From Actinomycetota bacterium (lineage in GTDB: Bacteria > Actinomycetota > Thermoleophilia > Gaiellales > Gaiellaceae), in the NCBI GenBank assembly GCA_004366385.1, contig SIRU01000033.1, positions 62,001 through 126,000 of the forward strand: a stretch of 64,000 nt of DNA, read 5' to 3'. Positions within the stretch are counted from its first letter, which is position 1, and every line of letters begins with the position of its first letter. Made by a program: the position numbers and the translations under genes. The notes under the pieces are model-generated. The model had not been told where the DNA came from. It did no database searches and saw only the letters and a list, made by a program, of their open reading frames with translations. Below are positions 1-64,000 of the stretch, piece by piece.

Positions 1-2
1 AC

Positions 3-713
3 ATCCAGGACCTGTGCCGCTTCCTGACCCGGCTCGGCGCCGACATCGAGGGGATCGGGTCGAACGTCGTGCGCATCCGCGGCGTCGACGAGCTCGGCGG
101 CGGCGAGCACCGGATCGGGCCGGAGCACATCGAGGTCGCGAGCTTCGCGGCGCTCGCCGCGCTCACAGGCGGGGATCTCACGATCGAGGACGTCGAGGCC
201 GACGACCTGGTCGGGATCCTGCCCGCGTTCCGGAAGCTCGGCATCCGCCTGGACGTCGAGGGCCGCACGCTGCGGGTCACGCCCGAGCAGGATCTGCGCG
301 TCGTCGATGACCTCGGCGGCCAGATCCCCAAGATCGAGAGCGGCGTCTGGCCGGCGTTCCCCACCGACCTGACCTCGATCGCGCTGACGTGCGCGACGCA
401 GTGCCACGGGACGATCCTCGTGTTCGAGAAGATGTTCGAGGGCCGGCTCGTCTTCGTGGACAAGCTCGTCTCGATGGGAGCGCGCATCATCGTCTGCGAC
501 CCGCACCGCGCCGTCGTCACCGGGCCGGCGCAGCTCTACGGGCAGCGGCTCGAGAGCCCGGACATCCGCGCCGGCATGGCCATGCTCATCGCCGCGCTGT
601 GCGCGGAGGGCGAGTCGACGATCGGGAACATCGGTCAGATCGACCGCGGGTACGAGCGGATCGACGAGCGGCTGCGCTCCCTCGGCGCGGCGATCGAGAG
701 GGTCGAGCGCTGA
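3..713 (+). CDS. murA: UDP-N-acetylglucosamine 1-carboxyvinyltransferase, 5'-truncated by window edge
   Basis: The reading frame is open from base 3 with no start, so the N-terminal part lies outside the window. The product transfers enolpyruvate from PEP to UDP-GlcNAc, the first committed step of peptidoglycan synthesis, in the cytosol. The visible part carries the second EPSP-synthase-type lobe: a segment reading RIGPEHIEVASF, then FEKMFEGRLVFVDKL and a C-terminal IGQIDRGYERIDERL block, all in the order expected for MurA. The catalytic Cys loop of the other lobe is not in the window. The stop overlaps the presumed CTG start of the next gene, which suggests co-transcription. A MurA paralogue is possible, but other EPSP-synthase relatives are unlikely. 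Confidence 0.88.
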   Translation: MQDLCRFLTRLGADIEGIGSNVVRIRGVDELGGGEHRIGPEHIEVASFAALAALTGGDLTIEDVEADDLVGILPAFRKLGIRLDVEGRTLRVTPEQDLRVVDDLGGQIPKIESGVWPAFPTDLTSIALTCATQCHGTILVFEKMFEGRLVFVDKLVSMGARIIVCDPHRAVVTGPAQLYGQRLESPDIRAGMAMLIAALCAEGESTIGNIGQIDRGYERIDERLRSLGAAIERVER

Positions 714-1207
714 CCCGCGAGGGCGCTGCCGCCGTCACGCTCGCCCGAGGAGGCGAGAGCAGCGTGGCGACCGGGGTGGCCGTCCTCGACCACCTGCTCC
801 TGGAGCTCGCCCGGGCGGGACGCTTCGAGCTCCAACTCGAGATCGCGCCCGACGAGCCCGAGTCGGAGGTCGCCGCCGCCGGGGCGGCGCTCGGGGAGGC
901 GCTCCGCCCACTGCTCGGCGCGGAGGACGCGCCGGGTCGCGGCGTCGGCATCGTCGCCGCGGACGAGGCGCTCGCGATGGTCGTCGTCGAGGCTTCCGGG
1001 GCACCGCTCGTCGCCTCGAACGCCGACCTCACGTCGACGCGCGCCGGCGGCCTGCGCAAGGACCTCGCCGCCGCGTTCCTCGAGGAGCTCGCGGGCACCG
1101 CGGGCCTGACGATCCACGTCCGGCTGTTCGAGGGCGAGGACTCGCAGCACGTCCTCGAGGCCATCTTCAAGGCGCTGGGCGCCGCGCTCGCCGACGCCTG
1201 CGCCTGA
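710..1207 (+). CDS. Degenerate imidazoleglycerol-phosphate dehydratase (HisB)-like protein
   Basis: About 165 residues with the HisB fold signature: an N-terminal strand followed by GVAVLDHLLLELARAGRF, then a second half with AGLTIHVRLFEG and HVLEAIFKALGAALADAC. True HisB binds two Mn ions through several His and Glu residues. Here the first DHH-x2-ED motif is replaced by a stretch reading DEPESEVAAAG, the His after the first helix is Ala, and only one His remains in the second motif. Dehydratase activity is therefore doubtful. The start is unclear: a CTG at 710 overlaps the murA stop and keeps the first strand, while a GTG at 764 has a good AGGAGG 10 nt upstream but would cut the fold. No other his genes are nearby. 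Confidence 0.72.
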   Translation: MTREGAAAVTLARGGESSVATGVAVLDHLLLELARAGRFELQLEIAPDEPESEVAAAGAALGEALRPLLGAEDAPGRGVGIVAADEALAMVVVEASGAPLVASNADLTSTRAGGLRKDLAAAFLEELAGTAGLTIHVRLFEGEDSQHVLEAIFKALGAALADACA

Positions 1208-1228
1208 CAACCAGGGAAAGGAGCCCCC

Positions 1229-1618
1229 GTGGCCGAGAAAGAGGTGATCAAGACCGACACGGCGCCCGGCCCGTTCGGCGGCGCGCCGTACAACCAGGCG
1301 ATCCGCCTCGGCGACCTCGTGTTCGTCGCCGGGCAGCTGGGCGTCTCCCTCGAGACGAACGAGCTCGTCGGGCCCGGGATCGCGGAGCAGACCGAGCAGG
1401 CGATGCGGAACCTCGGCGCGATCCTCGAGGCCGCCGGGAGCAGCCTGGACAAGCTCCTGAAGACGACGGTCTTCCTCGTCGACCTCGCCGACTTCGGCGG
1501 CATGAACGAGGTCTACGCGCGCCACGTGGGAGACCAACCGCCCGCCCGCTCGACGATCGGGATCGCCCAGCTTCCGGTCGGCGGCCGCGTCGAGATCGAG
1601 GGGATCGCGCACGTCTGA
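1229..1618 (+). CDS. ridA: RidA/YjgF family reactive imine/enamine deaminase
   Basis: A 129-residue protein of normal RidA length. It would hydrolyse reactive 2-aminoacrylate-type enamines/imines released by PLP enzymes, as a cytosolic homotrimer. Conserved features are the N-terminal APGPFG, the GDLVFVAGQLG strand, the LDKLLKTTVFLVDLADF helix-strand and the C-terminal PARSTIGIAQLP with the substrate-carboxylate-binding Arg, ending VEIEGIAHV. The GTG start at 1229 follows a GGGAAAGGAG ribosome-binding site. It lies 21 nt after the HisB-like gene and probably shares its transcript. Confidence 0.93.
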   Translation: MAEKEVIKTDTAPGPFGGAPYNQAIRLGDLVFVAGQLGVSLETNELVGPGIAEQTEQAMRNLGAILEAAGSSLDKLLKTTVFLVDLADFGGMNEVYARHVGDQPPARSTIGIAQLPVGGRVEIEGIAHV

Positions 1619-1676
1619 CGCCGTTCTCGTCCGGGACGCGACGCTGAACGACCCGGCCGCGATTGCGCGGGCCCGT

Positions 1677-2144
1677 GTGCTGTCGTGGCAGCACGCCTAT
1701 GCGCACGTCTTCCCGGCCGAGGCGCTCATGGGCCTCACGCCGGAGACGGGGCTCGACTGGTGGACGCGGGCGGTCGAGGAGCCCTACCCGCACATGCACA
1801 CGCTGGTCGCCGAGGTGGGTGGCGAGGTCGTCGGTTTCGCACAGCTCGGCGCGGTCCGCGAGGAGGACGTCGCCGGGCTCGGGGAGCTGTTCGCGATCTA
1901 CGTCCGGCCGGAGGCGTGGGGTCGCGGGGCTGGGCAGGCGCTGATGGCCGAGACGCTCGCGCGGCTGCGCGCGGAGGGCTTCCCGGAGGCGATCCTGTGG
2001 GTGATCGAGAACAACCCACGGGCGCGGCTGTTCTACGAGCGCTGCGGCTGGCACGCCGACGGCGGTGTCAAGGAGGAGGAGTGGCTCGGCACCACCGTCC
2101 GCGAGGTGCGCTACCGCATCGCCCTCGCACCGGAGGCGTTCTGA
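1677..2144 (+). CDS. GNAT-family N-acetyltransferase
   Basis: A GNAT acetyltransferase: an N-terminal ARVLSWQHAYAHVFP helix, acetyl-CoA-binding motif A with LFAIYVRPEAWGRGAGQAL (Q/RxxGxG/A loop), and a C-terminal NNPRARLFYERCGW motif B. This family moves acetyl from acetyl-CoA to an amine; the substrate cannot be told. The first GTG in frame is at 1677, but typical GNAT sequence (VRDATLNDPAAIARA) already reads in frame from about 1617. The real start is probably a rare codon near 1611-1644 (ACG or CTG) overlapping or abutting the ridA stop. Confidence 0.8.
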   Translation: MLSWQHAYAHVFPAEALMGLTPETGLDWWTRAVEEPYPHMHTLVAEVGGEVVGFAQLGAVREEDVAGLGELFAIYVRPEAWGRGAGQALMAETLARLRAEGFPEAILWVIENNPRARLFYERCGWHADGGVKEEEWLGTTVREVRYRIALAPEAF

Positions 2145-2173
2145 CGCGCCCCGGCTCGATGCCCCTGAGCCCG

Positions 2174-2190
2174 AGTTACAACGTGTAACT
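2174..2190. promoter_or_regulatory. Perfect palindrome, copy 1 of GTTRCAACGTGTAAC
   Basis: AGTTACA and TGTAACT are perfect complements separated by ACG. Flanking bases extend the pairing to about 14 bp with two non-Watson-Crick positions. A second copy lies 110 bp downstream. Both sit in the 171-nt gap between the GNAT gene and the CCA-type gene, which suggests a paired operator, or a terminator plus operator, for the downstream gene. Confidence 0.5.
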
Positions 2191-2283
2191 TGGGCCCGCG
2201 GCGCTGCCTCGCCCGAGGGCGGTCGCCCACGCAGAGGGCGATTTGGTATCGACGGCCGACCGCGCACCGCGGCTCGACGCCAG

Positions 2284-2299
2284 GTTGCAACGTGTAACT
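2284..2299. promoter_or_regulatory. Palindrome, copy 2 of GTTRCAACGTGTAAC
   Basis: Half sites GTTGCA and TGTAAC around ACG differ from copy 1 by a single G for A in the left arm. It lies 16-32 bp before the GTG at 2316, overlapping where a promoter for the downstream gene would be, so repressor binding is plausible. No regulator gene is adjacent to identify the factor. Confidence 0.45.
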
Positions 2300-2315
2300 A
2301 GGTGCTCTCTCGGCC

Positions 2316-4931
2316 GTGTCCGAGGAGGACGGAGCAGCAGGCGGGGGCAGAATGAGGGCCATGCGCGCCCCTGAGGTCATCGCCACGCACGGGAACACCG
2401 ACTTCGACGCGTTCGCCGCGATGCTCGCGGCGCGGCACCTGTACCCGAACGCGGTCGTCGCGGTCGGTGCGCTGAACCGGAACGTGCGCGACTTCTACCG
2501 CCTGTACGCGGACGAGCTCGACTTCGTCGTCGATGCGCACCGCCTCGAGCTCGAGGCGATCGAGCGGCTCATCGTCGTCGAGACGGCGAGCGCGTCGCGG
2601 CTCGGCGAGCTCGAGCCGGTCGCGCTCGACCCGTCCGTCGCCAAGGTCCTCTTCGACCACCACGGCGACTCGGGCGTTCCCGACTGGGTCGACCCGGAGG
2701 CGGCCGTGCTCTCGGCGGACGGCGCGCTCACGACGACCCTGGTCGGGATCCTCGCCGAGCGCGAGATCGCGCCGACCGCGCTCGAGGCGACGGCCTTCGC
2801 CCTCGGGATCCACGAGGACACGGGCTCGCTCACCTACCCGACGACCACCCAGCGCGACGCCGATGCGCTCGCGTGGTGCCTTCGCCACGGCGCGCGCCAG
2901 GATCTCGTCTCGTCGTTCCTGCACATGCCGCTCTCGGCGGCCGAGCGCGACCTCCTCGACGCGCTCATGGACGCGCTCGAGCCCGTGGACGCGGCCGGGG
3001 AGGAGGTGCTCGTGGCCGCCCTCTCCTGGCCGGAGTACGTCGAGGGGGTGTCCAACCTCGCGCACAAGATCGTCGACCTCACGGACGCTCGTGCCCTCGT
3101 GCTGCTCGTGGAGATGGACGAGCGCGTGTTCGCGGTGGTGCGGAGCCGTACCGACGGCGTCGACTCCGCAGCCGTCGCAGCCGCGCTCGGCGGGGGAGGG
3201 CACGCGCAGGCCGCCTCCGCGATCGCGCGCACGAGCCTTGCCGAGGCGCGGCGGCGCGCGCTCGCCGCGCTCGAGGAGCAGGCCGCCGCCGACGGGCTCC
3301 ACGCGCGGGACGTCATGTCCACGCCCGCCCGCTCCGTGAGCCCGGACACCGACGTCCGCCAGGCCATGGCCCTCTGCCAGCGGCACAAGCAGAGCGGCGT
3401 GTTCGTCGTCGACGGAGACCGTGTGGTGGGCGCCGTCGCGAGGGAGGATCTCGACAAGGCCGTCGGCCACGGCCTCGGGCACGCGCCGGTGCGCGGGATC
3501 ATGAGCGGGCGGGTCGTGACCGCAGCCGAGGATGCGACGCTGCCCGAGCTTCAGATGCTCGTGACGAGCGCGCAGGACGGGCGAGTGGCGATCGTCCGCG
3601 ACGGCGAGCTCGTGGGCGTCGTCGCGCGCGCCGGTCTGCGGCGCGCACTCGAGGGCGCAGAGCCGGTCGAGCGCCGGCCCGTCGAGAGCCTCGCGGGCCA
3701 GCTCTCGGCCGTCGAGCCGCTCCGGCCACTGTTCGACGCCGTCGCCGCGCTGGGCGACCGCGCGGACGGCGTCTACCTCGTCGGCGGCACCGTCCGCGAC
3801 ATCCTCCTCGGCGAGGAGAGCTTCGACGTCGATATCGCGATCGAGGGCGACGCGATCGAGTTCGGGCGTGCGCTCGCCGATGCGCTCGGCGGCCGCGCGA
3901 CGCCGCACGAGCGGTTCGGGACCGCGGTCGTCTCGTACGGCGACGACGAGCGCGTCGACGTCGTGACCACGCGCACCGAGCTCTACGACGCGCCGGCCGC
4001 GCTCCCCACGGTCGAGCGGGCGAGCCTGCGCGAGGATCTCTTCCGCCGCGACTTCACGATGAACGCGATGGCCGTGTCGTTGAAGCCGTCCGACTTCGGG
4101 CGGCTCGTCGACCCGTTCGGCGGGCGCGCGGACCTCGACGCAGGCGTCCTCCGCGTCCTCCACAACCTCTCGTTCATCGACGACCCGACGCGGATCTTCC
4201 GCGGGATCCGCTATGAGGCGCGCTACGGGTTCCGCTTCGAGGAGCACACGGCCCGGCTCGCGCGCGGCACGATCGACATGGGGCTCGTCGGCGACCTGTC
4301 GTCCGCGCGGCTGCGGGACGAGCTCGTGACGTTGCTCGAGGAGCCAGGCGCGGCGGGCGGGATCAGGCGCCTCGGGGACCTCGGCGCCGACCGGGCTGTG
4401 CACCCGCGGCTGCGGGCGGACGAGGAGGCGGCGGAGCTGTTCGAGCGCGCGGTCGCCCTACGTGACGAGCTCGGCGTCGAGGTGCCGGGGTGGCGCCTGG
4501 GCCTCGCCGTCCTCGGCCGCGACCTGACGCCGGAGGAGACGTACGACTGGCTGGAGCGGCTCAAGGTTCGCCGTCGCGAGGCGAACCTCATCGCGGGCGC
4601 GATCGCGGTCTCGGAGCGGATCGTGGAGCGCCTCCGGGTCGAGGCGCTCGCGCCCGCCGACGTCGCCGCGCTCGCGGACGCCCTCGCTCCCGACGCGCCG
4701 CTCCTCGCCCTCGCCCGGGAGGACCGCCCGGAGCTTCGCGACTACTTCACGCGCCTGCGCGCCGTCCGGCTCGAGATCGGCGGCGCCGAGCTCGCGGAGC
4801 TCGGCCTCGAGGAGTCTCCGCGCGTCGGCGAGGTGCTCGACGAGCTCCGCCGCCGCAAGCTGAACGGGGAGCTCGACGGCCGCGAGTCGGAGCTCGAGGC
4901 GGCGCGCGAGCTGCTCGCGGCGGACGCATGA
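2316..4931 (+). CDS. DHH phosphoesterase - tandem CBS - tRNA nucleotidyltransferase (CCA/A-adding) fusion
   Basis: An 871-residue multidomain protein. Residues about 20-310 form a DHH/DHHA1 phosphoesterase (ATHGNTDFDAFAAML; FDHHGDS; GIHEDTGSLTYPTT; ALGGGGHAQAAS). Residues about 325-445 hold two CBS domains (ARDVMSTPARSV; VRGIMSGRVVT). From about 475 a polymerase-beta-like nucleotidyltransferase head follows (YLVGGTVRDILLGEESFDVDI, with the metal-binding Asp pair), then RNA-binding helices (RRDFTMNAMAV; DPTRIFRGIRYEARYGF). This layout is known in CCA- or A-adding enzymes of Aquifex, Deinococcus and some Deltaproteobacteria. It probably matures or repairs tRNA 3' ends. The start could instead be ATG at 2352 or 2361, since the DHH domain begins just after those. 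Confidence 0.88.
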   Translation: MSEEDGAAGGGRMRAMRAPEVIATHGNTDFDAFAAMLAARHLYPNAVVAVGALNRNVRDFYRLYADELDFVVDAHRLELEAIERLIVVETASASRLGELEPVALDPSVAKVLFDHHGDSGVPDWVDPEAAVLSADGALTTTLVGILAEREIAPTALEATAFALGIHEDTGSLTYPTTTQRDADALAWCLRHGARQDLVSSFLHMPLSAAERDLLDALMDALEPVDAAGEEVLVAALSWPEYVEGVSNLAHKIVDLTDARALVLLVEMDERVFAVVRSRTDGVDSAAVAAALGGGGHAQAASAIARTSLAEARRRALAALEEQAAADGLHARDVMSTPARSVSPDTDVRQAMALCQRHKQSGVFVVDGDRVVGAVAREDLDKAVGHGLGHAPVRGIMSGRVVTAAEDATLPELQMLVTSAQDGRVAIVRDGELVGVVARAGLRRALEGAEPVERRPVESLAGQLSAVEPLRPLFDAVAALGDRADGVYLVGGTVRDILLGEESFDVDIAIEGDAIEFGRALADALGGRATPHERFGTAVVSYGDDERVDVVTTRTELYDAPAALPTVERASLREDLFRRDFTMNAMAVSLKPSDFGRLVDPFGGRADLDAGVLRVLHNLSFIDDPTRIFRGIRYEARYGFRFEEHTARLARGTIDMGLVGDLSSARLRDELVTLLEEPGAAGGIRRLGDLGADRAVHPRLRADEEAAELFERAVALRDELGVEVPGWRLGLAVLGRDLTPEETYDWLERLKVRRREANLIAGAIAVSERIVERLRVEALAPADVAALADALAPDAPLLALAREDRPELRDYFTRLRAVRLEIGGAELAELGLEESPRVGEVLDELRRRKLNGELDGRESELEAARELLAADA

Positions 4932-5542
4932 GCATCGTGGCCCCGGCCGAGATCGCCGAGCGCTACGCGCGGCTCCGCGAGGAGGTGGGGGAGGGCGTCA
5001 CGGTGGTCGTGGCGACGAAGTACGTCTCGCTCGGGGAGATGGCGGGGCTCGCGGAGGCGGGGATCGAGGTCGTGGGCGAGAACCGCGCGCAGGACCTCGT
5101 CGCGAAGCAGGCGCGGCACGGCGACGCGTTCCGCTGGCACTTCATCGGCCACCTCCAGTCGAACAAGGCGAAGGTCGTGAACGAGGCGTGCGAGCTCGTG
5201 CACTCGCTGTCGACGGACTCCGCGGCGCGCCGCCTGACCATACCCGCGCTCCTAGAGGTGAGCCTCTCGGGCGAGGAGTCGAAGTCCGGTGTCGCGCCGG
5301 AGGAGATCGCCGGCTTCGTCGAGCGGTACGCGAACGTCCGGGGGCTGATGACCATGCCACCGCTGACGAGCGACCCGGAGGCTTCGCGCCCGTACTTCCG
5401 GCGACTCCGCGAGCTCGCGCTGGAGCACGGCCTCGCCGATCTGAGCATGGGCACGTCGCAGGACTACCGCGTGGCGGTCGAGGAGGGCGCGACCCTCATC
5501 CGCGTCGGCGAGCTGCTGTTCGGCGCAGCGCGTGCTGCGTGA
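4928..5542 (+). CDS. YggS/PROSC family pyridoxal-phosphate homeostasis protein
   Basis: A 204-residue member of the YggS/PLPBP family: a single-domain TIM barrel that binds pyridoxal 5'-phosphate without known catalysis and buffers cellular vitamin B6 and amino-acid pools. The PLP lysine sits in VVVATKYVS near residue 31. GENRAQD, FIGHLQSNKAK and LSMGTSQDYRVAVEEGATLIRVG follow in the usual order. It is slightly shorter than average (about 230). The ATG overlaps the upstream stop as ATGA. The position just before sepF is the classic yggS-sepF-yggT-divIVA arrangement of Gram-positive division clusters. Confidence 0.93.
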   Translation: MSIVAPAEIAERYARLREEVGEGVTVVVATKYVSLGEMAGLAEAGIEVVGENRAQDLVAKQARHGDAFRWHFIGHLQSNKAKVVNEACELVHSLSTDSAARRLTIPALLEVSLSGEESKSGVAPEEIAGFVERYANVRGLMTMPPLTSDPEASRPYFRRLRELALEHGLADLSMGTSQDYRVAVEEGATLIRVGELLFGAARAA

Positions 5543-5573
5543 TCGTGTGCCTTTCCGGGTCTAGCGAGGTGAG

Positions 5574-5600
5574 TTGCCCGTAGGGGCCACCCACTAAGAT
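5574..5600 (+). promoter_or_regulatory. Candidate promoter of sepF
   Basis: TTGCCC (5574-5579) and TAAGAT (5595-5600) are spaced 15 bp apart. The -10 box ends 7 nt before the sepF ATG, so the transcript would start at or next to the start codon. An internal GGAGG (5602-5606) is also present, so a leadered transcript from further upstream would be translated too. Confidence 0.45.
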
Positions 5601-5607
5601 CGGAGGC

Positions 5608-6150
5608 ATGGGACTGGGTGAGCTCTGGAGCCGCACGCTCGTCTACTTCGGCATTGCCGAGGAGGAGGAGTGGGACGAGGACGGCTACCTGATGGACGAG
5701 CACGTCGAGGACAGCTACCGGCGCCGCGACCGTCGGCAGAACGTCAGGCGGCTGCCGAGCGCACCCGAGGAGGAGGAGTGGAGCGCGGAGCAGGCCGTCC
5801 CCGTCACCTCTCGCCGCTCCGCGGCGCGTGAGCCGCGGCCGCGCCTCCGCAGTGTCGACAGCGGACCGCCCGCGAAGGTGCACCTCGTCGTCCCGCGAAG
5901 CTTCAACGACGCACAGCAGATTGCCGACCGCTTCAAGGCGCAGATCCCGGTGATCGTCAACCTCCAGGGCGCGGAGACGGATCTGTCGAAGCGGCTGATC
6001 GACTTCTCCAGCGGCCTCACGTACGCGCTCGACGGGAGCATGCAGCGGGTCGCCGACAAGGTGTTCCTGCTGACGCCGCGGAACGTCGAGCTCTCCGCCG
6101 AGGAGCGCGCGCGGGCGCTCGAGCGCGGCGGCTTCTACAACCAGACCTGA
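5608..6150 (+). CDS. sepF: Cell division protein SepF
   Basis: A 180-residue SepF. It is an FtsZ-binding membrane anchor of the Z ring and is essential in actinobacteria lacking FtsA. The N-terminus (MGLGELWSRTLVYFGIAEEE) fits an amphipathic membrane-binding helix. A charged linker of about 70 residues follows, then the SepF core from about residue 90: VHLVVPRSFNDAQQIADRF, VIVNLQGAETDLSKRLIDFSSG in part, and LDGSMQRVADKVFLLTPRNV. It is the first gene of the sepF-yggT-divIVA run. A palindrome-rich spacer follows it. Confidence 0.95.
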   Translation: MGLGELWSRTLVYFGIAEEEEWDEDGYLMDEHVEDSYRRRDRRQNVRRLPSAPEEEEWSAEQAVPVTSRRSAAREPRPRLRSVDSGPPAKVHLVVPRSFNDAQQIADRFKAQIPVIVNLQGAETDLSKRLIDFSSGLTYALDGSMQRVADKVFLLTPRNVELSAEERARALERGGFYNQT

Positions 6151-6190
6151 GAAACCGGTAGAACCGGTGAGAACCGGTGTCAGACACCGG
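6150..6190. repeat. GAACCGGT direct repeats ending in a CCGGTGTC palindrome (copy 1)
   Basis: Three near-direct repeats of GAACCGGTN lead into CCGGTGTC-A-GACACCGG (6174-6190), an 8-bp perfect inverted repeat around one base. It lies right after the sepF stop. The same palindrome recurs at 6323-6339 and 20004-20020. Confidence 0.7.
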
Positions 6191-6320
6191 GGTCGGGCGT
6201 TGCCAGCTCCGGACCGCGATGGGACATGTCCAGATCGGCCCGAGCCGCTCCAGGCCAGGCGCCGGTGCCGCGCCGCTGTGGAGCGATCGTTGCACTCTCG
6301 GCGCAGAGACCCCTTGACAA

Positions 6321-6345
6321 GGCCGGTGTCTGACACCGGTTTTTA
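6321..6345. terminator. CCGGTGTC palindrome (copy 2) followed by a T-run
   Basis: CCGGTGTC-T-GACACCGG (6323-6339) is followed directly by TTTTTAT. The stem plus U-tract would work as an intrinsic terminator for plus-strand transcripts from sepF. It could equally be one copy of a dispersed palindromic repeat that happens to end in Ts. Confidence 0.5.
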
Positions 6346-6405
6346 TGTTCCGCGTCCTCCGCGCACGCTCAAGGAGACGTCTGCACCACGGCGAACTCGG
6401 CCTCG

Positions 6406-6714
6406 ATGGTCGCCGTCGGAGGACCTGCTCTGCTCTCTGACGCCGGGACGACGCTCCAGGCGTTCGTCAACGCGTTCGTCGGCATCTACGTGCTGCTCAT
6501 CTTGGTGTGGGTGGTGATGTCGTGGGTTCGGATCCCGTACTCCAGGACGGCCTCCGCTGTGCAAGAGTTCCTGAACGACGTTGTCCGCCCGTATCTCCGC
6601 CTGTTCCGCTTCTTGCCGCCGCTCGGGCCGCTCGACCTGTCGCCGATCATCGCCGTCATCGTCCTCATCGCCGCCGCCGGGCTGCTCAACTCCCTGATCG
6701 GGGCGCTCCTCTAA
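6406..6714 (+). CDS. YggT family integral membrane protein
   Basis: A 102-residue protein with two hydrophobic segments (about residues 18-40 and 78-102) flanking the conserved YggT loop: MSWVRIPYSRTASAVQEFLN, then RPYLRLFRFLPPLGPLDLSPI. The family sits in the cytoplasmic membrane next to division genes and has been tied to osmotic tolerance and cell shape, but its biochemistry is unknown. The ATG at 6406 gives a short N-terminal tail before the first helix. It is followed after 9 nt by divIVA, with a shared TAAGGAGGT stop/ribosome-binding site. Confidence 0.88.
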   Translation: MVAVGGPALLSDAGTTLQAFVNAFVGIYVLLILVWVVMSWVRIPYSRTASAVQEFLNDVVRPYLRLFRFLPPLGPLDLSPIIAVIVLIAAAGLLNSLIGALL

Positions 6715-6723
6715 GGAGGTCAC

Positions 6724-7239
6724 ATGCCGCTCACCCCAGTCGAGATCAGACATCTGGAGCTCCACCGGTCGTGGCTGCGCGGGTACCGGAAGAGCACCGT
6801 CGACAAGCTCCTCGGCGAGATCGCCGACAGCTTCGAAGAGGTGTGGCGCGAGCGCGCCGACCTCACCGACCGGCTCGACGAGCTCGAGGGCGAGGCTGCG
6901 AAACATCGAGAGCTCGAGGCGCTCCTGCGCTCGACGCTGGTCTCCGCCGAGCGTGCCGCGCACGACATGAAGGAGCAGGCGCGTCGCGAGTCGGACCTCA
7001 TCGTCCAGGAGGCGCACGCCGAGGGTCGCCGCGTCATGCGTGAGATGGCCGCCGAGAAGCAGCGGCTCGAGGAGGACGTGCGCCGGATCCGGGCGCTGCT
7101 CCGGACTGCGCTCGAGCTCGTCGACGAGGAGCGGCCTCGCCAGGAGCCCGTGCCCGACGAGAAGCCGGCGGAGCCGGCCGCCGGGCCGCAGCCGGTCGAC
7201 GCCGACGCCGACGCAGGCATTCGCCAGGTCGCCGGGTAG
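6724..7239 (+). CDS. DivIVA-domain cell division/polar growth protein
   Basis: A 171-residue coiled-coil protein. The N-terminus MPLTPVEIRHLEL and the segment GYRKSTVDKLLGEIADSFEEVW match the DivIVA membrane-curvature-sensing start. Residues about 35-130 have heptad-rich coiled coil, and a Pro/Glu/Ala-rich tail follows. DivIVA relatives (Wag31) recruit cell-wall machinery at poles and septa in actinobacteria. The ribosome-binding site TAAGGAGGT includes the yggT stop. It is shorter than mycobacterial Wag31, so a SepIVA-like or generic DivIVA-domain role is also possible. Confidence 0.88.
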   Translation: MPLTPVEIRHLELHRSWLRGYRKSTVDKLLGEIADSFEEVWRERADLTDRLDELEGEAAKHRELEALLRSTLVSAERAAHDMKEQARRESDLIVQEAHAEGRRVMREMAAEKQRLEEDVRRIRALLRTALELVDEERPRQEPVPDEKPAEPAAGPQPVDADADAGIRQVAG

Positions 7240-7254
7240 CGAGCCCCAGGCCGA

Positions 7255-7260
7255 TATCCT
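7255..7260 (+). promoter_or_regulatory. TANNNT box 7 nt before the DUF167 gene (leaderless promoter candidate)
   Basis: TATCCT ends 7 nt before the GTG at 7268, and no ribosome-binding site lies between. The position fits a -10 element whose transcript begins at the start codon. Confidence 0.4.
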
Positions 7261-7267
7261 GTCGGGC

Positions 7268-7546
7268 GTGGAAGGCCCGACCACTCGCCTGCGGCTGCGC
7301 GTGAGCCCCGGAGCCTCCCGCTCGGAGGTCGTCGGCCCGTTCGGCGAGGCCTGGAAGGTGCGGGTGGCGGCTGCGCCCGAGAGCGGGAAGGCGAACGAGG
7401 CCGTCCGCGAGCTGCTCGCGGCCACCCTCGGTGTGCCACGCGCGTCGACGACGATCCTCAGCGGTGCCACGTCGCGCGACAAGGTGGTCGCCGTCCAAGG
7501 CCTGACCGCCGCCGAGGTCGAAGCGCGTCTAGGAGCGGCCGCGTGA
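7268..7546 (+). CDS. DUF167/YggU family protein
   Basis: A 92-residue DUF167 protein. It has LRLRVSPGASRSEVVG, then WKVRVAAAPESGKANEAVREL, and the C-terminal LSGATSRDKVVAVQGL, the order seen in E. coli YggU. The family is small, conserved and of unknown function, often beside yggT. The frame is open far upstream, but homology begins just after the GTG at 7268, which follows a TATCCT box. The stop overlaps the next GTG start (GTGA). Confidence 0.9.
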   Translation: MEGPTTRLRLRVSPGASRSEVVGPFGEAWKVRVAAAPESGKANEAVRELLAATLGVPRASTTILSGATSRDKVVAVQGLTAAEVEARLGAAA

Positions 7547-7905
7547 CGCTCGATCTCGACCACTTCAAGCGGGAGCTGGAGGCCGAGCGCGAACGCCTCG
7601 AGTCGGCGCGCACCGCCGTGGATCACGAGGGCTCGCTGCTCGAGGAGTCCGGGGACATCTCGATCGGCCAGGGCGACCATCTCGCGGACAGTGCGACCGA
7701 GACCTTCATGCGCGAGCTGGACGAGGGCCTCGAGGAGAACGCCGAGAACCTGCTCGCCGAGGTCGAGGCGGCGCTCGGCCGGATCGAGGACGGCACGTAC
7801 GGGATCTGCGCGGCCTGCGGCAAGCCGATCGCCGCCGAGCGCCTCGAGGCGGTGCCCTACGCGACGCTGTGCATCGACGACAAGCGCGCCCAGGAACGCC
7901 TGTGA
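7543..7905 (+). CDS. DksA/TraR-type zinc-finger protein with a Cys-to-Asp change
   Basis: A 120-residue DksA/TraR-family protein: a long N-terminal coiled coil (residues about 5-80), then a zinc-finger region. The first pair C89-x2-C92 (ICAACG) and the third Cys (C110) are present, but the fourth position is Asp113 (LCIDDK), giving C-C-C-D in place of the usual C4. Family members bind the RNA polymerase secondary channel and modulate initiation. The conserved GTYGIC...G.PI..ERLEA.P frame is intact. It sits between the DUF167 gene and lspA with 4-nt overlaps on both sides. Confidence 0.85.
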   Translation: MTLDLDHFKRELEAERERLESARTAVDHEGSLLEESGDISIGQGDHLADSATETFMRELDEGLEENAENLLAEVEAALGRIEDGTYGICAACGKPIAAERLEAVPYATLCIDDKRAQERL

Positions 7906-8507
7906 GCGAGCCCGCGCGCACGGTTGAGGCGCAGCCGGTCGACGTGCGCGTCGGCTCGACCGCGAATGCGCTCCAGGCGATCTCGGCGGCCGAGCGGTCA
8001 CTCGGCGCCGGTCCGGTGCAGTGGCTGGCGCTCGTCGTCGTCGGGTGCGCCGCGATCATCGCCGACCAGCTGACGAAGCAGGTCGTCGGGCGCACGCTCG
8101 CGGTCGGGGAGAGCGTGGAGCTCGCGGGCCCCTTCCGGATCCACCACGTCGAGAACTCCGGGATCGCGTTCGGGCTCTTCGCGAGCCGGACGACGATCGT
8201 GATCGGGGTCACCGCCGTCGCGGTCGCACTGATGCTGTGGTACTTCGCGCGGTCGGGGAAGCGGCACCCGGCGCTCCCGGTCGGCCTCGGCCTCGTGCTC
8301 GGGGGGAGCATCGCCAACCTCGTCGACCGGGTCCGGCTCGGCAGGGTCACCGACTTCCTCGATCTCGACGCCTGGCCCGCGTTCAACCTCGCGGACACGT
8401 TCATCGTCGTCGGCGTCGCCGTTCTCTTCGGCACGCTGGTGCTCGCCGACCGCTCGGACCGCATGCATGGCTCGCGCGATGGCGACGCTTCGCTTCAGCG
8501 TCGCTGA
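7902..8507 (+). CDS. lspA: Signal peptidase II (prolipoprotein signal peptidase)
   Basis: A 201-residue membrane aspartyl protease that cuts lipoprotein signal peptides after diacylglyceryl transfer. A hydrophilic N-terminal extension of about 40 residues precedes four hydrophobic segments. Diagnostic motifs are ADQLTKQ, HHVENSGIAFGLF, GGSIANLVDRVRLG (first catalytic Asp) and PAFNLADTFIVVG (second catalytic Asp). The GTG at 7902 overlaps the previous stop (GTGA). The lspA-rluD order, with a 3' overlap into rluD, is common in Gram-positives. Confidence 0.95.
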   Translation: MSEPARTVEAQPVDVRVGSTANALQAISAAERSLGAGPVQWLALVVVGCAAIIADQLTKQVVGRTLAVGESVELAGPFRIHHVENSGIAFGLFASRTTIVIGVTAVAVALMLWYFARSGKRHPALPVGLGLVLGGSIANLVDRVRLGRVTDFLDLDAWPAFNLADTFIVVGVAVLFGTLVLADRSDRMHGSRDGDASLQRR

Positions 8508-9393
8508 GGCCGACGCGGGGGCGCGGCTCGACCGCGCGCTCGCCGCCCGGGAGGAGATCGCGTCGCGCGCCGTGGCGGAGCGGCTGCTCGGGAGGGGCGC
8601 AGTGCGCGTGGACGGCGTGGTGCTCCCGAAGAGCCATCGCCTCGCGGCGGGCTCGACCGTCGAAGTCGACCTCCCCAGGGAGCCGGCCGGCCTCCGGCCT
8701 GAGCCGGTCACCGTCCGGCTCGCCCACGAGGACGAGCACCTCCTCGTCGTCGAGAAGCCTGCCGGCCTCGTGGTGCATCCCGGAGCCGGGACGCGTGGGG
8801 GCACGCTTGCCGGACAGCTTCTGACGCTCGGTGCGCGGGGCGGGGAGGATCCCGAGCGGCCGGGGATCGTCCATCGGCTCGACCGTGACACGTCCGGGCT
8901 CCTGCTGGTGGCGCGCTCGGAGGAGGCGCACGCGGCGCTCCAGCAGGCGATCCGCGCGCGGGAGGTCGAGCGCCGATACCTGACGCTCGTCCGTGGCCAC
9001 CCGCGCTCGCGCACCGGAAGGATCGACGCGCCGATTGGGCGCGACCGCCGCGACCCGACCCGGCGCTCGCTCGACACGGACGAGCCGCGCGCGGCGGTCA
9101 CGTGGTTCGAGCTGCGCAAGACCCTCCCCGAGCACGCGCTCCTCGACGTGCGGCTCGAGACCGGTCGCACGCACCAGATCCGCGTCCACCTCGCCGCGAT
9201 CGACCTCCCGGTCGCGGGTGACACGCAGTACGGCGTGAAGGGCGACCTCGGCCTCGAGCGGCAGTTCCTGCACGCGTACCACCTCCGCCTGCGGCACCCG
9301 GTCACGGGCGAGGAGCTCGACCTCGAGTCGCCGCTCCCGCCCGATCTCGACGCGGCCCTCGCCGATGCGCGGCGTGCGGGCCGCGCCCGCTAG
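8467..9393 (+). CDS. RluA/RluD family 23S rRNA pseudouridine synthase
   Basis: A 308-residue protein with an N-terminal S4 RNA-binding domain ([20 protein letters not shown]) and a pseudouridine synthase domain. The catalytic Asp lies in [37 protein letters not shown] and [14 protein letters not shown] are also typical. It likely isomerises uridines in 23S rRNA helix 69 (RluD type). ATG at 8467 or 8479 are both possible; the latter begins MATLRFSV, closer to family starts. It overlaps the lspA 3' end by 29-41 nt. Confidence 0.92.
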
Positions 9394-9418
9394 ACTCTCG
9401 CGGTCGTACCACCTACCC

Positions 9419-9450
9419 GGCGACCAAGCCGAGGCGGGGGTGCCGTCGCC
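9419..9450 (+). promoter_or_regulatory. Hairpin in the rpsB leader
   Basis: GGCGAC (9419-9424) and GTCGCC (9445-9450) can pair around a 20-nt loop in the 125-nt gap before rpsB. A TAGACT box (9391-9396) overlapping the rluD stop is a possible -10 element. Autoregulation by S2 is conceivable, but nothing more supports it. Confidence 0.25.
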
Positions 9451-9518
9451 CTGAGCGCGGTTCCGCCCGGCCCGCCGGCGCAACTCCAGTCGAAACCAGA
9501 CAGAAAGGGGCTGAGCCC

Positions 9519-10378
9519 GTGTCAGTCGTGACCATGCGAGAGCTGCTGGAGGCCGGCGTCCACTTCGGCCACCAGACGCGACGCTGGAACCCGAAGATGC
9601 GCCGCTACATCTTCTCCGAGCGCGGTGGCATCTACATCATCGACCTCACGAAGACGCTCGAGCTGCTCGAGGAGGCGCACGACTTCGCGCGGAACCTCGC
9701 CGAGCGGCGCGGCACGATGCTCTTCGTCGGCACCAAGAAGCAGGCGCAGGACGCCGTGCAGGAGCACGCGTCGCGCGTCTCCATGCCGTACGTGAACAAC
9801 CGCTGGCTCGGCGGGCTGCTCACGAACTGGCGCACGATCTCCGAGCGGATCTCGTACCTCCACGACCTGCGAAGGCTGAAGACCGAGGGCCAGCTCGACC
9901 TGCTCCCGTCCAAGGAGCGGATCGCGCTCACCGGCGAGCTCGAGAAGCTGGAGGCGAACCTCGGCGGCGTCGCGGACATGAAGCGGCAGCCGGATGCGGT
10001 CTTCGTCGTCGACCTCAAGAACGAGCAGCTCGCGGTGCGCGAGGCGCGCCGCCTCGGCATCCCGATCATCGGCCTCGTGGACACGAACGCCGACCCCGAC
10101 GAGGTCGACTTCGTGATCCCCGGGAACGACGACGCGATCCGCTCGGCGAACCTCGTGGCGAAGGTCGTCGCGGACGGCATCGCCGCCGGCCAGGCGAAGG
10201 TCTCGCCGGCCGAGATGGCCGCGTCCGCGCAGGAGCCTGCACCCGAGCCGCCTGCGGAGAGCGAGTCGGAGGCGACCAGTGAGGGCTCGCCCGAGCCGGC
10301 TCCGGCGGCCGAGCCGGAGCCTGCGGCGACAGCCGCAGAGGCAGAGCCCGCGGCGACGGCCGCGGAGGGGGCATCCCG

Positions 10379-10382
<4 letters not shown>
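9519..10382 (+). CDS. rpsB: 30S ribosomal protein S2
   Basis: A 287-residue S2. The core (residues 1-230) has [51 protein letters not shown] and [24 protein letters not shown] in part. The C-terminus (from about residue 232) is a low-complexity Glu/Ala/Pro tail not needed for the fold, common in actinobacterial S2. The GTG start follows GAAAGGGG. It is the first gene of the rpsB-tsf-pyrH-frr run, and its stop overlaps the tsf start (GTGA). Confidence 0.97.
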
Positions 10383-11958
<1,576 letters not shown>

Positions 11959-11971
11959 CGAAGGAGGGCAG

Positions 11972-12535
11972 ATGGCAGCGATCGAGGACTTCCTCGCTGA
12001 CGCGACGAGGCGCATGGACAAGTCGATCGAGGCGACGCACAACGAGTTCAACTCGATCCGGACGGGACGCGCCTCCCCTGCTCTCCTCGACCGCATCTCG
12101 ATCGACTACTACGGCACGCCGACGCCGCTCAAGAGCCTCGCGTCGATCTCCGCATCGGAGGCGCGCCTGCTCACCGTGCAGCCGTTCGACCCCGGCGCGA
12201 TGAAGGCCATCGAGCGCGCGATCCAGGAGTCCGACCTCGGCCTCACGCCCTCGAACGACGGCAAGGTCATCCGCCTCCCGATCCCCCAGCTCACCGAGGA
12301 GCGCCGCAAGGAGCTGGTCAAGGTCGTGCGCCGGGTCGCCGAGGACGGGAAGGTCGCGATCCGGAACGTCCGCCGCGACGTTCTCCAGCACCTCCGCGAG
12401 CTCGTCACGAACGGCGAGGTCGGCGACGACGAGGAGCGGCGCGCGGAGACGCAGGTGCAGAAGGTCACCGACGAGCACACGAAGGCGATCGACGACCTCT
12501 TGAAGGTGAAAGAGGCGGAGATCATGGAGGTGTGA
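11972..12535 (+). CDS. frr: Ribosome recycling factor
   Basis: A 187-residue RRF. With EF-G it splits post-termination ribosomes. Family blocks are FNSIRTGRASPALLDRI, YYGTPTPLKSLASIS, RLPIPQLTEERRKELVK and VRNVRRD-type (here IRNVRRDV), then a C-terminal helix ending DDLLKVKEAEIMEV. The ATG at 11972 follows AAGGAGGG. The stop overlaps the uppS start (GTGA). Confidence 0.97.
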   Translation: MAAIEDFLADATRRMDKSIEATHNEFNSIRTGRASPALLDRISIDYYGTPTPLKSLASISASEARLLTVQPFDPGAMKAIERAIQESDLGLTPSNDGKVIRLPIPQLTEERRKELVKVVRRVAEDGKVAIRNVRRDVLQHLRELVTNGEVGDDEERRAETQVQKVTDEHTKAIDDLLKVKEAEIMEV

Positions 12536-13239
12536 CCGCGGAGAGCGGCGACCCCGCGGCGGCACGAAGCGTCGCGATCATCATGGACGGCAACGGTCGC
12601 TGGGCCGCCGCGCGCGGGCTGCCCGTGGCGGAGGGTCACCGCGAGGGCGCGCGGGCTCTGCGACGCACGGTCGAGGCCGCGATCGACCTCGGAGTGCGGT
12701 CGCTCTCGGTGTACGCGTTCTCGACCGAGAACTGGGCGCGGCCGCCGGAGGAGGTCGAGTCGATCATGGAGCTGCTCGGCGAGACGATCGACCGCGAGCT
12801 CCCGGACCTCGCGGAGCAGGGCGTGCGGACGCGTTTCGTCGGCCGCCGCGACCGCATCCCGGAGCAGCTGCGGGCGAAGATGGAGACGCTCGAGGCCGAG
12901 ACCGCCTCGAACGAGCGCCTGCACCTCTGGATCGCGTTCGACTACGGAAGCCGCAGCGAGCTCGTCGAGGCGGTCCGGCGCATAGTCTCCGACGGCGTGC
13001 GCGCGGAGGACGTCACCGAGCAGGCCATCGCGGGGCGCCTGCTCGCGCCCGAGCTCCCCGATCCCGACCTCGTCATCCGCACCTCCGGCGAGCAGCGGCT
13101 CTCGAACTTCCTGCTCTGGCAGTCGGCCTACTCGGAGCTGGTCTTCACGGACACGCTCTGGCCCGACTTCGGGGAGGACGGGCTGCGCGCGGCGCTCGCG
13201 GAGTACGCGAGCCGGGGCCGGAGGTTCGGCGCCCGATGA
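12532..13239 (+). CDS. uppS: Isoprenyl transferase (undecaprenyl diphosphate synthase type)
   Basis: A 235-residue cis-prenyltransferase that extends FPP with IPP to make the polyprenyl lipid carrier for cell-wall synthesis. Signatures are IIMDGNGRWAAARGLP (the Asp that binds the diphosphate), YAFSTENWARP, and DLVIRTSGEQRLSNFLLWQ followed by YSELVFTDTLWPDF. Chain length (C50 or C55) cannot be told; actinobacteria use either. Start and stop overlap neighbours (GTGA, ATGA). Confidence 0.95.
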   Translation: MTAESGDPAAARSVAIIMDGNGRWAAARGLPVAEGHREGARALRRTVEAAIDLGVRSLSVYAFSTENWARPPEEVESIMELLGETIDRELPDLAEQGVRTRFVGRRDRIPEQLRAKMETLEAETASNERLHLWIAFDYGSRSELVEAVRRIVSDGVRAEDVTEQAIAGRLLAPELPDPDLVIRTSGEQRLSNFLLWQSAYSELVFTDTLWPDFGEDGLRAALAEYASRGRRFGAR

Positions 13240-14033
13240 GCTCGCTCGTCTCGCGGCTGCTCGTCGCGGCCGTGCTGCTGCCGGCCGTGATCGGGGTCGT
13301 CTACCTCGGCGGCTGGTGGCTGTTCGCGCTCGGCTTCGTCGGCGGGCTCATCGCCCTGCACGAGCTGTACGCCATGGGGAAGGACCTGCGGCCGCTCGTG
13401 CTCGCGGGCTACGTCGGATTCGGGCTCGCGCTGCTCGGGCTGGAGCTCGGCGGGTTCGAGTGGATGGTCGCTGGGATCCTCGCCACGCTCGTCGTGTCCT
13501 TCGTCCTCTACGGCCTCTCGGACATCCGCACGTCGGCGACGACGAGCTTCGGCGTGACGCTGCTCGGCGTCGTGTGGATCGGCGCGGGCATCGGCTTCCT
13601 GCTGCTCGTCCGCGCCTGGCCGGAGCACGGGTTCTGGGCGCTCATGGCGGTGCTCTTCACGATCTTCGCCTCGGACACCGCCGCCTACTTCACCGGGCGG
13701 GCGTTCGGGCGGCACAAGATGTCCCCGTCGATCTCGCCGGGGAAGACCTGGGAGGGGCTCGCAGGCGGGCTCGTCGCAGCTGTGATCACGTCCTTCCTCG
13801 TGCTCTACAAGGACCGCGACGAGTTCCTGAGCATTCCTGAGATGCTGCTCTTCGGCTTCGTGGTGGCCGTCGCCGGCGTGCTCGGCGACCTCTTCGAGTC
13901 GTCCGTGAAGCGGGATCTCGGCGTGAAGGACTCCGGTCGCCTGCTCGGCGGCCATGGGGGGATGCTCGACCGCCTGGACGCGCTCCTCTGGGCGGGGCCG
14001 ACGGCGTACTTCGTGATCCTCGCGGTCACCTGA
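13236..14033 (+). CDS. cdsA: Phosphatidate cytidylyltransferase
   Basis: A 265-residue polytopic membrane enzyme making CDP-diacylglycerol from phosphatidic acid and CTP. About seven hydrophobic segments are visible. The motif ISPGKTWEGLAGG and the C-terminal signature SSVKRDLGVKDSG...GGHGGMLDRLDALL identify it. ATG 13236 overlaps the uppS stop. Its 3' end overlaps the 3' end of the opposite-strand hydrolase by 8 bp. Confidence 0.95.
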   Translation: MSSLVSRLLVAAVLLPAVIGVVYLGGWWLFALGFVGGLIALHELYAMGKDLRPLVLAGYVGFGLALLGLELGGFEWMVAGILATLVVSFVLYGLSDIRTSATTSFGVTLLGVVWIGAGIGFLLLVRAWPEHGFWALMAVLFTIFASDTAAYFTGRAFGRHKMSPSISPGKTWEGLAGGLVAAVITSFLVLYKDRDEFLSIPEMLLFGFVVAVAGVLGDLFESSVKRDLGVKDSGRLLGGHGGMLDRLDALLWAGPTAYFVILAVT

Positions 14034-14760
14034 GGCGCCCGGCGAGCCAGTCGCGCGCGGCCCGCCACGCCTCCGAGCCGGGGTCGATGTGCTCGAAGTG
14101 GCCGGTCCCGGGGAGGATGCGCAGCTCGCACGCATCGCCTGCCGCCTGCGCAGCGGACGCGTACGAGCGCGAGATCTCGAGCGCGACGGTCTCGTCGCGC
14201 TCGCCGTGCAGGACGAGCTGCTCGAGGCCGAGCGGGACGAGCTCGCGCGGCGAGGCCAGCTCGAGCGGGCCCGTCGCGCCGAGCAGCGCGCGCGTCGGCT
14301 CGTCGGAGGGCGGTGTCACCAGCGCGAGCCGGAGGTCGGCGACGCCGGCCTGGGAGACGACTGCGCGAGGACGCACGCGCGGGCTCGCTCCCGGAGCGCC
14401 CTCGGGGAGGCGGTGCCGTGCGGCCGCCCACAGCGCCAGGTGGCCGCCCGCGCTGTGCCCGACCGCGCCGACGCGCCCGAGGTCGAGCGGTGCGTCGATC
14501 CCGACGAGGCAGTCGGTGCCCGCCGCGACGTCCACGAACGTCTCCGGCCAGCCGCCGCCGGTGCCGACGCGCCGGTACTCGAGGTTCCAGGCCGCGACAC
14601 CGTGAGCGGCGAGGTCCGCGCAGAGCCCGTCCATGAGCGAGCGGTCGTAGCGGGCGCGCCAGTATCCGCCGTGGAGCACGACGACGGCCGCGAACGGCCC
14701 GGGGCTCGCGGGGAGGAAGAGCTCTCCGGCCTGGCTCTCGTCGGTCCCGTACCGGTGCAA
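14026..14760 (-). CDS. Alpha/beta hydrolase (esterase or kynurenine formamidase-like)
   Basis: A 244-residue alpha/beta-hydrolase of the BD-FAE/dienelactone-hydrolase-like group. It has an oxyanion-hole VVLHGGYWR, nucleophile elbow VGHSAGGHLALW (Ser), acid residue in LVLHGERDETV and catalytic His in GTGHFEHIDP. No signal peptide, so cytosolic. The substrate is unknown. The start is TTG at 14760. It is the only minus-strand gene in the rpsB-proS block and separates cdsA from dxr, so it looks like an insertion into an otherwise conserved order. Confidence 0.85.
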   Translation of the reverse strand: MHRYGTDESQAGELFLPASPGPFAAVVVLHGGYWRARYDRSLMDGLCADLAAHGVAAWNLEYRRVGTGGGWPETFVDVAAGTDCLVGIDAPLDLGRVGAVGHSAGGHLALWAAARHRLPEGAPGASPRVRPRAVVSQAGVADLRLALVTPPSDEPTRALLGATGPLELASPRELVPLGLEQLVLHGERDETVALEISRSYASAAQAAGDACELRILPGTGHFEHIDPGSEAWRAARDWLAGRLR

Positions 14761-14818
14761 AGAGCGCTCGATGCGCCGACACTAGCGCCGCGCAGCGCGT
14801 TCTGAACACTGCGCGCGT

Positions 14819-14824
14819 TACCTT
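14819..14824 (+). promoter_or_regulatory. TANNNT box 6 nt before dxr (leaderless promoter candidate)
   Basis: TACCTT ends 6 nt before the dxr GTG with no ribosome-binding site between. A promoter is needed here because the antisense hydrolase separates dxr from the upstream block. Confidence 0.45.
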
Positions 14825-14830
14825 TCGGGC

Positions 14831-15940
14831 GTGGCCACCGGCGTCAGGCGGGTCGCGCTGCTCGGGGCCACCGGCTCCATCGGGCGGCAGGCCCTCGAGA
14901 TCATCGCGGAGCACTCCGAGCTCGAGCTCTGCGCGCTCGCGTCGGGGTCGCAGCCGCTGGACGAGCTCGCCGCTAGGCACGGCGTCGAGCACGTCCAGGT
15001 CGGAGGTGACCTGACCGACCTCCTCGAGGCGTCCGAGCCCGATCTCGTGCTGAACGCCGTCGTGGGCTTCGCCGGCGTCGAGGCGACGCTGTGGGCGCTC
15101 GAGCGAGGCGTCACGCTCGCGCTCGCGAACAAGGAGTCCCTGGTCGCGGCGGGAGACCTCGCAGTGGCGGCGTGGAAGCGGGGAGGCGGGCTCCTGCTCC
15201 CCGTCGACAGCGAGCACTCGGCCGTCTTCCAGTGCCTCGAGGGACGCGCGCCGGAGACGCTCGACTCGCTCGTCCTCACCGCCTCGGGCGGCCCGTTCCG
15301 AAACCATTCCAGCGCCGAGCTCGCACACGTGAGCGTGGAGGACGCGCTCGCTCACCCCACCTGGTCGATGGGGCCGAAGATCACGGTCGACTCGGCCACG
15401 CTCGCGAACAAGGGGCTCGAGCTGATGGAGGCGCACTTCCTCTTCGGCCTCCCGTACGAGAAGATCGAGGTCGTCGTGCACCCCGCCTCGATCGTCCACG
15501 CGCTCGTCCGCTTCCGCGACGGGGCGGCGCTCGCGCACCTCGGCCACCCGGACATGCGCGTCCCGATCTCGTTCGCGCTCACGTTCCCGGCGCGCGCCGC
15601 GACACCGGTCGCGCCGCTCGACCTTGCGGCGGGGCTGACGCTCGAGTTCGAGGCGCCCGACGCCGAGCGCTTCCCGCTGCTGCGGCTCGCGCGCGAGGCG
15701 GGGGAGAGCGGTGGCACCTATCCGTGCGCGTTCAACGCCGCGAACGAGGTCGCCGTCGCCTCCTTCCTCGAGGGACGGATCGTGTTCACGGACGTCGCGC
15801 CGCTCGTCGAGGACGTGCTCGCACAGGTGGACGGCACGCCGGCGCGCGACCTCGCGGAGCTCGTCGAGGCCGACGCGGACGCCCGTGGGAGAGCCGAGGA
15901 GGTCTCGGCCCGGCCGCCGGCGAACGGAGTCCGCGCATGA
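14831..15940 (+). CDS. dxr: 1-deoxy-D-xylulose-5-phosphate reductoisomerase
   Basis: A 369-residue DXR converting DXP to MEP with NADPH, step two of the MEP isoprenoid pathway. The NADPH site is LLGATGSIGRQALEI. LANKESLVAAG, PVDSEHSAVFQCL (metal-binding region), TASGGPFR and a PTWSMGPKITVDSATLANKG block with LMEAHFLF are diagnostic. Start GTG at 14831. The stop overlaps rseP (ATGA). The product feeds ispG downstream and uppS upstream. Confidence 0.96.
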   Translation: MATGVRRVALLGATGSIGRQALEIIAEHSELELCALASGSQPLDELAARHGVEHVQVGGDLTDLLEASEPDLVLNAVVGFAGVEATLWALERGVTLALANKESLVAAGDLAVAAWKRGGGLLLPVDSEHSAVFQCLEGRAPETLDSLVLTASGGPFRNHSSAELAHVSVEDALAHPTWSMGPKITVDSATLANKGLELMEAHFLFGLPYEKIEVVVHPASIVHALVRFRDGAALAHLGHPDMRVPISFALTFPARAATPVAPLDLAAGLTLEFEAPDAERFPLLRLAREAGESGGTYPCAFNAANEVAVASFLEGRIVFTDVAPLVEDVLAQVDGTPARDLAELVEADADARGRAEEVSARPPANGVRA

Positions 15941-17145
15941 GCATCGCCATCGCCATCCTCGGCCTTGCGTTCCTGATCTTCGTGCACGAGTGCGGGCACT
16001 TCTTCGCGTCGCTCGCGGTCGGCCTGCGCCCGCGGCGGTTCTACGTCGGGTTCCCGCCCGCGATCGCGAAGACGACGCGGAACGGCATCGAGTACGCGAT
16101 CGGGGCGATCCCGCTCGGCGGGTTCGTGACCATCCCGGGGATGCACCGCCCGGTGCCGCACGACGCCGAGCGGCGCTTCTCGCGTGCCGTGCACGAGGCC
16201 CCGGGCCTCGCCGGCCCGGTCGACCGCGTGAAGCGCTCGCTCGAGGGCGACGACCTCGCAGCGTCCCTGGCGGAGCTCGACGACCTCGAGGAGGCGCTCG
16301 CCGGGCGGACGCTGTCCCCGCCCGCCACCGCCTCGGCCCAGAAGGGGCTGACGGAGCTGCGCGACGCCCTCGGCCCCACCGCGTACTGGAAGGCACCGAC
16401 CTGGAAACGGTTCGTCGCGATCGTCGCCGGCCCGGCCGCCAACGTGCTGCTCGCGATCGTCCTCTTCACGTTCCTGTTCATGACGTCGAGCGGCAAGGCC
16501 ACGACGGAGGTCGCGGCCGTGGCGCCCGACTCGCCCGCGGCGGCGATGGGGCTCCAGCCCGGCGACCGCGTCGTGGCCGTCGACGGGACGAGGGTGCGCG
16601 CGTCGGAGATCTCGGAGGCGATCTCGAGCTCCGAGGGGCGCCCCATCGTCGTCACCGTCGTGCGGGACGGGCGCGAGCTCGAGCTCGGGCCTGCGGCCGC
16701 CCGGCCGACCGACGACACGTATCGGCTCGGCTTCGCGCTCACCGGCGAGGGCCTCGGCTTCTTCGAGGCGACCAGGCGCGCGGTCGAGGTGACGGGGATC
16801 GTCACGCGCGAGATCGTGTACGCGCTCGGACGGCTCGTCACGGGAGAGGGCCGCGAGAACGTCTCGAGCCCGATCGGCATCACGCAGGTGTCCTCCGATG
16901 CGATCGAGCGCGGCGCCGAGAGCTACCTCTGGGTGCTCGGCCTCATCTCGCTCTCGCTCGCGCTCCTCAACCTGCTGCCGCTGTTGCCGCTCGACGGCGG
17001 CCACCTCGTCTTCGTCCTCGTCGAGGGCGCGCGCGGCCGATACCTCAAGCGGGAGATCTACGAGCGCGTCTCGGTGGTGGGCCTGGCGGTGGTGCTGCTG
17101 CTGTTCTTCGTGGGCCTCTCCAACGACATCGGGCGCTTGTCGTAG
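15937..17145 (+). CDS. rseP: Site-2 zinc metalloprotease RseP/RasP
   Basis: A 402-residue intramembrane protease that cleaves anti-sigma factors and leftover signal peptides. The zinc site HECGH lies in the first membrane helix (FLIFVHECGHFFASL), and the second motif NLLPLLPLDGGHL near the C-terminus supplies the third ligand. A single PDZ domain sits at about residues 190-265 (MGLQPGDRVVAVDG). An insert of about 85 residues precedes the second helix. With ECF sigma/membrane-partner pairs 5-12 kb downstream, it is a natural candidate protease for them (inference). Confidence 0.94.
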   Translation: MSIAIAILGLAFLIFVHECGHFFASLAVGLRPRRFYVGFPPAIAKTTRNGIEYAIGAIPLGGFVTIPGMHRPVPHDAERRFSRAVHEAPGLAGPVDRVKRSLEGDDLAASLAELDDLEEALAGRTLSPPATASAQKGLTELRDALGPTAYWKAPTWKRFVAIVAGPAANVLLAIVLFTFLFMTSSGKATTEVAAVAPDSPAAAMGLQPGDRVVAVDGTRVRASEISEAISSSEGRPIVVTVVRDGRELELGPAAARPTDDTYRLGFALTGEGLGFFEATRRAVEVTGIVTREIVYALGRLVTGEGRENVSSPIGITQVSSDAIERGAESYLWVLGLISLSLALLNLLPLLPLDGGHLVFVLVEGARGRYLKREIYERVSVVGLAVVLLLFFVGLSNDIGRLS

Positions 17146-17151
17146 CGCGGA

Positions 17152-17169
17152 GGCGAGGCACGCCTCGCC
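17152..17169. repeat. GGCGAGGC palindromic repeat, copy A
   Basis: GGCGAGGC and its complement flank AC. It is followed by CCTAC, as in copy C at 60067. Other copies are at 22079 and 60067. It lies between rseP and ispG and abuts the ispG promoter box. Confidence 0.7.
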
Positions 17170-17171
17170 CC

Positions 17172-17177
17172 TACACT
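17172..17177 (+). promoter_or_regulatory. TANNNT box 6 nt before ispG (leaderless promoter candidate)
   Basis: TACACT ends 6 nt before the ispG GTG at 17184, with no ribosome-binding site. It directly follows the GGCGAGGC palindrome. Confidence 0.45.
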
Positions 17178-17183
17178 CCCGTC

Positions 17184-18317
17184 GTGGCCAGCGACGTGCA
17201 GATTCGCGTGGGCGGCGTGCCGGTCGGAGGCGGCGCGCCCGTCGTCGTGCAGTCGATGACGCTCACGAAGACGCACGACGTCACCGCCACGACGGCCCAG
17301 ATTGCCGCGCTCGCGTCCGCCGGCTGCGAGCTCGTGCGCGTGGCCGTCCCGAAGAACGAGGACGCGGCTGCGCTCCCCTTGATCGTGCGGCTCTCGCCGA
17401 TTCCCGTCATCGCGGACATCCACTTCAACGCCTCGCTCGCGCTGAAGGCCATCGACGCTGGGGTGGCCGCCGTCCGGATCAACCCCGGGAACATCGGCGG
17501 GCCGGAGAAGGTAGAGCAGGTTGTGAAAGCTGCAAAGCGGGCGCGGATCCCGATGCGGATCGGCGCGAACTCGGGCTCGCTCCCGAAGCACCTCGCCGAG
17601 CTCGCGCAGCAGGACCAGGCGGAGGCGCTCGTCGCGGCCGCGCTCGAGGAGGTCGAGCTGCTCGAGCGGCTCGACTACCGCGACTTCAAGATCTCGGTGA
17701 AGGCCACGCACGTGCCGACGATGATCCGCGCGTACCGGATGCTCGCGGCGAAGGTGCCGTACCCGCTCCACCTGGGCGTCACCGAGGCGGGGACGGAGTT
17801 CGCGGGCGGGATCAAGAGCGCGGTCGGCATCGGCTCGCTGCTCGCGGATGGGATCGGGGACACGCTGCGCGTCTCGCTCACCGCCGACCCGGTGAGGGAG
17901 GTCGAGGTCGCCTGGGAGATCCTGAAGGCGCTCGGGCTGCGCGAGCGAGGGCCGGTGATGATCGCGTGCCCGTCCTGCGGTCGCGACAACGTCGGCGTCG
18001 AGAGTCTCGCGCACGTCGTCGAGGAACGGCTGCGCGCCTACCCGCAGGCGTTCGAGGTCGCGGTCATGGGCTGCGCGGTGAACGGGCCCGGCGAGGCGGG
18101 CGACGCGGACTTCGGCATCGCCGGCGGCCGAGACGTCGGCTTCATCTATGCCCACGGCCGCGTGCTCAAGAAGGTCTCCTCGGACATCCTGATCGACGAG
18201 CTCTTCCACGAGATCGACCGCTGGCTTGCCGAGGGCATGAAGCGCCCGAAACGGCTGAAGATGGCCAAGCCGGCCGCGCTCGCCATGGCCGAGGCCAGCC
18301 TCATCCCCCTTGATTGA
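17184..18317 (+). CDS. ispG: 4-hydroxy-3-methylbut-2-enyl diphosphate synthase (IspG/GcpE)
   Basis: A 377-residue [4Fe-4S] enzyme that converts MEcPP to HMBPP in the MEP pathway. Cluster ligands appear in ACPSCGR and MGCAVNGPGE. Barrel motifs include VQSMTLTKTHDV, VIADIHFNASLALKA, VRINPGNIG and LHLGVTEAGTEF. The GTG at 17184 follows a TACACT box, and the upstream frame is open but non-homologous. A strong hairpin follows the stop. Confidence 0.96.
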   Translation: MASDVQIRVGGVPVGGGAPVVVQSMTLTKTHDVTATTAQIAALASAGCELVRVAVPKNEDAAALPLIVRLSPIPVIADIHFNASLALKAIDAGVAAVRINPGNIGGPEKVEQVVKAAKRARIPMRIGANSGSLPKHLAELAQQDQAEALVAAALEEVELLERLDYRDFKISVKATHVPTMIRAYRMLAAKVPYPLHLGVTEAGTEFAGGIKSAVGIGSLLADGIGDTLRVSLTADPVREVEVAWEILKALGLRERGPVMIACPSCGRDNVGVESLAHVVEERLRAYPQAFEVAVMGCAVNGPGEAGDADFGIAGGRDVGFIYAHGRVLKKVSSDILIDELFHEIDRWLAEGMKRPKRLKMAKPAALAMAEASLIPLD

Positions 18318-18328
18318 GCTGTGCGCAA

Positions 18329-18358
18329 GACCGGGATCCCCGAGCGGGGATCCCGGTC
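18329..18358. terminator. Strong hairpin after ispG
   Basis: A 13-bp perfect stem (left arm GACCGGGATCCCC) with a GAGC loop, 11 nt after the ispG stop. No U-run follows, so it resembles the hairpin-only terminators of actinobacteria. Confidence 0.65.
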
Positions 18359-18443
18359 GCGCGAAAGAGCAAGGATCTGAAGGCGACCAGCTTCGCCGGC
18401 CGCGGTCGTCCTGGACACTCACTCTCGCCTCCTCCCGGCTGCA

Positions 18444-18457
18444 TGAGAGTACTCTCA
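18444..18457. promoter_or_regulatory. Perfect 14-bp palindrome upstream of the beta-helix gene
   Basis: TGAGAGTACTCTCA is a perfect even palindrome 91 bp before the start of the first secreted beta-helix-like gene. It is AT-richer than its surroundings and looks like a dimeric repressor or activator site. A second hairpin (GGCAGG/CCTGCC, 18507-18524) lies closer to the gene. Confidence 0.4.
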
Positions 18458-18548
18458 CGCCAGGCTCAGCGTCCCCTCATGCCCGTGGGCCAAGGTTCGG
18501 GCGTTCGGCAGGTCAGGGCCTGCCGCACCGACCGAGAGGAGACGAAAC

Positions 18549-19070
18549 GTGAGAGGACGCCGGTTCGCCTTCGTCGTGCTCGTCGCCGGGCTCGCCGCGA
18601 TCGCGGCGACGCCGAGCGCGTACGCGGGGACCACGAAGTGCACGGGCACGTTCAACGGCACTGCGAAGCTCGACAACGTGAAGGTGCCGAAGGGCGCGAC
18701 CTGCACGCTGAACGGCTCGCGCGTGAAGGGCAACATCAAGGTCGGCCGGGACGCGACGCTGATCGCCACCAACGTCAAGGTCGGCGGGAACATCCAGGGG
18801 AAGGGCTTCGAGCGCGTCCGCGTGAACGGCACCTCGTCGAAGATCGGCGGGAACATCCAGCTCGAGGACGGCGACTTCGTGACGCTGACGAACGTGAAGG
18901 TGAAGGGCGACATCCAGCTCTTCGACAACTACGAGCTACTCGTCCTGAACAACAACCGGATCGGCGGGAACCTCCAGTGCAAGGAGAACTGGGAGGACCC
19001 GACCGGCGCGAACAACAGGGTCAAGGGCAACGCCGAAGACCAGTGCGAGGGGATCGCGATCGAGGTCTGA
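18549..19070 (+). CDS. Secreted beta-helix-like cysteine-containing protein, paralogue 1
   Basis: A 173-residue exported protein of unknown function. The signal peptide spans residues 1-26 (hydrophobic core FAFVVLVAGLAAIAA, cleavage after SAYA). The mature part has short repeats built on V(K/G)G(N)I(K/Q): RVKGNIKV, VKVGGNIQ, KIGGNIQL, VKGDIQLF, RIGGNLQCK. This pattern fits a small right-handed beta-helix. Four cysteines are placed as TKC, GATC, LQC and EDQC. The GTG follows GAGAGGAGACG. It shares its architecture with the gene at 19259. The pair sits between ispG and proS, usually adjacent in relatives. It has a resemblance to bactofilin-type repeats only. Confidence 0.72.
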   Translation: MRGRRFAFVVLVAGLAAIAATPSAYAGTTKCTGTFNGTAKLDNVKVPKGATCTLNGSRVKGNIKVGRDATLIATNVKVGGNIQGKGFERVRVNGTSSKIGGNIQLEDGDFVTLTNVKVKGDIQLFDNYELLVLNNNRIGGNLQCKENWEDPTGANNRVKGNAEDQCEGIAIEV

Positions 19071-19099
19071 CCCGCCGCCAGAGACGAGGGGGAAACGCA

Positions 19100-19126
19100 C
19101 GGCGCCCGGCTCGAAAGGCCGGGCGC
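19100..19126 (+). terminator. Hairpin after beta-helix paralogue 1
   Basis: GGCGCCCGGC pairs perfectly with GCCGGGCGCC around a 7-nt loop, followed by GAGCGTTT. It is 30 nt after the stop. Confidence 0.7.
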
Positions 19127-19258
19127 CGAGCGTTTCGGAGCCTTCTTGAGGCGCGGCGGACGATGTGAACGGGTCTCACGCAGGTTTCAGGAACACCTCA
19201 TCGCCGGTACCTAGCCTGAAATCGAGGGCTGGGACAGACGAATCGAAAGGGGAGAGCG

Positions 19259-19762
19259 ATGAAGGTGGGTTACGCGAAGTTGGCAGCTCCGGTGGCCGTG
19301 CTGGCGGTGGCGCTTCTGGGGGCGCCCGCGGCCTCGGCGGAGGAGCGCACATGCCGCGGCACGCTGGGGAAGATCACCGTGGACAACCTGCGCGTGCCGC
19401 AGGGCGCGACGTGCGTCCTGAACGGCACGCGGGTCAAGGGCACGATCAAGGTGCAGCGCAAGGCGACACTCCGCGCAACGAGCGTGCGGGTCGTCGGCAA
19501 CGTCCAGGCCGAGAACCACAAGCACGTCGAAGTCCGCACCTCGACCGTCGGCGGCAGCATCCAGATCAAGCAGGGTGGGAGCTCGACCGTGGTCGGCAAC
19601 AAGGTCACGGGCGACATCCAGTACTTCTCCAACCGCGGCGCGATCGTGATTCAGAACAACCGTGTCAACGGCAACCTGCAGTGCAAGTCGAACAAGCCGA
19701 AGCCGATCGGCGGCGGCAACCGCGTCGGAGGCAACAAGGAAGACCAGTGCAAGCGCCTCTGA
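19259..19762 (+). CDS. Secreted beta-helix-like cysteine-containing protein, paralogue 2
   Basis: A 167-residue exported paralogue of the gene at 18549. It has a signal peptide of about 27 residues (LAAPVAVLAVALLGAPAASA), then the same repeat layout (RVKGTIKV, VRVVGNVQ, TVGGSIQI, VTGDIQYF, RVNGNLQC) and the same four cysteines (RTC, GATC, LQC, EDQC). It is more basic than paralogue 1. Its own ribosome-binding site (AAAGGGGAG), upstream spacer and terminator suggest separate expression. No function is assignable; a cell-surface or wall-associated role is inferred from export and fold only. Confidence 0.72.
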   Translation: MKVGYAKLAAPVAVLAVALLGAPAASAEERTCRGTLGKITVDNLRVPQGATCVLNGTRVKGTIKVQRKATLRATSVRVVGNVQAENHKHVEVRTSTVGGSIQIKQGGSSTVVGNKVTGDIQYFSNRGAIVIQNNRVNGNLQCKSNKPKPIGGGNRVGGNKEDQCKRL

Positions 19763-19787
19763 GCGCCTCTGCCTGACTCGAGCCACG

Positions 19788-19814
19788 AAGCGCCCGGCCA
19801 CGTGCCGGGCGTTT
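19788..19814 (+). terminator. Terminator after beta-helix paralogue 2
   Basis: AAGCGCCCGGC pairs with GCCGGGCGTTT (one wobble) around a 5-nt loop. The right arm ends in TTT. Confidence 0.7.
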
Positions 19815-20003
19815 CGTCGTCGTGGGGCCGGACACGTCCACGAACGCCGAGCCGATCCGGACAAGGCCTGCACGGACCGCGGGGCAACCGTGCTCCGTCA
19901 CCCGGCCGACGTGGACGTGTCCGTTTCTCGGAGGCCGCTCCCCGACGCCGTCGAGCTGTGGAGACGTCGTGACGAAACCGGCGCCGGCTCGTGACTAACA
20001 AAA

Positions 20004-20020
20004 CCGGTGTCTGACACCGG
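20004..20020. repeat. CCGGTGTC palindrome, copy 3
   Basis: CCGGTGTC-T-GACACCGG, identical to the copy at 6323-6339 including the central T, preceded here by AAA. It lies 71 bp before proS. Confidence 0.7.
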
Positions 20021-20076
20021 TCCTCGCGGACCACCTGGCTCGAACGGACAGTGCGGGTCGCGCTCGCCGATTTCTC

Positions 20077-20082
20077 TAACCT
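20077..20082 (+). promoter_or_regulatory. TANNNT box 8 nt before proS (leaderless promoter candidate)
   Basis: TAACCT ends 8 nt before the proS ATG at 20091. No ribosome-binding site lies in that gap. Confidence 0.4.
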
Positions 20083-20090
20083 CCCCGGTC

Positions 20091-21767
20091 ATGGTCGCGC
20101 GGCAGTCGCAGCTCTTCGTCCCGACCCTGCGCGAGGCGCCGGCGGACGCCGAGGCCGCGTCGCACAGGCTGCTCGTCCGCGGCGGCTACATCCGCCAGGT
20201 GAGCGCGGGGCTCTGGACGTTCCTCCCGCTCGGCTGGCGCGTCCACCAGAAGGTCGTGCAGGTCATCCGCGAGGAGATGAACGCGATCGGCGGCCAGGAG
20301 ATGCTGTGCCCGGTGCTCACGCCGGCGGAGCTCTGGGAGACGACCGGCCGCATCACCGTCCCGATCATCTTCCACCTGAAGGATCGAACGGGCCGCGACT
20401 TCGTGCTGCCCTTCTCGCACGAGGAGACGATGACCTTCCACGCGCGCGAGATCCGCTCGTACAAGGAGCTCCCGCAGACCTGGTACCACTTCTCGACCAA
20501 GGAGCGCGACGAGCCGCGGCCGCGCGGCGGGCTCCTCCGCGTGCGCGAGTTCATCATGAAGGACTCGTACACCTTCGACCGGGACGAGGCCGGGCTGGAC
20601 GTCAGCTTCGACCGGCACGCCGAGGCGTACGAGCGGATCTGGGAGCGCTGCGGCCTCGAGGCGTACCTGGTCGAGGCGGAGTCCGGGATCATGGGCGGGA
20701 CGGAGTCGCTCGGCTTCCTCGCACCCGGCTCGGGCGAGAACGAGCTGATGCGCTGCGAGAACGGCGACTACTTCGCCGACGTCGAGGCCGCGCGCGGCGT
20801 CCCTCGTGCGCCCGAGCTCCCGCCCCGGCTCGACGCGCCCGAGGAGATCGAGACTCCCGGCGTGACGACGATCGAGGCGCTCGCGGAGCTCCTCGCGATC
20901 GATCCGGCGGCGACGTCGAAGGCGATGCCGGTGGTCGTCGGCGACCGTCTCGTGCTGGCGCTCGTCCGCGGCGACGACCGCCTCAGCGAGGAGAAGCTGA
21001 TGACGCTGTTCGAGTCGGCGTTTCGCCCCGCCACGGACGAGGAGATCCGCGAGACCTTCGGCGCCGACGGCGGCTCGATCGGCCCGCTCGGCGTCTCGGT
21101 CGAAGTGGTCGCGGACGAGGCGCTGCGGGAGGGGCAGTTCGTGGCCGGCGCGAACCGCGACGGGTGGCACGTCCGCGGCGTCGAGGCCGGGCGCGACTAC
21201 GAGCCGCGCTTCGCGGACATCCGCCAGGCGGTCGCGGGCGACGCCTGCCCGGAGTGCGGAGGCCGGCTCAGCGTGCAGCCGGCGATCGAGGTCGGCCACA
21301 TCTTCAAGCTCGGCACCTTCCACTCCCAGGCGTTCGACGCGACGTACCTCGACGAGGACGGCACGGAGAAGGTGATCGTGATGGGGAGCTACGGCATCGG
21401 CCCCGCGCGCACGATGGCCGCGATCGTCGAGCAGCACTCGGACGAGAACGGGATCCTGTGGCCGAAGGAGGTCGCGCCCTACGACGTGCACGTGCTCTCC
21501 CTGGACGCCGGCTCTGAGGAGATCCTCGGGTGCGCGGAGGAGGTCGCGAACGTGCTCGTCGAGGCAGGTCTCGACGTCCTCCTCGACGACCGCGACGAGC
21601 GCCCGGGAGAGAAGTTCGCGGACGCGGACCTCGTCGGCGCGCCCGTCCGGATCATCGTCGGCCGCAAGACGCTCGAGGACGACTCGGTCGACGCTCGGAC
21701 GCGTGACGGGGCCGTCGACCAGCGCGTGGCGGTGACCGACGTGCTGAAATGGGTCACGGACCGCTGA
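20091..21767 (+). CDS. proS: Prolyl-tRNA synthetase, bacterial type with editing domain
   Basis: A 558-residue class II synthetase. Motif 1 region LWTFLPLGWRVHQKV, motif 2 FRDEP-type (here STKERDEPRPRGGLLRVREF) and motif 3 VMGSYGIGPARTMAA are present. The inserted YbaK-like editing domain (residues about 235-400, containing TSKAMPVVVGDRLVLALVRGD) marks the bacterial form that clears Ala-tRNA-Pro. The C-terminal anticodon-binding domain ends DVLKWVTDR. The ATG at 20091 begins MVARQSQLFVPTLREAP, the normal N-terminus. Its stop overlaps the next ATG by one base. Confidence 0.96.
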   Translation: MVARQSQLFVPTLREAPADAEAASHRLLVRGGYIRQVSAGLWTFLPLGWRVHQKVVQVIREEMNAIGGQEMLCPVLTPAELWETTGRITVPIIFHLKDRTGRDFVLPFSHEETMTFHAREIRSYKELPQTWYHFSTKERDEPRPRGGLLRVREFIMKDSYTFDRDEAGLDVSFDRHAEAYERIWERCGLEAYLVEAESGIMGGTESLGFLAPGSGENELMRCENGDYFADVEAARGVPRAPELPPRLDAPEEIETPGVTTIEALAELLAIDPAATSKAMPVVVGDRLVLALVRGDDRLSEEKLMTLFESAFRPATDEEIRETFGADGGSIGPLGVSVEVVADEALREGQFVAGANRDGWHVRGVEAGRDYEPRFADIRQAVAGDACPECGGRLSVQPAIEVGHIFKLGTFHSQAFDATYLDEDGTEKVIVMGSYGIGPARTMAAIVEQHSDENGILWPKEVAPYDVHVLSLDAGSEEILGCAEEVANVLVEAGLDVLLDDRDERPGEKFADADLVGAPVRIIVGRKTLEDDSVDARTRDGAVDQRVAVTDVLKWVTDR

Positions 21768-22063
21768 TGCCGAAACGCCGGAGATACAGCAGCGAGGGGT
21801 TCGGGCCGACGATCGAGCGGCTCATGGCGGAGACGGGAACGACGTACAGAGGCCTCGCCGAGAAGGCGAGCCTGAGCGCCGGCTATCTCAACCACATCGT
21901 CCACGGGAACCGGCCGGTGCCCTCGAACGACGTCATCGCGCGAATCGCGGCCGCGCTCGACGTCGAGCCGGAGCACTTCCGCGAGTTCCGGATCCGCGTG
22001 ATCACCGAGAAGCTCGAGCAGATGCCCGAGCTGATCGACCGGCTCTACAAGCGCCTCGCGTGA
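21767..22063 (+). CDS. Small XRE-family DNA-binding protein
   Basis: A 98-residue protein with one helix-turn-helix of the Cro/C1 type: GTTYRGLAEKASLSAGYLNHIVHGNRPVP with NDVIARIAAALDVEPEHF after it. A basic N-terminus (PKRRRYSS) precedes it. The ATG shares one base with the proS stop (TGATG), so it is translationally coupled to proS. The C-terminal helix could dimerise. The target is unknown. Confidence 0.85.
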   Translation: MPKRRRYSSEGFGPTIERLMAETGTTYRGLAEKASLSAGYLNHIVHGNRPVPSNDVIARIAAALDVEPEHFREFRIRVITEKLEQMPELIDRLYKRLA

Positions 22064-22078
22064 GACGCCGCCCAGCGA

Positions 22079-22098
22079 GGGCGAGGCACGCCTCGCCC
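22079..22098. repeat. GGCGAGGC palindromic repeat, copy B
   Basis: GGGCGAGGC and its complement flank AC: a 9-bp perfect inverted repeat 15 nt after the XRE gene stop. Confidence 0.7.
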
Positions 22099-22142
22099 CG
22101 GCGGTGAGGCCGCCGCCCTTCCCGATCCCGTCGCCGACGGAC

Positions 22143-22167
22143 AACTTCGCGGTCTCTGACGCGTACT
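22143..22167 (+). promoter_or_regulatory. Candidate ECF-type promoter of sigma gene 1
   Basis: AACTTCG (22143-22149) with CGTACT (22162-22167). The AAC lies 34 nt before the GTG at 22177. The same spacing and a similar AACCTTTG occur before sigma gene 2 (25449) and, at 31 nt, before sigma gene 3 (27213). Autoregulation is inferred. Confidence 0.4.
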
Positions 22168-22176
22168 AGAGAGCAG

Positions 22177-22719
22177 GTGCGCCGGCGTCCCGACACCGAG
22201 CTCGTCGTCCTCGCCCGCGAGGGGTCGCGGGAGGCGGTCGAGGTCCTGTTCGACCGCTACTGGGCGCACGCCTGGCGAGCGGCCTTCGCGGTCACGGGCG
22301 ACCGCGGCCTCGCGGACGACGCGGCACAGGAGGCGATCGAGCGCGCGTTCGGCGCGCTGCACCGCTTCGACGAGACGCGGCCGTTCGCGCCGTGGCTCAA
22401 GCGGATCGCCGTCAACCGCGCGATCGACCACCTCCGGCGCGGCCGCCGCGCCGACGTCCTCGCGGGGGACGAGGCCGTCTACCACGCGTGGGAGCTCGGC
22501 GAGTCCGCCGAGGACGACCTCCGGCTCTGGGCGGTGGCGGACGCCGTGGCGTCCCTCGGCGAGGCGAAGCGCGTCGTGATCGTGCTCCACTACTGGCTCG
22601 ATCTGCCGCTCGAGGAGGTCGCGGGCGTCCTCGGCATCCCGGTGGGCACGGTCGCCTCCAGGCTCGGGCGCGCGAAGGCCGAGCTGCGCGCGCTCCTCGA
22701 GGAGGACCGTGTCGCCTGA
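22177..22719 (+). CDS. ECF RNA polymerase sigma factor, array member 1
   Basis: A 180-residue ECF sigma factor. Region 2: EVLFDRYWAHAWRAAFAVTG, ADDAAQEAIERAFGALHRF, then PWLKRIAVNRAIDHLRRGRR. Region 4: LHYWLDLPLEEVAGVLGIP and GTVASRLGRAKAELRALL, an HTH. It has no regions 1 or 3. It directs RNA polymerase to a regulon, usually envelope stress. It overlaps the following membrane-protein gene by 11 nt, the arrangement of sigma/anti-sigma pairs. The GTG at 22177 lies within a short AGAGAGCAG leader. Confidence 0.93.
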   Translation: MRRRPDTELVVLAREGSREAVEVLFDRYWAHAWRAAFAVTGDRGLADDAAQEAIERAFGALHRFDETRPFAPWLKRIAVNRAIDHLRRGRRADVLAGDEAVYHAWELGESAEDDLRLWAVADAVASLGEAKRVVIVLHYWLDLPLEEVAGVLGIPVGTVASRLGRAKAELRALLEEDRVA

Positions 22720-23428
22720 CCTCGAGCGAGAGCTCCGCGACGCGCGCGAGCTGCTGCCCGAGCCCGACGCGGCCGCGACCCGGCTCGCGCGCGAGCGCGC
22801 GCTCGCGGCCGCGCGTACACGTCGACGCCGGCTGCCGCCCGCGCTCGCGCTCGCAGCGTCGCTGCTCGTCGCCGTCGTCGCCGGGATCACGATCGGCGCC
22901 TCGACGCCTCAGAGCGTGACCGCGGGTCGCGGGCCGCTCGGGCTCGGGTTCCTTCCGCTCCCCGGCTGGTACACGCTCCACGCGCCCGGCGTCGCGCGAC
23001 AGGGAACGCAGTTCGCATCCCTGGCGGCCAACGTGCCGTTTCACGCGACGGACGACCTGAACGGGCTCGCGAGCCCGTCGGGACTCCCGTACGCGACACT
23101 CCTGGAGCTCCCTCGCGACGGCGTCGTCCTCGTGGCGATCGTTACGGAACGTTACGAGGGCGAGCTCCCGCCGCCCGCCGGGCTGGAACAGCAGCTCCCG
23201 CTCCGCCTCAGCGCGGCGGAGGAGTTCATCCCCTTCAGCACGCAAGTCCGGCCCAAGCGTCCGCTCGGTCAGGCGCACCTCTCCGCGCACGTCGGGCGCT
23301 ACGACCTCACGGTGAACGCGTACTTCGGCACGCCCACGCCGTCGTCGGAGCTGCTCGCCGAAGCGCAGCGCCAGCTCGACGGGCTCGTGGTCAGGCCGGG
23401 CCTCCGCCTGCCAGAGGCCGGGCGGTGA
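22709..23428 (+). CDS. Single-pass membrane protein, putative sigma partner, array member 1
   Basis: A 239-residue protein: a charged cytoplasmic N-terminus (MSPDLERELRDARELL), a membrane helix at about residues 43-63, then an extracytoplasmic domain starting LGLGFLPLPGW (about 77-87) and continuing through LAANVPFHATDDLNGLA, LPRDGVVLVAIV and an ending with AEAQRQLDGLVVRPGL. The same domain heads the larger proteins at 26019 and 27822. No classic zinc anti-sigma motif is visible; the anti-sigma role is inferred from operon position and topology. Unlike its paralogues it stops before the C-terminal Ig-like domain, which is here encoded separately downstream. Confidence 0.75.
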   Translation: MSPDLERELRDARELLPEPDAAATRLARERALAAARTRRRRLPPALALAASLLVAVVAGITIGASTPQSVTAGRGPLGLGFLPLPGWYTLHAPGVARQGTQFASLAANVPFHATDDLNGLASPSGLPYATLLELPRDGVVLVAIVTERYEGELPPPAGLEQQLPLRLSAAEEFIPFSTQVRPKRPLGQAHLSAHVGRYDLTVNAYFGTPTPSSELLAEAQRQLDGLVVRPGLRLPEAGR

Positions 23429-24081
23429 GGCGGATGCTCCGTTTCGCTGCGTCGCTGAGCGCGGTCGCGGGCCTGCTCGTGGCGCCCTCCCCTGGCGCAC
23501 CCGCCCAGAGCGTGACGATGAGCTTCACGCGCTTCTACGACAACGCCTGCCGCTGCTACAAGGCCCGCGTCTCGGGTCAGGTGTCGAGCGGCCGCGCCGG
23601 CGAGTACGTCGTCGTCCTCCGGCAGTACTGCGGCCTCTCCTTCGGGACGTCGGTCGCGGGCGCCACGACGCGCGACGGCGGCTTCTGGGAGACCGAGCTC
23701 CCGGTCGTCTCCCGGCCGGACGCGCTCGTGAGCGAGACGTACCGCGCCCGGTGGAACGGGAACCTGAGTGCGCCGGTGAGGTTCCGCGGGAGACTCTCAG
23801 TCACCGGGTTCCGGCTGCAGGACGGACGCCAGCGGGTGACGGTCAAGACGCCCGACGTCAACCCCGTGAAGCTGACCGGACGGGCGATCGTCGTCCAGCG
23901 GCAGCAGGGCGCGTCGTGGGCGAAGGTCGCGAGCGCGCGCCTCGCGGCGCACCCGAAGGTCTACTACACGTTCATCGCGAACGCTCCCGTCCAGCGTCGC
24001 GGCCGACTCCGCGCCGTCGTGCCCGCGGCGAGCGCGGCGCCCTGCTTCGTCACGAGCGTCTCCAAGCCGTGGACGTCGTAG
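23425..24081 (+). CDS. Secreted cysteine-containing beta-domain protein, copy 1
   Basis: A 218-residue exported protein with a signal peptide (about residues 1-28). The mature region starts SVTMSFTRFYDNACRCYKAR, then has SSGRAGEYVVVLRQYCG, GATTRDGGFWETEL, and a second half ending AVVPAASAAPCFVTSV. The second half matches the C-terminal domain of the membrane proteins at 26019 and 27822 (RAVLPxxxARPCYL). It overlaps the previous gene by 4 nt (GTGA). Function unknown. It shares 109 bp of perfect DNA identity with the next gene. Confidence 0.75.
   Translation: MRRMLRFAASLSAVAGLLVAPSPGAPAQSVTMSFTRFYDNACRCYKARVSGQVSSGRAGEYVVVLRQYCGLSFGTSVAGATTRDGGFWETELPVVSRPDALVSETYRARWNGNLSAPVRFRGRLSVTGFRLQDGRQRVTVKTPDVNPVKLTGRAIVVQRQQGASWAKVASARLAAHPKVYYTFIANAPVQRRGRLRAVVPAASAAPCFVTSVSKPWTS
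23507..23615 (+). repeat. 109-bp perfect duplication, left copy
   Basis: Identical to 24169-24277 over 109 bp. A further 47-bp perfect block (23651-23697 with 24313-24359) keeps the same 662-bp offset, while flanking codons differ at synonymous and non-synonymous sites. It covers the mature N-terminal cysteine motif. Confidence 0.9.
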
Positions 24082-24746
24082 CGCTGCGCGCAGCCGGTCT
24101 GACGCTCGCCCTGCTCGGCGCGGCGATCGTCATGGCACTCCCTGGCGCGGCCGAGTCGGCGTCGAGCGAGAGCGTGACGATGAGCTTCACGCGCTTCTAC
24201 GACAACGCCTGCCGCTGCTACAAGGCCCGCGTCTCGGGTCAGGTGTCGAGCGGCCGCGCCGGCGAGTACGTCGTCGTGCTCCGGCAGTACTGCCCGCTCA
24301 AGTTCGGCACGGCGGTCGCGGGCGCCACGACGCGCGACGGCGGCTTCTGGGAGACCGAGATCTCGCCGGTCGCGGCGCCGGAGCTCCCTGCGAGCGAGAC
24401 CTACCGGGCGCGCTGGGAGGGGCGGGTGAGCTCACCGGTGACGCTTCGCCGCAAGCTCCTCGTCCAGGGCTGGCGGGCACGGGGCACGACGCAGCGCATC
24501 ACCGTTTACGCGGGCGGCACGAACCCGGTCGACCTCCGCCGCCGGACGGTCGTGCTCCAGCGCCGCTCCGCCGGCGGCTGGACGCGTGTCGCGAGCGGGC
24601 ACCTGACGCCGGACCCGAGCCTCCCGAACGGCTTCCTCGCGCTCCTGAAGGCGCCGCGCCGCGGCCTGACGGTGCGGGCGCTCGTGCCCGCGAAGAGCGC
24701 TGCGCCGTGCTTCCCGGCCAGCCCGTCGGCGACCTGGACGTCGTAA
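24069..24746 (+). CDS. Secreted cysteine-containing beta-domain protein, copy 2
   Basis: A 225-residue paralogue of the gene at 23425. A signal peptide (LTLALLGAAIVMALPGAAES) is followed by the same SVTMSFTRFYDNACRCYKAR start, GEYVVVLRQYC, GATTRDGGFWETEI and a C-terminal RALVPAKSAAPCFPASP. The GTG at 24069 overlaps the end of copy 1 by 13 nt and gives a sensible signal peptide. The N-terminal half of the mature protein is nearly identical to copy 1 and the C-terminal half is diverged, a pattern that suggests gene conversion or strong constraint on that half. Confidence 0.75.
   Translation: MDVVALRAAGLTLALLGAAIVMALPGAAESASSESVTMSFTRFYDNACRCYKARVSGQVSSGRAGEYVVVLRQYCPLKFGTAVAGATTRDGGFWETEISPVAAPELPASETYRARWEGRVSSPVTLRRKLLVQGWRARGTTQRITVYAGGTNPVDLRRRTVVLQRRSAGGWTRVASGHLTPDPSLPNGFLALLKAPRRGLTVRALVPAKSAAPCFPASPSATWTS
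24169..24277 (+). repeat. 109-bp perfect duplication, right copy
   Basis: See the left copy at 23507-23615. Identity ends at a single C/G difference and resumes for 15 bp. Confidence 0.9.
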
Positions 24747-25380
24747 CGCGCGGAGCGGTGCCGCTTGCGCTCGCCACGAACGCGGCCGGCTTCGTCGCCC
24801 ACTCGGCGGCGGCCGGGCTGCGGCAGTCGGTCACCATCCGCGCGTCGCAGACGACCGTCCCGGCGACGCACGCGATCCTCCTCTCCGGCCCGGTGCCGGG
24901 CAGCCGTGCGAACGAGGACGTGACGATCGAGGTCAGGGACTGCGGCCAGCCGTCGTTCCGCGGCGTCGTCGCGCTGCAGACGGAGCCCGGCGGCGCATGG
25001 TCGACCGAGTACTACCCGGGCATCTCCACCCTCGTCCGCGCGCGCTGGAACGACGTGACGAGCGCGCCGGTCGCGCTCCGGCAGGTGCCGCGCGTCATGC
25101 TGAAGCGGCTCGTGAACGGGAGCTTCGAGATCGCGATCTCGGCCAAGGTGCCGTTCTGGCGGAAGAAGGCCGTCTTCCAGCAGCGGATCTCCGGCACCTG
25201 GAGGCGCGTACGGAGCGTCGTCCTCGCGAAGCAGAGTGCGGTCGGCAGCGCAGGATGGCGTGGACGTCAGGGACGTTCCGCGCCCGCGTGCTGCGAGGAC
25301 GCCAGGTGCGCGCCGTCCTCCCGGCGGCCTCTGCACGGCCCTGCTACCTCGCCGGCATCTCGAACGTCCCGCGCGCGTGA
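24707..25380 (+). pseudogene. Frameshifted third copy of the secreted beta-domain gene
   Basis: The frame from 24707 encodes the same type of domain (VTIEVRDCGQPSFRG, STLVRARWNDVTSAPV, VPFWRKKAVFQQR) but runs out of homology near 25250. The missing C-terminus (VRAVLPAASARPCYLAGISN) continues in a different frame and stops at 25380. Aligned to the intact protein at 27822, the break falls in the variable segment before the TFRARVLRGRQVRAV strand. One lost base (or two gained) explains it. The start is uncertain (GTG 24707, CTG 24734 or GTG 24758). A sequencing error or programmed shift cannot be excluded. Confidence 0.7.
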
Positions 25381-25448
25381 GTCCGCGCCTGCCGGCCTTG
25401 GCCACGGCGACGACCTGACAGAGAGGTCGGATCTTCGTCCCTCAAGGG

Positions 25449-25473
25449 AACCTTTGCGTCCCGAGGCGCGACC
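25449..25473 (+). promoter_or_regulatory. Candidate ECF-type promoter of sigma gene 2
   Basis: AACCTTTG (25449-25456), its first base 34 nt before the ATG at 25483, with CGCGACC about 11 nt further on. The same 8-mer occurs before sigma gene 3 at 27213. Confidence 0.4.
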
Positions 25474-25482
25474 ATTGACCGG

Positions 25483-26022
25483 ATGGCGGTTCCGGAGCCA
25501 GTGGCGGAAGAGCGCCCTGCGCGACCCGCGCACGAGCACGACGAGGCCGACCTCGTGCGCCGCGCGCAGCTCGGCAGCGTCGCCGCGTTCGAGGAGCTCG
25601 TCCTGGCGCGCGGGCCGCAGCTGCACCGGTTCCTCGTCGTCCGGCTCCGGATCGAGGCGGACGCGCCGGACGCGCTCCAGGAGACGCTCACGGCCGCTTG
25701 GCAGGACCTGCCGCGCCTGCGTGAGCCGAGCCGCTTCTGGCCCTGGTTGATCGGGATCGCGGCGCACAAGGCCGCCGATGTCGCGCGCCGGCGGTCGCCG
25801 GCGAGCGTCGCGGAGCCGCGACCGAGCGCGACCGACGACGGCACGCTCGAACTGCGGCAAGCGCTCGCGGCGCTGCCCGACCGCCAGCGCGAGGTGCTGC
25901 TCCTGCGGTACGTCGTCGGGCTCTCCGAGGAGGAGGTGGCCGAGGCGCTCGGGATCCGCGTCGGCACGGTGAAGTCGAGGAGCGCCCGCGCGCGCGAGGC
26001 GCTCAGGGAGGCGTTGAGATGA
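25483..26022 (+). CDS. ECF RNA polymerase sigma factor, array member 2
   Basis: A 179-residue ECF sigma factor. Region 2: AAFEELVLARGPQLHRFLVV, APDALQETLTAAWQDLPRL, FWPWLIGIAAHKAADVARRR. Region 4: LPDRQREVLLLRYVVGLSEE and VAEALGIRVGTVKSRSARAR. Overlaps the next gene by 4 nt (ATGA). It is about as distant from members 1 and 3 as general ECF sigma factors are from each other, so the array did not arise by very recent duplication of the sigma genes. Confidence 0.93.
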   Translation: MAVPEPVAEERPARPAHEHDEADLVRRAQLGSVAAFEELVLARGPQLHRFLVVRLRIEADAPDALQETLTAAWQDLPRLREPSRFWPWLIGIAAHKAADVARRRSPASVAEPRPSATDDGTLELRQALAALPDRQREVLLLRYVVGLSEEEVAEALGIRVGTVKSRSARAREALREALR

Positions 26023-27209
26023 GCAGGGACCTCGAGCAGGAGCTGCAGCGGCTCGGAGACGCGGGGGAAACGCCCTCCGAGCAGGAGCTGAGACGGATGG
26101 CCCGCGAGGCGGCGTCGGAGTCGAGGTCTCTGGGTCCCGCGCGCGGCCCTCGACGCCGATGGGCGGGAGTCGCGGCCGTCGCCGCCGCGCTGCTGGCCGC
26201 GAGCGCGCTTGGGGTCGCGCTCGGAAGCTCGCTCACCCCGGCCGGCAGCGCGAGCATGCCCGCGCGCGGGCTCGGCTTCCTGCCCGCTCCCGGCTGGACG
26301 ATCGTGCAGGGCGAGACGTTCGACGTGCCGGGCGCGACGAGCGCGACCGCGGCAAACGTGCCCCTGCACCCGGCCGACCGGCCGAACGCCCTCCCGGCGA
26401 GGACGATCGCGACGCTTCCGGCGCGTGGCGTGGTCATCCACGTCACGTTCGAGGCTCGCGGCGACCCGGCGAGGGACGTCGCCTTCGTCCGGCAATCGCT
26501 GCCGCTCCAGGTCGAGGACGCGCGGCCGGCCTCCCCGTCGGAGCATCGCCTGCGCGCGGCGGTCGGCGGCTTCAACGTCGACGCACGCATCCACTACGGT
26601 CGTCCGACTCCGACCGCCGCGATGGTCGACTCCGCGCAGCGGCAGCTGAGCCGGCTCACGGTGGCGGCCGAGCGCGTCACGCTCCGGGCCTACCCGACGA
26701 TCCTCACGAGCGGCCCGGTCACTCTCTCCGGAACGATCGACAAGCCGGTTGCAGGGGAGGTAGTCGACATCCAGGCGAAGGATTGCGGCGCTCAGTTCTT
26801 CCGGGGCCTGGCCGGCACGACAACGAAAGGCGGCGGGAGCTTCTCGACGACCATACACCCGCAGATCTCGACGACGCTCCGCGCGCTCTGGGATGGGAAC
26901 GCGAGCGCCCCGGTCACCGTCTGGCAACGTGCCTCCGTATACCTCAGGACGGGCACCCGCGGGCGCCTGTACGTGACGGCGTGGGGCGCGGAGGCGCAGG
27001 TCTTCTGGCGCAAGAAGATTCAGATCCAGCAGCGGAAGGCCGGCCAGTGGAAAACCGTCCATACCGTCCCCCTTACGATGGAGGGCAACCTGGGACGGAC
27101 CTACTTCAGACTCCCCGTACCCAGAGGCACGCTGCTCCGGGCCGTGCTTCCGCGCTCACAGACGAAACCGTGCTTCCTCCAGGGAGTCAGCCCCGTTCTG
27201 CGAACGTGA
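26019..27209 (+). CDS. Single-pass membrane protein with two extracytoplasmic domains, array member 2
   Basis: A 396-residue protein. Cytoplasmic N-terminus MSRDLEQELQRLG (compare MSPDLERELRDAR in member 1), membrane helix about 48-69, first external domain from GLGFLPAPGW (84-93) to SAQRQLSRLTVAAERV, then a second Ig-like beta domain (about 225-396) with VVDIQAKDCG, RALWDGNASAPV, FWRKKIQIQQRKAGQW and a final RAVLPRSQTKPCFLQGV. The two cysteines (near 255 and the C-terminus) are conserved in all paralogues and may form a disulfide. Putative anti-sigma or sigma-regulating receptor by position; no catalytic motif is visible. Confidence 0.75.
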   Translation: MSRDLEQELQRLGDAGETPSEQELRRMAREAASESRSLGPARGPRRRWAGVAAVAAALLAASALGVALGSSLTPAGSASMPARGLGFLPAPGWTIVQGETFDVPGATSATAANVPLHPADRPNALPARTIATLPARGVVIHVTFEARGDPARDVAFVRQSLPLQVEDARPASPSEHRLRAAVGGFNVDARIHYGRPTPTAAMVDSAQRQLSRLTVAAERVTLRAYPTILTSGPVTLSGTIDKPVAGEVVDIQAKDCGAQFFRGLAGTTTKGGGSFSTTIHPQISTTLRALWDGNASAPVTVWQRASVYLRTGTRGRLYVTAWGAEAQVFWRKKIQIQQRKAGQWKTVHTVPLTMEGNLGRTYFRLPVPRGTLLRAVLPRSQTKPCFLQGVSPVLRT

Positions 27210-27212
27210 CCC

Positions 27213-27237
27213 AACCTTTGGGCCCGCCGCGTGCTCT
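27213..27237 (+). promoter_or_regulatory. Candidate ECF-type promoter of sigma gene 3
   Basis: AACCTTTG (27213-27220), identical to the motif before sigma gene 2, and CGTGCTC (27230-27236), similar to CGTACT before sigma gene 1. It lies 31 nt before the GTG at 27244. Confidence 0.4.
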
Positions 27238-27243
27238 TATGGA

Positions 27244-27822
27244 GTGACCGTGGAGCACGACGCCGTCCTGACGCAGCTTGCCCGCCGGGCCCTCGACGGC
27301 GACCGCGCCTCGCTCGGAGCCCTCCTCCGAGAGCTCGAGCCGACGATCGTCCGCGCGACCAGGCTGATCGTCGGCTCTGGCTCGTGGGCGGCCGAGGACG
27401 CCGCGCAGGACGCGCTGCTCGACGTCGCCCGTGGCATCGGAGGCCTCCGCGACCCGGAGGCGGCGAGGGCATGGGCGCTCAGGATCGCGACGACGCGGGC
27501 GCTGAAGGTCGCGCGGCGCGAGCGCATGCTCTCGCTCCGCAAGGCGCCGTTCGACGACGTGCCCGTCGTCGCCGAGGCGCCGGACGGGCGCAGCCGGGCG
27601 CTGAAGGAGGCGTTCGACCGCCTGCCGCCGGCGCTGCGGACGACCGCCGTCCTCCGGCTGTACGTGGGCCTCAGCGAGCAGGAGACCGCCGAGGCGGTCG
27701 GGTGCTCGCTCGGCACGGTCAAGTCCAACCTGCACGACGCTCGCAAGCGGCTGGCGAAGGCGCTGGCCGAGCGGGGATACGCCCCCGCCGTGTCGTCCAC
27801 ACCGATGGAGGAGATCGCCTGA
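27244..27822 (+). CDS. ECF RNA polymerase sigma factor, array member 3
   Basis: A 192-residue ECF sigma factor. Region 2: LGALLRELEPTIVRATRLIV, AAEDAAQDALLDVARGIGGL, ARAWALRIATTRALKVARRE. Region 4: LPPALRTTAVLRLYVGLSEQ, TAEAVGCSLGTVKSNLHDAR. GTG at 27244 (or 27250). Its stop shares a base with the next ATG (TGATG), so the pair is translationally coupled. Confidence 0.93.
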   Translation: MTVEHDAVLTQLARRALDGDRASLGALLRELEPTIVRATRLIVGSGSWAAEDAAQDALLDVARGIGGLRDPEAARAWALRIATTRALKVARRERMLSLRKAPFDDVPVVAEAPDGRSRALKEAFDRLPPALRTTAVLRLYVGLSEQETAEAVGCSLGTVKSNLHDARKRLAKALAERGYAPAVSSTPMEEIA

Positions 27823-29072
27823 TGCCCGCCGACAACGAATCGCTGGTCGACCTCGATGAGATCGTCTCGCTGCTCCAGCAGTACGAAGGGCCCCCGCAGG
27901 CGCGGGAGCGGGAGCGCGGCGACGCGCGCCGCCGGGTCTCCGTCCGCCCGCGCATGCTGAGGCTGCGCTGGGGCCTCGTGGGCGCGGCGACCGCGCTCCT
28001 CGTGGGCAGTGGGCTCGGCTTCGGGGTCGCGAGCTCGGTCACCCCGAGCGGCACCGCGGGGACGCCGTTCGCGGGCTTCGGGTTCCTGCCCGTCCGCGGC
28101 TGGACGGTCGTGCAGAGCGGGACGCTCGGGCCGACCGGCGCCGCGTCGGCGATCGCCGCCACCGTCCCGCTCCACCCGGGCGACCGGCTCGGCGCCGTCC
28201 CGGTGCGAACGCTCGAGTCGATGGGCCTGAACGGCGTCGTGATCCGCGCGACGTTCACGACGCGCGGCGACCCGGGCGAGGACTTCAAGTTCCAGCAGCG
28301 GCAGCTGCCGCTCCGCATGGCGGACGCGACCCCCGTCCCGGCGAGCGACCCTGCGCTCTCCGACGGGCTGTCGGAGTACCGCGTCGCGGCCGGCGTCCGG
28401 GGTCACAACGTCGACGCGCGGATCTACTTCGGCCGCGGGGAGCCGACCACGGCGATGATCGCGAACGCCGAGCGCCAGCTGGCGCGGCTCGTGGTCGCCG
28501 CGGAGCGGGTCACGATCTTCGCGCGGCCGACGACGGTCGGGTGGTCGCCCGTCGGCGGCCCCGGCACGACGCTGTACGGCTCCATCGACAGCAGCCGCGC
28601 CGGGGAGACCGTCGACATCCAGGCCAAGGACTGCGGGCAGCAGTTCTTCCGCGGGGTCGCGGGAGCGACGACGCGGGGCGGAGGGGAGTGGACGACCGAG
28701 TACACGCCCGGGATCACGACCACGCTGCGGGCGGTCTGGGACGGGCACTCGAGCGCTCCCGTCGTCGTCCGCTCGTACGCCGGCGTCGCGATCCGCCGCG
28801 CCGGGAAGAGCTACGAGGTCGGGATCACGGCGCGAGCGCAGTTCTGGCGGCGCAAGGTCGTCATCCAGCAGCGCCGCGGCAGCTCGTGGAAGAAGGTGCG
28901 CGAGGTGTTGCTGACCGAGCAGGGCTCGACGACCGGCTGGGCATACGTGTACACCCTCGGCACGTTCAAGCTCCCAGGCCTGAAGAAGGGGACGCTGATC
29001 CGCGCCGTGCTTCCGGCCGCGGCCGCCCGCCCGTGCTACCTCCAGAGCGTGAGCGCGCCGTTCCGGGTGTGA
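27822..29072 (+). CDS. Single-pass membrane protein with two extracytoplasmic domains, array member 3
   Basis: A 416-residue paralogue of the 26019 product. Cytoplasmic N-terminus MPADNESLVDLDEIVSLLQQ, membrane helix about 50-70, first domain from GFGFLPVRGW (85-94) through ATVPLHPGDRLGAVPVRTLE to NAERQLARLVVAAERV, second domain with VDIQAKDCGQQFFRGVAGA, RAVWDGHSSAPV, FWRRKVVIQQRRGSSWKKV and RAVLPAAAARPCYLQSV. Conserved patches across the array suggest a shared ligand-binding or sensing fold. A partner or anti-sigma role is inferred from coupling to the sigma gene. Confidence 0.75.
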   Translation: MPADNESLVDLDEIVSLLQQYEGPPQARERERGDARRRVSVRPRMLRLRWGLVGAATALLVGSGLGFGVASSVTPSGTAGTPFAGFGFLPVRGWTVVQSGTLGPTGAASAIAATVPLHPGDRLGAVPVRTLESMGLNGVVIRATFTTRGDPGEDFKFQQRQLPLRMADATPVPASDPALSDGLSEYRVAAGVRGHNVDARIYFGRGEPTTAMIANAERQLARLVVAAERVTIFARPTTVGWSPVGGPGTTLYGSIDSSRAGETVDIQAKDCGQQFFRGVAGATTRGGGEWTTEYTPGITTTLRAVWDGHSSAPVVVRSYAGVAIRRAGKSYEVGITARAQFWRRKVVIQQRRGSSWKKVREVLLTEQGSTTGWAYVYTLGTFKLPGLKKGTLIRAVLPAAAARPCYLQSVSAPFRV

Positions 29073-29147
29073 CACGTCGGGATACCCCGCGAGCAGGCCG
29101 GCCGTAGTACGGGCATGAGGACGAATCGACGACCAGAAGGAGCATGA

Positions 29148-30173
29148 ATGAGCTCGACCGACGAACGGACCCTCGAACGAGCCCAGGAGGCGGCGGCGCG
29201 CTACGTCGCGAACGTCGAGACCGTGATCAAGGGCAAGACCGACCAGGTCAAGCTCGTGCTCGCCACCCTGCTGTGCGGCGGCCACGTGCTGCTCGAGGAC
29301 GTGCCCGGGACCGCCAAGACCGTGCTCGCGCGGGCGATCGCCGGGACGATCGAAGGCGCGACGAACCAGCGCGTGCAGTGCACGCCCGACCTCCAGCCGA
29401 CCGACGTCACCGGGCTCTCCGTCTTCAACCAGCGCGACCGCGACTTCGAGTTCCGGCCCGGGCCGGTGTTCGCGAACGTCCTCCTGGTCGACGAGATCAA
29501 CCGCGCGATGCCGAAGACGCAGTCCGCGCTGCTCGAGGCGATGGCGGAGCGGCAGGTGACGACCGACGGCGTCACGCGCCCGCTTCCCGACCCGTTCCTC
29601 GTGCTCGCGACCGAGAACCCGATCGAGCAGGAGGGCACGTTCCCGCTCCCCGAGGCGCAGCTCGACCGCTTCTTCCTGCGAACCGCGCTCGGCTACCCGG
29701 GCGAGGACGACGAGCTCGCGATCGTCGAGGAGCAGCTCCGCGAGCACCCGCTCGACCGGCTGCGGCCCGTCGTCTCGCTGGAGGACGTGGCCATGCTCCG
29801 GCACGCGGTGCAGGACGTCTACGTCGACCCCGTGCTGCGGCGCTGGACGATCCGGCTCGTGCGCGCAACGCGCGAGGCCGAGGGAGTCGCCATCGGCGCG
29901 TCCGTCCGCGGCAGCCTCGCGCTCGAGCGCGCCGCCCGCGCATGGGCGCTCCTCGACGGCCGTGAGTACGTCACGCCCGTCGACGTCGAGGAGCTGTTCC
30001 TGCCGGTGGTCATGCACCGGATCGTGTTCACGCCCAGCTTCGTCGCCACGGCCCGCGAGATCGGGTGGACGGCCGCGGCCGAGCGCTTCCGCGAGGCCTG
30101 CCTCGCGATCGCGCCGCGCCCCGGCGTCGAGCTCGAGGCGGTCGCGGCTGCGGAGGCCGCTGCGTCGTGGTGA
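29148..30173 (+). CDS. MoxR-family AAA+ ATPase
   Basis: A 341-residue MoxR ATPase. Walker A is DVPGTAKTVLA, Walker B VLLVDEINRAMPKTQ, sensor 1 LATENPIEQEGTFPLPEAQL, and the C-terminal lid has GASVRGSLALERAARAWALL. MoxR proteins act as chaperone-like ATPases with VWA partners. It is the first gene of a six-gene run with DUF58 and VWA proteins. The ATG at 29148 follows AGAAGGAG. A TAGTAC box (29105-29110) may be its -10 element. Confidence 0.93.
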   Translation: MSSTDERTLERAQEAAARYVANVETVIKGKTDQVKLVLATLLCGGHVLLEDVPGTAKTVLARAIAGTIEGATNQRVQCTPDLQPTDVTGLSVFNQRDRDFEFRPGPVFANVLLVDEINRAMPKTQSALLEAMAERQVTTDGVTRPLPDPFLVLATENPIEQEGTFPLPEAQLDRFFLRTALGYPGEDDELAIVEEQLREHPLDRLRPVVSLEDVAMLRHAVQDVYVDPVLRRWTIRLVRATREAEGVAIGASVRGSLALERAARAWALLDGREYVTPVDVEELFLPVVMHRIVFTPSFVATAREIGWTAAAERFREACLAIAPRPGVELEAVAAAEAAASW

Positions 30174-30186
30174 GCTCGACGACCGC

Positions 30187-31086
30187 GTGACCGCCATCTT
30201 CCCGCTCATCCCGCGCCGCCGCGTGCTCGGCCTCCCGTTCGGGGGGCTGCACAGCATGCGCCGGGGGCTCGGCTCCGACGTCGCCGGCTCGCGCCCGTAC
30301 CAGCCGGGCGACGACGTCGACAAGATCGACTGGGCCGCCTCCGCGAGGCTCTCCCTCGCGCGCGGGACAGACGAGTTCGTCGTCCGCGAGCACTACGCGG
30401 AGGAGGCGCCGCGCGTCGTCGTCCTCTGTGACCGGCGGCCCTCGATGTCGATCTTCGACAACGGCTGGCCGTGGCTCTCGAAACCGGAGGCGATCCGGCA
30501 GGCGGCGACGGTGATCGGCGACAGTGCGGTCGCGGCGCGAGGCCTCCTCGGCTACCTCGACGAAGGGGACGGCACGCGCTACTGGCACCCGCCGCGCGGC
30601 ACGCACCAGCTCGGGCCGATCGACCTCGAGCGCCCGTTCCAGGCCTCCTCGGGAACGCTCGCGCGCGGTCTCGGCTACCTCGTCGAGCAGCGCCGCGACC
30701 TCCCGGCCGGCACGTTCGTCTTCGTCCTCTCCGACTTCCTCGAGCAGCCGTCGCGCGACGAGTGGCTGCACGTGCTGGAGCGCCGCTGGGAGATCGTCCC
30801 GGTCGTCATCCAGGACCCGACCTGGGAGCAGAGCTTCCCGGAGGTGGGGGGGACGGTCGTGCCCTTCGCCGACCCGGAGACCGGGCGCGTCTCCCTCGTC
30901 CGCTTCTCGGAAGCGGAGGTCGCGGCACGGCGCGAGGCGAACCAGCGGCGGCTCACGGAGCTCCTCCGCGGGCTGCGCGCGCTCGACCTCGATCCCGTCG
31001 TCGTCTCCTCGCACGAGTGGCGTGACGTCGTCGACTCCTTCCTGACCTGGGCCGACCAGCGGGTCTTCACGCGGGGGCGCGCATGA
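30187..31086 (+). CDS. DUF58 domain protein of the MoxR operon
   Basis: A 299-residue DUF58 protein. The hallmark segment is SRPYQPGDDVDKIDWAASAR, followed by a VWA-like region (VVVLCDRRPSMSIF, FVFVLSDFLEQPS). It is soluble, and a partner of MoxR in relatives. The GTG at 30187 is the first start after the moxR stop in this frame. It overlaps the next gene by 4 nt (ATGA). Confidence 0.87.
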   Translation: MTAIFPLIPRRRVLGLPFGGLHSMRRGLGSDVAGSRPYQPGDDVDKIDWAASARLSLARGTDEFVVREHYAEEAPRVVVLCDRRPSMSIFDNGWPWLSKPEAIRQAATVIGDSAVAARGLLGYLDEGDGTRYWHPPRGTHQLGPIDLERPFQASSGTLARGLGYLVEQRRDLPAGTFVFVLSDFLEQPSRDEWLHVLERRWEIVPVVIQDPTWEQSFPEVGGTVVPFADPETGRVSLVRFSEAEVAARREANQRRLTELLRGLRALDLDPVVVSSHEWRDVVDSFLTWADQRVFTRGRA

Positions 31087-32021
31087 GGGGCCTGCTCCTC
31101 ACGGCGACCGCCGCAGCGGCCCTCGTCGCCGCCGGCTGCGGCAGCGGGGAGGACGCGACGGTGCTCCAGGAGGGGAAGCCGGTCGCCACGAGCCGCTCGC
31201 TCACGCCGCTCGTGCACCTCTTCGGCGACCCGGTGGTCGCGCGCGTCGACCTCCTCGTCGACACCGAGCAGTTCGACCCGGACGGCATCCGCCTCGTGCC
31301 GAACCTCGACCCGTTCGAGCTCGAGGGGGAGCCGAGCCGCGTCACGCGGAAGCTCGGCCGCTACGCGCACATCCGCTGGGAGCTCACGTACCGCTGCGTC
31401 GTCTACGAGTGCCTCCAGGAGGTCGGGGGCGGGCCGCCGCAGATGCTGCCGGGAGGCATCCCGCCGCCGAACACCGGCCAGGGCGGGTTCGCCGACCGCA
31501 AGTCGTTCCGGATCAAGGCCGCGCGCGTCATGTACGACGCGCCGGGGACGACGCAGCCGAAGCTGGTCACGCAGATCACGTGGCCGTCGATCCAGAACGC
31601 GTCGCGCCTGAACATGAGCGACACGAACGTGACCGGCATCGGCTACCCGTTCGAGGCTTCGGTCACCCCGCTGCCGGTGGCAACGACTCGCTCTCCGCTC
31701 GCCGTCGCGGGCGGGCTCGCGCTCGCGGCGCTCGCGCTGCTCGCTCTCCCCGCCGCACTCGTGATCCGCGCGCTTCGCCGCCGCGAGCCGCCGCCGCCGG
31801 AGCCGGAGCCCGAGCTCACGCCGCTCGAGCGGGCGCTCCGGCTCGTCGCGTGGTCGCGCGAGCGCCCGGACGGCGAGCGGCGCCAGGCGCTCGAACTGCT
31901 CGCGCACGAGCTGGACGGCGACGGGCGCGCCCTCGACGCCCGCAGGCTCGCGTGGTCGCCGTCGACGCCGGCGCCGGAGGAGATGGACGAGCTCGTCGAG
32001 TCCGTGCAGGAGCCCTCGTGA
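31083..32021 (+). CDS. Lipoprotein with C-terminal membrane helix, BatD-like position
   Basis: A 312-residue protein of unknown family. A lipobox-like N-terminus (LLLTATAAAALVAAGCG, Cys at about 20) is followed by an extracytoplasmic beta-rich domain (VHLFGDPVVARVDLLVDTEQ; TYRCVVYECLQ), a membrane helix at about 208-232, and a cytoplasmic tail starting RALRRREPPPPEPEPE with an ERALRLVAWSRERP helix. This topology (surface domain, helix, cytosolic tail) and the place in the operon resemble BatD-type proteins. No direct motif proves it. Confidence 0.68.
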   Translation: MRGLLLTATAAAALVAAGCGSGEDATVLQEGKPVATSRSLTPLVHLFGDPVVARVDLLVDTEQFDPDGIRLVPNLDPFELEGEPSRVTRKLGRYAHIRWELTYRCVVYECLQEVGGGPPQMLPGGIPPPNTGQGGFADRKSFRIKAARVMYDAPGTTQPKLVTQITWPSIQNASRLNMSDTNVTGIGYPFEASVTPLPVATTRSPLAVAGGLALAALALLALPAALVIRALRRREPPPPEPEPELTPLERALRLVAWSRERPDGERRQALELLAHELDGDGRALDARRLAWSPSTPAPEEMDELVESVQEPS

Positions 32022-32830
32022 CCTCGTTCGAGCTGCGGCCCGCCATCCCGTCGAGCGAGAGCGGCCGGCTCCGGGCCGTCGCCCGGCGGACGCTCGTCCT
32101 GCGCGCCGCGCTCGCCGTCGCGCTCGTCGCGTCCCTCGCCCTCGCCTTCCTCGTGGCGCACTCGCAGGACGTCCGCCGCGCGCCGCTCGTCCCCGCGGGC
32201 ACGACGGGGATGCTCGTGCTCGACCTCTCGGCGAGCGTCTACGAGGGCGCGCTCGACCAGACGGTCGCGAAGCTGTCCGGCACCGACGAGCGCACCGGGC
32301 TCGTCGTCTTCTCGGACGCCGCCTACGAGCTCTTGCCTCCCGGATCGCCGTCACGCGAGCTCTCGTCGCTCCTGCGGTTCTTCAAGACCGGCCCGCTGGG
32401 GACGCTCCCGCCGAACCCGTGGGAGCCGTTCCGTGCCGGGACGCGCATCTCCACGGGGCTCGTGACCGCCCGTCGGGCGCTCCTGCGGGAGAAGGTCACC
32501 AACGGCTCGATCGTGCTCGTCAGCGACCTGGAGATCCTCGCGGACGAGGTCGGCCGCACGGCCGAGACCATCGCCCAGATCAAGGCGGACGGCTACGAGG
32601 TGCGGATCGTGCCGCTGTTCCCGTCCGCGGAGAAGCGCGCGCTCGTCGAGCAGCTCCTCGGCGGGAGCGCGTTCCTGGGGGAGCCGGAGGAGGAGAACGT
32701 CACGCGGACGCCCGGGGAGCGGAGCTTCACCGGCGTGCTGCCGTGGCTCTTCCTGCTCACGGCGGCGGTCGTGGTCGCGCTCCTCGCCGCGAACGAGCGC
32801 CTGCTCGCGAGGCTGGAGGTGCGGCCGTGA
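32018..32830 (+). CDS. Membrane-anchored von Willebrand factor A protein 1
   Basis: A 270-residue protein with an N-terminal membrane helix (about 26-46), a VWA domain with metal-ion site DLSASVYEG (DxSxS), GLVVFSDAAYELLPPG, IVLVSDLEIL, and a second membrane helix near the C-terminus (VLPWLFLLTAAVVVALLAA). It belongs to the Bat-type VWA proteins that work with MoxR at the membrane. The GTG at 32018 overlaps the upstream stop. Confidence 0.85.
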   Translation: MTSFELRPAIPSSESGRLRAVARRTLVLRAALAVALVASLALAFLVAHSQDVRRAPLVPAGTTGMLVLDLSASVYEGALDQTVAKLSGTDERTGLVVFSDAAYELLPPGSPSRELSSLLRFFKTGPLGTLPPNPWEPFRAGTRISTGLVTARRALLREKVTNGSIVLVSDLEILADEVGRTAETIAQIKADGYEVRIVPLFPSAEKRALVEQLLGGSAFLGEPEEENVTRTPGERSFTGVLPWLFLLTAAVVVALLAANERLLARLEVRP

Positions 32831-33477
32831 GCGGCCGCGCGCTCCGCGCCGGGAGCCGGATCGGCGTCTGGGCGCTCGCCGCGCTCGCGACGGTGGCGGC
32901 GCTCGCGCTGCTCGTCGTCGCCGCGGACGTGCTCGCCTCCCGCGACGGCGTGAAGGTCGACGACGCCCGCTTCCAGTCCGCACCGCAGCGCCAGGCCGGC
33001 CTGTGGGAGGTCGGACGCCTGCCGGACGACCTGACCGAGCGGCTGCTCGGCCTCGAGGACGACGTCGACTTCCGCAAGCTGGCCGCCCTGTACGTGCGCG
33101 TCGAGCCCGGGAAGACCGACTACCGCGGGTTCCCCGAGCTGGAGGCGATGCGCGCGAAGCTGCAGTTCGAGCTGACGCGCGCGAGCCGCACCGACCCCGA
33201 CCTCGAGCGCCGGTCGCGGCTGCTCACCATGTACGGGGTCACCACGCTCGACTTCCCGACGAACCTGAGCGACGAGGAGCGCGGCCAGATCCTCTCGAAC
33301 GCGGCCTCCGCGTTCCGGAACGCGATCACGTTCGACCCGGCGAACGAGGACGCGAAGCGGAACCTCGAGACCGTGCTCCGCGTCTTCGGGCCTGTGGGGC
33401 TCTCGGGCACCGGGCCGACCGGCGGGAAGTCGGAGGGGAACGTCTCGGGCCAGGGCGTCACCGGCAGCGGGTACTGA
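32827..33477 (+). CDS. Membrane-anchored TPR-like protein of the MoxR operon
   Basis: A 216-residue protein with one N-terminal membrane helix (about 13-35). Its external part contains helical stretches typical of a partial TPR (LSNAASAFRNAITFDPANED, AKRNLETVLRVF) and ends in a Gly/Ser/Thr-rich tail. BatB/BatC-like accessory genes with TPRs are common between VWA genes in this operon type. Function unknown. Both ends overlap neighbours (GTGA, TGATG). Confidence 0.7.
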   Translation: MSGRALRAGSRIGVWALAALATVAALALLVVAADVLASRDGVKVDDARFQSAPQRQAGLWEVGRLPDDLTERLLGLEDDVDFRKLAALYVRVEPGKTDYRGFPELEAMRAKLQFELTRASRTDPDLERRSRLLTMYGVTTLDFPTNLSDEERGQILSNAASAFRNAITFDPANEDAKRNLETVLRVFGPVGLSGTGPTGGKSEGNVSGQGVTGSGY

Positions 33478-34439
33478 TGGAGATCAGCTTCCTGACGCCG
33501 CTCGGCGCGGTCTTCGCCCTGGCGGCGCTCGTCCCGATCTCCGTGTTCCTCGCGCGGGAGCGGCGGGCGTCGCGCCAGCGCGCGCACCTCGGTCTCCGGG
33601 AGCCGTCCCCGCGCTCACGTGTGTCGCTGGCGGCGGCTCTCGCCGCGGTCTGCGGCCTCCTCGCGCTGGCCGCGGCGCAGCCGGTGGTGGCGACGAGCCG
33701 CACGCTCGACGCGCGAACCGACGCCGAGGTCTTCGTCGTCCTCGACACCTCGCGCTCGATGCTCGCCTCCGCCGGCCCGGGCGCCCCGACACGGTTCGAC
33801 CGGGGGCGGACGCTGATCGACCAGCTCTCCGCCGGTCTGCCCGAGCTGCCGGTCGGCGTGGCGTCGCTGACCGACCGCGTCCTGCCGCACCTGTTCCCGA
33901 CCACCGACCGCCGGGTCCTGTCCGCCACGCTCGAGAAGACGCTGAGCGTGGAGTCGCCCGGCCCGAGCTCGTTCTTCGCCGTCCGCGCCACGACGTTCGA
34001 CGCCCTCGCAGTCGTGCCGCGGCTCGCGTACTTCAAGCCGAACACCGAGAAGCGCGTCCTCGTCGTCGTCACCGACGGGGAGTCGCGCCCGCTCGTGGAG
34101 GACCTCGCGGGCGCGTTCGACATGGAGCCGACGATCGACGTGATCTTCGTCCGGCTCTGGGACGCTGCGGAGCGCATCTACGTCACCGGTGCCGCCGAGG
34201 TCGGCTACGAGCCCGACGAGGAGAGCGAGGCGATGGTCGCCGAGCTCGCATCGCTCCTCGGCGCGCAGGTCGTCGAGGAGGGTGAGGCGGCGACGCTCCC
34301 GCAGACGGTCGCGCGGCTCTTCGGCGACGGTCCCACCGTCGAGCGTGAGCACGAGGGGCGCCGCCGCGCGCTCATGCCGTGGATCACGCTCGCCGCCGTC
34401 TTCCCGCTCGGCTTCGTCCTCGTCCGACGCAATCTCTGA
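33477..34439 (+). CDS. Membrane-anchored von Willebrand factor A protein 2 (BatA-like)
   Basis: A 320-residue protein: membrane helices at about 9-26 and 50-70, a VWA domain with VFVVLDTSRSMLAS (MIDAS DxSxS), VLVVVTDGESRPLVEDL, IDVIFVRLWD, and a C-terminal helix (MPWITLAAVFPLGFVLV). This is the BatA arrangement. It is the last gene of the run; a tRNA-Pro gene follows after 24 nt with no clear terminator. Confidence 0.86.
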   Translation: MEISFLTPLGAVFALAALVPISVFLARERRASRQRAHLGLREPSPRSRVSLAAALAAVCGLLALAAAQPVVATSRTLDARTDAEVFVVLDTSRSMLASAGPGAPTRFDRGRTLIDQLSAGLPELPVGVASLTDRVLPHLFPTTDRRVLSATLEKTLSVESPGPSSFFAVRATTFDALAVVPRLAYFKPNTEKRVLVVVTDGESRPLVEDLAGAFDMEPTIDVIFVRLWDAAERIYVTGAAEVGYEPDEESEAMVAELASLLGAQVVEEGEAATLPQTVARLFGDGPTVEREHEGRRRALMPWITLAAVFPLGFVLVRRNL

Positions 34440-34463
34440 GAGCGGCTAAGGTGTGCCCTGCCA

Positions 34464-34538
34464 CGGGGCGTGGCGCAGCCTGGTTAGCGCGCTTGTCTGG
34501 GGGACAAGAGGTCCCGAGTTCAAATCTCGGCGCCCCGA
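34464..34538 (+). tRNA. tRNA-Pro (anticodon GGG)
   Basis: 75 nt with a full cloverleaf: acceptor CGGGGCG/CGCCCCG and discriminator A, a D-arm with GGTTAG, an anticodon stem CTTGT/ACAAG enclosing CTGGGGG (anticodon GGG), and a T-arm CCGAG-TTCAAAT-CTCGG. CCA is not encoded, so the nucleotidyltransferase fusion at 2316 or another enzyme must add it. A TAAGGT box at 34447 could be its -10. Confidence 0.96.
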
Positions 34539-34830
34539 CTCGACGATGCCGGTGCGGCGGGTCGGCCGGTGCGCTGCGTGCGGCGCTTCGCCTCCCTCTG
34601 GCCTCGAGCTGAACCCGCTCGGCGACGAAGCTGATTCGCGGCCCGGAGCCTGCGCGGCCCACCATCGGTGGCAAGTACGGAGGAGCGCTGCGGACTAGTG
34701 CGGTTGGAGAGCGCGGACGATGCCGATGCCTGCAGCCCGCACGCCGGACAGGATCGTGCCATTCGAAGTCGGGGATGGGCAGAGCACCTGCGGAATCGCT
34801 CCGGCGAACGCGAGAGAAAGGAAGGCGATC
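34539..34830. other. 292-nt spacer between tRNA-Pro and the multicopper oxidase gene, no supported gene
   Basis: The oxidase frame is open from 34720 (two ATGs), but the residues encoded before 34831 do not look like a signal peptide. A ribosome-binding region GAGAGAAAGGAAGG precedes 34831. No repeat or strong hairpin was noticed. Confidence 0.4.
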
Positions 34831-36702
34831 ATGCTCACCCGGGGGCAGTTCCTGCGCCGCGGCTCGGCCGCGGGCGCCGGGCTCATGTTGTCCGGCGCGC
34901 TTCTGGAGTCGGCCTTCGCGGCTGCGAAGACTCCGCTCAAGGCTTACCAGGCGAACCTCCTGAACTACATCCCGCCGATCGTGCCCGTCGCGGACGGGGG
35001 CACGGTCGACCTCGCGATCCGCGAGGTACGGCGGGTCGTCCATCCCGCGGCGGCGCTGATGCCGACCACGGTCTGGAGCTATGAGCTCGCAACCGGTGAC
35101 CCGCGCCAGAGCGGCGCCGCCGGAACGTGGATCGGGCCGATCCTGGCGCTCGACGCGGGCTCGTCCATCACCGTTCGCTACGCCGTGAGCGGACTCATCA
35201 CGCGTCATCTGCTCGAGGCGTCGATCGACCGGGCGATGCTCGACCCGTACGTCGCCCAAGGGCCCAACGTGTCGGACACGCGCTTCATGAGCCACCTGCA
35301 CGGCGCATTCGTCGACGGGTCGAATGACGGCAACCCGTTCGCGACGCATCACGAGCACGAGTGGGGGCCAGACGAGGTCGAGACGAAGGAGTACCCGGCT
35401 CAGGATCGCGCCGCGCTCATCTGGTACCACCAGCACGCGCACGGCATCACGCACCTCAACGTGTACGCGGGCCTCGCGGGGGGCTACCTGCTCCGGGACG
35501 CGCTCGACACGGGGCGCAACGACAACGCCCTCGGGCTGCCGGCCAACGTCGACGCGGCGGGGAATCCCATCGGCCTCTACGAGGTGCCGCTGGTCATCCA
35601 GGACCGGACCTTCGCGAGGAACGCGCTCGGGACGGCGCTCGACCTCTTCTACCCGCCGGCGCCGTGGGTGCCCGAGTTCTTCGGTGACACGATGTGCGTC
35701 AACGGGGCGGTCGAGCCGTTCCTGGCCGTCGAGCCGAGGCTGTACCGCTTCCGGATCATCAACGGCTGCAACGCGCGGTTCCTGAACCTGGACTGGGGGC
35801 CGGGGAGCGGGAAGCCGCCGGCCATGCACGTGATCGGGAGCGACGGCGGCTTCGTGCCGACGCCGTTCACGACGCCGACGCTCGTGATCGCTCCCGGAGA
35901 GCGGTACGACATCGTCGTCGACTTCAGCAAGCACGCGGGCAAGACCTTGACGCTGGGGAACAAGTCGCCGTTCCCGGCTCCCGTCGTGAACCCGGCCGGG
36001 CCGCTTCCGCGGATCATGCAGTTCCAGGTCACGCAGGCGCTGAACCCGGCGAACCTCCCCTCCTTCCCGTTCAACCCTGCGGCCGCGCTGACGACCGACA
36101 CGCCGGCCGTCCTGGCGGCGCCCGGTCTCCCGAAGACGCGGTACCACACGTTCGAGGAGGTCATGGGTAAGAAGGGCCCGCTCGGCGCGGTCATCAACGG
36201 CAAGTCGTTCGAGGGCCGGCCAATCCTCCAGCCGGTGCCGATGGCCGGGTACCCGTTCGACATCGCGAACCCGGTCGATGTCGAAGAGGTGGTCACGGGC
36301 GGCGACGTCGAGGACTGGGTGTTCGCGAACACCACGGCCGACACCCATCCGCTCCACATGCACCTCGTGCAGTTCGGCGTCGTCGAGCGGCTGCCGTTCG
36401 ACGTGGCCGGTTACCTCGCCGCGCTCGCGGCGGCCAGGGCGGGTGTGGCGGGCGCGCCTCTGCTCCTCGCGAACGGGGTCATCGACCCGATGCCGTTCGT
36501 CCCTGTCGGGGCCGTCGGAACGCCCGTGTCGCCCGCGGAGCGGGGCTGGAAGGACACGGTGCAGATGCATCCGGGCGAGATCACCAGGATCCGCGCGAAG
36601 TTCGACCTGAAGGGCTACGGAGCGCCTCAGGACTACGTCTACCACTGCCACATCCTCGAGCACGAGTCGAACTCGATGATGCGGCCCTACCAGGTCGTGT
36701 AG
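34831..36702 (+). CDS. Exported multicopper oxidase (CotA/bilirubin-oxidase-like)
   Basis: A 623-residue three-cupredoxin oxidase. The N-terminus MLTRGQFLRRGSAAGAG with a following hydrophobic stretch looks like a Tat signal (single RR), fitting export of a folded copper enzyme. Copper ligands: MSHLHGAF, IWYHQHAHGITH (type 2/3), HPLHMHLVQF and the C-terminal YHCHILEHESNSMM, with the type-1 Cys flanked by the His-Cys-His bridge and a Met axial ligand. It oxidises phenols, bilirubin-like compounds or metals with O2; the substrate is unknown. Long domain-2 inserts place it with CotA-like members. It stands alone and a terminator follows. Confidence 0.92.
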   Translation: MLTRGQFLRRGSAAGAGLMLSGALLESAFAAAKTPLKAYQANLLNYIPPIVPVADGGTVDLAIREVRRVVHPAAALMPTTVWSYELATGDPRQSGAAGTWIGPILALDAGSSITVRYAVSGLITRHLLEASIDRAMLDPYVAQGPNVSDTRFMSHLHGAFVDGSNDGNPFATHHEHEWGPDEVETKEYPAQDRAALIWYHQHAHGITHLNVYAGLAGGYLLRDALDTGRNDNALGLPANVDAAGNPIGLYEVPLVIQDRTFARNALGTALDLFYPPAPWVPEFFGDTMCVNGAVEPFLAVEPRLYRFRIINGCNARFLNLDWGPGSGKPPAMHVIGSDGGFVPTPFTTPTLVIAPGERYDIVVDFSKHAGKTLTLGNKSPFPAPVVNPAGPLPRIMQFQVTQALNPANLPSFPFNPAAALTTDTPAVLAAPGLPKTRYHTFEEVMGKKGPLGAVINGKSFEGRPILQPVPMAGYPFDIANPVDVEEVVTGGDVEDWVFANTTADTHPLHMHLVQFGVVERLPFDVAGYLAALAAARAGVAGAPLLLANGVIDPMPFVPVGAVGTPVSPAERGWKDTVQMHPGEITRIRAKFDLKGYGAPQDYVYHCHILEHESNSMMRPYQVV

Positions 36703-36714
36703 CTTCGGCGAGTT

Positions 36715-36740
36715 GCGGGGGCCGCCTCGTCGGCCCCCGC
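36715..36740 (+). terminator. Terminator after the multicopper oxidase gene
   Basis: GCGGGGGCC pairs perfectly with GGCCCCCGC around an 8-nt loop, 13 nt after the stop. No U-run. Confidence 0.65.
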
Positions 36741-36831
36741 CGGCCGCGGTCGAGCCCGCCTGAGCCGGCTCGTGCTTCCGCACGTCTCGTAGACTCACTC
36801 AGGCTCTACCCACTCGAGACAAAGGGGACCC

Positions 36832-37035
36832 ATGGCCGTAGCACGCGTCACCGAGATCAGCGCGACGTCCACGACCAGCTTCGAGGACGCCGTCAAGGCG
36901 GGCCTCGCGCGCGCGAACGCGACGCTCCGCAACGTGAAGAGCGCCTGGATCAAGGAGCAGCAGGTCCGCGTCGACGACGGCGCGATCAGCGAGTACCAGG
37001 TGAACATGCTCGTCACCTTCGTGCTCGAGGACTGA
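36832..37035 (+). CDS. Dodecin-type flavin-storage protein
   Basis: A 67-residue dodecin. It forms a hollow dodecamer that binds riboflavin, FMN or FAD dimers. The family pattern is complete: TTSFEDAVKAGLARANATLR, then AWIKEQQVRVDDGAI with the stacking Trp and a Gln contact, and EYQVNMLVTFVLED. ATG at 36832 follows AAAGGGGACC. A TAGACT box at 36790-36795 is a likely -10 element. It is convergent with the flavoprotein reductase gene, 15 nt away. Confidence 0.93.
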   Translation: MAVARVTEISATSTTSFEDAVKAGLARANATLRNVKSAWIKEQQVRVDDGAISEYQVNMLVTFVLED

Positions 37036-37050
37036 ACCCGCCGCGCGGCG

Positions 37051-38229
37051 TCAGTCGAGGAGCGCGCGGAGCCCGCTCTCGTCGACGGGCTCCCCGGCGC
37101 GGACGAGCCCCGTGGCCGCGTCCACCTTGCCCCAGACGTCCCACAGGAGGAATCCGCGGGGCACGCCTGCCTCCGCGTAGCAGACGACGCCCTTGCGGTT
37201 CGGCTCGGCCCACTCCTCGAGGATCTCCAGGCTCGGGTCGAGGTCGCCCACGGCCTCGTAGCCGAGGTCGAACAGGTCGGAGTAGAAGAACGGGAGGTGC
37301 GAGTACGGCTCGCCGGCGCCGGCCATGTTCGCGCCGACAGCGCGGCCGTGGGAGTTCGCGTGGTCTTCGTGCTCCACGCGGCGCGTGCCGCCGAGTGCCG
37401 CGACCGGAAAGCGGGCGACGTCGCCGGCGGCGAAGACGTCCTCGCGTCCGTCCACGCGGCCGAGCTCGTCCACGAGGACGCCGTCAGCGACCGCGAGGCC
37501 GGCGGCCTCGGCGAGCTCCGTCCGCGGGACGATCCCGAGGCCCGCGACCACCGCGTCGCACTCGATCTCGCGGCCACCGTCGGTCACGACGCGGAACGCC
37601 TCGCCGTCACGGGAGACCGCCGCCACGCTCTCTCCTGCGAGCACGTCGACGCCCTGCTCGCGGTAGTAGCCGTTCACGAAGCGCGCCAGCGCCCCGGGGA
37701 AAAGGCGGGCGCCGATCCCCTCCTCGGGGAAGACGATCGAGACGGCGCAGCCGTTCGTGACGAGCGCGGCCGCGATCTCGGACCCGATGAATCCGCCGCC
37801 GATGACGGCCACGCGCACGCCGTCGCCCGCGAGCTCGCGCAGGCGCCGGAAGTGGTCGAGCGTGCGGAAGTACACGACGCCGTCGTCCCAGGCGTCGACT
37901 CGGCGAGGAGTGCCTCCCGTGGCGAGCATGAGCGTCTGCCACGCGTGGGTCTCGCCGGCGGCGTCCGTGGCGGTTCTCGCGTCCAGGTCGAGCGCCGTGA
38001 TCGCGCGGCTGGTGTGCACCTCGACGCCGAGGCCGGGCGTGCCGCGCCAGATCGAGCTCTCCTCCTTGCTCTTCCAGAGCGCCTTCGACAGCGGCGGCCG
38101 AGCGTAGGGCTCGTGCGCCTCCTCCGAGAACAGGCCGATCGAGCCGTCGGCATCGTGGTCGCGGATCCCACGGCACGCGGCATCCGCGGTCATGCCGCCG
38201 CCGATGATCAGGTACCGGTACTCGGCCAT
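37051..38229 (-). CDS. FAD-dependent NAD(P)H oxidoreductase (ferredoxin-reductase/AIF-like)
   Basis: A 392-residue pyridine-nucleotide-disulfide-family flavoprotein. The FAD site is YLIIGGGMTADAACRGIRD, the NAD(P)H site VAVIGGGFIGSEIAAAL, and the second FAD motif VDGREDVFAAGDVARFP. No redox CxxC is seen, so it is of the ferredoxin/rubredoxin-reductase or AIF type that feeds electrons to a small protein. A C-terminal domain of about 90 residues follows. Its start overlaps by one base the stop of the thioredoxin-TPR gene upstream on the same strand. Confidence 0.88.
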   Translation of the reverse strand: MAEYRYLIIGGGMTADAACRGIRDHDADGSIGLFSEEAHEPYARPPLSKALWKSKEESSIWRGTPGLGVEVHTSRAITALDLDARTATDAAGETHAWQTLMLATGGTPRRVDAWDDGVVYFRTLDHFRRLRELAGDGVRVAVIGGGFIGSEIAAALVTNGCAVSIVFPEEGIGARLFPGALARFVNGYYREQGVDVLAGESVAAVSRDGEAFRVVTDGGREIECDAVVAGLGIVPRTELAEAAGLAVADGVLVDELGRVDGREDVFAAGDVARFPVAALGGTRRVEHEDHANSHGRAVGANMAGAGEPYSHLPFFYSDLFDLGYEAVGDLDPSLEILEEWAEPNRKGVVCYAEAGVPRGFLLWDVWGKVDAATGLVRAGEPVDESGLRALLD

Positions 38230-38792
38230 CAGTACAGCGCCGTCGCGAGCCGGCGGCGATAGGCGATCGCGCGCGGATCGTCGTGACCCAGGTGCTCGAA
38301 GACGGCGACGGCGAGGTCGCGCAGGCGCGCGCGCTCGTCGGGCTCTGCGCCGGGCACGGCCTCGAGGATGAGGTCGAGCGCGCGCTCAGGGTCGTCGGCC
38401 TCGAGCGCCGCGAGCACCTCGGGGAGCTCGCCGCTCGCGCGGAGGTCCTCGAGGACGCCGGCGAGGCGGGGTGGGGCGAGCAGCTCGTCCAGGAACGCGG
38501 AGACGCCGGCGGCCGACTGCGCGCCGACGAACTCGGCCACGACGCGGCCGTCGCGGAAGCCCTTCACCGCAGGGATGCCGCGGATCCCGTACTCGCCTGC
38601 GAGCGCCTGGTTCGCGTCCACGTCCACCTTCGCCAGGACCGCGGCGCCGTCGCGACCGGCGACCTCCCGCTCGAGGACCGGCGCGAGCGCGTGGCACGGC
38701 CCGCACCACTCGGCCCAGAAGTCGACGACGACGGGAACCTCGCGCGAGCGCTCGAGAACCTCCTCCGCGAACGTTGCCTCGGTGACGTCCAC
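38229..38792 (-). CDS. Thioredoxin-fold protein with C-terminal TPR-like helices (CnoX/YbbN-like)
   Basis: A 187-residue protein. Residues 1-105 form a thioredoxin fold with an intact WCGPC (29-33) and the cis-Pro segment RGIPAVKGFRDG. Residues about 110-187 are helical (LPEVLAALEADDPERALDLI) and resemble the short TPR part of YbbN/CnoX holdases. It may act as a redox-active chaperone in the cytosol. It is shorter than E. coli YbbN (284) and retains both cysteines, unlike that protein. Confidence 0.85.
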   Translation of the reverse strand: MDVTEATFAEEVLERSREVPVVVDFWAEWCGPCHALAPVLEREVAGRDGAAVLAKVDVDANQALAGEYGIRGIPAVKGFRDGRVVAEFVGAQSAAGVSAFLDELLAPPRLAGVLEDLRASGELPEVLAALEADDPERALDLILEAVPGAEPDERARLRDLAVAVFEHLGHDDPRAIAYRRRLATALY

Positions 38793-38797
38793 CGGCC

Positions 38798-39811
38798 TCA
38801 GGATGCCAGGACGACGTCGGCGGCGGCGCAGGCGACGAGTGCCGCGCGGACGTTCTCAGGCTCGATGCCGGAGAGGGTGGCGTGGGCGAGGTCGATCTCG
38901 ATCCCCGGCCACGACTCGAGCCCGAGCGAGCGAGCGCCCTGCGCGCTGCCGAAGCGGTGGAGCTCGTCGGTGGAGAAGACGCCGCGGCGGCCGGTCTGAC
39001 GGCGCGCGATCCCCTCGAGCTCGCGCAGCTCCTCGAAGGGGTCGATCCGGACGTTCGAGTCCGAGCCGATGCAGAGCGGGATGGCGCGCACCCGGATCCG
39101 CTCCGCGGGCAGGAAGCCGTCGCCCAGATCGGCCTCGGTCGTCGGGCACGCGCAGATCGTGGTGCCCGTGGACGCGAGCAGGTCGAGCTCGGCGCCGTCC
39201 GCGTGCGTCGCGTGGATCACGGTCGTGCGCTCCCCGAGGCAGCCGGTGCGTCCGAGCAGCTCGATCGGCCGGCAGCCGTGCTCCGCGAGGCACTCCTCGA
39301 TCTCGCGCGGTTGCTCGTCGGCGTGGACGTGGAGCGGGAGCTCCTCGGCGCGCGCGTGGTTGCCGATCGCCTCGAGCCAGTCGGCCGGGCAAGCGCGGAC
39401 GGAGTGGGGGGCGAGGCCGACGCGGACTCCCTCGGCGCGGAGCTCCCCGACCTCGCCGAGGTACGCGTCGACGCTCGCCTGGCGGAACCGGTCGATGCCG
39501 CCGCGCGCGTAGGCGACGTGGAGCAGTGTCAGCTCGATTCCGGCCGCACGCGCCGCCTCGGCCGCCGCGAGCGCTTCGGCCAGGCCGAGGTAGTGGAACT
39601 CGCCGACCGCGGTGAAGCCCGCGGCGCGCATCTCGCGGTAGGTCTCCTCGTACGACGAGCGGACGAGGTCCGGTGTCTGCCGCTCGGCCTCTGCGAGCAT
39701 CCCCTCGCGCCAGGCCCAGAAGTCGCCACCCGCCGCCCGTCCCCGCAGCGCCCGCTGGAACGTGTGGCTGTGTGCGTTGACGAACCCGGGGAGCTCGAGC
39801 GTGCGGGCCAC
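38798..39811 (-). CDS. Formimidoylglutamate deiminase (HutF)-like amidohydrolase
   Basis: A 337-residue amidohydrolase. LPGFVNAHSHTFQRALRG and FWAWREGML are the HutF signature; further metal-site pieces are LPLHVHADEQPREIEE, TTVIHATHADG and CIGSDSNVRIDPFEELR. HutF deaminates N-formimino-L-glutamate to N-formylglutamate in histidine breakdown. The usual N-terminal beta-sandwich part (about 50 residues) is missing, and no hutH/U/I or hutG gene is nearby, so the substrate may differ. The GTG start has a TAGCGT box 8 nt upstream. Confidence 0.8.
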   Translation of the reverse strand: MARTLELPGFVNAHSHTFQRALRGRAAGGDFWAWREGMLAEAERQTPDLVRSSYEETYREMRAAGFTAVGEFHYLGLAEALAAAEAARAAGIELTLLHVAYARGGIDRFRQASVDAYLGEVGELRAEGVRVGLAPHSVRACPADWLEAIGNHARAEELPLHVHADEQPREIEECLAEHGCRPIELLGRTGCLGERTTVIHATHADGAELDLLASTGTTICACPTTEADLGDGFLPAERIRVRAIPLCIGSDSNVRIDPFEELRELEGIARRQTGRRGVFSTDELHRFGSAQGARSLGLESWPGIEIDLAHATLSGIEPENVRAALVACAAADVVLAS

Positions 39812-39819
39812 GACGCGCG

Positions 39820-39825
39820 ACGCTA
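39820..39825 (-). promoter_or_regulatory. TANNNT box 8 nt before the HutF-like gene (leaderless promoter candidate)
   Basis: TAGCGT on the minus strand, 8 nt upstream of the GTG at 39811. No ribosome-binding site between. Confidence 0.35.
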
Positions 39826-40044
39826 CCAGCGTGCTGCGCGTGTTTCAGAGACGACCGACTCGAGCTCGAGCAAGAGCGAGAGCTCGCCTCTGCGGCATGC
39901 TTCGACTTCAGACCATGACGCACAAGGCACGCATAGCGGCCACACACTCGTGGGACTTTGGTGGGCCGGACGGTCGAATGGGAACGCGGACGGGTCTTGA
40001 TCCGTGCCCGCACCGGCTGCACCGGTTGTAGCCGCCACGAGCCA

Positions 40045-40050
40045 TAGGCT
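40045..40050 (+). promoter_or_regulatory. TANNNT box 6 nt before pgsA-like gene (leaderless promoter candidate)
   Basis: TAGGCT with TCCGGC before the GTG at 40057. The same TAGGCT-N6-GTG arrangement occurs before dapE at 54369. Confidence 0.5.
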
Positions 40051-40056
40051 TCCGGC

Positions 40057-40638
40057 GTGACCTGGACCGAGCTCCGCCGCCATGTCCCGAATGCGCTGAC
40101 GATCCTGCGCTTCGCGGCGATCCCGGTGTTCGTCTGGCTGTACCTGGAGGCCGGGGAGGGCGCGGCGTGGGGGGCGGGGATCTTCTTCGCCGTCGCAGCC
40201 GCGACCGACCAGGTCGACGGCTATCTCGCGCGGCGCTGGCACGTCGAGTCGCGCTTCGGCACGATCGCCGACCCTCTGGCCGACCGCCTGATGATCGGCA
40301 CGGCCGTGATCCTGATGTGGGCGACGGGCCGCCTGCCCGCGGCGGCCGCGATCGTGATCCTCGGGCGCGACGTCGCGCTCGTGCTCGGCTACAAGCTGCT
40401 GGCGCCGCGCGGGCTCGAGCTCGAGGTCACGTTCCTGGGGAAGCTGGCGACGTGGATCCTGTACGCGGCCCTCGGCCTCGTGCTCGTGACGCCGGAGGGG
40501 ACGACGTGGCCGCTCGTGCTCCTGTGGGCGGGAATCGTGCTCGCGCTCGCCGCCGGCGTCCAGTATCTCCTCCAGGCGCGCCGGGTCGTCGCAGCCGGCA
40601 GGGAACAGCCTCCGCGCCGCGAAGAAGCCTCAAGCTGA
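40057..40638 (+). CDS. CDP-alcohol phosphatidyltransferase (PgsA-like)
   Basis: A 193-residue membrane enzyme with the family motif spread over DQVDGYLARRWHVESRFG and TIADPLADRLM (D-x2-DG-x2-AR-x8-G-x3-D-x3-D, all residues present). Five or six membrane helices. Probably phosphatidylglycerophosphate synthase, using the CDP-diacylglycerol made by CdsA; cardiolipin- or inositol-type transferase activity is possible. It heads a run ending with apt. Confidence 0.88.
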   Translation: MTWTELRRHVPNALTILRFAAIPVFVWLYLEAGEGAAWGAGIFFAVAAATDQVDGYLARRWHVESRFGTIADPLADRLMIGTAVILMWATGRLPAAAAIVILGRDVALVLGYKLLAPRGLELEVTFLGKLATWILYAALGLVLVTPEGTTWPLVLLWAGIVLALAAGVQYLLQARRVVAAGREQPPRREEASS

Positions 40639-40697
40639 GGTTGACCCCTGCGAACAGGTGCTGCTTTACTCAGGAGCACCCGACGGAAAGGCGGCCC

Positions 40698-40952
40698 GTG
40701 GAACCACTGCCCGATCTCTCGACGCTGACCGACGACGACCTGCGCGAGACGATCCGCGCGCTCGAGCAGGAGGAGGACGAGATCTCCTACCGGCGGCGCA
40801 TGCTCCACGGCCGCATCGACATCCTCCGTGCCGAGCTCGTCGCGCGGCTCCGCGAGCAGGTGAGCGCGGGGGAGGCCCAGCTCGCCGACGTCGAGCGCCT
40901 GAGCGAGATCCTGGCCGGCAAGGCGGCGCCGCGGGACGACGGCGGAGCATGA
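40698..40952 (+). CDS. Small RsiG-like protein with a c-di-GMP-binding motif
   Basis: An 84-residue helical protein starting at GTG 40698 after a GGAAAGGCGG region. It contains E26-x3-S30-x2-R33-x3-H37-x3-D41 within EDEISYRRRMLHGRID. The RsiG anti-sigma factor of Streptomyces binds cyclic di-GMP through E-x3-S-x2-R-x3-Q-x3-D, so only the Q is changed (to H). RsiG of Rubrobacter has a single motif and works as a homodimer; the single motif here fits that type. The preceding DLSTLTDDDLRETIRALEQ helix also resembles RsiG. Likely role: c-di-GMP-dependent binding of a WhiG-type sigma factor, which is not in this window. The gene overlaps the FHA gene by 4 nt. Confidence 0.7.
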   Translation: MEPLPDLSTLTDDDLRETIRALEQEEDEISYRRRMLHGRIDILRAELVARLREQVSAGEAQLADVERLSEILAGKAAPRDDGGA

Positions 40953-41410
40953 GCCACGTCTACTGCCCGGAGTGCGGCTTCCAGAACCCGGAGGCCTCGA
41001 ACTACTGCTCGCGCTGCGGCGCGCTGCTCGCCCGCGACACCGGCGCCGAGACGATGAGCTTCGACGTCGCCGAGGAGGGCGAGGAGGGCGACGCCGCGCT
41101 CGGCGGCCTCGGGATCACGGGGCCCGCGCTCGTCGTGCGCTCCGGCGGCGGTATGGCGGGGCAACCCTTCCGTCCCGGCGACGGGACGACGCTGATCGGC
41201 CGGTCGCCGGAGTGCGACATCTTCCTCGACGACGTGACGGTCTCCCGCCGGCACGCTGAGATCAGCCGCGAAGGCGACGAGTTCACGATTCGCGACCTCG
41301 GGAGCCTCAACGGCACGTATGTGAACCGCAAGCGCATCGAGTCCGCGGCGCTCGAGGACGACGACGAGGTCCAGATCGGGAAGTACCGGCTGACCTTCCT
41401 CCGGCGATGA
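40949..41410 (+). CDS. Zinc-ribbon FHA domain protein (GarA/OdhI-like)
   Basis: A 153-residue protein. A zinc ribbon (C6, C9, C20, C23 in YCPECG and YCSRCG) is followed by ETMSF near residues 34-38, matching the place of the ETTS phosphorylation site of GarA/OdhI, then an FHA domain from about 60 (IGRSPECDIFLDDVTVSRRH, IRDLGSLNGTYVN). GarA-type proteins bind their own phospho-Thr and switch 2-oxoglutarate metabolism. The garA-merR neighbourhood is kept in actinobacteria, which supports the call. ATG at 40949. Confidence 0.88.
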   Translation: MSHVYCPECGFQNPEASNYCSRCGALLARDTGAETMSFDVAEEGEEGDAALGGLGITGPALVVRSGGGMAGQPFRPGDGTTLIGRSPECDIFLDDVTVSRRHAEISREGDEFTIRDLGSLNGTYVNRKRIESAALEDDDEVQIGKYRLTFLRR

Positions 41411-42123
41411 GCACGACGGCGACCAGACGGCGCGGGACGGAGGGCTCCGAGCCGGGCCTGCGCACGATCGGCTCCGTGTGCGAGGAGCTCCGCGAGGAGT
41501 TCCCCGACGTCTCGGTCTCCAAGATCCGGTACCTCGAGGACCAGGGCTTGATCACGCCGAACCGGACGCGCGGCGGCTACCGCCTGTTCTCGCCCGAGGA
41601 CGTGGAGCGGCTGACGACCATCCTCCGTCTCCAGCGTGACGAGTTCCTGCCGCTGCGGGTCATCCGCGAGGCGCTGGACGGCCCCGGAACGTCAGCCGAG
41701 CGCCCGAGGAAGCGCAGCGTCGGGCTCACGGGGCACGAGCGCGAGATCGACGCGGCCGAGCTCGGGAACCGGGCCGGCGTGGCGCCGGAGTTCGTGAAGG
41801 AGCTCGAGGAGTACGGTGTCGTCCAGTCCCGCGTCGAGGCGGGGGAGCGGCTGTACCGGGAGAGCGAGGCCGACGTCGCGGCAGCCTGCGCGCGCCTCGC
41901 GCGCTTCGGGATCGACGCGCGGCACCTGCGCACCTTCCTGACGGCGACCGGCCGGCAGGCCGCGCTCGTGGAGCAGCTCGTCGCGCCCGGGCTCCGCTCG
42001 CGCAACGCCGACCGGCGCAAGGCGGCGCTGGAGGACCTCGAGTCGCTCGCGCGCGTCGCCCAGGAGCTCTCGTATCTCCTGTTCCTGCGCGACCTCCGCG
42101 CCGTCGTGGAACGCACCGGATGA
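41407..42123 (+). CDS. MerR-family regulator (FtsR-like)
   Basis: A 238-residue protein with an N-terminal MerR winged helix (TIGSVCEELREEFPDVSVSK, IRYLEDQGLITPNRTRGGYR) and a second helical domain. Downstream of a GarA/OdhI-like FHA gene, corynebacteria and mycobacteria have a MerR regulator (FtsR in Corynebacterium, which activates ftsZ). Size and position match. ATG overlaps the FHA stop; its stop overlaps the apt ATG. Confidence 0.85.
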   Translation: MSTTATRRRGTEGSEPGLRTIGSVCEELREEFPDVSVSKIRYLEDQGLITPNRTRGGYRLFSPEDVERLTTILRLQRDEFLPLRVIREALDGPGTSAERPRKRSVGLTGHEREIDAAELGNRAGVAPEFVKELEEYGVVQSRVEAGERLYRESEADVAAACARLARFGIDARHLRTFLTATGRQAALVEQLVAPGLRSRNADRRKAALEDLESLARVAQELSYLLFLRDLRAVVERTG

Positions 42124-42638
42124 GCCTCGACCTGCGCGACCGCGTCCGCGACGTCCCGGACTTCCCGTCCCCCGGCATCGTCTTCAAGGACTTGATGCCG
42201 CTGATCGCGGACGCCGAGTACTTCGCCGAGACGATCCGGCAGCTCGCGGCGTGGGCGAGGCCTCGCGATCCCGGCTTCGTGCTCGGGGCGGAGGCACGCG
42301 GCTTCATCTTCGGCGGGGCACTCGCCTACGAGCTGGGCGCGGGGTTCATCCCCGCGCGCAAGCCAGGCAAGCTGCCGCGCGAGACGATCGAGGCGACGTA
42401 CGAGCTCGAGTACGGGACCGACTCGCTCCAGGTGCACTCGGACGCGCTGTCGGCGGGCGCGCGCGTCGTGATCATCGACGACGTGCTCGCGACCGGTGGC
42501 ACAGCACGCGCGAAGGTCGAGCTCGTCGAGAGCCTGGGCGGAGTCGTCGCAGGGCTCGGGTTCGTGATCGAGCTCACGTTCCTGAACGGTCGCGAGCGCC
42601 TCGAGGGCTACGACACCCACGCGTTGATCTCGTATTGA
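42120..42638 (+). CDS. apt: Adenine phosphoribosyltransferase
   Basis: A 172-residue type I PRTase making AMP from adenine and PRPP. Signatures: PDFPSPGIVFKDLMPLI, LGAEARGFIFGGALAYELG, FIPARKPGKLPRE, and the PRPP loop VVIIDDVLATGGTARA. Normal length. Last gene of the pgsA-rsiG-like-FHA-merR-apt run. Confidence 0.95.
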   Translation: MSLDLRDRVRDVPDFPSPGIVFKDLMPLIADAEYFAETIRQLAAWARPRDPGFVLGAEARGFIFGGALAYELGAGFIPARKPGKLPRETIEATYELEYGTDSLQVHSDALSAGARVVIIDDVLATGGTARAKVELVESLGGVVAGLGFVIELTFLNGRERLEGYDTHALISY

Positions 42639-42654
42639 GCCGGGCTCCCGGGCC

Positions 42655-43296
42655 GTGACGGCGTCCGGGATCGGCGGTACAACGAGAGAGGTGTACGACC
42701 CGCTGACGACGACGTACTCGTTTGCCTGCCCGCACGGGAGGCGCGCGCAGGTGCCGCTCTCGTCGTTCCGCCAGCTCGAGCTGCTGCCCGGCGCGTCGCA
42801 CCCTGCCGTCTACCGCGTCGTCTTCGGCTGCCGCTGCGGCGAGGAGCATCCCGGGCTCGTCTCGCACGACGACCTCGACTGGGCGCCGCTCGGGGCCGCG
42901 GCCGGGGTGTCGTTCCACAACCTGATGACGGCGCGCGAGAGCTCCCTGGCCGCCGAGCTGACGGATCTGGCGGCGACGAGGATCGGAGCGGGGGAGTGGC
43001 CGTGGAGCTTCTTCTGCCTGCTCGAAGGACGGCCGCGGCCGATGACGCCGTCGGCCCTGACGTTCCTCGCCCCGGGCCAGGGGTCCGTCGGAATCGCCGT
43101 CCGGTGCCCGTCCTGCTCGGCCGTCTCGGTCAACCTCGTCACGCGTCAGCACGTCGACCTCCCGTTCTGGAACGACGCGCGCGTGGGGGTGGTCGATCAT
43201 GTGTTCCCGGCGGATGCGCTGCGCGTCGTCGAGGAGTTCCGCGCCGAGCTCGCCTCCGCGCGCTTCGACGAGAAGCGACTCGACCTCGAGGGGTAG
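42655..43296 (+). CDS. Unrecognised protein with multiple CxxC-type zinc sites
   Basis: A 213-residue protein of no family I recognise. Cys/His clusters occur as FACPHGRR, VVFGCRCGEEHPG and RCPSCSAVSVN, suggesting one or two structural zinc sites. The middle (LTFLAPGQGSVGIAVRCPSC) looks like a beta strand into a zinc ribbon. No signal or membrane helix. GTG start 16 nt after apt. It may be transcribed with apt. Function unknown. Confidence 0.7.
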   Translation: MTASGIGGTTREVYDPLTTTYSFACPHGRRAQVPLSSFRQLELLPGASHPAVYRVVFGCRCGEEHPGLVSHDDLDWAPLGAAAGVSFHNLMTARESSLAAELTDLAATRIGAGEWPWSFFCLLEGRPRPMTPSALTFLAPGQGSVGIAVRCPSCSAVSVNLVTRQHVDLPFWNDARVGVVDHVFPADALRVVEEFRAELASARFDEKRLDLEG

Positions 43297-43353
43297 CCCC
43301 GCTCACTCCGGTCAGGGATTCCCACCGGCCGCCCGGAGGTCGATGCTAGAGCC

Positions 43354-43551
43354 ATGAGAGCAGCCGCCCTCGAGAACGCCCCTACCGCCGCCGCTTCCCG
43401 CCTGCTCGCGGACGTGCACGCGCTCGACGCCGTGCGCGCCCTCGAGTCGCGGGAGCCCGCGTTGATCCGGCTCGAGGCCGTCCTCGGCCGGGACTTCGCG
43501 GATCGCCTCGTCGCCGCGCTGAGCGACGAGGACGTCGACCGGAGCAACTAG
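43354..43551 (+). CDS. Small helical hypothetical protein
   Basis: A 65-residue alpha-helical, acidic protein (RLLADVHALDAVRALESREP, LGRDFADRLVAALSDEDVD). No recognised family. The composition agrees with coding DNA and the ATG has a weak purine-rich upstream. It could be a small regulator or a spurious frame. Confidence 0.45.
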   Translation: MRAAALENAPTAAASRLLADVHALDAVRALESREPALIRLEAVLGRDFADRLVAALSDEDVDRSN

Positions 43552-43616
43552 CTCCAGCCGGTCGAGGGGGTCAGGCCCGGGAGCCGGGCCCGGTCGCCCC
43601 TGCGCTGGTGTTCCGT

Positions 43617-43805
43617 TCAGGCCGTGTCGGCGCCGCGCGTGCGCACGAGCACGAAGATCGCCGCGGCGAGCAGGAGCGAGACGACGAAGGAGACGCCGCC
43701 TCCGAAGCCGACCGCGAGCGCGCCGAGCCACATGAAGAGGAAGAAGACCACGGCCCAGAGGAACGCCTGGGCGCCGGGGTCGATGCTCGGCATGCGCAGG
43801 TGCAT
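43617..43805 (-). CDS. Small two-helix membrane protein
   Basis: A 62-residue protein with two hydrophobic segments (AFLWAVVFFLFMWLGALAVG; VSFVVSLLLAAAIFVLV) joined by a Gly-rich turn. No family recognised. It lies opposite to its neighbours between two intergenic gaps. Confidence 0.5.
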   Translation of the reverse strand: MHLRMPSIDPGAQAFLWAVVFFLFMWLGALAVGFGGGVSFVVSLLLAAAIFVLVRTRGADTA

Positions 43806-43897
43806 CGCGTGATCCTATCCCCACCGCAATCCGTCATGGGCGGCCATCTGGGCGTTCCACGCACCGCGGCCGGAGGGGGCTTCGCCCGAAGGCCGGC

Positions 43898-43994
43898 TGT
43901 GTGGACGCAGCGGAGAGGAAGGGGGGAAGGTGGAGGGACACATCGTTCCCCCCCACAAAAAATTCACCGAGCCGGTGGCGCTTTCGTCCACACA
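43898..43994. ncRNA. Candidate structured RNA (three-way junction)
   Basis: An outer stem TGTGTGGACG/CGTCCACACA (43898-43907 with 43985-43994) is continued after a small internal loop by GCG/CGC (43910-43912 with 43979-43981). Inside are hairpin 1, GGGGGGAA/TTCCCCCC (43921-43928 with 43946-43953), and hairpin 2, CACCG/CGGTG (43965-43969 with 43973-43977), joined by an A-rich linker. All pairs are Watson-Crick. It could be a leader or sRNA on either strand. The outer arms also resemble DnaA boxes (TCGTCCACA), an alternative reading. Confidence 0.4.
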
Positions 43995-44171
43995 ACCCGC
44001 TGACCGTCCGCTTCCGCGTAGAGCCTTCGAGCTGCGCTTCGACCTACTCGCGCTCCGTGCTCGGTGCAAGCGAGACCCTATGGGACAGGGCGGAAGAGGT
44101 CAAGGCCGCGGTTCACCCGATTGGCGCAATTTGCGGTCATTTCGTCGGGAGGGCCCAGCCGCGGGCCTGCG

Positions 44172-44177
44172 TAGGAT
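44172..44177 (+). promoter_or_regulatory. TANNNT box 6 nt before uppP (leaderless promoter candidate)
   Basis: TAGGAT with CTCGCC before the GTG at 44184; no ribosome-binding site. Confidence 0.45.
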
Positions 44178-44183
44178 CTCGCC

Positions 44184-45122
44184 GTGCGCCGCTCGCTCGT
44201 GTACGGCGTCGCGGGAGCGGCGCTCGGCCTCGCCGTCGTCCTCGTGCTCGTGGGCTTCGCCGACGACCCCGACGCGCTGACCAACGGCCAGGCGTTCGTG
44301 CTCGGCGTCGTCCAGGGGGCGACCGAGCTCCTGCCGATCTCGTCGTCCGGGCACCTCACGCTCGTGCCGTGGGCGGCGGAGTGGACGTACCTCGAGGAGA
44401 ACGATCGCTTCCACCAGACGTTCGACGTCGCTCTTCACCTCGGCACGCTCGTGGCGGTCGCGGCGTACTTCTGGAGTGACCTCGTGCGGCTCGTTCGGGC
44501 ATGGCTCGGGACGCTCGCACGTCGGCGGATCGAGACCGCCGACGACCGGATCGCGTGGTTCGTGGTCGTCGCCACGATCCCGGCGGGGATCGTCGGCCTG
44601 CTGGGCGAGGACCTGATCGCGGACAACCTGGGCGAGCCGTGGCAGATCGCGATCCTGCTCGCCGCCGGAGCGCTCCTGCTCGCCTGGGCCGACCACTTCC
44701 CGGAGCGCAAGCACATGGGCGACCTCGGACTGCGTCACGCCGTCGTGATGGGTCTCGCGCAGGCGCTCGCGCTCGCGCCCGGCGTGTCCCGGTCGGGGAT
44801 CACCATCACGGCCGCCCGGTTCATGGGGCTTGATCGCGACGGCGCTGCCCGCTTCTCGTTCCTCCTGCTCCTGCCGACCGTGCTCGGCGCTGTCGTCCTC
44901 AAGGGAGTGGGGGACGTGCTCCTCGGCGACCTCCCGGCCGGGTGGCAGGGCCCGTTCCTCGTCGGCATGCTCGCGGCGCTCGGCAGCGGGCTGCTCGCGA
45001 TCGATTGGCTGCTCGGCTACGTGCGCCGGCACACGTACGAGGTGTTCGTCTGGTACCGGCTCGTCGTCGCCGCGCTCGTCGCGCTCGCGATCGTGAGCGG
45101 TGCCCGCTCGGCGACGTTCTGA
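44184..45122 (+). CDS. uppP: Undecaprenyl-diphosphatase (BacA type)
   Basis: A 312-residue polytopic membrane enzyme that recycles the polyprenyl diphosphate carrier. Motif 1 VQGATELLPISSSGHL and motif 2 LAPGVSRSGITITAARFMGL hold the active-site residues. Length is at the upper end of normal. Start GTG 44184 with an adjacent TAGGAT box. It works on the carrier made by UppS. Bacitracin resistance is a common by-effect of the family. Confidence 0.94.
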   Translation: MRRSLVYGVAGAALGLAVVLVLVGFADDPDALTNGQAFVLGVVQGATELLPISSSGHLTLVPWAAEWTYLEENDRFHQTFDVALHLGTLVAVAAYFWSDLVRLVRAWLGTLARRRIETADDRIAWFVVVATIPAGIVGLLGEDLIADNLGEPWQIAILLAAGALLLAWADHFPERKHMGDLGLRHAVVMGLAQALALAPGVSRSGITITAARFMGLDRDGAARFSFLLLLPTVLGAVVLKGVGDVLLGDLPAGWQGPFLVGMLAALGSGLLAIDWLLGYVRRHTYEVFVWYRLVVAALVALAIVSGARSATF

Positions 45123-45211
45123 CGGCTGCCATGAAGTCCCGAGCCGGATACGGGAGCGCCCCGATGCCGCGGGCGCGGCTGCGGGCGAGACTCGGGGCGA
45201 GAGGAGGGGCC

Positions 45212-45976
45212 ATGTCTGCCGTCCTGCATCACTCCGGGTCGGACACTGCGCGGGGGCCGGTCGAGCGGCGGTCGGTGGGTCGTCGGTTGCGCCGTCTCGG
45301 TCTCGGCGTCTTCTTCACGTCCATCGCGGTCAACGCGGGGCTCGGGATCTACGCCGTGCTGGCGCCGAACTGGGAGGCGGAGACGCACGGGAAGATCCTG
45401 CTCACGTCGCTCTGCGTGACCGGCGCCGCGCTCGTCGCCCTCGCCTGCGAGCCGGCGTGGGAGCGCTCGCTGCTCGGGCCGGTACCCCTTGCCGGGGCCG
45501 TGCTGGGGGCGGCGGGGTTCGCGCTGACGATCGGGGCGATCTGGGCGGAGCCTGCGAGCGACCTGTACGGGAAGGTGGTCACGTCCTCGTTCGTCGCTGC
45601 TGCGGCCTGCGTACTGGCCAGCCTGCTGGCGCTCGCGCCTCTGGCGCCGGGCCACCGCTGGGTCGTCCGCATCACCTTCGTGCTGCTGACGCTCGGCGCG
45701 CTCCTGGTCGCGGGCAACCTGTGGCTCGAGGACGACGCTCCCACGGGGTACGTGCGGGGGATGGGCGTCGTGCTCATCGTGCTCGCAGCGTTCACCGTGA
45801 GCGTGCCCGTGATCCACTGGATCGACCGCAGCGCGCTCGTGGCCGCCGAGGCGAGCGACGACGCGGTGCGCTTCTGCCCGCACTGCGGCAAGGAGCTCGC
45901 GGGCGAGGTGGGCGTCGAGCTCCGCTGCTCCCGCTGTGGGAGGGGGTTCACGGTCAAGCCGGATCGTCCGACTTGA
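45212..45976 (+). CDS. Multipass membrane protein with C-terminal zinc ribbon
   Basis: A 254-residue protein with about six hydrophobic segments between residues 30 and 200 and a cytosolic tail carrying a zinc ribbon (FCPHCGKEL, then RCSRCGRGF, about residues 218-246). No family recognised. The ATG at 45212 follows GAGGAGGGG. Downstream is an rpoD-type gene; the stop lies in a TTGACA hexamer that may be its -35. Confidence 0.72.
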   Translation: MSAVLHHSGSDTARGPVERRSVGRRLRRLGLGVFFTSIAVNAGLGIYAVLAPNWEAETHGKILLTSLCVTGAALVALACEPAWERSLLGPVPLAGAVLGAAGFALTIGAIWAEPASDLYGKVVTSSFVAAAACVLASLLALAPLAPGHRWVVRITFVLLTLGALLVAGNLWLEDDAPTGYVRGMGVVLIVLAAFTVSVPVIHWIDRSALVAAEASDDAVRFCPHCGKELAGEVGVELRCSRCGRGFTVKPDRPT

Positions 45977-46008
45977 CATAACGCAGGTTCTCGTGCGTCG
46001 GCCACTGG

Positions 46009-46060
46009 GGCCACCTCGACCGGGGGATCTCCGGGTTTTCCCCCTAGACAGGAGGTGGCC
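46009..46060 (+). promoter_or_regulatory. Hairpin that can mask the ribosome-binding site of the rpoD-type gene
   Basis: GGCCACCTC (46009-46017) is the perfect complement of GAGGTGGCC (46052-46060), which includes most of the AGGAGG ribosome-binding site (46050-46055) of the gene starting at 46063. A smaller nested stem pairs GGGGGA (46022-46027) with TCCCCC (46039-46044). Pairing would block initiation, so translational control is plausible. TTGACA at 45973-45978 is a candidate -35. Confidence 0.5.
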
Positions 46061-46062
46061 GA

Positions 46063-47172
46063 GTGCGAGAGAGTGTCACCGAGCACGTTCGTTCGCAACG
46101 CGGTCCCGCCGCCGTGACCCAGATCGACATCGAGCAACTCCTCGTCGTCGAGGACATCCGCCAACTGCTCGAGCAGTCCGAGCAGGTCGGGACCATCCGC
46201 GCGTCCGATCTCGCGGAGATCGCCGAGGCGTACGAGCTCACCGAGCTGGAGCAGGACGCGCTCCTGCGGGAGCTCGACCAGCGCGCGATCGAGATCGTCG
46301 AGCAGCCTGCCCCGCCGTCCGAGGTCGTCGCCGCGATCACGGCGCCCGTGGAGACCACGACGGACGCGCTCCAGCTCTTCCTCCGCGAGGCCGGTCGCCA
46401 CCAGCTGCTGACCGCAGCGCAGGAGGTCGAGCTCGCCAAGCGGATCGAGCGTGGCGACCTGGAGGCGAAGGAGCGGATGATCCAGTCCAACCTCCGCCTC
46501 GTCGTCTCGATCGCGAAGAACTACCGCAACCAGGGGCTGCCGTTCCTCGACCTGATCCAGGAGGGCACGCTTGGGCTCATCCGGGCGGTGGAGAAGTTCG
46601 ACTGGAGGCGCGGCTTCAAGTTCTCCACGTACGCGACGTGGTGGATCCGGCAGGCGGTCGCGCGGGCGCTCGCGGACAAGGCGCGGACGATCCGCATGCC
46701 CGTGCACATCGTCGAGCGGCTGCAGAAGATCAATCGGGCGGACCGGCTCCTGTGGACGCAGCTCGGGCGCGAGCCGACGCTCGACGAGATCGCGGACGAG
46801 GCGTCGCTCACCGTGCAGCAGGTGCTCGAGGTGCGGGCGGCCGCCCGCGCGTCGACGAGCCTCGACGCCCCTGTCGGGGACGGCGACGACGCGGTGTTCG
46901 GGGACTTCGTGGCGGGCGACGAGCCGCTGCCGGAGGACGCCGTGGAGCTCCACCTCCGGAGCGAAGCGCTGAGAAGCGCGCTGGCCGCGCTCCCGCAGCG
47001 GGAGCGGGACGTCGTCGTGCTCCGCTACGGGCTCGCCGGATCCGAGCCGCAGACGCTCGAGGAGATCGGCAGGCGGCTCGGGCTGACGCGCGAGCGCGTG
47101 CGCCAGATCGAGCTCGAGTCGCTCCGCCGGTTGGCCGGCCTGCGCGAGCTCGAGTCGGTCGACGCGACCTGA
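46063..47172 (+). CDS. Primary-type sigma-70 factor (RpoD-like)
   Basis: A 369-residue sigma-70. A region 1.1-like start ([20 protein letters not shown]), region 1.2 ([20 protein letters not shown]), region 2 ([40 protein letters not shown]), region 3, and region 4.2 ([20 protein letters not shown]). Region 2.4 residues are of the housekeeping type, so TANNNT-like -10 boxes are expected. GTG at 46063 after a strong AGGAGG that can be masked in a hairpin. It is convergent with a second sigma-70 gene. Confidence 0.93.
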
Positions 47173-47224
47173 GCCGTGCGCTCGGCGTTCTGCGCCGCGG
47201 GTCTGGCGGCCGGGCACGTAGCCC

Positions 47225-48148
47225 CTACGAGCGGAGGTACAGCTCGAGCCCGGGCGCCACGGCACGGAGCTCGCGGAGCGCCCGCGCCTCGAGCTGGCGG
47301 ACGCGCTCGCGGGTGATGCCGAGGTTCGCCCCCACCTCCTCGAGCGTGCGCGGCCGGACGCCGTCGAGGCCGAAGCGCTCGATGACGACGCGCCGTTGTC
47401 TCGGCTGGAGCTTCGCGAGCGCCTCGAGGAGCTCCGACGAGCGCGCGCGGTCGGCGGTCTCGAGCTCCGGCTGATCGGCGCTCTGGTCGGGGATGAGGTC
47501 GGCGACGCTCGAGTCGCCGTCCCCGATCGGCGTCTCCAGCGAGACGGGATCCTGGACGAGATCGAGGAGCTCCTGCACGCGCTCGGGCGTGAGCCCGCTC
47601 TCGACCGCGATCTCGTCGATCGACGGGTCGCGGTTCAGCTTCTGACCCAGGATCCGCCGAGCCTTCGTCACCTTCCGCACCTGGTCGGCGACGTGCACGG
47701 GCAGGCGGATCGTCCGTCCCTGCTCCGCGAGCGCCCGTGAGACCGCCTGCTTGATCCACCAGGTGGCGTACGTGGACAGCTTGAAGCCGAGCTTGTAGTC
47801 GAACTTCTCGACCGCGCGGATGAGCCCCAGGTTCCCCTCCTGGATGAGGTCGAGGAGCGGCACGTCGGCGCGCGTGTAGTTGCGCGTGATCGACATGACG
47901 AGCCGGAGGTTGCACTCGATGAGGCGCCGCTTCGCGGCCTCGTCCCCGAGATCCTTGAGCCGAGCGAGCTCGCGCTCCTCGGCGGCGGTCAGCAATCGCC
48001 CGTCGCCGATCTGGCGCACGTACAGCTTCAGCGGGTCGTCCGCGTTCGGCCCGGAGAGATCGGCGCGCTCGCGCGGCGCGGCCTCCTCCGCCTCTACGGG
48101 GGAGTCGTCCTCGGCGCTGTCGAACAGCTCGGCGGCGTTGCCTTCCAC
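47225..48148 (-). CDS. Second primary-type sigma-70 factor (group 1/2)
   Basis: A 307-residue sigma factor (from GTG 48148; the frame is open to a GTG at 48226). Region 1.2 ([20 protein letters not shown]), region 2 ([60 protein letters not shown]), region 3 ([20 protein letters not shown]) and region 4 ([20 protein letters not shown]) are complete. It lacks the long region 1.1, as group 2 factors do. It converges with the gene at 46063 (52-nt gap) and diverges from the amidotransferase gene. Confidence 0.92.
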
Positions 48149-48327
48149 CGCGCATGTATCGGTTTCGAAGTTGCCCCGCTTGAGGGACGACAGGGGATAC
48201 GGGTGACGAGCGGGTCGGCCGCCCACCCGGGCCGGAAGATGAATTCCGTGTAAAGCAGTGCAACAGACGGCGGTGCTCGACGTCTAGGTACCTGTGCGCC
48301 GTCCGACCCACGATTCTCAATAGCGGC

Positions 48328-49125
48328 ATGTGCGGGATCGCCGGCTACAGCCTGAGCCCCGACTCCGCGGTCGAGCGCACGCTGGCTGCGCAGGCGCTGC
48401 TCGCCGGGATCGCCGAGCGCGGAGCCGACGCCGTGGGGTACGCGTCGCGCGGCGCGGGCGGCGAGGTCTCCGTGACCAAGCTCCGCGGCGGTGCGAGCGC
48501 CCTGCTCGACGAGATCGCCGTGGAGCCCGACGCACGGCACGTCCTCATCCACGTGCGCGACTTCACGAAGGGCCACCCGGAGATCACGGCCAACAACCAC
48601 CCGATCCGCCACGGCTCCGTCGTCGGCATCCACAACGGCGTGATCGCCAACGACGACGAGCTGTTCGAGAAGTACGGTATCGCGCGCGCGGAGCCCGAGA
48701 TGACCGTCGACTCCGAGATCATCTTCGCGCTCATGGAGATGCACCGGAACGACCCGCGGGCACTCGGCGAGCTGCGCGGCGCGCTGGCGACGGCCTGGCT
48801 CGACGAGCGGGATCCGTCACGCCTCTTCCTCGCGCGCGGGACTGCGCGGCCGCTCTGGCTCGGCCGAGTCGCCGGCGGCGTCCTCTTCGCTTCGACGCGC
48901 CGGGCGCTCGCGGTCGTGGAGGCCGCCCTCCAGGTCAGGCTGCGCACCGAGAAGGTCAGCGAGGGCCGCGCGCTCGAGATCGTCGACGGCCGGATCACGC
49001 GCGAGCGCCGCTTCCGCCGGGATCGCCGCTACCGCGACGAGAGCTCGCTGCCGCCCGTGCGGGCGCCGCAGGAGGCAGTCTCCTGCCTCCAGCGCCTCGC
49101 GATGATCGCGGCCGCCGCGGCGTAG
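48328..49125 (+). CDS. Stand-alone class II glutamine amidotransferase domain protein
   Basis: A 265-residue Ntn-hydrolase. MCGIAGYSL places the nucleophilic Cys at position 2; FTKGHPEITANNHPIRHG and VGIHNGVIANDDELF hold the Asn/Gly oxyanion and glutamine-binding residues, as in GlmS and PurF. The synthase half (sugar isomerase or PRTase) is absent, so ammonia must go to a separate partner, or the protein acts on another amide. The last about 60 residues are basic. Partner unknown. Confidence 0.82.
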   Translation: MCGIAGYSLSPDSAVERTLAAQALLAGIAERGADAVGYASRGAGGEVSVTKLRGGASALLDEIAVEPDARHVLIHVRDFTKGHPEITANNHPIRHGSVVGIHNGVIANDDELFEKYGIARAEPEMTVDSEIIFALMEMHRNDPRALGELRGALATAWLDERDPSRLFLARGTARPLWLGRVAGGVLFASTRRALAVVEAALQVRLRTEKVSEGRALEIVDGRITRERRFRRDRRYRDESSLPPVRAPQEAVSCLQRLAMIAAAAA

Positions 49126-49132
49126 CGCCGGG

Positions 49133-49828
49133 TCACGACTCGCCGGGGAGCGTGCCGTCGGGCGCGACCTCCACGCCCTCCTCGCGCAACCGCTCGCGCA
49201 CGAGGAACTGGAACGCGGTCCAGGCGCCGCGTGGAACGTCGAGCAGGCGGTACACCTGCCACTCGGAGAGCAGCGCCGGGTCAGCGCGGCGCGCGACATT
49301 CCAGTCGGCCATCTTCGGCAGCCGTCCGAGCGCCCGCGCGAGGGCCGCACCCTGCTCCACCGCCCGCTCGAGCCGCTCCTCGCCCTGGAGCACCTCGAAG
49401 CCCGCCTCGCGCAGCGCGTTCCCGAACGAGCCGAACGTGTGCGCGTAGAGCGACTGCGACGGGAGCGAGCGCCCACGATCCGCGAGATCGCGTGCGGTCG
49501 GGATCCGGCCGAGCTCCTCCCCCAGCCGGCGCAGCTGCTCGAGGAGCTCCTCGCGGGTCAGGAAGCGTCGCGGGAAGAGCCCGGCCGCGCGCTTGGCGGC
49601 GTTCCAGGTGCCGAAGTGCTCGATCACGGTCTGCGGGTGCACGCGCGCCTCGGCGTCCTGAGCGAACTCGCGCATCGTCGGGGATCGCCCCAGGCGCTCG
49701 GCTGCGGCCCGGAGCTCGTCGAGGATCTCCTCGTCCGAGTAGCGCCGGCGGAGGCCCGCACGGAAGGCGGCGAGCTCCGCCTCGTCGATCCGGACGCGGG
49801 CGCGCTTCGATGACCGTCTCGACGTCAT
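49133..49828 (-). CDS. HNH-endonuclease-associated repeat protein (no nuclease domain)
   Basis: A 231-residue protein of three helical repeats: DEEILDELRAAAERLGRSPT...FGTWNAAKRAAG (about 32-84), REELLEQLRRLGEELGRIPT...FGSFGNALREAG (about 91-145) and a weaker third (LERAVEQGAALARALGRLPK). Each has the LGR-x-PT and FG-(T/S)(W/F)-xx-A marks of the homing-endonuclease-associated repeat, a DNA-binding module. No HNH catalytic motif is present, so it is probably a DNA-binding regulator or a remnant. A basic N-terminus (MTSRRSSKRARVR) fits nucleic-acid binding. Confidence 0.75.
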   Translation of the reverse strand: MTSRRSSKRARVRIDEAELAAFRAGLRRRYSDEEILDELRAAAERLGRSPTMREFAQDAEARVHPQTVIEHFGTWNAAKRAAGLFPRRFLTREELLEQLRRLGEELGRIPTARDLADRGRSLPSQSLYAHTFGSFGNALREAGFEVLQGEERLERAVEQGAALARALGRLPKMADWNVARRADPALLSEWQVYRLLDVPRGAWTAFQFLVRERLREEGVEVAPDGTLPGES

Positions 49829-49901
49829 CCTGCAACAAGCTTAGAGCGTCCTGAGAACTTTGCAAGCTGCCCAGAGCAGACGTGGGTCTCCCCCGCTCCG
49901 C

Positions 49902-49907
49902 TACGCT
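49902..49907 (+). promoter_or_regulatory. TANNNT box 8 nt before murT (leaderless promoter candidate)
   Basis: TACGCT ends 8 nt before the ATG at 49916, with only C/G between. Confidence 0.4.
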
Positions 49908-49915
49908 CGCCCGCG

Positions 49916-51286
49916 ATGGGCGTTCGGCTCGAGCTCGAGACGCTCGCGGCGCGCGCGGTCGGCACCGCGTCGCGGGCAGCGGGCCGGGGTGGCGGGACGA
50001 CGCTCCCGGGCAAGCTGCTGTGGAAGCTCGACCCGGGCGCCGTCGACGAGCTCGCGGCCGAGCTCTCCTCCGGGGTGGCGCTCGTCTCTGCCACGAACGG
50101 CAAGACGACGACGACCGCGATGGCGGCGCGCATCCTCGGCGGCGGGCAGCGCCTGGCCTGGAACAGCGCCGGGGCGAACCTCCTCTCTGGCCTCGCGTCC
50201 GCGCTCGTGGCGGCGCGCGGCGCCGACCTCGGGCTCTTCGAGGTGGACGAGGCGGCGCTGCCCGAGGCGATCGCACGCACGCGACCACGGGTCGTCTCGC
50301 TCGCGAATCTCTTCCGCGACCAGCTCGACCGCTACGGCGAGCTCGAGATCCTCGCCGAGCGGTGGCGCGCGGCCGTGAAGACGCTCCCGCCGGACGCGAC
50401 GCTCGTCGTGAACGCCGACGACCCGGTCGTGGGGGATCTCGCCGAGGGCCGCGACCGGGTGCTGCGGTTCGGGCTCGACGATCCCCGGCACGCTCGACCC
50501 GCGCTCCAGCACGCAGCCGACTCCAAGTACTGCCTCCGTTGCGGCGCGCCGTACGAGTACGCCGCCGCGTACGTGGGTCACCTCGGCGACTACCGGTGCC
50601 CGTCCTGCGGGCACGCCAGACCGCCGCTCGACGTCGTCGCGCGTGACGTCGAGCTCGTCGGCCTCACGGGCTCGCGGTTCACGCTGCACGGGCCGGAGGG
50701 CGAGGTCGTGGTCGAGCTGTCGCTGCCCGGGCTGTACAACGTCTACAACGCAGCCGCAGCCTCCTCGCTCGCGTTCGCGCTCGGCGCGTCGCCGGCCGAG
50801 GTTCGTTCCGGGCTGGAGGACTTCAGCGCGGCGTTCGGGCGCTTCGAGCGGATCGCGACCGGCACGAAGACGATCATCGTGCTCCTGATCAAGAACCCCG
50901 CCGCCGCGAACGAGGCGCTGCGAACGCTCGAGACCGGCGTACCCCCCGTCCTCGTCGTCGCGCTGAACGACGCGATCGCGGACGGGCGCGACGTGTCCTG
51001 GATCTGGGACGTGGACTTCGAGCCTCTCCTCCCCCACGTCGAGCGGGTCGTCGCGAGCGGCGACCGGGCGGCCGAGCTGGGCCTCCGGCTCGTCTACGGC
51101 GGGCTGCCGGAGGATCGGCTGGAGATCGTTCCCGGTCTCGAGGAGGCGCTCGACCGCGGGCTGGGGCTGGTGGAGGCCGGGACAGATCTCGTGGTGCTGC
51201 CGACATACACGGCGATGCTCGCGCTCCGCGACGTGCTCACGCGGCGACGGCTGGTGAAGCCGTACTGGGAAGGCGGTCCTGCGTGA
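49916..51286 (+). CDS. murT: Lipid II isoglutaminyl synthase subunit MurT
   Basis: A 456-residue Mur-ligase-like protein. ATP loop VSATNGKTTTTAMAARILGG, central-domain FEVDEAALPEA and NLFRDQLDRYGELE, an inserted zinc ribbon (YCLRCG and YRCPSCG, about residues 205-234) and the C-terminal domain (DUF1727) with FGRFERI and LLIKNPAAANEALR. With GatD it amidates the D-Glu of lipid II. It overlaps gatD by 4 nt. This predicts amidated D-iso-Gln in the wall peptide. Confidence 0.94.
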   Translation: MGVRLELETLAARAVGTASRAAGRGGGTTLPGKLLWKLDPGAVDELAAELSSGVALVSATNGKTTTTAMAARILGGGQRLAWNSAGANLLSGLASALVAARGADLGLFEVDEAALPEAIARTRPRVVSLANLFRDQLDRYGELEILAERWRAAVKTLPPDATLVVNADDPVVGDLAEGRDRVLRFGLDDPRHARPALQHAADSKYCLRCGAPYEYAAAYVGHLGDYRCPSCGHARPPLDVVARDVELVGLTGSRFTLHGPEGEVVVELSLPGLYNVYNAAAASSLAFALGASPAEVRSGLEDFSAAFGRFERIATGTKTIIVLLIKNPAAANEALRTLETGVPPVLVVALNDAIADGRDVSWIWDVDFEPLLPHVERVVASGDRAAELGLRLVYGGLPEDRLEIVPGLEEALDRGLGLVEAGTDLVVLPTYTAMLALRDVLTRRRLVKPYWEGGPA

Positions 51287-52035
51287 GGATCCGAGTGGGG
51301 CATCTCTATCCCGACTACCTCAACATCTACGCGGATCGCGGGAACATCGCGGTGCTCTCGCGAAGGGCGGCGCTGCGCGGGCACGAGCTCGTCGTCGATC
51401 CGATCGGGGTGGGTGGCGCGCTCGAGCCGGACGCGCACGACCTCCTCTACGTGGGGGGCGGCCAGGATCGCGAGCAGGCGGCGATCGCGCCCGACCTCGC
51501 CGCGCGGGGCGACGCGATCCGGGAGGCGGTGGCGGGCGGCGCGGCGCTGCTCGCCGTCTGCGGCGGGTATCAGCTCCTCGGTCGCGGCTACCGGGGCCGC
51601 GACGGGTCGTTCATGCCCGGCGCCGGGCTCTTCGCGCACGAGACGGTGGCCGGGGAGACGCGCATGATCGGCGACGTGCTCCTCGAGTGCGAGCTCGACC
51701 CGGGCGAGCGGCGGCTGCTCGCGGGCTTCGAGAACCACGCCGGGCGGACGCTCCTCGACTCGGGCGCGGAGCCGCTCGGGCGCGTCGTGCACGGGTTCGG
51801 CAACGACGGCGAGTCGGGCTTCGAGGGCTGCCGTGTCGACAGCGCGCTCGGGACGTATCTGCACGGGCCGCTCCTGCCGCGCAACCCGTGGCTCGCGGAC
51901 TGGCTCCTCGAGCGCGCGCTCGCGCACGCGACGGGTGAAGCCTCTGAACGGCTCGCGGCGCTGCCCGACGAGCTCGAGGAGGAGGCCTTTCGGGTCGCCG
52001 CGGGTCGCGCCCGAGTGCGTGGTGGGCGTCGCTGA
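51283..52035 (+). CDS. gatD: Lipid II isoglutaminyl synthase glutaminase subunit GatD
   Basis: A 250-residue class I glutaminase-like (CobB/CobQ) protein. Start MRIRVGHLYPDYLNIYADRG, nucleophile in LLAVCGGYQLLG (Cys about 93), and catalytic His in LGTYLHGPLLPRNP (about 194). It supplies ammonia to MurT. GTG 51283 overlaps the murT stop. A dispersed 75-bp repeat follows after 15 nt. Confidence 0.94.
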   Translation: MRIRVGHLYPDYLNIYADRGNIAVLSRRAALRGHELVVDPIGVGGALEPDAHDLLYVGGGQDREQAAIAPDLAARGDAIREAVAGGAALLAVCGGYQLLGRGYRGRDGSFMPGAGLFAHETVAGETRMIGDVLLECELDPGERRLLAGFENHAGRTLLDSGAEPLGRVVHGFGNDGESGFEGCRVDSALGTYLHGPLLPRNPWLADWLLERALAHATGEASERLAALPDELEEEAFRVAAGRARVRGGRR

Positions 52036-52050
52036 GAGCGACATTCCAGT

Positions 52051-52125
52051 GGGGCACCCCGGCCCACCACCCACTGCGAGCATAACGAGGCAACGCTTAC
52101 GCGTGGGAGACGCGGGTGTGACGAT
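52051..52125. repeat. 75-bp dispersed repeat, copy 1
   Basis: 29 bp (52051-52079, beginning GGGGCACCCCGG) are identical to 58224-58252, and the next about 45 bp are partly conserved (TAACG, CGTGGGA, GTGA at matching distances). It lies between convergent gatD and the nudix gene. Confidence 0.8.
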
Positions 52126-52146
52126 TGTGTGCCAGTTGGCGCGGTG

Positions 52147-52608
52147 CTACGGCACCCACATCTCGCCGAGGTACACCGCCGGGTCGCCTGGCTGCCAGCG
52201 CGCGAGGAAGCGTTGGATCGGCGGGTGCAGAGCCACGCCGACCAGCTCGTCCGGCGCGAATGCACGGTGCCCGCGGACGGCCTCGTCCTCGGAGACGACG
52301 TCCTCGAGCGACCCCGACACGTCGGCCGCGAAGATCACGTGCACGACGTGCTTGCGCCACGGGCTCGTCACAGGCGCGATGCTGTCGACCAGCGCGACGG
52401 GGCCTTCGAGCGGGACTTCCTCGCCGATCCCGTGCAGCCCCGTCTCCTCGCGGAGCTCGCGCTGGAGCGCGCGCAGGAGGCTCTCGCCCGTCCGCACGCC
52501 GCCGCCCGGGAGCAGCCAGATCTCGTCCCCGCCCTTCTCGTGGCGGATGAGCAGGATGCGTCCGCGCCAGCGGAGGATGGCGGACACCCGGACGCGAGGC
52601 TCGCGCAA
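52147..52608 (-). CDS. Nudix hydrolase
   Basis: A 153-residue Nudix protein. The Nudix box GGGVRTGESLLRALQRELRE plus ETGL is complete (G-x5-E-x7-REUxEExGU). An N-terminal VSAILRWRGRILLIRHEKG strand precedes it. Hydrolyses a nucleoside diphosphate linked to some X; substrate unknown. It follows dut by 3 nt on the minus strand, so a nucleotide-sanitising role is plausible. Confidence 0.9.
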   Translation of the reverse strand: MREPRVRVSAILRWRGRILLIRHEKGGDEIWLLPGGGVRTGESLLRALQRELREETGLHGIGEEVPLEGPVALVDSIAPVTSPWRKHVVHVIFAADVSGSLEDVVSEDEAVRGHRAFAPDELVGVALHPPIQRFLARWQPGDPAVYLGEMWVP

Positions 52609-52611
52609 GCG

Positions 52612-53046
52612 CTACCCGGTCGAGGACCCGAACCCGCGGGCCCCCCGCTCGCTCCCGGCGAGCTCCGCGGCCTCGACCAATCGCACCGAGGCGACCGGTG
52701 CGATGACGAGCTGCGCCACTCGCATGCCGGGCTCTACGGTGAAAGGCGCCCGCGGGTCGTGGTTGACCAGGACGACTCTGATCTCCCCGCGGTAGCCGGA
52801 GTCGATGAGGCCGGGCGAGTTGACGAGGCCGATGCCGTGCCGGGCGGCGAGGCCCGAACGCGGCTGGACGAAGCCCGCGTAACCGTCCGGGATCTCGACT
52901 GCGATCCCGGTTGCGACGACCGCACGCTCGCCCGGCTCGAGTGTGACGCCGTCGCACGCCGCGAGATCGAGCCCGGCATCACCGTCGTAGGCCTGGCTCG
53001 GAAGGGCGGCGTCGTCGCGCAGCCGGCGGATCGCGACGTCGATCAC
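52612..53046 (-). CDS. dut: dUTP diphosphatase
   Basis: A 144-residue trimeric dUTPase that removes dUTP and makes dUMP. Five motifs are in order: DAGLDLAACDG (1), PRSGLAARHG (2), GLIDSGYRGEIRVVLVN (3), RVAQLVIAPV (4) and RGARGFGSSTG (5, the C-terminal arm). GTG 53046 overlaps the hflX stop. Confidence 0.95.
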   Translation of the reverse strand: MIDVAIRRLRDDAALPSQAYDGDAGLDLAACDGVTLEPGERAVVATGIAVEIPDGYAGFVQPRSGLAARHGIGLVNSPGLIDSGYRGEIRVVLVNHDPRAPFTVEPGMRVAQLVIAPVASVRLVEAAELAGSERGARGFGSSTG

Positions 53047-54350
53047 CGCTCGGCTGCCTCGAGGTCAGGCTCGCCTGCGACCAGGAACTCGGCGAAGCGA
53101 GGGACGTCCGGCCGCGGAAGGCGGGCGCGCACGCGCACGCCCTCCGGCGTGTCCCGGCGCTCGGCGATCGGCGCGCCGAGCCCGTACAGCTCGGCCAGCC
53201 GAGCGCCTTCGCTGTAGGGGACGAGCAGGCGTACGTCCTCGAAGCGGTCCGAGAAGAGCTCCGCGAGGCGTGCGCGAAGGGCTTCCAACCCCTCCCCGGT
53301 CCCGGCCGAGATCTGCATCGCCCGCGGGAACGCATGCCCGAGCCTCCGGCGACCGAGCGTGTCGACGAGGTCGACCTTGTTCAGGACCAGCTCGACGGGG
53401 ACCTCGTCCGCGCCGATCTCCGTGAGCACGCTCTGCACGGCCTCGATCGTCTCCCGCAGCCGATCCTCCGGGAGCGAGGCGTCCGCGACGTGCAGGACGA
53501 GGTCGGCGACGAGGGTCTCCTCGAGCGTCGCGGCGAAGCCCTCCACGAGCTGAGTCGGAAGCCGCCTGATGAACCCCACCGTGTCGGTCACGACGTACCG
53601 CTTCCCGTCGTGGACGAACGACCGCGTCGTGGGATCGAGTGTCTCGAAGAGTCGGTCGTCCACGGAGGCGTGCGCGCCCGTGAGCGCGTTCAGGAGTGTC
53701 GACTTCCCCACGTTCGTGTAGCCGGCCAGCGCGATCGTCGGCACGCCTGTCCGCTCGCGTTCCTTCCTCCGGGTGGCTCGCTGCCCGCTGAGCCCACGGA
53801 GGCGGCGCTTCACGAGCGACACGCGCGTCCGTGCGAGCCGCCGGTCGGTCTCGAGCTGGCTCTCGCCCGGCCCGCGCGTCCCGACGCCGCCGCCGAGCCG
53901 CTCGAGGTGCTGCCACATGCCGCGCATGCGCGGGAGGTTGTACTCGAGCTGGGCGAGCTCCACCTGGAGCTTGCCCTCGGCGCTGCGGGCGTGCTGGGCG
54001 AAGATGTCCAGGATCAGCTGCGTGCGATCGACCACCCGCGCCTCGAGGGCGTCCTCCAGCGTGCGCTGCTGCGTCGGCGACAGCTCGTCGTCGACGAGGA
54101 GCACCTCGGCTCCCGCCGCCGCGTACTCACGCTGGAGCTCCGTCAGCTTCCCCTTGCCGACGAACGTCCTCGTATCGGGACGCGCGCGATGCTGCACGAG
54201 CTCGCCGACGGTCACGACACCGGCGGTGCGGGCCAGCTCGCGCAGCTCCGCGAGCTCGTTCGTCCCGTCGACGCCCTTCGGGAAGACGCCGACGACGAAC
54301 CCGCGCTCCGGCTCCGCCCCGGCGGCGGGATCGGGCTGGCGCACGGTCAC
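53043..54350 (-). CDS. hflX: Ribosome-associated GTPase HflX
   Basis: A 435-residue HflX. N-terminal domain with ELARTAGVVTVGELVQHRAR, TFVGKGKLTELQ and ELSPTQQRTLEDAL; the GTPase domain has G1 ALAGYTNVGKSTLLNAL, G3 VTDTVGFIRRLP and G4 LVLNKVDLVD. It splits stalled or stressed ribosomes. GTG 54350 is preceded by a CATAAT box 6 nt away. Its N-terminal glycine-rich linker QHLERLGGGVGTRGPGESQL is also diagnostic. Confidence 0.95.
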   Translation of the reverse strand: MTVRQPDPAAGAEPERGFVVGVFPKGVDGTNELAELRELARTAGVVTVGELVQHRARPDTRTFVGKGKLTELQREYAAAGAEVLLVDDELSPTQQRTLEDALEARVVDRTQLILDIFAQHARSAEGKLQVELAQLEYNLPRMRGMWQHLERLGGGVGTRGPGESQLETDRRLARTRVSLVKRRLRGLSGQRATRRKERERTGVPTIALAGYTNVGKSTLLNALTGAHASVDDRLFETLDPTTRSFVHDGKRYVVTDTVGFIRRLPTQLVEGFAATLEETLVADLVLHVADASLPEDRLRETIEAVQSVLTEIGADEVPVELVLNKVDLVDTLGRRRLGHAFPRAMQISAGTGEGLEALRARLAELFSDRFEDVRLLVPYSEGARLAELYGLGAPIAERRDTPEGVRVRARLPRPDVPRFAEFLVAGEPDLEAAER

Positions 54351-54380
54351 GCCCGGATTATGCCGCGCTAGGCTCCGGCC
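54351..54380. promoter_or_regulatory. 30-bp divergent promoter pair for hflX and dapE
   Basis: The whole gap between divergent start codons is 30 bp. On the minus strand CATAAT (54357-54362) ends 6 nt before the hflX GTG. On the plus strand TAGGCT (54369-54374) ends 6 nt before the dapE GTG. Both transcripts would begin at the start codon, and each -35 would fall inside the other gene. Confidence 0.55.
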
Positions 54381-55466
54381 GTGACCGGGCTCTCCGACCG
54401 CCTTGCGCAGCGGACGCTCGAGCTCGTCGACATCCCGTCCGAGAGCGGGCACGAGAACGCCGTGCGCGAACACGTGCTCGATCTCGTCCCGGCGAACCTC
54501 GTGGCGGAGTACGGACGCGACGAGGCGTACTTGTTCGTCCCGCGTCGGCGCCGCACCGCGCCTCTCGTCGTGCTCGTCGGCCACTACGACACGGTTCCCG
54601 CGCAGGGAAATCTCCCGGGCCGGATCGAGGACGGCGCCGTGCACGGGGTCGGAGCGAGCGACATGAAGGGCGGGCTCGCGGTCGCGCTCGAGCTCGTACG
54701 CGACCTCGCGGGCGACCCGGGCGAGTGCGACGTCGGCCTCCTCCTGTTCGGACGCGAGGAGCTCCCAGCCGAGTACAACCCGCTGCCGGCGCTCTTCGCC
54801 ACGTCGAGCGCGGTCCACGACACGGCGCTCGCCATCCTGCTCGAGCCGACCGACGGCCGGATCCAGGCGGGATGCCTCGGGAACGTCGTCGCGCGGCTCA
54901 CCTTCCACGGGACCAGCGGGCATGCGGCCCGGCCGTGGCTCGCCGACAACGCCATCGAGCGGGCGATCGAGGGGCTCGGGCCGATCGTCGCGCTCGAGCG
55001 CCGCGAGGCCGTGGTCGGCAGCCTCACGTTCTTCGAGGTCGTGACGGTGACGCGGCTCACGGCCGGCATCGCGGACAACGTCGTCCCTGACCGGGCGACG
55101 GCCGTGCTCAACCTCCGGTACCCGCCCGATCGGGCCCCTGCCGAGGCCGAGTCGTACCTCGCGTCGCTCGTCCCAGGAGGTTCGTCACTCGAGATCGTCG
55201 GCAACTCGCCGCCCGGGGCGGTCGTCACAGGCTCGCCGCTCGTCGACGCGCTTCGCCGTGCCGGCGACCTCGAGGTCGAGCCGAAGCAGGCATGGACGAA
55301 CGTCGCCGACTTCACGAGCCGCGGGATCGACGCCGTCAACTTCGGCCCCGGCCACACGGCGTACGCGCACCGTCGCGACGAGCTCGTCGAGATCGCGGCC
55401 CTCGTGCACGCCTACGAGACGCTCCACCGCTTCCTGACCCGCTCGATCGGGGAGGATGCGGCGTGA
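54381..55466 (+). CDS. dapE: Succinyl-diaminopimelate desuccinylase
   Basis: A 361-residue M20 peptidase. Zinc ligands and catalytic residues: VVLVGHYDTVPAQGN, VGASDMKGGLAVALEL, LFGREELPAEYNPLP, and C-terminal NFGPGHTAYAHRRDELV. It releases succinate from N-succinyl-LL-DAP. Neighbour dapD makes the substrate's acyl intermediate, which supports DapE over other M20 enzymes. The stop overlaps dapD (TGATG). Confidence 0.92.
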   Translation: MTGLSDRLAQRTLELVDIPSESGHENAVREHVLDLVPANLVAEYGRDEAYLFVPRRRRTAPLVVLVGHYDTVPAQGNLPGRIEDGAVHGVGASDMKGGLAVALELVRDLAGDPGECDVGLLLFGREELPAEYNPLPALFATSSAVHDTALAILLEPTDGRIQAGCLGNVVARLTFHGTSGHAARPWLADNAIERAIEGLGPIVALERREAVVGSLTFFEVVTVTRLTAGIADNVVPDRATAVLNLRYPPDRAPAEAESYLASLVPGGSSLEIVGNSPPGAVVTGSPLVDALRRAGDLEVEPKQAWTNVADFTSRGIDAVNFGPGHTAYAHRRDELVEIAALVHAYETLHRFLTRSIGEDAA

Positions 55467-56266
55467 TGGACGACCTCGCGGCGCGCATCGACGAGCTCTG
55501 GGAGACCGGCGAGCTCGACGCCGCGCCCATCGAGGAGGCGATCGCGCTCCTCGACCGCGGCGAGGCGCGCGTGGCGGAGCACCATGGCGGCAGCTGGACG
55601 GTGAACGAGTGGACGAAGAAGGCAATCCTCCTCTACTTCCGTCTGCGCAAGGTCGAGCCGCTGGACGTCGGGGGCCTCCACTTCCTCGACAAGATCCCGG
55701 TGAAGGCCGACTATGCGGCGCGCGGGGTGCGCGTCGTGCCTCCCGGCGTCGCGCGCTACGGCTCGTTCCTGTCCGAGGGCGTCGTGCTCATGCCGGGGTA
55801 CGTGAACATCGGCGCCTGGGTCGGACCGCGGACGATGGTCGACACATGGGCGACCGTGGGCTCCTGCGCGCAGATCGGGGCGGACGTGCACCTCTCCGGC
55901 GGGGTCGGCGTCGGCGGCGTTCTCGAGCCGCCGCAGGCGCAGCCGGTGATCGTCGAGGACGGGGCGTTCCTCGGCTCGCGCGCCGTCGTGGTCGAGGGCG
56001 TCGTCGTCGGCGAGCGCGCGGTGGTCGCGCCGAACGTCGTCCTCTCCGCCTCGGTGCCGATCATCGACGTCACCGGCCCTGAGCCGGTCGAGCACCGCGG
56101 CTACGTGCCTCCCCGCTCCGTCGTGCTGCCGGGGACGCGGCCCAAGGAGTACCCCGCCGGCCGCTACGACCTCCCGTGCGCCCTCATCGTCGGCGAGCGC
56201 AGCGCGTCCACGGATCTCAAGACGTCGTTGAACGACGTCCTCCGGGAGTACGAGATCGCGACGTGA
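55466..56266 (+). CDS. dapD: 2,3,4,5-tetrahydropyridine-2,6-dicarboxylate N-succinyltransferase
   Basis: A 266-residue left-handed beta-helix transferase, lysine/DAP pathway. Hexapeptide turns and the DapD blocks GARVVPPGVARYGS-type (VRVVPPGVARYGSFLSEGVV), MPGYVNIGAWVGPRTMVDTW, and GSCAQIGADVHLSGGVGVGG are present. The short N-terminal helical domain is of the E. coli type. ATG 55466, or the GTG three bases before. Confidence 0.94.
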   Translation: MDDLAARIDELWETGELDAAPIEEAIALLDRGEARVAEHHGGSWTVNEWTKKAILLYFRLRKVEPLDVGGLHFLDKIPVKADYAARGVRVVPPGVARYGSFLSEGVVLMPGYVNIGAWVGPRTMVDTWATVGSCAQIGADVHLSGGVGVGGVLEPPQAQPVIVEDGAFLGSRAVVVEGVVVGERAVVAPNVVLSASVPIIDVTGPEPVEHRGYVPPRSVVLPGTRPKEYPAGRYDLPCALIVGERSASTDLKTSLNDVLREYEIAT

Positions 56267-56607
56267 GCGACGTCGTCGAGATCGCCCTCTTCACCGAGGA
56301 CGTGGGCGCCGCGAAAGCGTTCTACGCGCGGCTCGCGGGCGCGCCGCCGGCGGCGGAGTGGCCCGGAGGCGCGATCTTCTCCGCAGGCGGCGTGAAGCTC
56401 CTCGTGCACGAGCGGGCGGGTGCGCCCGCGAGCGGCCCGCCCAACGAGGATCACTTCGCGCTCGGGGTCGCGGATCTCGACTCGACTGCGGCTGCGCTCG
56501 CCGCCGACGGCTTCGCGTTCCTCGTCGAGCCGCGCGACTACGACTGGGGCCGCTCCGCGTACCTGCGCGACCCGGACGGCCGCCTCGTCGAGCTCAGCCA
56601 GATCTAG
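56263..56607 (+). CDS. VOC-family (glyoxalase-like) small protein
   Basis: A 114-residue protein with the beta-alpha-beta-beta-beta pairing of the vicinal-oxygen-chelate fold: EIALFTEDVGAAKAFYARLA, AIFSAGGVKLLVHE, FALGVADLDSTAAALAADG and a C-terminal YLRDPDGRLVELSQI (metal-binding Glu). Glyoxalase, dioxygenase or resistance-protein activity cannot be told. GTG 56263 overlaps the dapD stop; 3' end overlaps dapF by 4 bp. Confidence 0.88.
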   Translation: MSDVVEIALFTEDVGAAKAFYARLAGAPPAAEWPGGAIFSAGGVKLLVHERAGAPASGPPNEDHFALGVADLDSTAAALAADGFAFLVEPRDYDWGRSAYLRDPDGRLVELSQI

Positions 56608-57365
56608 ACCGTCTCGCCGCGGAAGACCTCGACAACCGGCCCGCTCAGGACCGCCCGTCCCTCGCGAACGTCCACGGTCAGCGTCCCACCCGGGAGGTGG
56701 ACGCGAACGGGGCTCATGCACCAGCCGTGGAGGACGGCCGCGCTCGCCGCCGCGGCGGCACTCGAGCCCGACGCGAGCGTCTCCCCCGCTCCCCGCTCCC
56801 AGACGGCGACCGTGAGGTCGTGCGGGCCGTCCGCCCGCACCAGCTGCACGTTCGTGCGCTCGGGGAACCGCTCGTGCCGCTCGATGATCGGACCGAGCCG
56901 CCGCAGCTCGTCCCGTGACGGCTCCCGCCGGACGACCGCGTGCGGGTTGCCCACGGACACGGGAGTGACCTCGATGCGCTCGCTGTCGACGGTCAGCGCC
57001 TCCGGACGGCCTACGTGCACAGGACCGAGGTCGACCTCGACGAGATCGTCCTCGACGCGAGCCGGGACGAGCCGCTCGCCGAGATGGATGCGCGGGAACG
57101 CCACGCCGCTCCGGCGTGCGAGCCACATCGCGGCGATCCGGGCGCCGTTCCCCGAGAGCTCGGCCCGCGACCCGTCGGGGTTCCAGACGATCACGTCGGC
57201 CTCCGCGCCGCGCACGTCCGTGACCTCGAGGACGCCGTCCGCGCCAACGCCGTGGTGCGGGTCGCAGAGGCGGAGCGCGTCCGCGGGCGCGAGCGCGTGC
57301 TCGGGGTCGACCCGCTCGACGAGCAGGTACGAGTTACCGAGCGCGTGCCACTTCGAGAATCGCAT
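56604..57365 (-). CDS. dapF: Diaminopimelate epimerase-like protein with both catalytic Cys replaced by Ser
   Basis: A 253-residue DapF-fold protein: start MRFSKWHALGNSYLLV, NPDGSRAELSGNGAR, VGNPHAVV, ERHERFPERTNVQLV, WERGAGETLASGSSAAAAA, LPGGTLTV. In studied DapF the two active-site thiols lie in (Q/M)CGNG and ACG(S/T)G; here they are Ser71 and Ser199, and the Cys in GARC is Ile77. All substrate-binding blocks remain. In the related proline-racemase family Cys/Ser changes convert racemases to dehydratases or alter substrate use. It may be a weak epimerase, a changed enzyme, or a binding protein. It sits with miaA/miaB and opposite dapE/dapD, the usual DapF place. Confidence 0.85.
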   Translation of the reverse strand: MRFSKWHALGNSYLLVERVDPEHALAPADALRLCDPHHGVGADGVLEVTDVRGAEADVIVWNPDGSRAELSGNGARIAAMWLARRSGVAFPRIHLGERLVPARVEDDLVEVDLGPVHVGRPEALTVDSERIEVTPVSVGNPHAVVRREPSRDELRRLGPIIERHERFPERTNVQLVRADGPHDLTVAVWERGAGETLASGSSAAAAASAAVLHGWCMSPVRVHLPGGTLTVDVREGRAVLSGPVVEVFRGETV

Positions 57366-58212
57366 CCGCCACCTCGTCCGGGGGCCGGTCGGCGTCGATC
57401 ATGACGATCCCGGGAATGCGCCGCATCCACTTCCGCTGGTACGCGGCGTAGCGCCGCGTCCGCGTGACGATGCGCTCGAGCGCCTCGACGTCCGGCAGCG
57501 TCGCGAGCTCCTCGAGGCCCAGCGCCTGCTCGGCGGTGCGTGACATGCCCGCGGCACGGGCGCGCCGCACCTCGTCGACGACGCCGCGCTCGAGCATCCT
57601 CTCGGTGCGCTCGCGGATGCGGTCTTCGAGGACGTCGGACGGGACCTCGAGGCCTGTAATCAGCGTCGGCAGCCGTGTCTCGGAAGACCAGAGCCGGTCG
57701 TCCTCCGGCGTGAGCGATGCGCCCTGCTCCGCGAGCTCGAGCGCACGCACGACCCGGCGGCGGTCGGTGACGCGAACGGCAGCCGCTGCGCGAGGGTCGA
57801 GCGCGGCGAGCGCGGCGTGGGCGGCGGCCGGGTCAGCGTCGTACGCGGACTCGATCGCCTCGCGGGCACCGGGAGGCGCCGCAGGCGGCACGTTGAGATC
57901 GGCGAGCGCTGCGCGGAGGTAGAGGCCGGTGCCGCCAGCGACGACGACGCAGCCGTTCGTCGCGACCAGCTCGCCGATCGCCTCGTGCGCGAGACTCGCG
58001 TACTCGCCGACGGAGATCTCGTCCGAGAGCTCGCGAATCGAGACCAGTCGCGTCGGGCGCGCGGGTTGGTTCGTGAGGATCTCGAGGCCGCGGTACACCT
58101 GGAGCGCGTCCGCGGACACGACCTCGGTTCTCAGGCGGTCGGCAAGCGCCTCGGCGACGGCGGACTTGCCGGACGCGGTCGGCCCGAAGACCGCGAACAC
58201 CTCCGGAAACAC
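57334..58212 (-). CDS. miaA: tRNA dimethylallyltransferase
   Basis: A 292-residue MiaA that prenylates A37 of tRNAs reading UNN codons. P-loop FAVFGPTASGKSAVAEAL, VSADALQVYRGLEILTNQPA, VVAGGTGLYLRAAL and TRRYAAYQRKWMRRI are present. GTG 58212 or 58200 are likely starts; the frame upstream is formed by the dispersed repeat and is not homologous. It overlaps the dapF start by 32 nt. The MEP pathway supplies its DMAPP. Confidence 0.94.
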   Translation of the reverse strand: MFPEVFAVFGPTASGKSAVAEALADRLRTEVVSADALQVYRGLEILTNQPARPTRLVSIRELSDEISVGEYASLAHEAIGELVATNGCVVVAGGTGLYLRAALADLNVPPAAPPGAREAIESAYDADPAAAHAALAALDPRAAAAVRVTDRRRVVRALELAEQGASLTPEDDRLWSSETRLPTLITGLEVPSDVLEDRIRERTERMLERGVVDEVRRARAAGMSRTAEQALGLEELATLPDVEALERIVTRTRRYAAYQRKWMRRIPGIVMIDADRPPDEVADAILEVARAR

Positions 58213-58223
58213 GCGGTCCTCAC

Positions 58224-58298
58224 GGGGCACCCCGGCCCACCACCCACTGCGATCGTAACGTCGAAGTGCGAACACGTGGGACACGAGACTGTGAAAAG
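58224..58298. repeat. 75-bp dispersed repeat, copy 2
   Basis: Partner of 52051-52125. It fills most of the gap between the miaB stop and the miaA start, so it lies in the miaA leader if the two genes share a transcript. Confidence 0.8.
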
Positions 58299-58317
58299 AG
58301 CGTCAATTCTCGTCGGG

Positions 58318-59640
58318 TCACGCGGCCACGAGCGAGGCTTCTCGCCCGCGGAGCGTCGCCGACGTCGCCCCGTCGACGACCACGCGCACGAGGTCGCCGG
58401 GTCGGGCCGGACCCGCGAAGTTCACGGTCGTGTTCCGCCGCGTTCGCCCGCGCAGGAGCGAGGCATCGGTCCTGCTCGGCCCCTCGACGAGCACCTCCTC
58501 GACCCGCCCTACGCGCTCGGCGTTGCGCTCGGCGGCGATCCGCTGGACGACCTCCACGAGCTCCTCGAGGCGCGCGTGCTTCACGTCGTCGGGCACCTGC
58601 TCCGGCATCGCCGCGGCCTCGGTTCCTGCGCGTGGCGAGAAGATGAAGGTGAACGCACTCTCGAAGCGGACCTCCTCGACGGCTGTGAGCGTCTCCCGGA
58701 AATCGGCGTCGGTCTCACCGGGGAAGCCCACGATGAGGTCGGTGCCGAGCGCGAGATCGGGGATTGCCGTCCGCAGCCGCTCGACCAGCCGGAGGTAGCG
58801 GTCGCGGTCGTACGTGCGCCGCATCCGCCTGAGGACGCGCGACGAGCCCGACTGGAGCGGTAGGTGCGTGTGCTCGCAGACGGCGTCGCACTCCACCATC
58901 GCCGCCACGACCGGCTCCCGGAAGTCCTTGGGGTGCGGGCTCGTGAAGCGGATGCGCTCGATGCCGGGGACCGCGTCGCACGCGCGCAGCAGCTCCCCGA
59001 ACTCCGTCCGGAGGTCGGGGGCGAGGTCCCGTCCCCAGGAGTTCACGTTCTGTCCGAGCAGCGTGATCTCCTTGACGCCGTCGCGGGCGAGCGCGGCGAC
59101 CTCCGCGACGATCTCGCCCGGGCGCCGGCTCTGCTCGCGGCCGCGGACGGCCGGCACGATGCAGTACGCGCACTTCGAGTTGCAGCCCATCGACACCTGC
59201 ACCCACGCCTGGAAGCGGCGCTCGCGGTGCAGGGGGAGGTCGGCAGCGAAGCGCTCGTGGGTCCCGAAGCTCCCGCGCGGCACCGAATACCCGCCGGCCG
59301 CGATCCACTCGCCGAGATGAGCGATCGATCCGGGCCCGAAGGCGACGTCGACGAACGGATACTGCTCGAAGATCCGCTCGCGCTGGGCTTCCGCGTAGCA
59401 GCCCCCGACCGCGACCACGAGGTCGGGGTGCACGCGCTTCCGCGCGGCCGCGTTCCCGAGGTACGCGGCCAGCCGCGTGTCCGGCTTCTCCCGGATCGTG
59501 CACGTGTTGAAGACGACGACGTCGGCGTCCTCGGCGCTCACGGCCTCGCCGAGCCCGAGCGACTCGAGCATGCCCTTGATCCGCTCCGAGTCGTGAGCGT
59601 TCATCTGGCAGCCGAACGTGGTGACGTGGTATCGCCTCAC
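58318..59640 (-). CDS. miaB: tRNA-2-methylthio-N6-dimethylallyladenosine synthase
   Basis: A 440-residue radical-SAM methylthiotransferase. N-terminal UPF0004 domain with three cluster Cys (TFGCQMNAHDSERI, FNTCTIREKP, VGGCYAEAQ), radical-SAM GCNSKCAYCIVPAVRGRE, and a C-terminal TRAM domain (VNFAGPARPGDLVRVVV). It adds the methylthio group to the base made by MiaA next door. GTG 59640 has TACCAT 8 nt upstream. Confidence 0.95.
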   Translation of the reverse strand: MRRYHVTTFGCQMNAHDSERIKGMLESLGLGEAVSAEDADVVVFNTCTIREKPDTRLAAYLGNAAARKRVHPDLVVAVGGCYAEAQRERIFEQYPFVDVAFGPGSIAHLGEWIAAGGYSVPRGSFGTHERFAADLPLHRERRFQAWVQVSMGCNSKCAYCIVPAVRGREQSRRPGEIVAEVAALARDGVKEITLLGQNVNSWGRDLAPDLRTEFGELLRACDAVPGIERIRFTSPHPKDFREPVVAAMVECDAVCEHTHLPLQSGSSRVLRRMRRTYDRDRYLRLVERLRTAIPDLALGTDLIVGFPGETDADFRETLTAVEEVRFESAFTFIFSPRAGTEAAAMPEQVPDDVKHARLEELVEVVQRIAAERNAERVGRVEEVLVEGPSRTDASLLRGRTRRNTTVNFAGPARPGDLVRVVVDGATSATLRGREASLVAA

Positions 59641-59648
59641 CGAGCGGA

Positions 59649-59654
59649 ATGGTA
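59649..59654 (-). promoter_or_regulatory. TANNNT box 8 nt before miaB (leaderless promoter candidate)
   Basis: TACCAT on the minus strand, 8 nt upstream of the GTG at 59640. Confidence 0.35.
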
Positions 59655-59664
59655 GCCCCGCGCC

Positions 59665-60051
59665 CTACCGCGCCCAGTGCTCGAGCTCCACGCGCCCGCT
59701 CGCGCGCGCCCACGCGTCCAGCTGCTCGACCACCAGGCCCTCGACCGAGAAGCGCAGGAGCGACGTGCCGGCGAGCGTCTCCACGGCGCCGTCCTGTCCC
59801 GTCACGGCAGCCCACCAGCCGACGACCGCGCGCTCGCCGTCGACCACCGGCTCGCCGAAGCGGCACTCGGCCGCGACCTGCTCGGAGAACGCCCACTCGA
59901 CGTACCCGCGCGCCGGCTGATGCTCGCGAAACGGGTGCGAGACGAAGACGGCGTCCTCCGCGTACAGCGCAGCGATCGAGTCGACATCCGCGGCCGGCCA
60001 TGCTGCCGCCCACGTCTCGGCCCAGCGGCGTGCGGCGTCCCTCGCGTCCAC
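59665..60051 (-). CDS. SnoaL/NTF2-like fold protein
   Basis: A 128-residue cone-shaped-barrel protein: AARRWAETWAAAWPAADVDS, IAALYAEDAVFVSHPFREHQ and a beta-sheet region VVGWWAAVTGQDG, FSVEGLVVEQLDAWARASG. NTF2-like proteins include cyclases, isomerases and ligand binders; no family-specific active site is evident. Expressed alone between rny and miaB. Confidence 0.82.
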   Translation of the reverse strand: MDARDAARRWAETWAAAWPAADVDSIAALYAEDAVFVSHPFREHQPARGYVEWAFSEQVAAECRFGEPVVDGERAVVGWWAAVTGQDGAVETLAGTSLLRFSVEGLVVEQLDAWARASGRVELEHWAR

Positions 60052-60066
60052 TCAGTCGCGTGACGA

Positions 60067-60086
60067 GGGCGAGGCGCGCCTCGCCC
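60067..60086. repeat. GGCGAGGC palindromic repeat, copy C
   Basis: GGGCGAGGC and its complement around GC, followed by CCTAC, ending at the rny stop. Same family as 17152 and 22079. Confidence 0.7.
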
Positions 60087-61619
60087 CTACTTCGCCACCT
60101 CGACCGCACGGGACTCGCGGATGACGATCACCTTCACCTGCCCCGGGTACTCGAGCTGATCCTCGATCTCGCGCGCGATCTCGTGCGAGAGGAGCACGGC
60201 GCCGTCGTCGTCGATCTCGCTCGGCTCGACGATGACACGGATCTCGCGCCCCGCCTGGAGCGCGTACGCCTTCGCGACTCCCTGCTTGCCGGTTGCGATC
60301 TCCTCGAGCGCCTCGAGGCGCCGGACGTAGTTCTCCAGGCTCTCGCCGCGTGCACCCGGGCGCGACGCCGAGACCGCGTCCGAAGCGATCAGCAGCACCG
60401 CCTCGACGGTCTGCGGCTGCACGTCGTAGTGGTGCGCCTCGATCGCGTGCACGACCCCCTTGGACTCACCGTGGCGCCGGGCGAGCTGCGCGGAGATCAG
60501 CGCGTGGGAGCCCTCGACCTCGTGGCTCATCGCCTTGCCGAGGTCGTGCAGGAGCGCCGCCCGCTTCGTGGTCTTGACGCCCGCCTTGAGCTCGGCGGCC
60601 ATGATCCCGCCGAGGTGGACGACCTCGAGCGTGTGCTTGAGGACATTCTGGCCGTAGCTGGTGCGGTAGCGGAGGCGTCCGAGGATCTTCACCAGCTCTT
60701 CGTGGAACTCACCGCAGTTCGCCTCGAAGACCGCCTGTTCCCCCGCCTGGCGTACGTGCTCCTCGAGCTCCGCTTTCGAGTGGTAGTACATCTCCTCGAT
60801 CCGCGCCGGGTGAATCCGGCCGTCCTCGATGAGCTTGTCGAGCGTCATGCGCGCGACCTCGCGGCGCAGGGGGTCGAAGGACGAGAGCACGACCGCGTGC
60901 GGCGTGTCGTCGATGATGAAGTCCACGCCGGTCAGGTGCTCGAGCATCCGGATGTTGCGGCCCTCGCGCCCGATGATCCGCCCCTTGAGATCGTCCGAGG
61001 CGAGCTCGACGACCGTGACCGTGGCCTCCGCGGTGTGGCTCGCGGCGACGCGCTGGAGGGCGTCGGCGACGAGCGCGCGCGCCCGCCGGCGGGCATCGGC
61101 GCGAGCCTCCTCTTCGAGCTGGCGGACGTCCCGGGCGAGCTCGTGGCGGACGAGGTCCTTCGACCGCTCCATGAGCTGCTGCTTCGCCTCGTGCACGGTG
61201 GTGCCGGAGATCCGCTCGAGGGCTGCAAGCGCCTCGTCGCGCGTCTCCTTCAGCTCCTCCTGGAGGGCCTTCACGTGCACCTCGCGGTCACCGAGGCCCT
61301 GCTCACGGCGCTCGAGCTCGACGAGCTTCGACTCGGCGTCTGCCTCCTTCTGGACGACCCGCTCTTCGACCTTCGCGATCTCGAGCCGCCGGCCCTGAAC
61401 CTCCGCCTCGATCTCGCTGCGGAGCTGGACCGCCTGCTCCCGAGCCTCCACCTGCGCCTCGCGGCGCACGGCCTCGGCCTCTCGCTCGGCGTCTGAGAGG
61501 AGGCGTCGCCGCTGCTCCTCGGCGGCGCGGACACGCGACCGCGAGGAGCCGAGGAGGACGGCCGCGACGGCCACCCCCCCGACGAGGATCCCGATGAGCG
61601 CCGCGACGACCGTGAGCAT
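60087..61619 (-). CDS. rny: Ribonuclease Y
   Basis: A 510-residue membrane-bound endoribonuclease that starts bulk mRNA decay. N-terminal membrane helix (VVAALIGILVGGVAVAAVLL), long coiled coil (about 30-200), KH domain (LKGRIIGREGRNIRMLEHLT) and HD domain (RAALLHDLGKAMSHEVEGSH, then HHYDVQPQTVEAVLLIASDA). Uncommon in Streptomyces and mycobacteria, which use RNase E/J. A GGAGG precedes the ATG. The 233-nt gap before it (61620-61852) shows no gene or strong repeat. Confidence 0.95.
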   Translation of the reverse strand: MLTVVAALIGILVGGVAVAAVLLGSSRSRVRAAEEQRRRLLSDAEREAEAVRREAQVEAREQAVQLRSEIEAEVQGRRLEIAKVEERVVQKEADAESKLVELERREQGLGDREVHVKALQEELKETRDEALAALERISGTTVHEAKQQLMERSKDLVRHELARDVRQLEEEARADARRRARALVADALQRVAASHTAEATVTVVELASDDLKGRIIGREGRNIRMLEHLTGVDFIIDDTPHAVVLSSFDPLRREVARMTLDKLIEDGRIHPARIEEMYYHSKAELEEHVRQAGEQAVFEANCGEFHEELVKILGRLRYRTSYGQNVLKHTLEVVHLGGIMAAELKAGVKTTKRAALLHDLGKAMSHEVEGSHALISAQLARRHGESKGVVHAIEAHHYDVQPQTVEAVLLIASDAVSASRPGARGESLENYVRRLEALEEIATGKQGVAKAYALQAGREIRVIVEPSEIDDDGAVLLSHEIAREIEDQLEYPGQVKVIVIRESRAVEVAK

Positions 61620-61852
61620 CCGACCTCCAAGGAGGATTCGCCTTGTCCGCGGCAGCGAGCCGCGGGTCGCTCACACCCGGCGCCAAGCCCCTGGAGCCTG
61701 CGCCCGGACCGTCGTGCACGCGCTTCAGCTCAGGAGGTGACGCACCCTCCGCTGCGAGGTGGATCGATGTCGGAAGTCGAGAGCTGGATCGAGTTCACTG
61801 CGGTTCGGAAAGTCTCTGGCTATGCAGGGATAAGGCGTCGAATGGAAGCGCC

Positions 61853-62284
61853 TCATCCTAGCTCGCCGCCGGTGGCCGACGCAACGACCGTCGAGACCGC
61901 GTCGTCCGAGAAGCCCTTCCCCGCGAGGTAGCGCGCCGTCTTCGGCCCGAGCCCGCGTCGTTCGGCGATCGCGCGCGCGCGCTCGGTCTCGGGCTCGAGG
62001 GTCGCCAGCACCGAGTCGACGGTCTCCGGCGCAACGCCCGCGCGGGCGAGGTCGTGCCGGATGAGGGCATCCCCGTTCCCCCGGCCGGCGAGCACGCGCG
62101 CCCGCGACTCCGCGAAGCGCGTGTCGTCGAGCAGGCCCGTGCGGACGAGCGCCTCGATCGTCTCGTCGCGCTCGTCCTCGGGGTAGCCGCGCGCCCGCAG
62201 GCGCTCGTCGAGCTCGCGGATGCTCACGTCGCGATGCCGAAGCGCGCGCAGTGCCGCCTCGTGCGCCGTGCGCGGCTCGGCCAC
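61853..62284 (-). CDS. recX: RecA regulator RecX
   Basis: A 143-residue RecX with three-helix repeats: LRHRDVSIRELDERLRARG, GLLDDTRFAESRARVLAGRG, RRGLGPKTARYLAGKGFSDD. It modulates RecA filaments. Length is normal for a short RecX. GTG 62284 lies 3 nt after the recA stop, so it is co-transcribed. Confidence 0.93.
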   Translation of the reverse strand: MAEPRTAHEAALRALRHRDVSIRELDERLRARGYPEDERDETIEALVRTGLLDDTRFAESRARVLAGRGNGDALIRHDLARAGVAPETVDSVLATLEPETERARAIAERRGLGPKTARYLAGKGFSDDAVSTVVASATGGELG

Positions 62285-62287
62285 GAG

Positions 62288-63364
62288 CTACGCGTCGACC
62301 GCCGCGGCCTCTTCGGCCTCTTCGGCCTCCGCGACCTCCTCCGAAGGAGGAACCCCCGGGAGCAGCCGCGCGGAGATCACCTGATCCTCGGGCGCGTCCG
62401 CCTGGATCCGCGCGAGGATCTGCTGGACGAGGTCCGGGTTCTCGACGAGGAAGTTCGTCGCGTTCTGCCGGCCCTGGCCGAGCCGCTCGTCGCCGAAGCT
62501 GAAGTACGACCCCGCCTTCTGCACGATCTTCCGCTCGAGCGCGACGTCGAGGACCGACCCCTCCCAGGGGATCCCCTGCCCGTAGACGATGTCGAACTCG
62601 GCCTGCTTGAAGGGCGGCGCCACCTTGTTCTTCACGACCTTCACCCGCACGCGGTTGCCGAACGCCTCGGCGCCGTCCTTCAGCGTCTCGATGCGGCGGA
62701 TGTCGAGCCGCACCGACGAGTAGAACTTCAGCGCGCGGCCGCCGGGTGTCGTCTCCGGGTTGCCGAACATGACGCCGATCTTCTCGCGGAGCTGGTTCGT
62801 GAAGATGCAGATCGTGTCGGTGCGGTTGAGCGTGCCGGCGAGCTTGCGGAGGGCCTGGCTCATGAGCCTGGCCTGGAGGCCCACGTGGCTGTCCCCCATC
62901 TCGCCCTCGATCTCGGCCTTCGGCACGAGTGCGGCGACGGAGTCGACGGCGACGATGTCGAGCGCGCCCGAGCGGATGAGGAGCTCGGTGATCTCGAGCG
63001 CCTGCTCGCCCGTGTCCGGCTGCGAGACGAGGAGGCTGTCGATGTCGACGCCGATGCGACGCGCGTACGCGGGGTCCATCGCGTGCTCGGCGTCGATGAA
63101 GGCGCAGATGCCGCCGCGGCGCTGCGCCTCGGCCATCGCGTGGTACACGAGCGTCGTCTTCCCCGACGCCTCGGGGCCGAAGATCTCGATGATGCGTCCG
63201 CGCGGGAGGCCGCCGATCCCGAGCGCCAGGTCGAGCGCGAGCGAGCCGGTCGACACAGCTCCCACGGCCACCTGCGGCCGGTCGCTCATGCGCATGACGG
63301 ACCCCTTGCCGAACTGGCGCTCGATCTGCCCGAGCGCGACGTCGAGGGCTTCTTCTCGCTTCAT
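62288..63364 (-). CDS. recA: Recombinase RecA
   Basis: A 358-residue RecA. Start [20 protein letters not shown], Walker [17 protein letters not shown], Walker [22 protein letters not shown]1 [35 protein letters not shown]2 region and an acidic C-terminal tail ([17 protein letters not shown]). No intein. Order thpR-recA-recX. GGGAGG precedes the ATG. No clear SOS box was identified by eye. Confidence 0.98.
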
Positions 63365-63397
63365 TCCGTCGTCCTCCCTGCTCGCATCGTCGACTCT

Positions 63398-63997
63398 CTA
63401 GGCCTCTTCACGTTCCGCGCGCAGTGCGCAGGACTCGACTACCTCGTACTCCGCGCCGGTCCGGCGCAGACGTGAAAGGAAAGCAGCGGCGCCGGACGGA
63501 GCGAACGGCCCGATCTCCGGCAGCGGCGGCTCGAGCTTGGGGCGCACCGGGCCGCGCGTACGCCCGCGGGAGCGCGCAGTGGCAAAGCGCACGACCGTGA
63601 CGTGCGGGAGCCACGGGCGCGCCTCGCGCTCGTACACGCCGAGGGTCTCCAGGCGGTCGTGCAGCCGCTTCGCGAGCCGTGTCGCCTCGCCCGCCGGGTC
63701 GGCGAGGACCAGCATCCCGACCGACCGGGTCTCGCGGTAACGCACCGGCTCGAGCGTGAAGGGGGCGCACTCGGCCGCGGAGTCGCGCAGCGCTTCGACG
63801 ATCGCGTCGAGCTCGGAGGCGGGACGGTGGCCGAGGAACGCGAGCGTGACGTGAAACGTCGGGACGTGCCGGTAGCCGGGCGCGGTGAGGTGTCGATGCA
63901 CCCACTCGCGGAGCGTCGCCGCGACCGCAGGAGGGAGCTCGAGCGCAAGAAAGAGCCTGAGTCGTTCATCCCCCTCGACGGTAGCCGCCGGGCTCAC
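63398..63997 (-). CDS. thpR: RNA 2',3'-cyclic phosphodiesterase (ThpR/LigT type)
   Basis: A 199-residue 2H-phosphoesterase. Two catalytic His motifs: FHVTLAFLG and PHVTVVRF (HxT). N-terminal LRLFLALELPPAVAATLREW and the C-terminal strand are typical. It opens 2',3'-cyclic phosphates on RNA ends. The GTG at 63997 is 3 nt from the window edge; a start beyond the window cannot be fully excluded. 33 nt before recA, probably the same transcript. Confidence 0.92.
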   Translation of the reverse strand: MSPAATVEGDERLRLFLALELPPAVAATLREWVHRHLTAPGYRHVPTFHVTLAFLGHRPASELDAIVEALRDSAAECAPFTLEPVRYRETRSVGMLVLADPAGEATRLAKRLHDRLETLGVYEREARPWLPHVTVVRFATARSRGRTRGPVRPKLEPPLPEIGPFAPSGAAAFLSRLRRTGAEYEVVESCALRAEREEA

Positions 63998-64000
63998 TCG

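Follow-up and report, generated by a model that had tools for sequence, protein, structure and literature searches.

The module array

The window, that is the whole stretch of 64,000 nucleotides analysed here, belongs to a genome of 2.73 Mb in 63 contigs (G000) and carries three modules, all on the + strand, between proS and moxR. The genes follow in the order sigma1-M1-S1-S2-(S3, broken), then sigma2-M2, then sigma3-M3. The three sigma genes (sigma1, 22177..22719; sigma2, 25483..26022; sigma3, 27244..27822) encode ECF sigma factors, a group that has regions 2 and 4 only and about 170-200 residues; the three products have 179-192 residues, and each matches Sigma70_r2 and r4_2 above the Pfam cut-offs. 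Each sigma gene runs into the gene of a single-pass membrane partner, M1 (22709..23428), M2 (26019..27209) or M3 (27822..29072), the overlaps of sigma stop and partner start being 11, 4 and 1 bases, respectively. The M1 and S1 genes overlap as well, as do S1 and S2, and translation is probably coupled because of these overlaps. An earlier note on this DNA had described an array of three ECF sigma genes with overlapping membrane partners, and both the coordinates and the Pfam matches show that it is real.

The partners differ in their outer parts. M1 consists of a cytoplasmic start with the N-terminal motif common to partners class-wide, one helix and an ectodomain, without a tail, whereas M2 (ectodomain at residues 84-215) and M3 end in a tail that we call TAIL-A (residues 220-396 in M2). 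Free secreted TAIL-A proteins, which align to the tails of M2 and M3, are encoded behind M1 by S1 (23425..24081, overlapping the M1 stop) and S2 (24069..24746, overlapping the S1 stop). A third TAIL-A gene, S3 (about 24758..25380, + strand), is disrupted. Its match is split over two frames, with a frame change near 25252, and a convincing signal peptide was not found in its sequence, so that either the gene is decaying or the assembly is faulty. Of the three separate secreted proteins that had been proposed here, S1 and S2 are thus intact and S3 is not.

Structure of the partners

In its AlphaFold2 model (mean pLDDT 80.7), M2 comprises two short helices, a membrane helix, an alpha/beta ectodomain that is modelled mostly above pLDDT 85, and two beta domains that span the tail. 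The corresponding model of M1 from G033 has a tail portion that was too poor and was left out. One helix followed by the G(L/F)GFLP-x2-GW domain is indeed common to the partners, at 39-49% identity to M2, and the cysteine pair of the C-terminal beta domain is invariant across eight aligned copies. No Pfam or NCBIfam family above cut-off and no PDB sequence match was found for M1, M2 or M3, which agrees with the earlier reading of partners without a named family.

Structure prediction had been suggested for the C-terminal domain of the 26019 product. The model of this product, M2, gave paired Ig/FnIII domains; of the PDB chains that Foldseek matched to TAIL-A, 46 reach E <= 0.001 and most of these are Ig/FnIII pairs, with TM-scores that are low because the whole protein was compared. 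As modelled, TAIL-A is an Ig-like tandem domain. For the M2 ectodomain the best 50 Foldseek matches include Tsi3, LpqN, SciW, EagT6 and PknH, which we take to be Mog1/PsbP-like folds, all at E above 0.2. Since no Mog1/PsbP-like structural match is significant, we use the term 'PsbP-like' for the modelled ectodomain as a lead only.

The extracytoplasmic domains had been called novel. The ectodomain matches no named family, but the C-terminal domain is a widespread secreted Ig-like pair, and TAIL-A occurs in 53 of the 103 genomes of the family. Nor is the ectodomain a feature of sigma partners only; within the family, secreted proteins and lipoproteins that stand alone also contain it, sometimes in several copies, with no sigma gene near.

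Recurrence of the sigma-partner pairing

The pairing was sought in other Thermoleophilia genomes, where its absence would have spoken against the earlier interpretation. Ectodomain searches found similar sigma-M pairs in seven further genomes (G033, G277, G302, G311, G310, G281 and G123), more than expected by chance. In G306 a partner was found at a contig end. The occurrence is sporadic, e.g. no such pair is found in G009, a genome of the same genus in one contig of 2.6 Mb. A search with an M1-type alignment returned four loci in Thermoleophilia or Actinomycetota MAGs, a search of named genome contigs with M2 returned no loci, and the open-access literature held no description of such a system that we could find.

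A conserved cytoplasmic segment

A profile of the partner start and helix was searched in 299 genomes of the class Thermoleophilia. Among strong matches (E <= 1e-5) that lie outside the training set, are independent and have a readable locus, 15 of 15 (L084-L098) stand directly behind an ECF sigma gene. Weaker matches that align to the membrane helix alone look like chance. In a search of 396 genomes of the phylum, almost nothing was found beyond the class. L115 (G349) is the one match there that looks like a true pair, and nearly all other N-terminal matches were rejected as chance matches to the membrane helix. The consensus of the segment is M-S-x-E-L-E-x-x-L-x(7)-P-x-P-x(4)-T-x-x-A-R-x-x-A-L, with variation. 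The exteriors behind it are exchangeable: most are PD40/TolB-like propellers, and others are an MreC barrel (G122), an Ig-like pair alone (G141; L098, L147) or the PsbP-like domain.

The cytoplasmic part of the partners has about 36-48 residues. Two helices are predicted in it with low to moderate confidence, at residues 3-14 and 21-36 of M2 (cytoplasmic segment 26019..26126; pLDDT about 56-79 over the two-helix stretch) and at residues 3-15 and 21-33 of the G033 M1. By prediction, the partners therefore resemble class II anti-sigma factors, which are defined by a cytoplasmic domain of under about 50 residues with two helices.

Described anti-sigma families were looked for, and none was matched. 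Class I anti-sigma factors (RseA, RsiW and RskA type, with a cytoplasmic domain of ~100 residues) gave no match above cut-off in either Pfam or NCBIfam, the HxxxCxxC zinc motif of a class I subset is absent, as the cytoplasmic parts of M1-M3 are without any cysteine, and the RsgI N-terminal domain gave no Pfam or NCBIfam match, the sigma factors being of the ECF and not the SigI type. As for sequence kinship with CnrY or NepR, the profile from the 15 segments matches no anti-sigma chain in the PDB. The earlier note had recognised no anti-sigma motif. This is correct in that no described family is matched, but it passes over a conserved short cytoplasmic segment that is distributed like an anti-sigma domain. 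This segment, unnamed and class-wide, may well be a new minimal anti-sigma domain, and we regard it as a strong candidate.

Promoter-like sites and neighbouring genes

Conserved promoter-like footprints of the ECF type precede each of the sigma genes. The sigma1-type site GGACAAC-N16-CGTACTA (22139..22168, +) aligns with GGATAACTTC..CGTACTAG of the G033 orthologue at the same spacing, and the aligned element of the two genomes reads GGAYAACTTC...CGTACTAG. The sigma2-type site GGAACCTTT-N13-CGAC (25447..25472, +) and the sigma3-type site CCAACCTTT-N16-CTTA (27211..27239, +) are each the only exact match in the genome, and their spacing is conserved in G277. The genome-wide regulon search was by pattern matching. 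It gave two exact matches to the sigma1-type pattern, one before sigma1 and a second, GGATACC-N16-CGTAGTA (29080..29109, +), 5' of moxR. The latter is only suggestive of moxR being a sigma1 target, because both sites had partly served to fit the pattern.

The moxR gene (29148..30173, +) encodes a MoxR-type AAA+ ATPase and is the first gene of a moxR/DUF58/VWA-like cluster, in which the genes after moxR were judged from sequence. This possible target lies next to the last module gene, and moxR also directly follows the last module gene in G033 and G277, where it is 83% identical. No conserved synteny was found upstream of the modules; only the downstream moxR recurs. In the module-free G009 the closest moxR stands beside ATP synthase genes.

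RseP, encoded at 15937, had been named as a possible protease for the partners. It is a real M50/PDZ protease, but it sits in the order dxr-rseP-ispG-proS, a housekeeping neighbourhood, so that its proximity to the modules is uninformative about a link.

Descent of the inner and outer parts

In the sigma tree, sigma1 falls within a clade of 22 factors having such partners and is 73-77% identical to its G033 and G302 orthologues. Sigma2 and sigma3 form separate deep lineages, each joining its G277 orthologue (67% and 70% identity, respectively). In G000 and G277 the sigma orthologues are 67-70% identical and the paralogues 32-37%; for the cytoplasmic segments these values are about 50% and 22-27%. 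The exteriors, for which the comparison covers G000 and G277 as the sole carriers of the sigma2-M2/sigma3-M3 pair, behave differently. The M2/M3 ectodomains are 56% identical between orthologues versus 57% and 71% within a genome, and the tails 47-49% versus 54% and 68%, with the higher within-genome value being that of G277 in each case. Informative residues divide between the orthologue and within-genome splits as 45:1 for sigma, 2:6 for the ectodomain and 1:13 for the tail (two-sided binomial P about 0.002 for the tail, by our own arithmetic), a count that is uninformative for the short and gapped cytoplasmic segment.

On this sequence evidence, the cytoplasmic start follows the sigma factor by descent and the exteriors do not. 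Two sigma systems within a genome carry matching exteriors, which in the two genomes compared would be explained by gene conversion or by independent exterior replacement. Since the tailed sensors within a genome match each other at least as well as they match their orthologues elsewhere, two different sigma factors of one genome appear to be kept on one outside input.

Free and tethered tails

The sigma1-type partners of G033, G277, G302 and G306 carry another tail, TAIL-B, with four invariant cysteines. Free secreted TAIL-B genes follow the partner in all four genomes: one in G033, one in G277, at least one in G302 and three in G306. TAIL-B is found in 8 of the 103 family genomes, and six of these have modules. 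In G311 an opposed partial TAIL-B copy lies at the contig end. Profile comparison shows no kinship between TAIL-A and TAIL-B, and a single common origin for both tails was ruled out on this ground. A similar layout occurs in G141, where a free TAIL-A gene comes after a partner whose exterior is TAIL-A alone, and in G199, where a TAIL-B-like partner of another ECF lineage precedes a free copy with a start that looks partner-derived. In G310, G281 and G123 the partners are tail-less and no free tail was found beside them. The idea of a paralogous sensing system that links free and tethered domains gains support from the recurrence in other genomes, across several genera, and from the second, unrelated tail family.

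Matching exteriors and free copies may also have arisen by local duplication or gene conversion of adjacent repeats that have no common ligand, which is compatible with the partners being anti-sigma factors. Adjacent paralogues convert easily, and S1 and S2 share 84% DNA identity over 290 nt. Furthermore, in G306 the tethered and free copies fall together in a single clade, and the free-copy layout could be plain tandem duplication without a regulatory role. Against this, the exchange ends at the membrane side and leaves the sigma factors and cytoplasmic segments untouched, and the free-plus-tethered layout is kept with two unrelated tail families and in another ECF lineage. We regard such an origin as possible but on the doubtful side.

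Another explanation makes the free tail proteins the ligand, which would bind the tethered tail and hold the sensor in one state, the circuit then counting its own exported product. The same domain in the same operon, recurring in several genomes, is in line with this, as is the general knowledge that Ig-like domains often pair with one another. However, M1 of G000 has no tail and yet two free tails come after it, and the tail-less partners named above have no free tail beside them; we think it unlikely that the tails act in this way.

A proposed mechanism

We think it likely, if well short of certain, that the modules make up a new anti-sigma system that is modular and class-II-like and has product-homologous sensors and self-induced operons. 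Each partner would keep its ECF sigma factor at the membrane. The first 35-45 residues of the partner, a short helix pair, would serve as a minimal anti-sigma domain that is CnrY-like in action. One helix would span the membrane, and the PsbP-like domain would lie outside, in some partners followed by a tail. A change on the outside, either ligand binding or cleavage, would release the sigma factor, which would then use an ECF-type promoter to transcribe the operon that encodes it; freed sigma1 would probably also transcribe the moxR cluster. The induced operon would in addition yield secreted copies of a sensor tail, and these may be a surface product that the sensor reports on, or competitors for the ligand that close a feedback loop.

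That the partners are instead encoded by the first genes that the sigma factors switch on, as co-expressed surface proteins whose cytoplasmic segment is a topogenic stub, is compatible with their operon position and with the same ectodomain occurring in secreted proteins and lipoproteins that have no sigma gene nearby, but it is improbable, as the segment is conserved class-wide where the exterior is not and tracks sigma by descent, a mere stub would require positive charge alone, and the neighbouring free secreted versions are without the segment.

Sensors that share outer parts with proteins which are also secreted suggest that the cell keeps watch on its own surface proteins or on a target that these have in common. 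A more speculative form of the mechanism, to which we give limited credence, is that the anti-sigma factor carries on its outside, in tethered form, the secreted domain that its operon makes, so that the circuit measures its own exported proteins; the exteriors of sensors for different sigma factors would be kept alike by concerted evolution while the cytoplasmic ends stay distinct, and one outside signal would drive several promoters. The pairing of free and tethered copies, seen with both of the unrelated tail families, speaks for own-surface-protein sensing in a large, mostly uncultured class. The replacement of sensors on an unchanging cytoplasmic end can also be seen as a natural experiment, in which sigma/anti-sigma specificity survives while the inputs change.

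Comparison with known systems

CnrY is a membrane-anchored protein. Its cytoplasmic domain is very short and has two helices, the first of which binds sigma4 and the second sigma2 (PMC7406223, PMC8103513). The partners are like CnrY/CnrH in being membrane-anchored ECF regulators with a short two-helix cytoplasmic domain, which in their case is predicted, but there is no detectable sequence relation, and their exterior and phylum differ. RsiV, the membrane anti-sigma factor of the ECF factor SigV, is a lysozyme receptor whose exterior directly binds an extracellular protein (PMC4183432, PMC5014341). The domains of RsiV/SigV are unlike those of the partners. We know of no free sensor-domain copies beside RsiV. 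Two NCBIfam models, CU044_5270 (NF038083) and 'antisigma' (NF052375), overlap weakly with the partners' cytoplasmic start and helix, but the partners score 9-15 bits against a curated cut-off of 100.

The SigI/RsgI systems of cellulolytic clostridia are usually self-regulated (PMC6056542). SigI proteins are structurally unlike ECF factors, and the partners have no RsgI match. RsgI sensors bear modules related to polysaccharides; in the locus studied here, by contrast, extra copies of the tail are encoded as free secreted genes. We propose that the partners may work like CnrY or RsgI systems, a likeness in action that claims membership in neither.

Immediately 3′ of the array lies a cluster of moxR, DUF58, lipoprotein and VWA-like genes, preceded by a promoter-like site of the type in front of sigma1, the first ECF sigma gene (29080–34439 with the site). 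The cluster is a possible regulated target. Between proS and sigma1 sits a small helix-turn-helix gene (21749–22063); none was seen near the module in two relatives' genomes, G033 and G277.

Two free, secreted TAIL-A genes, S1 and S2, are 84% identical across 290 nt (23507–23796 and 24169–24458, respectively), beyond which their sequences differ sharply. This pattern suggests that the first half only was recently either duplicated or converted. The third tail gene, S3 (24758–25380), has a weak signal peptide and a reading frame broken near 25252, the break reflecting either a pseudogene or an assembly error.

Tails of the unrelated TAIL-B family occur in tandem in G306 (L071:128–3226), one tethered within a partner and three free. 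At L018:1294–3150 a secreted lipoprotein carries several apparent copies of the partner ectodomain, and a sigma gene was not found within 1.5 kb of it.

The cytoplasmic segment of the partners also turns up in other arrangements. In G310, one stretch (L154:878–1812) encodes this segment in one reading frame and TAIL-B in another, possibly a broken partner gene. In G122, a gene 3′ of an ECF sigma gene joins the same segment to an MreC barrel in a single fusion (L089:1498–2868).
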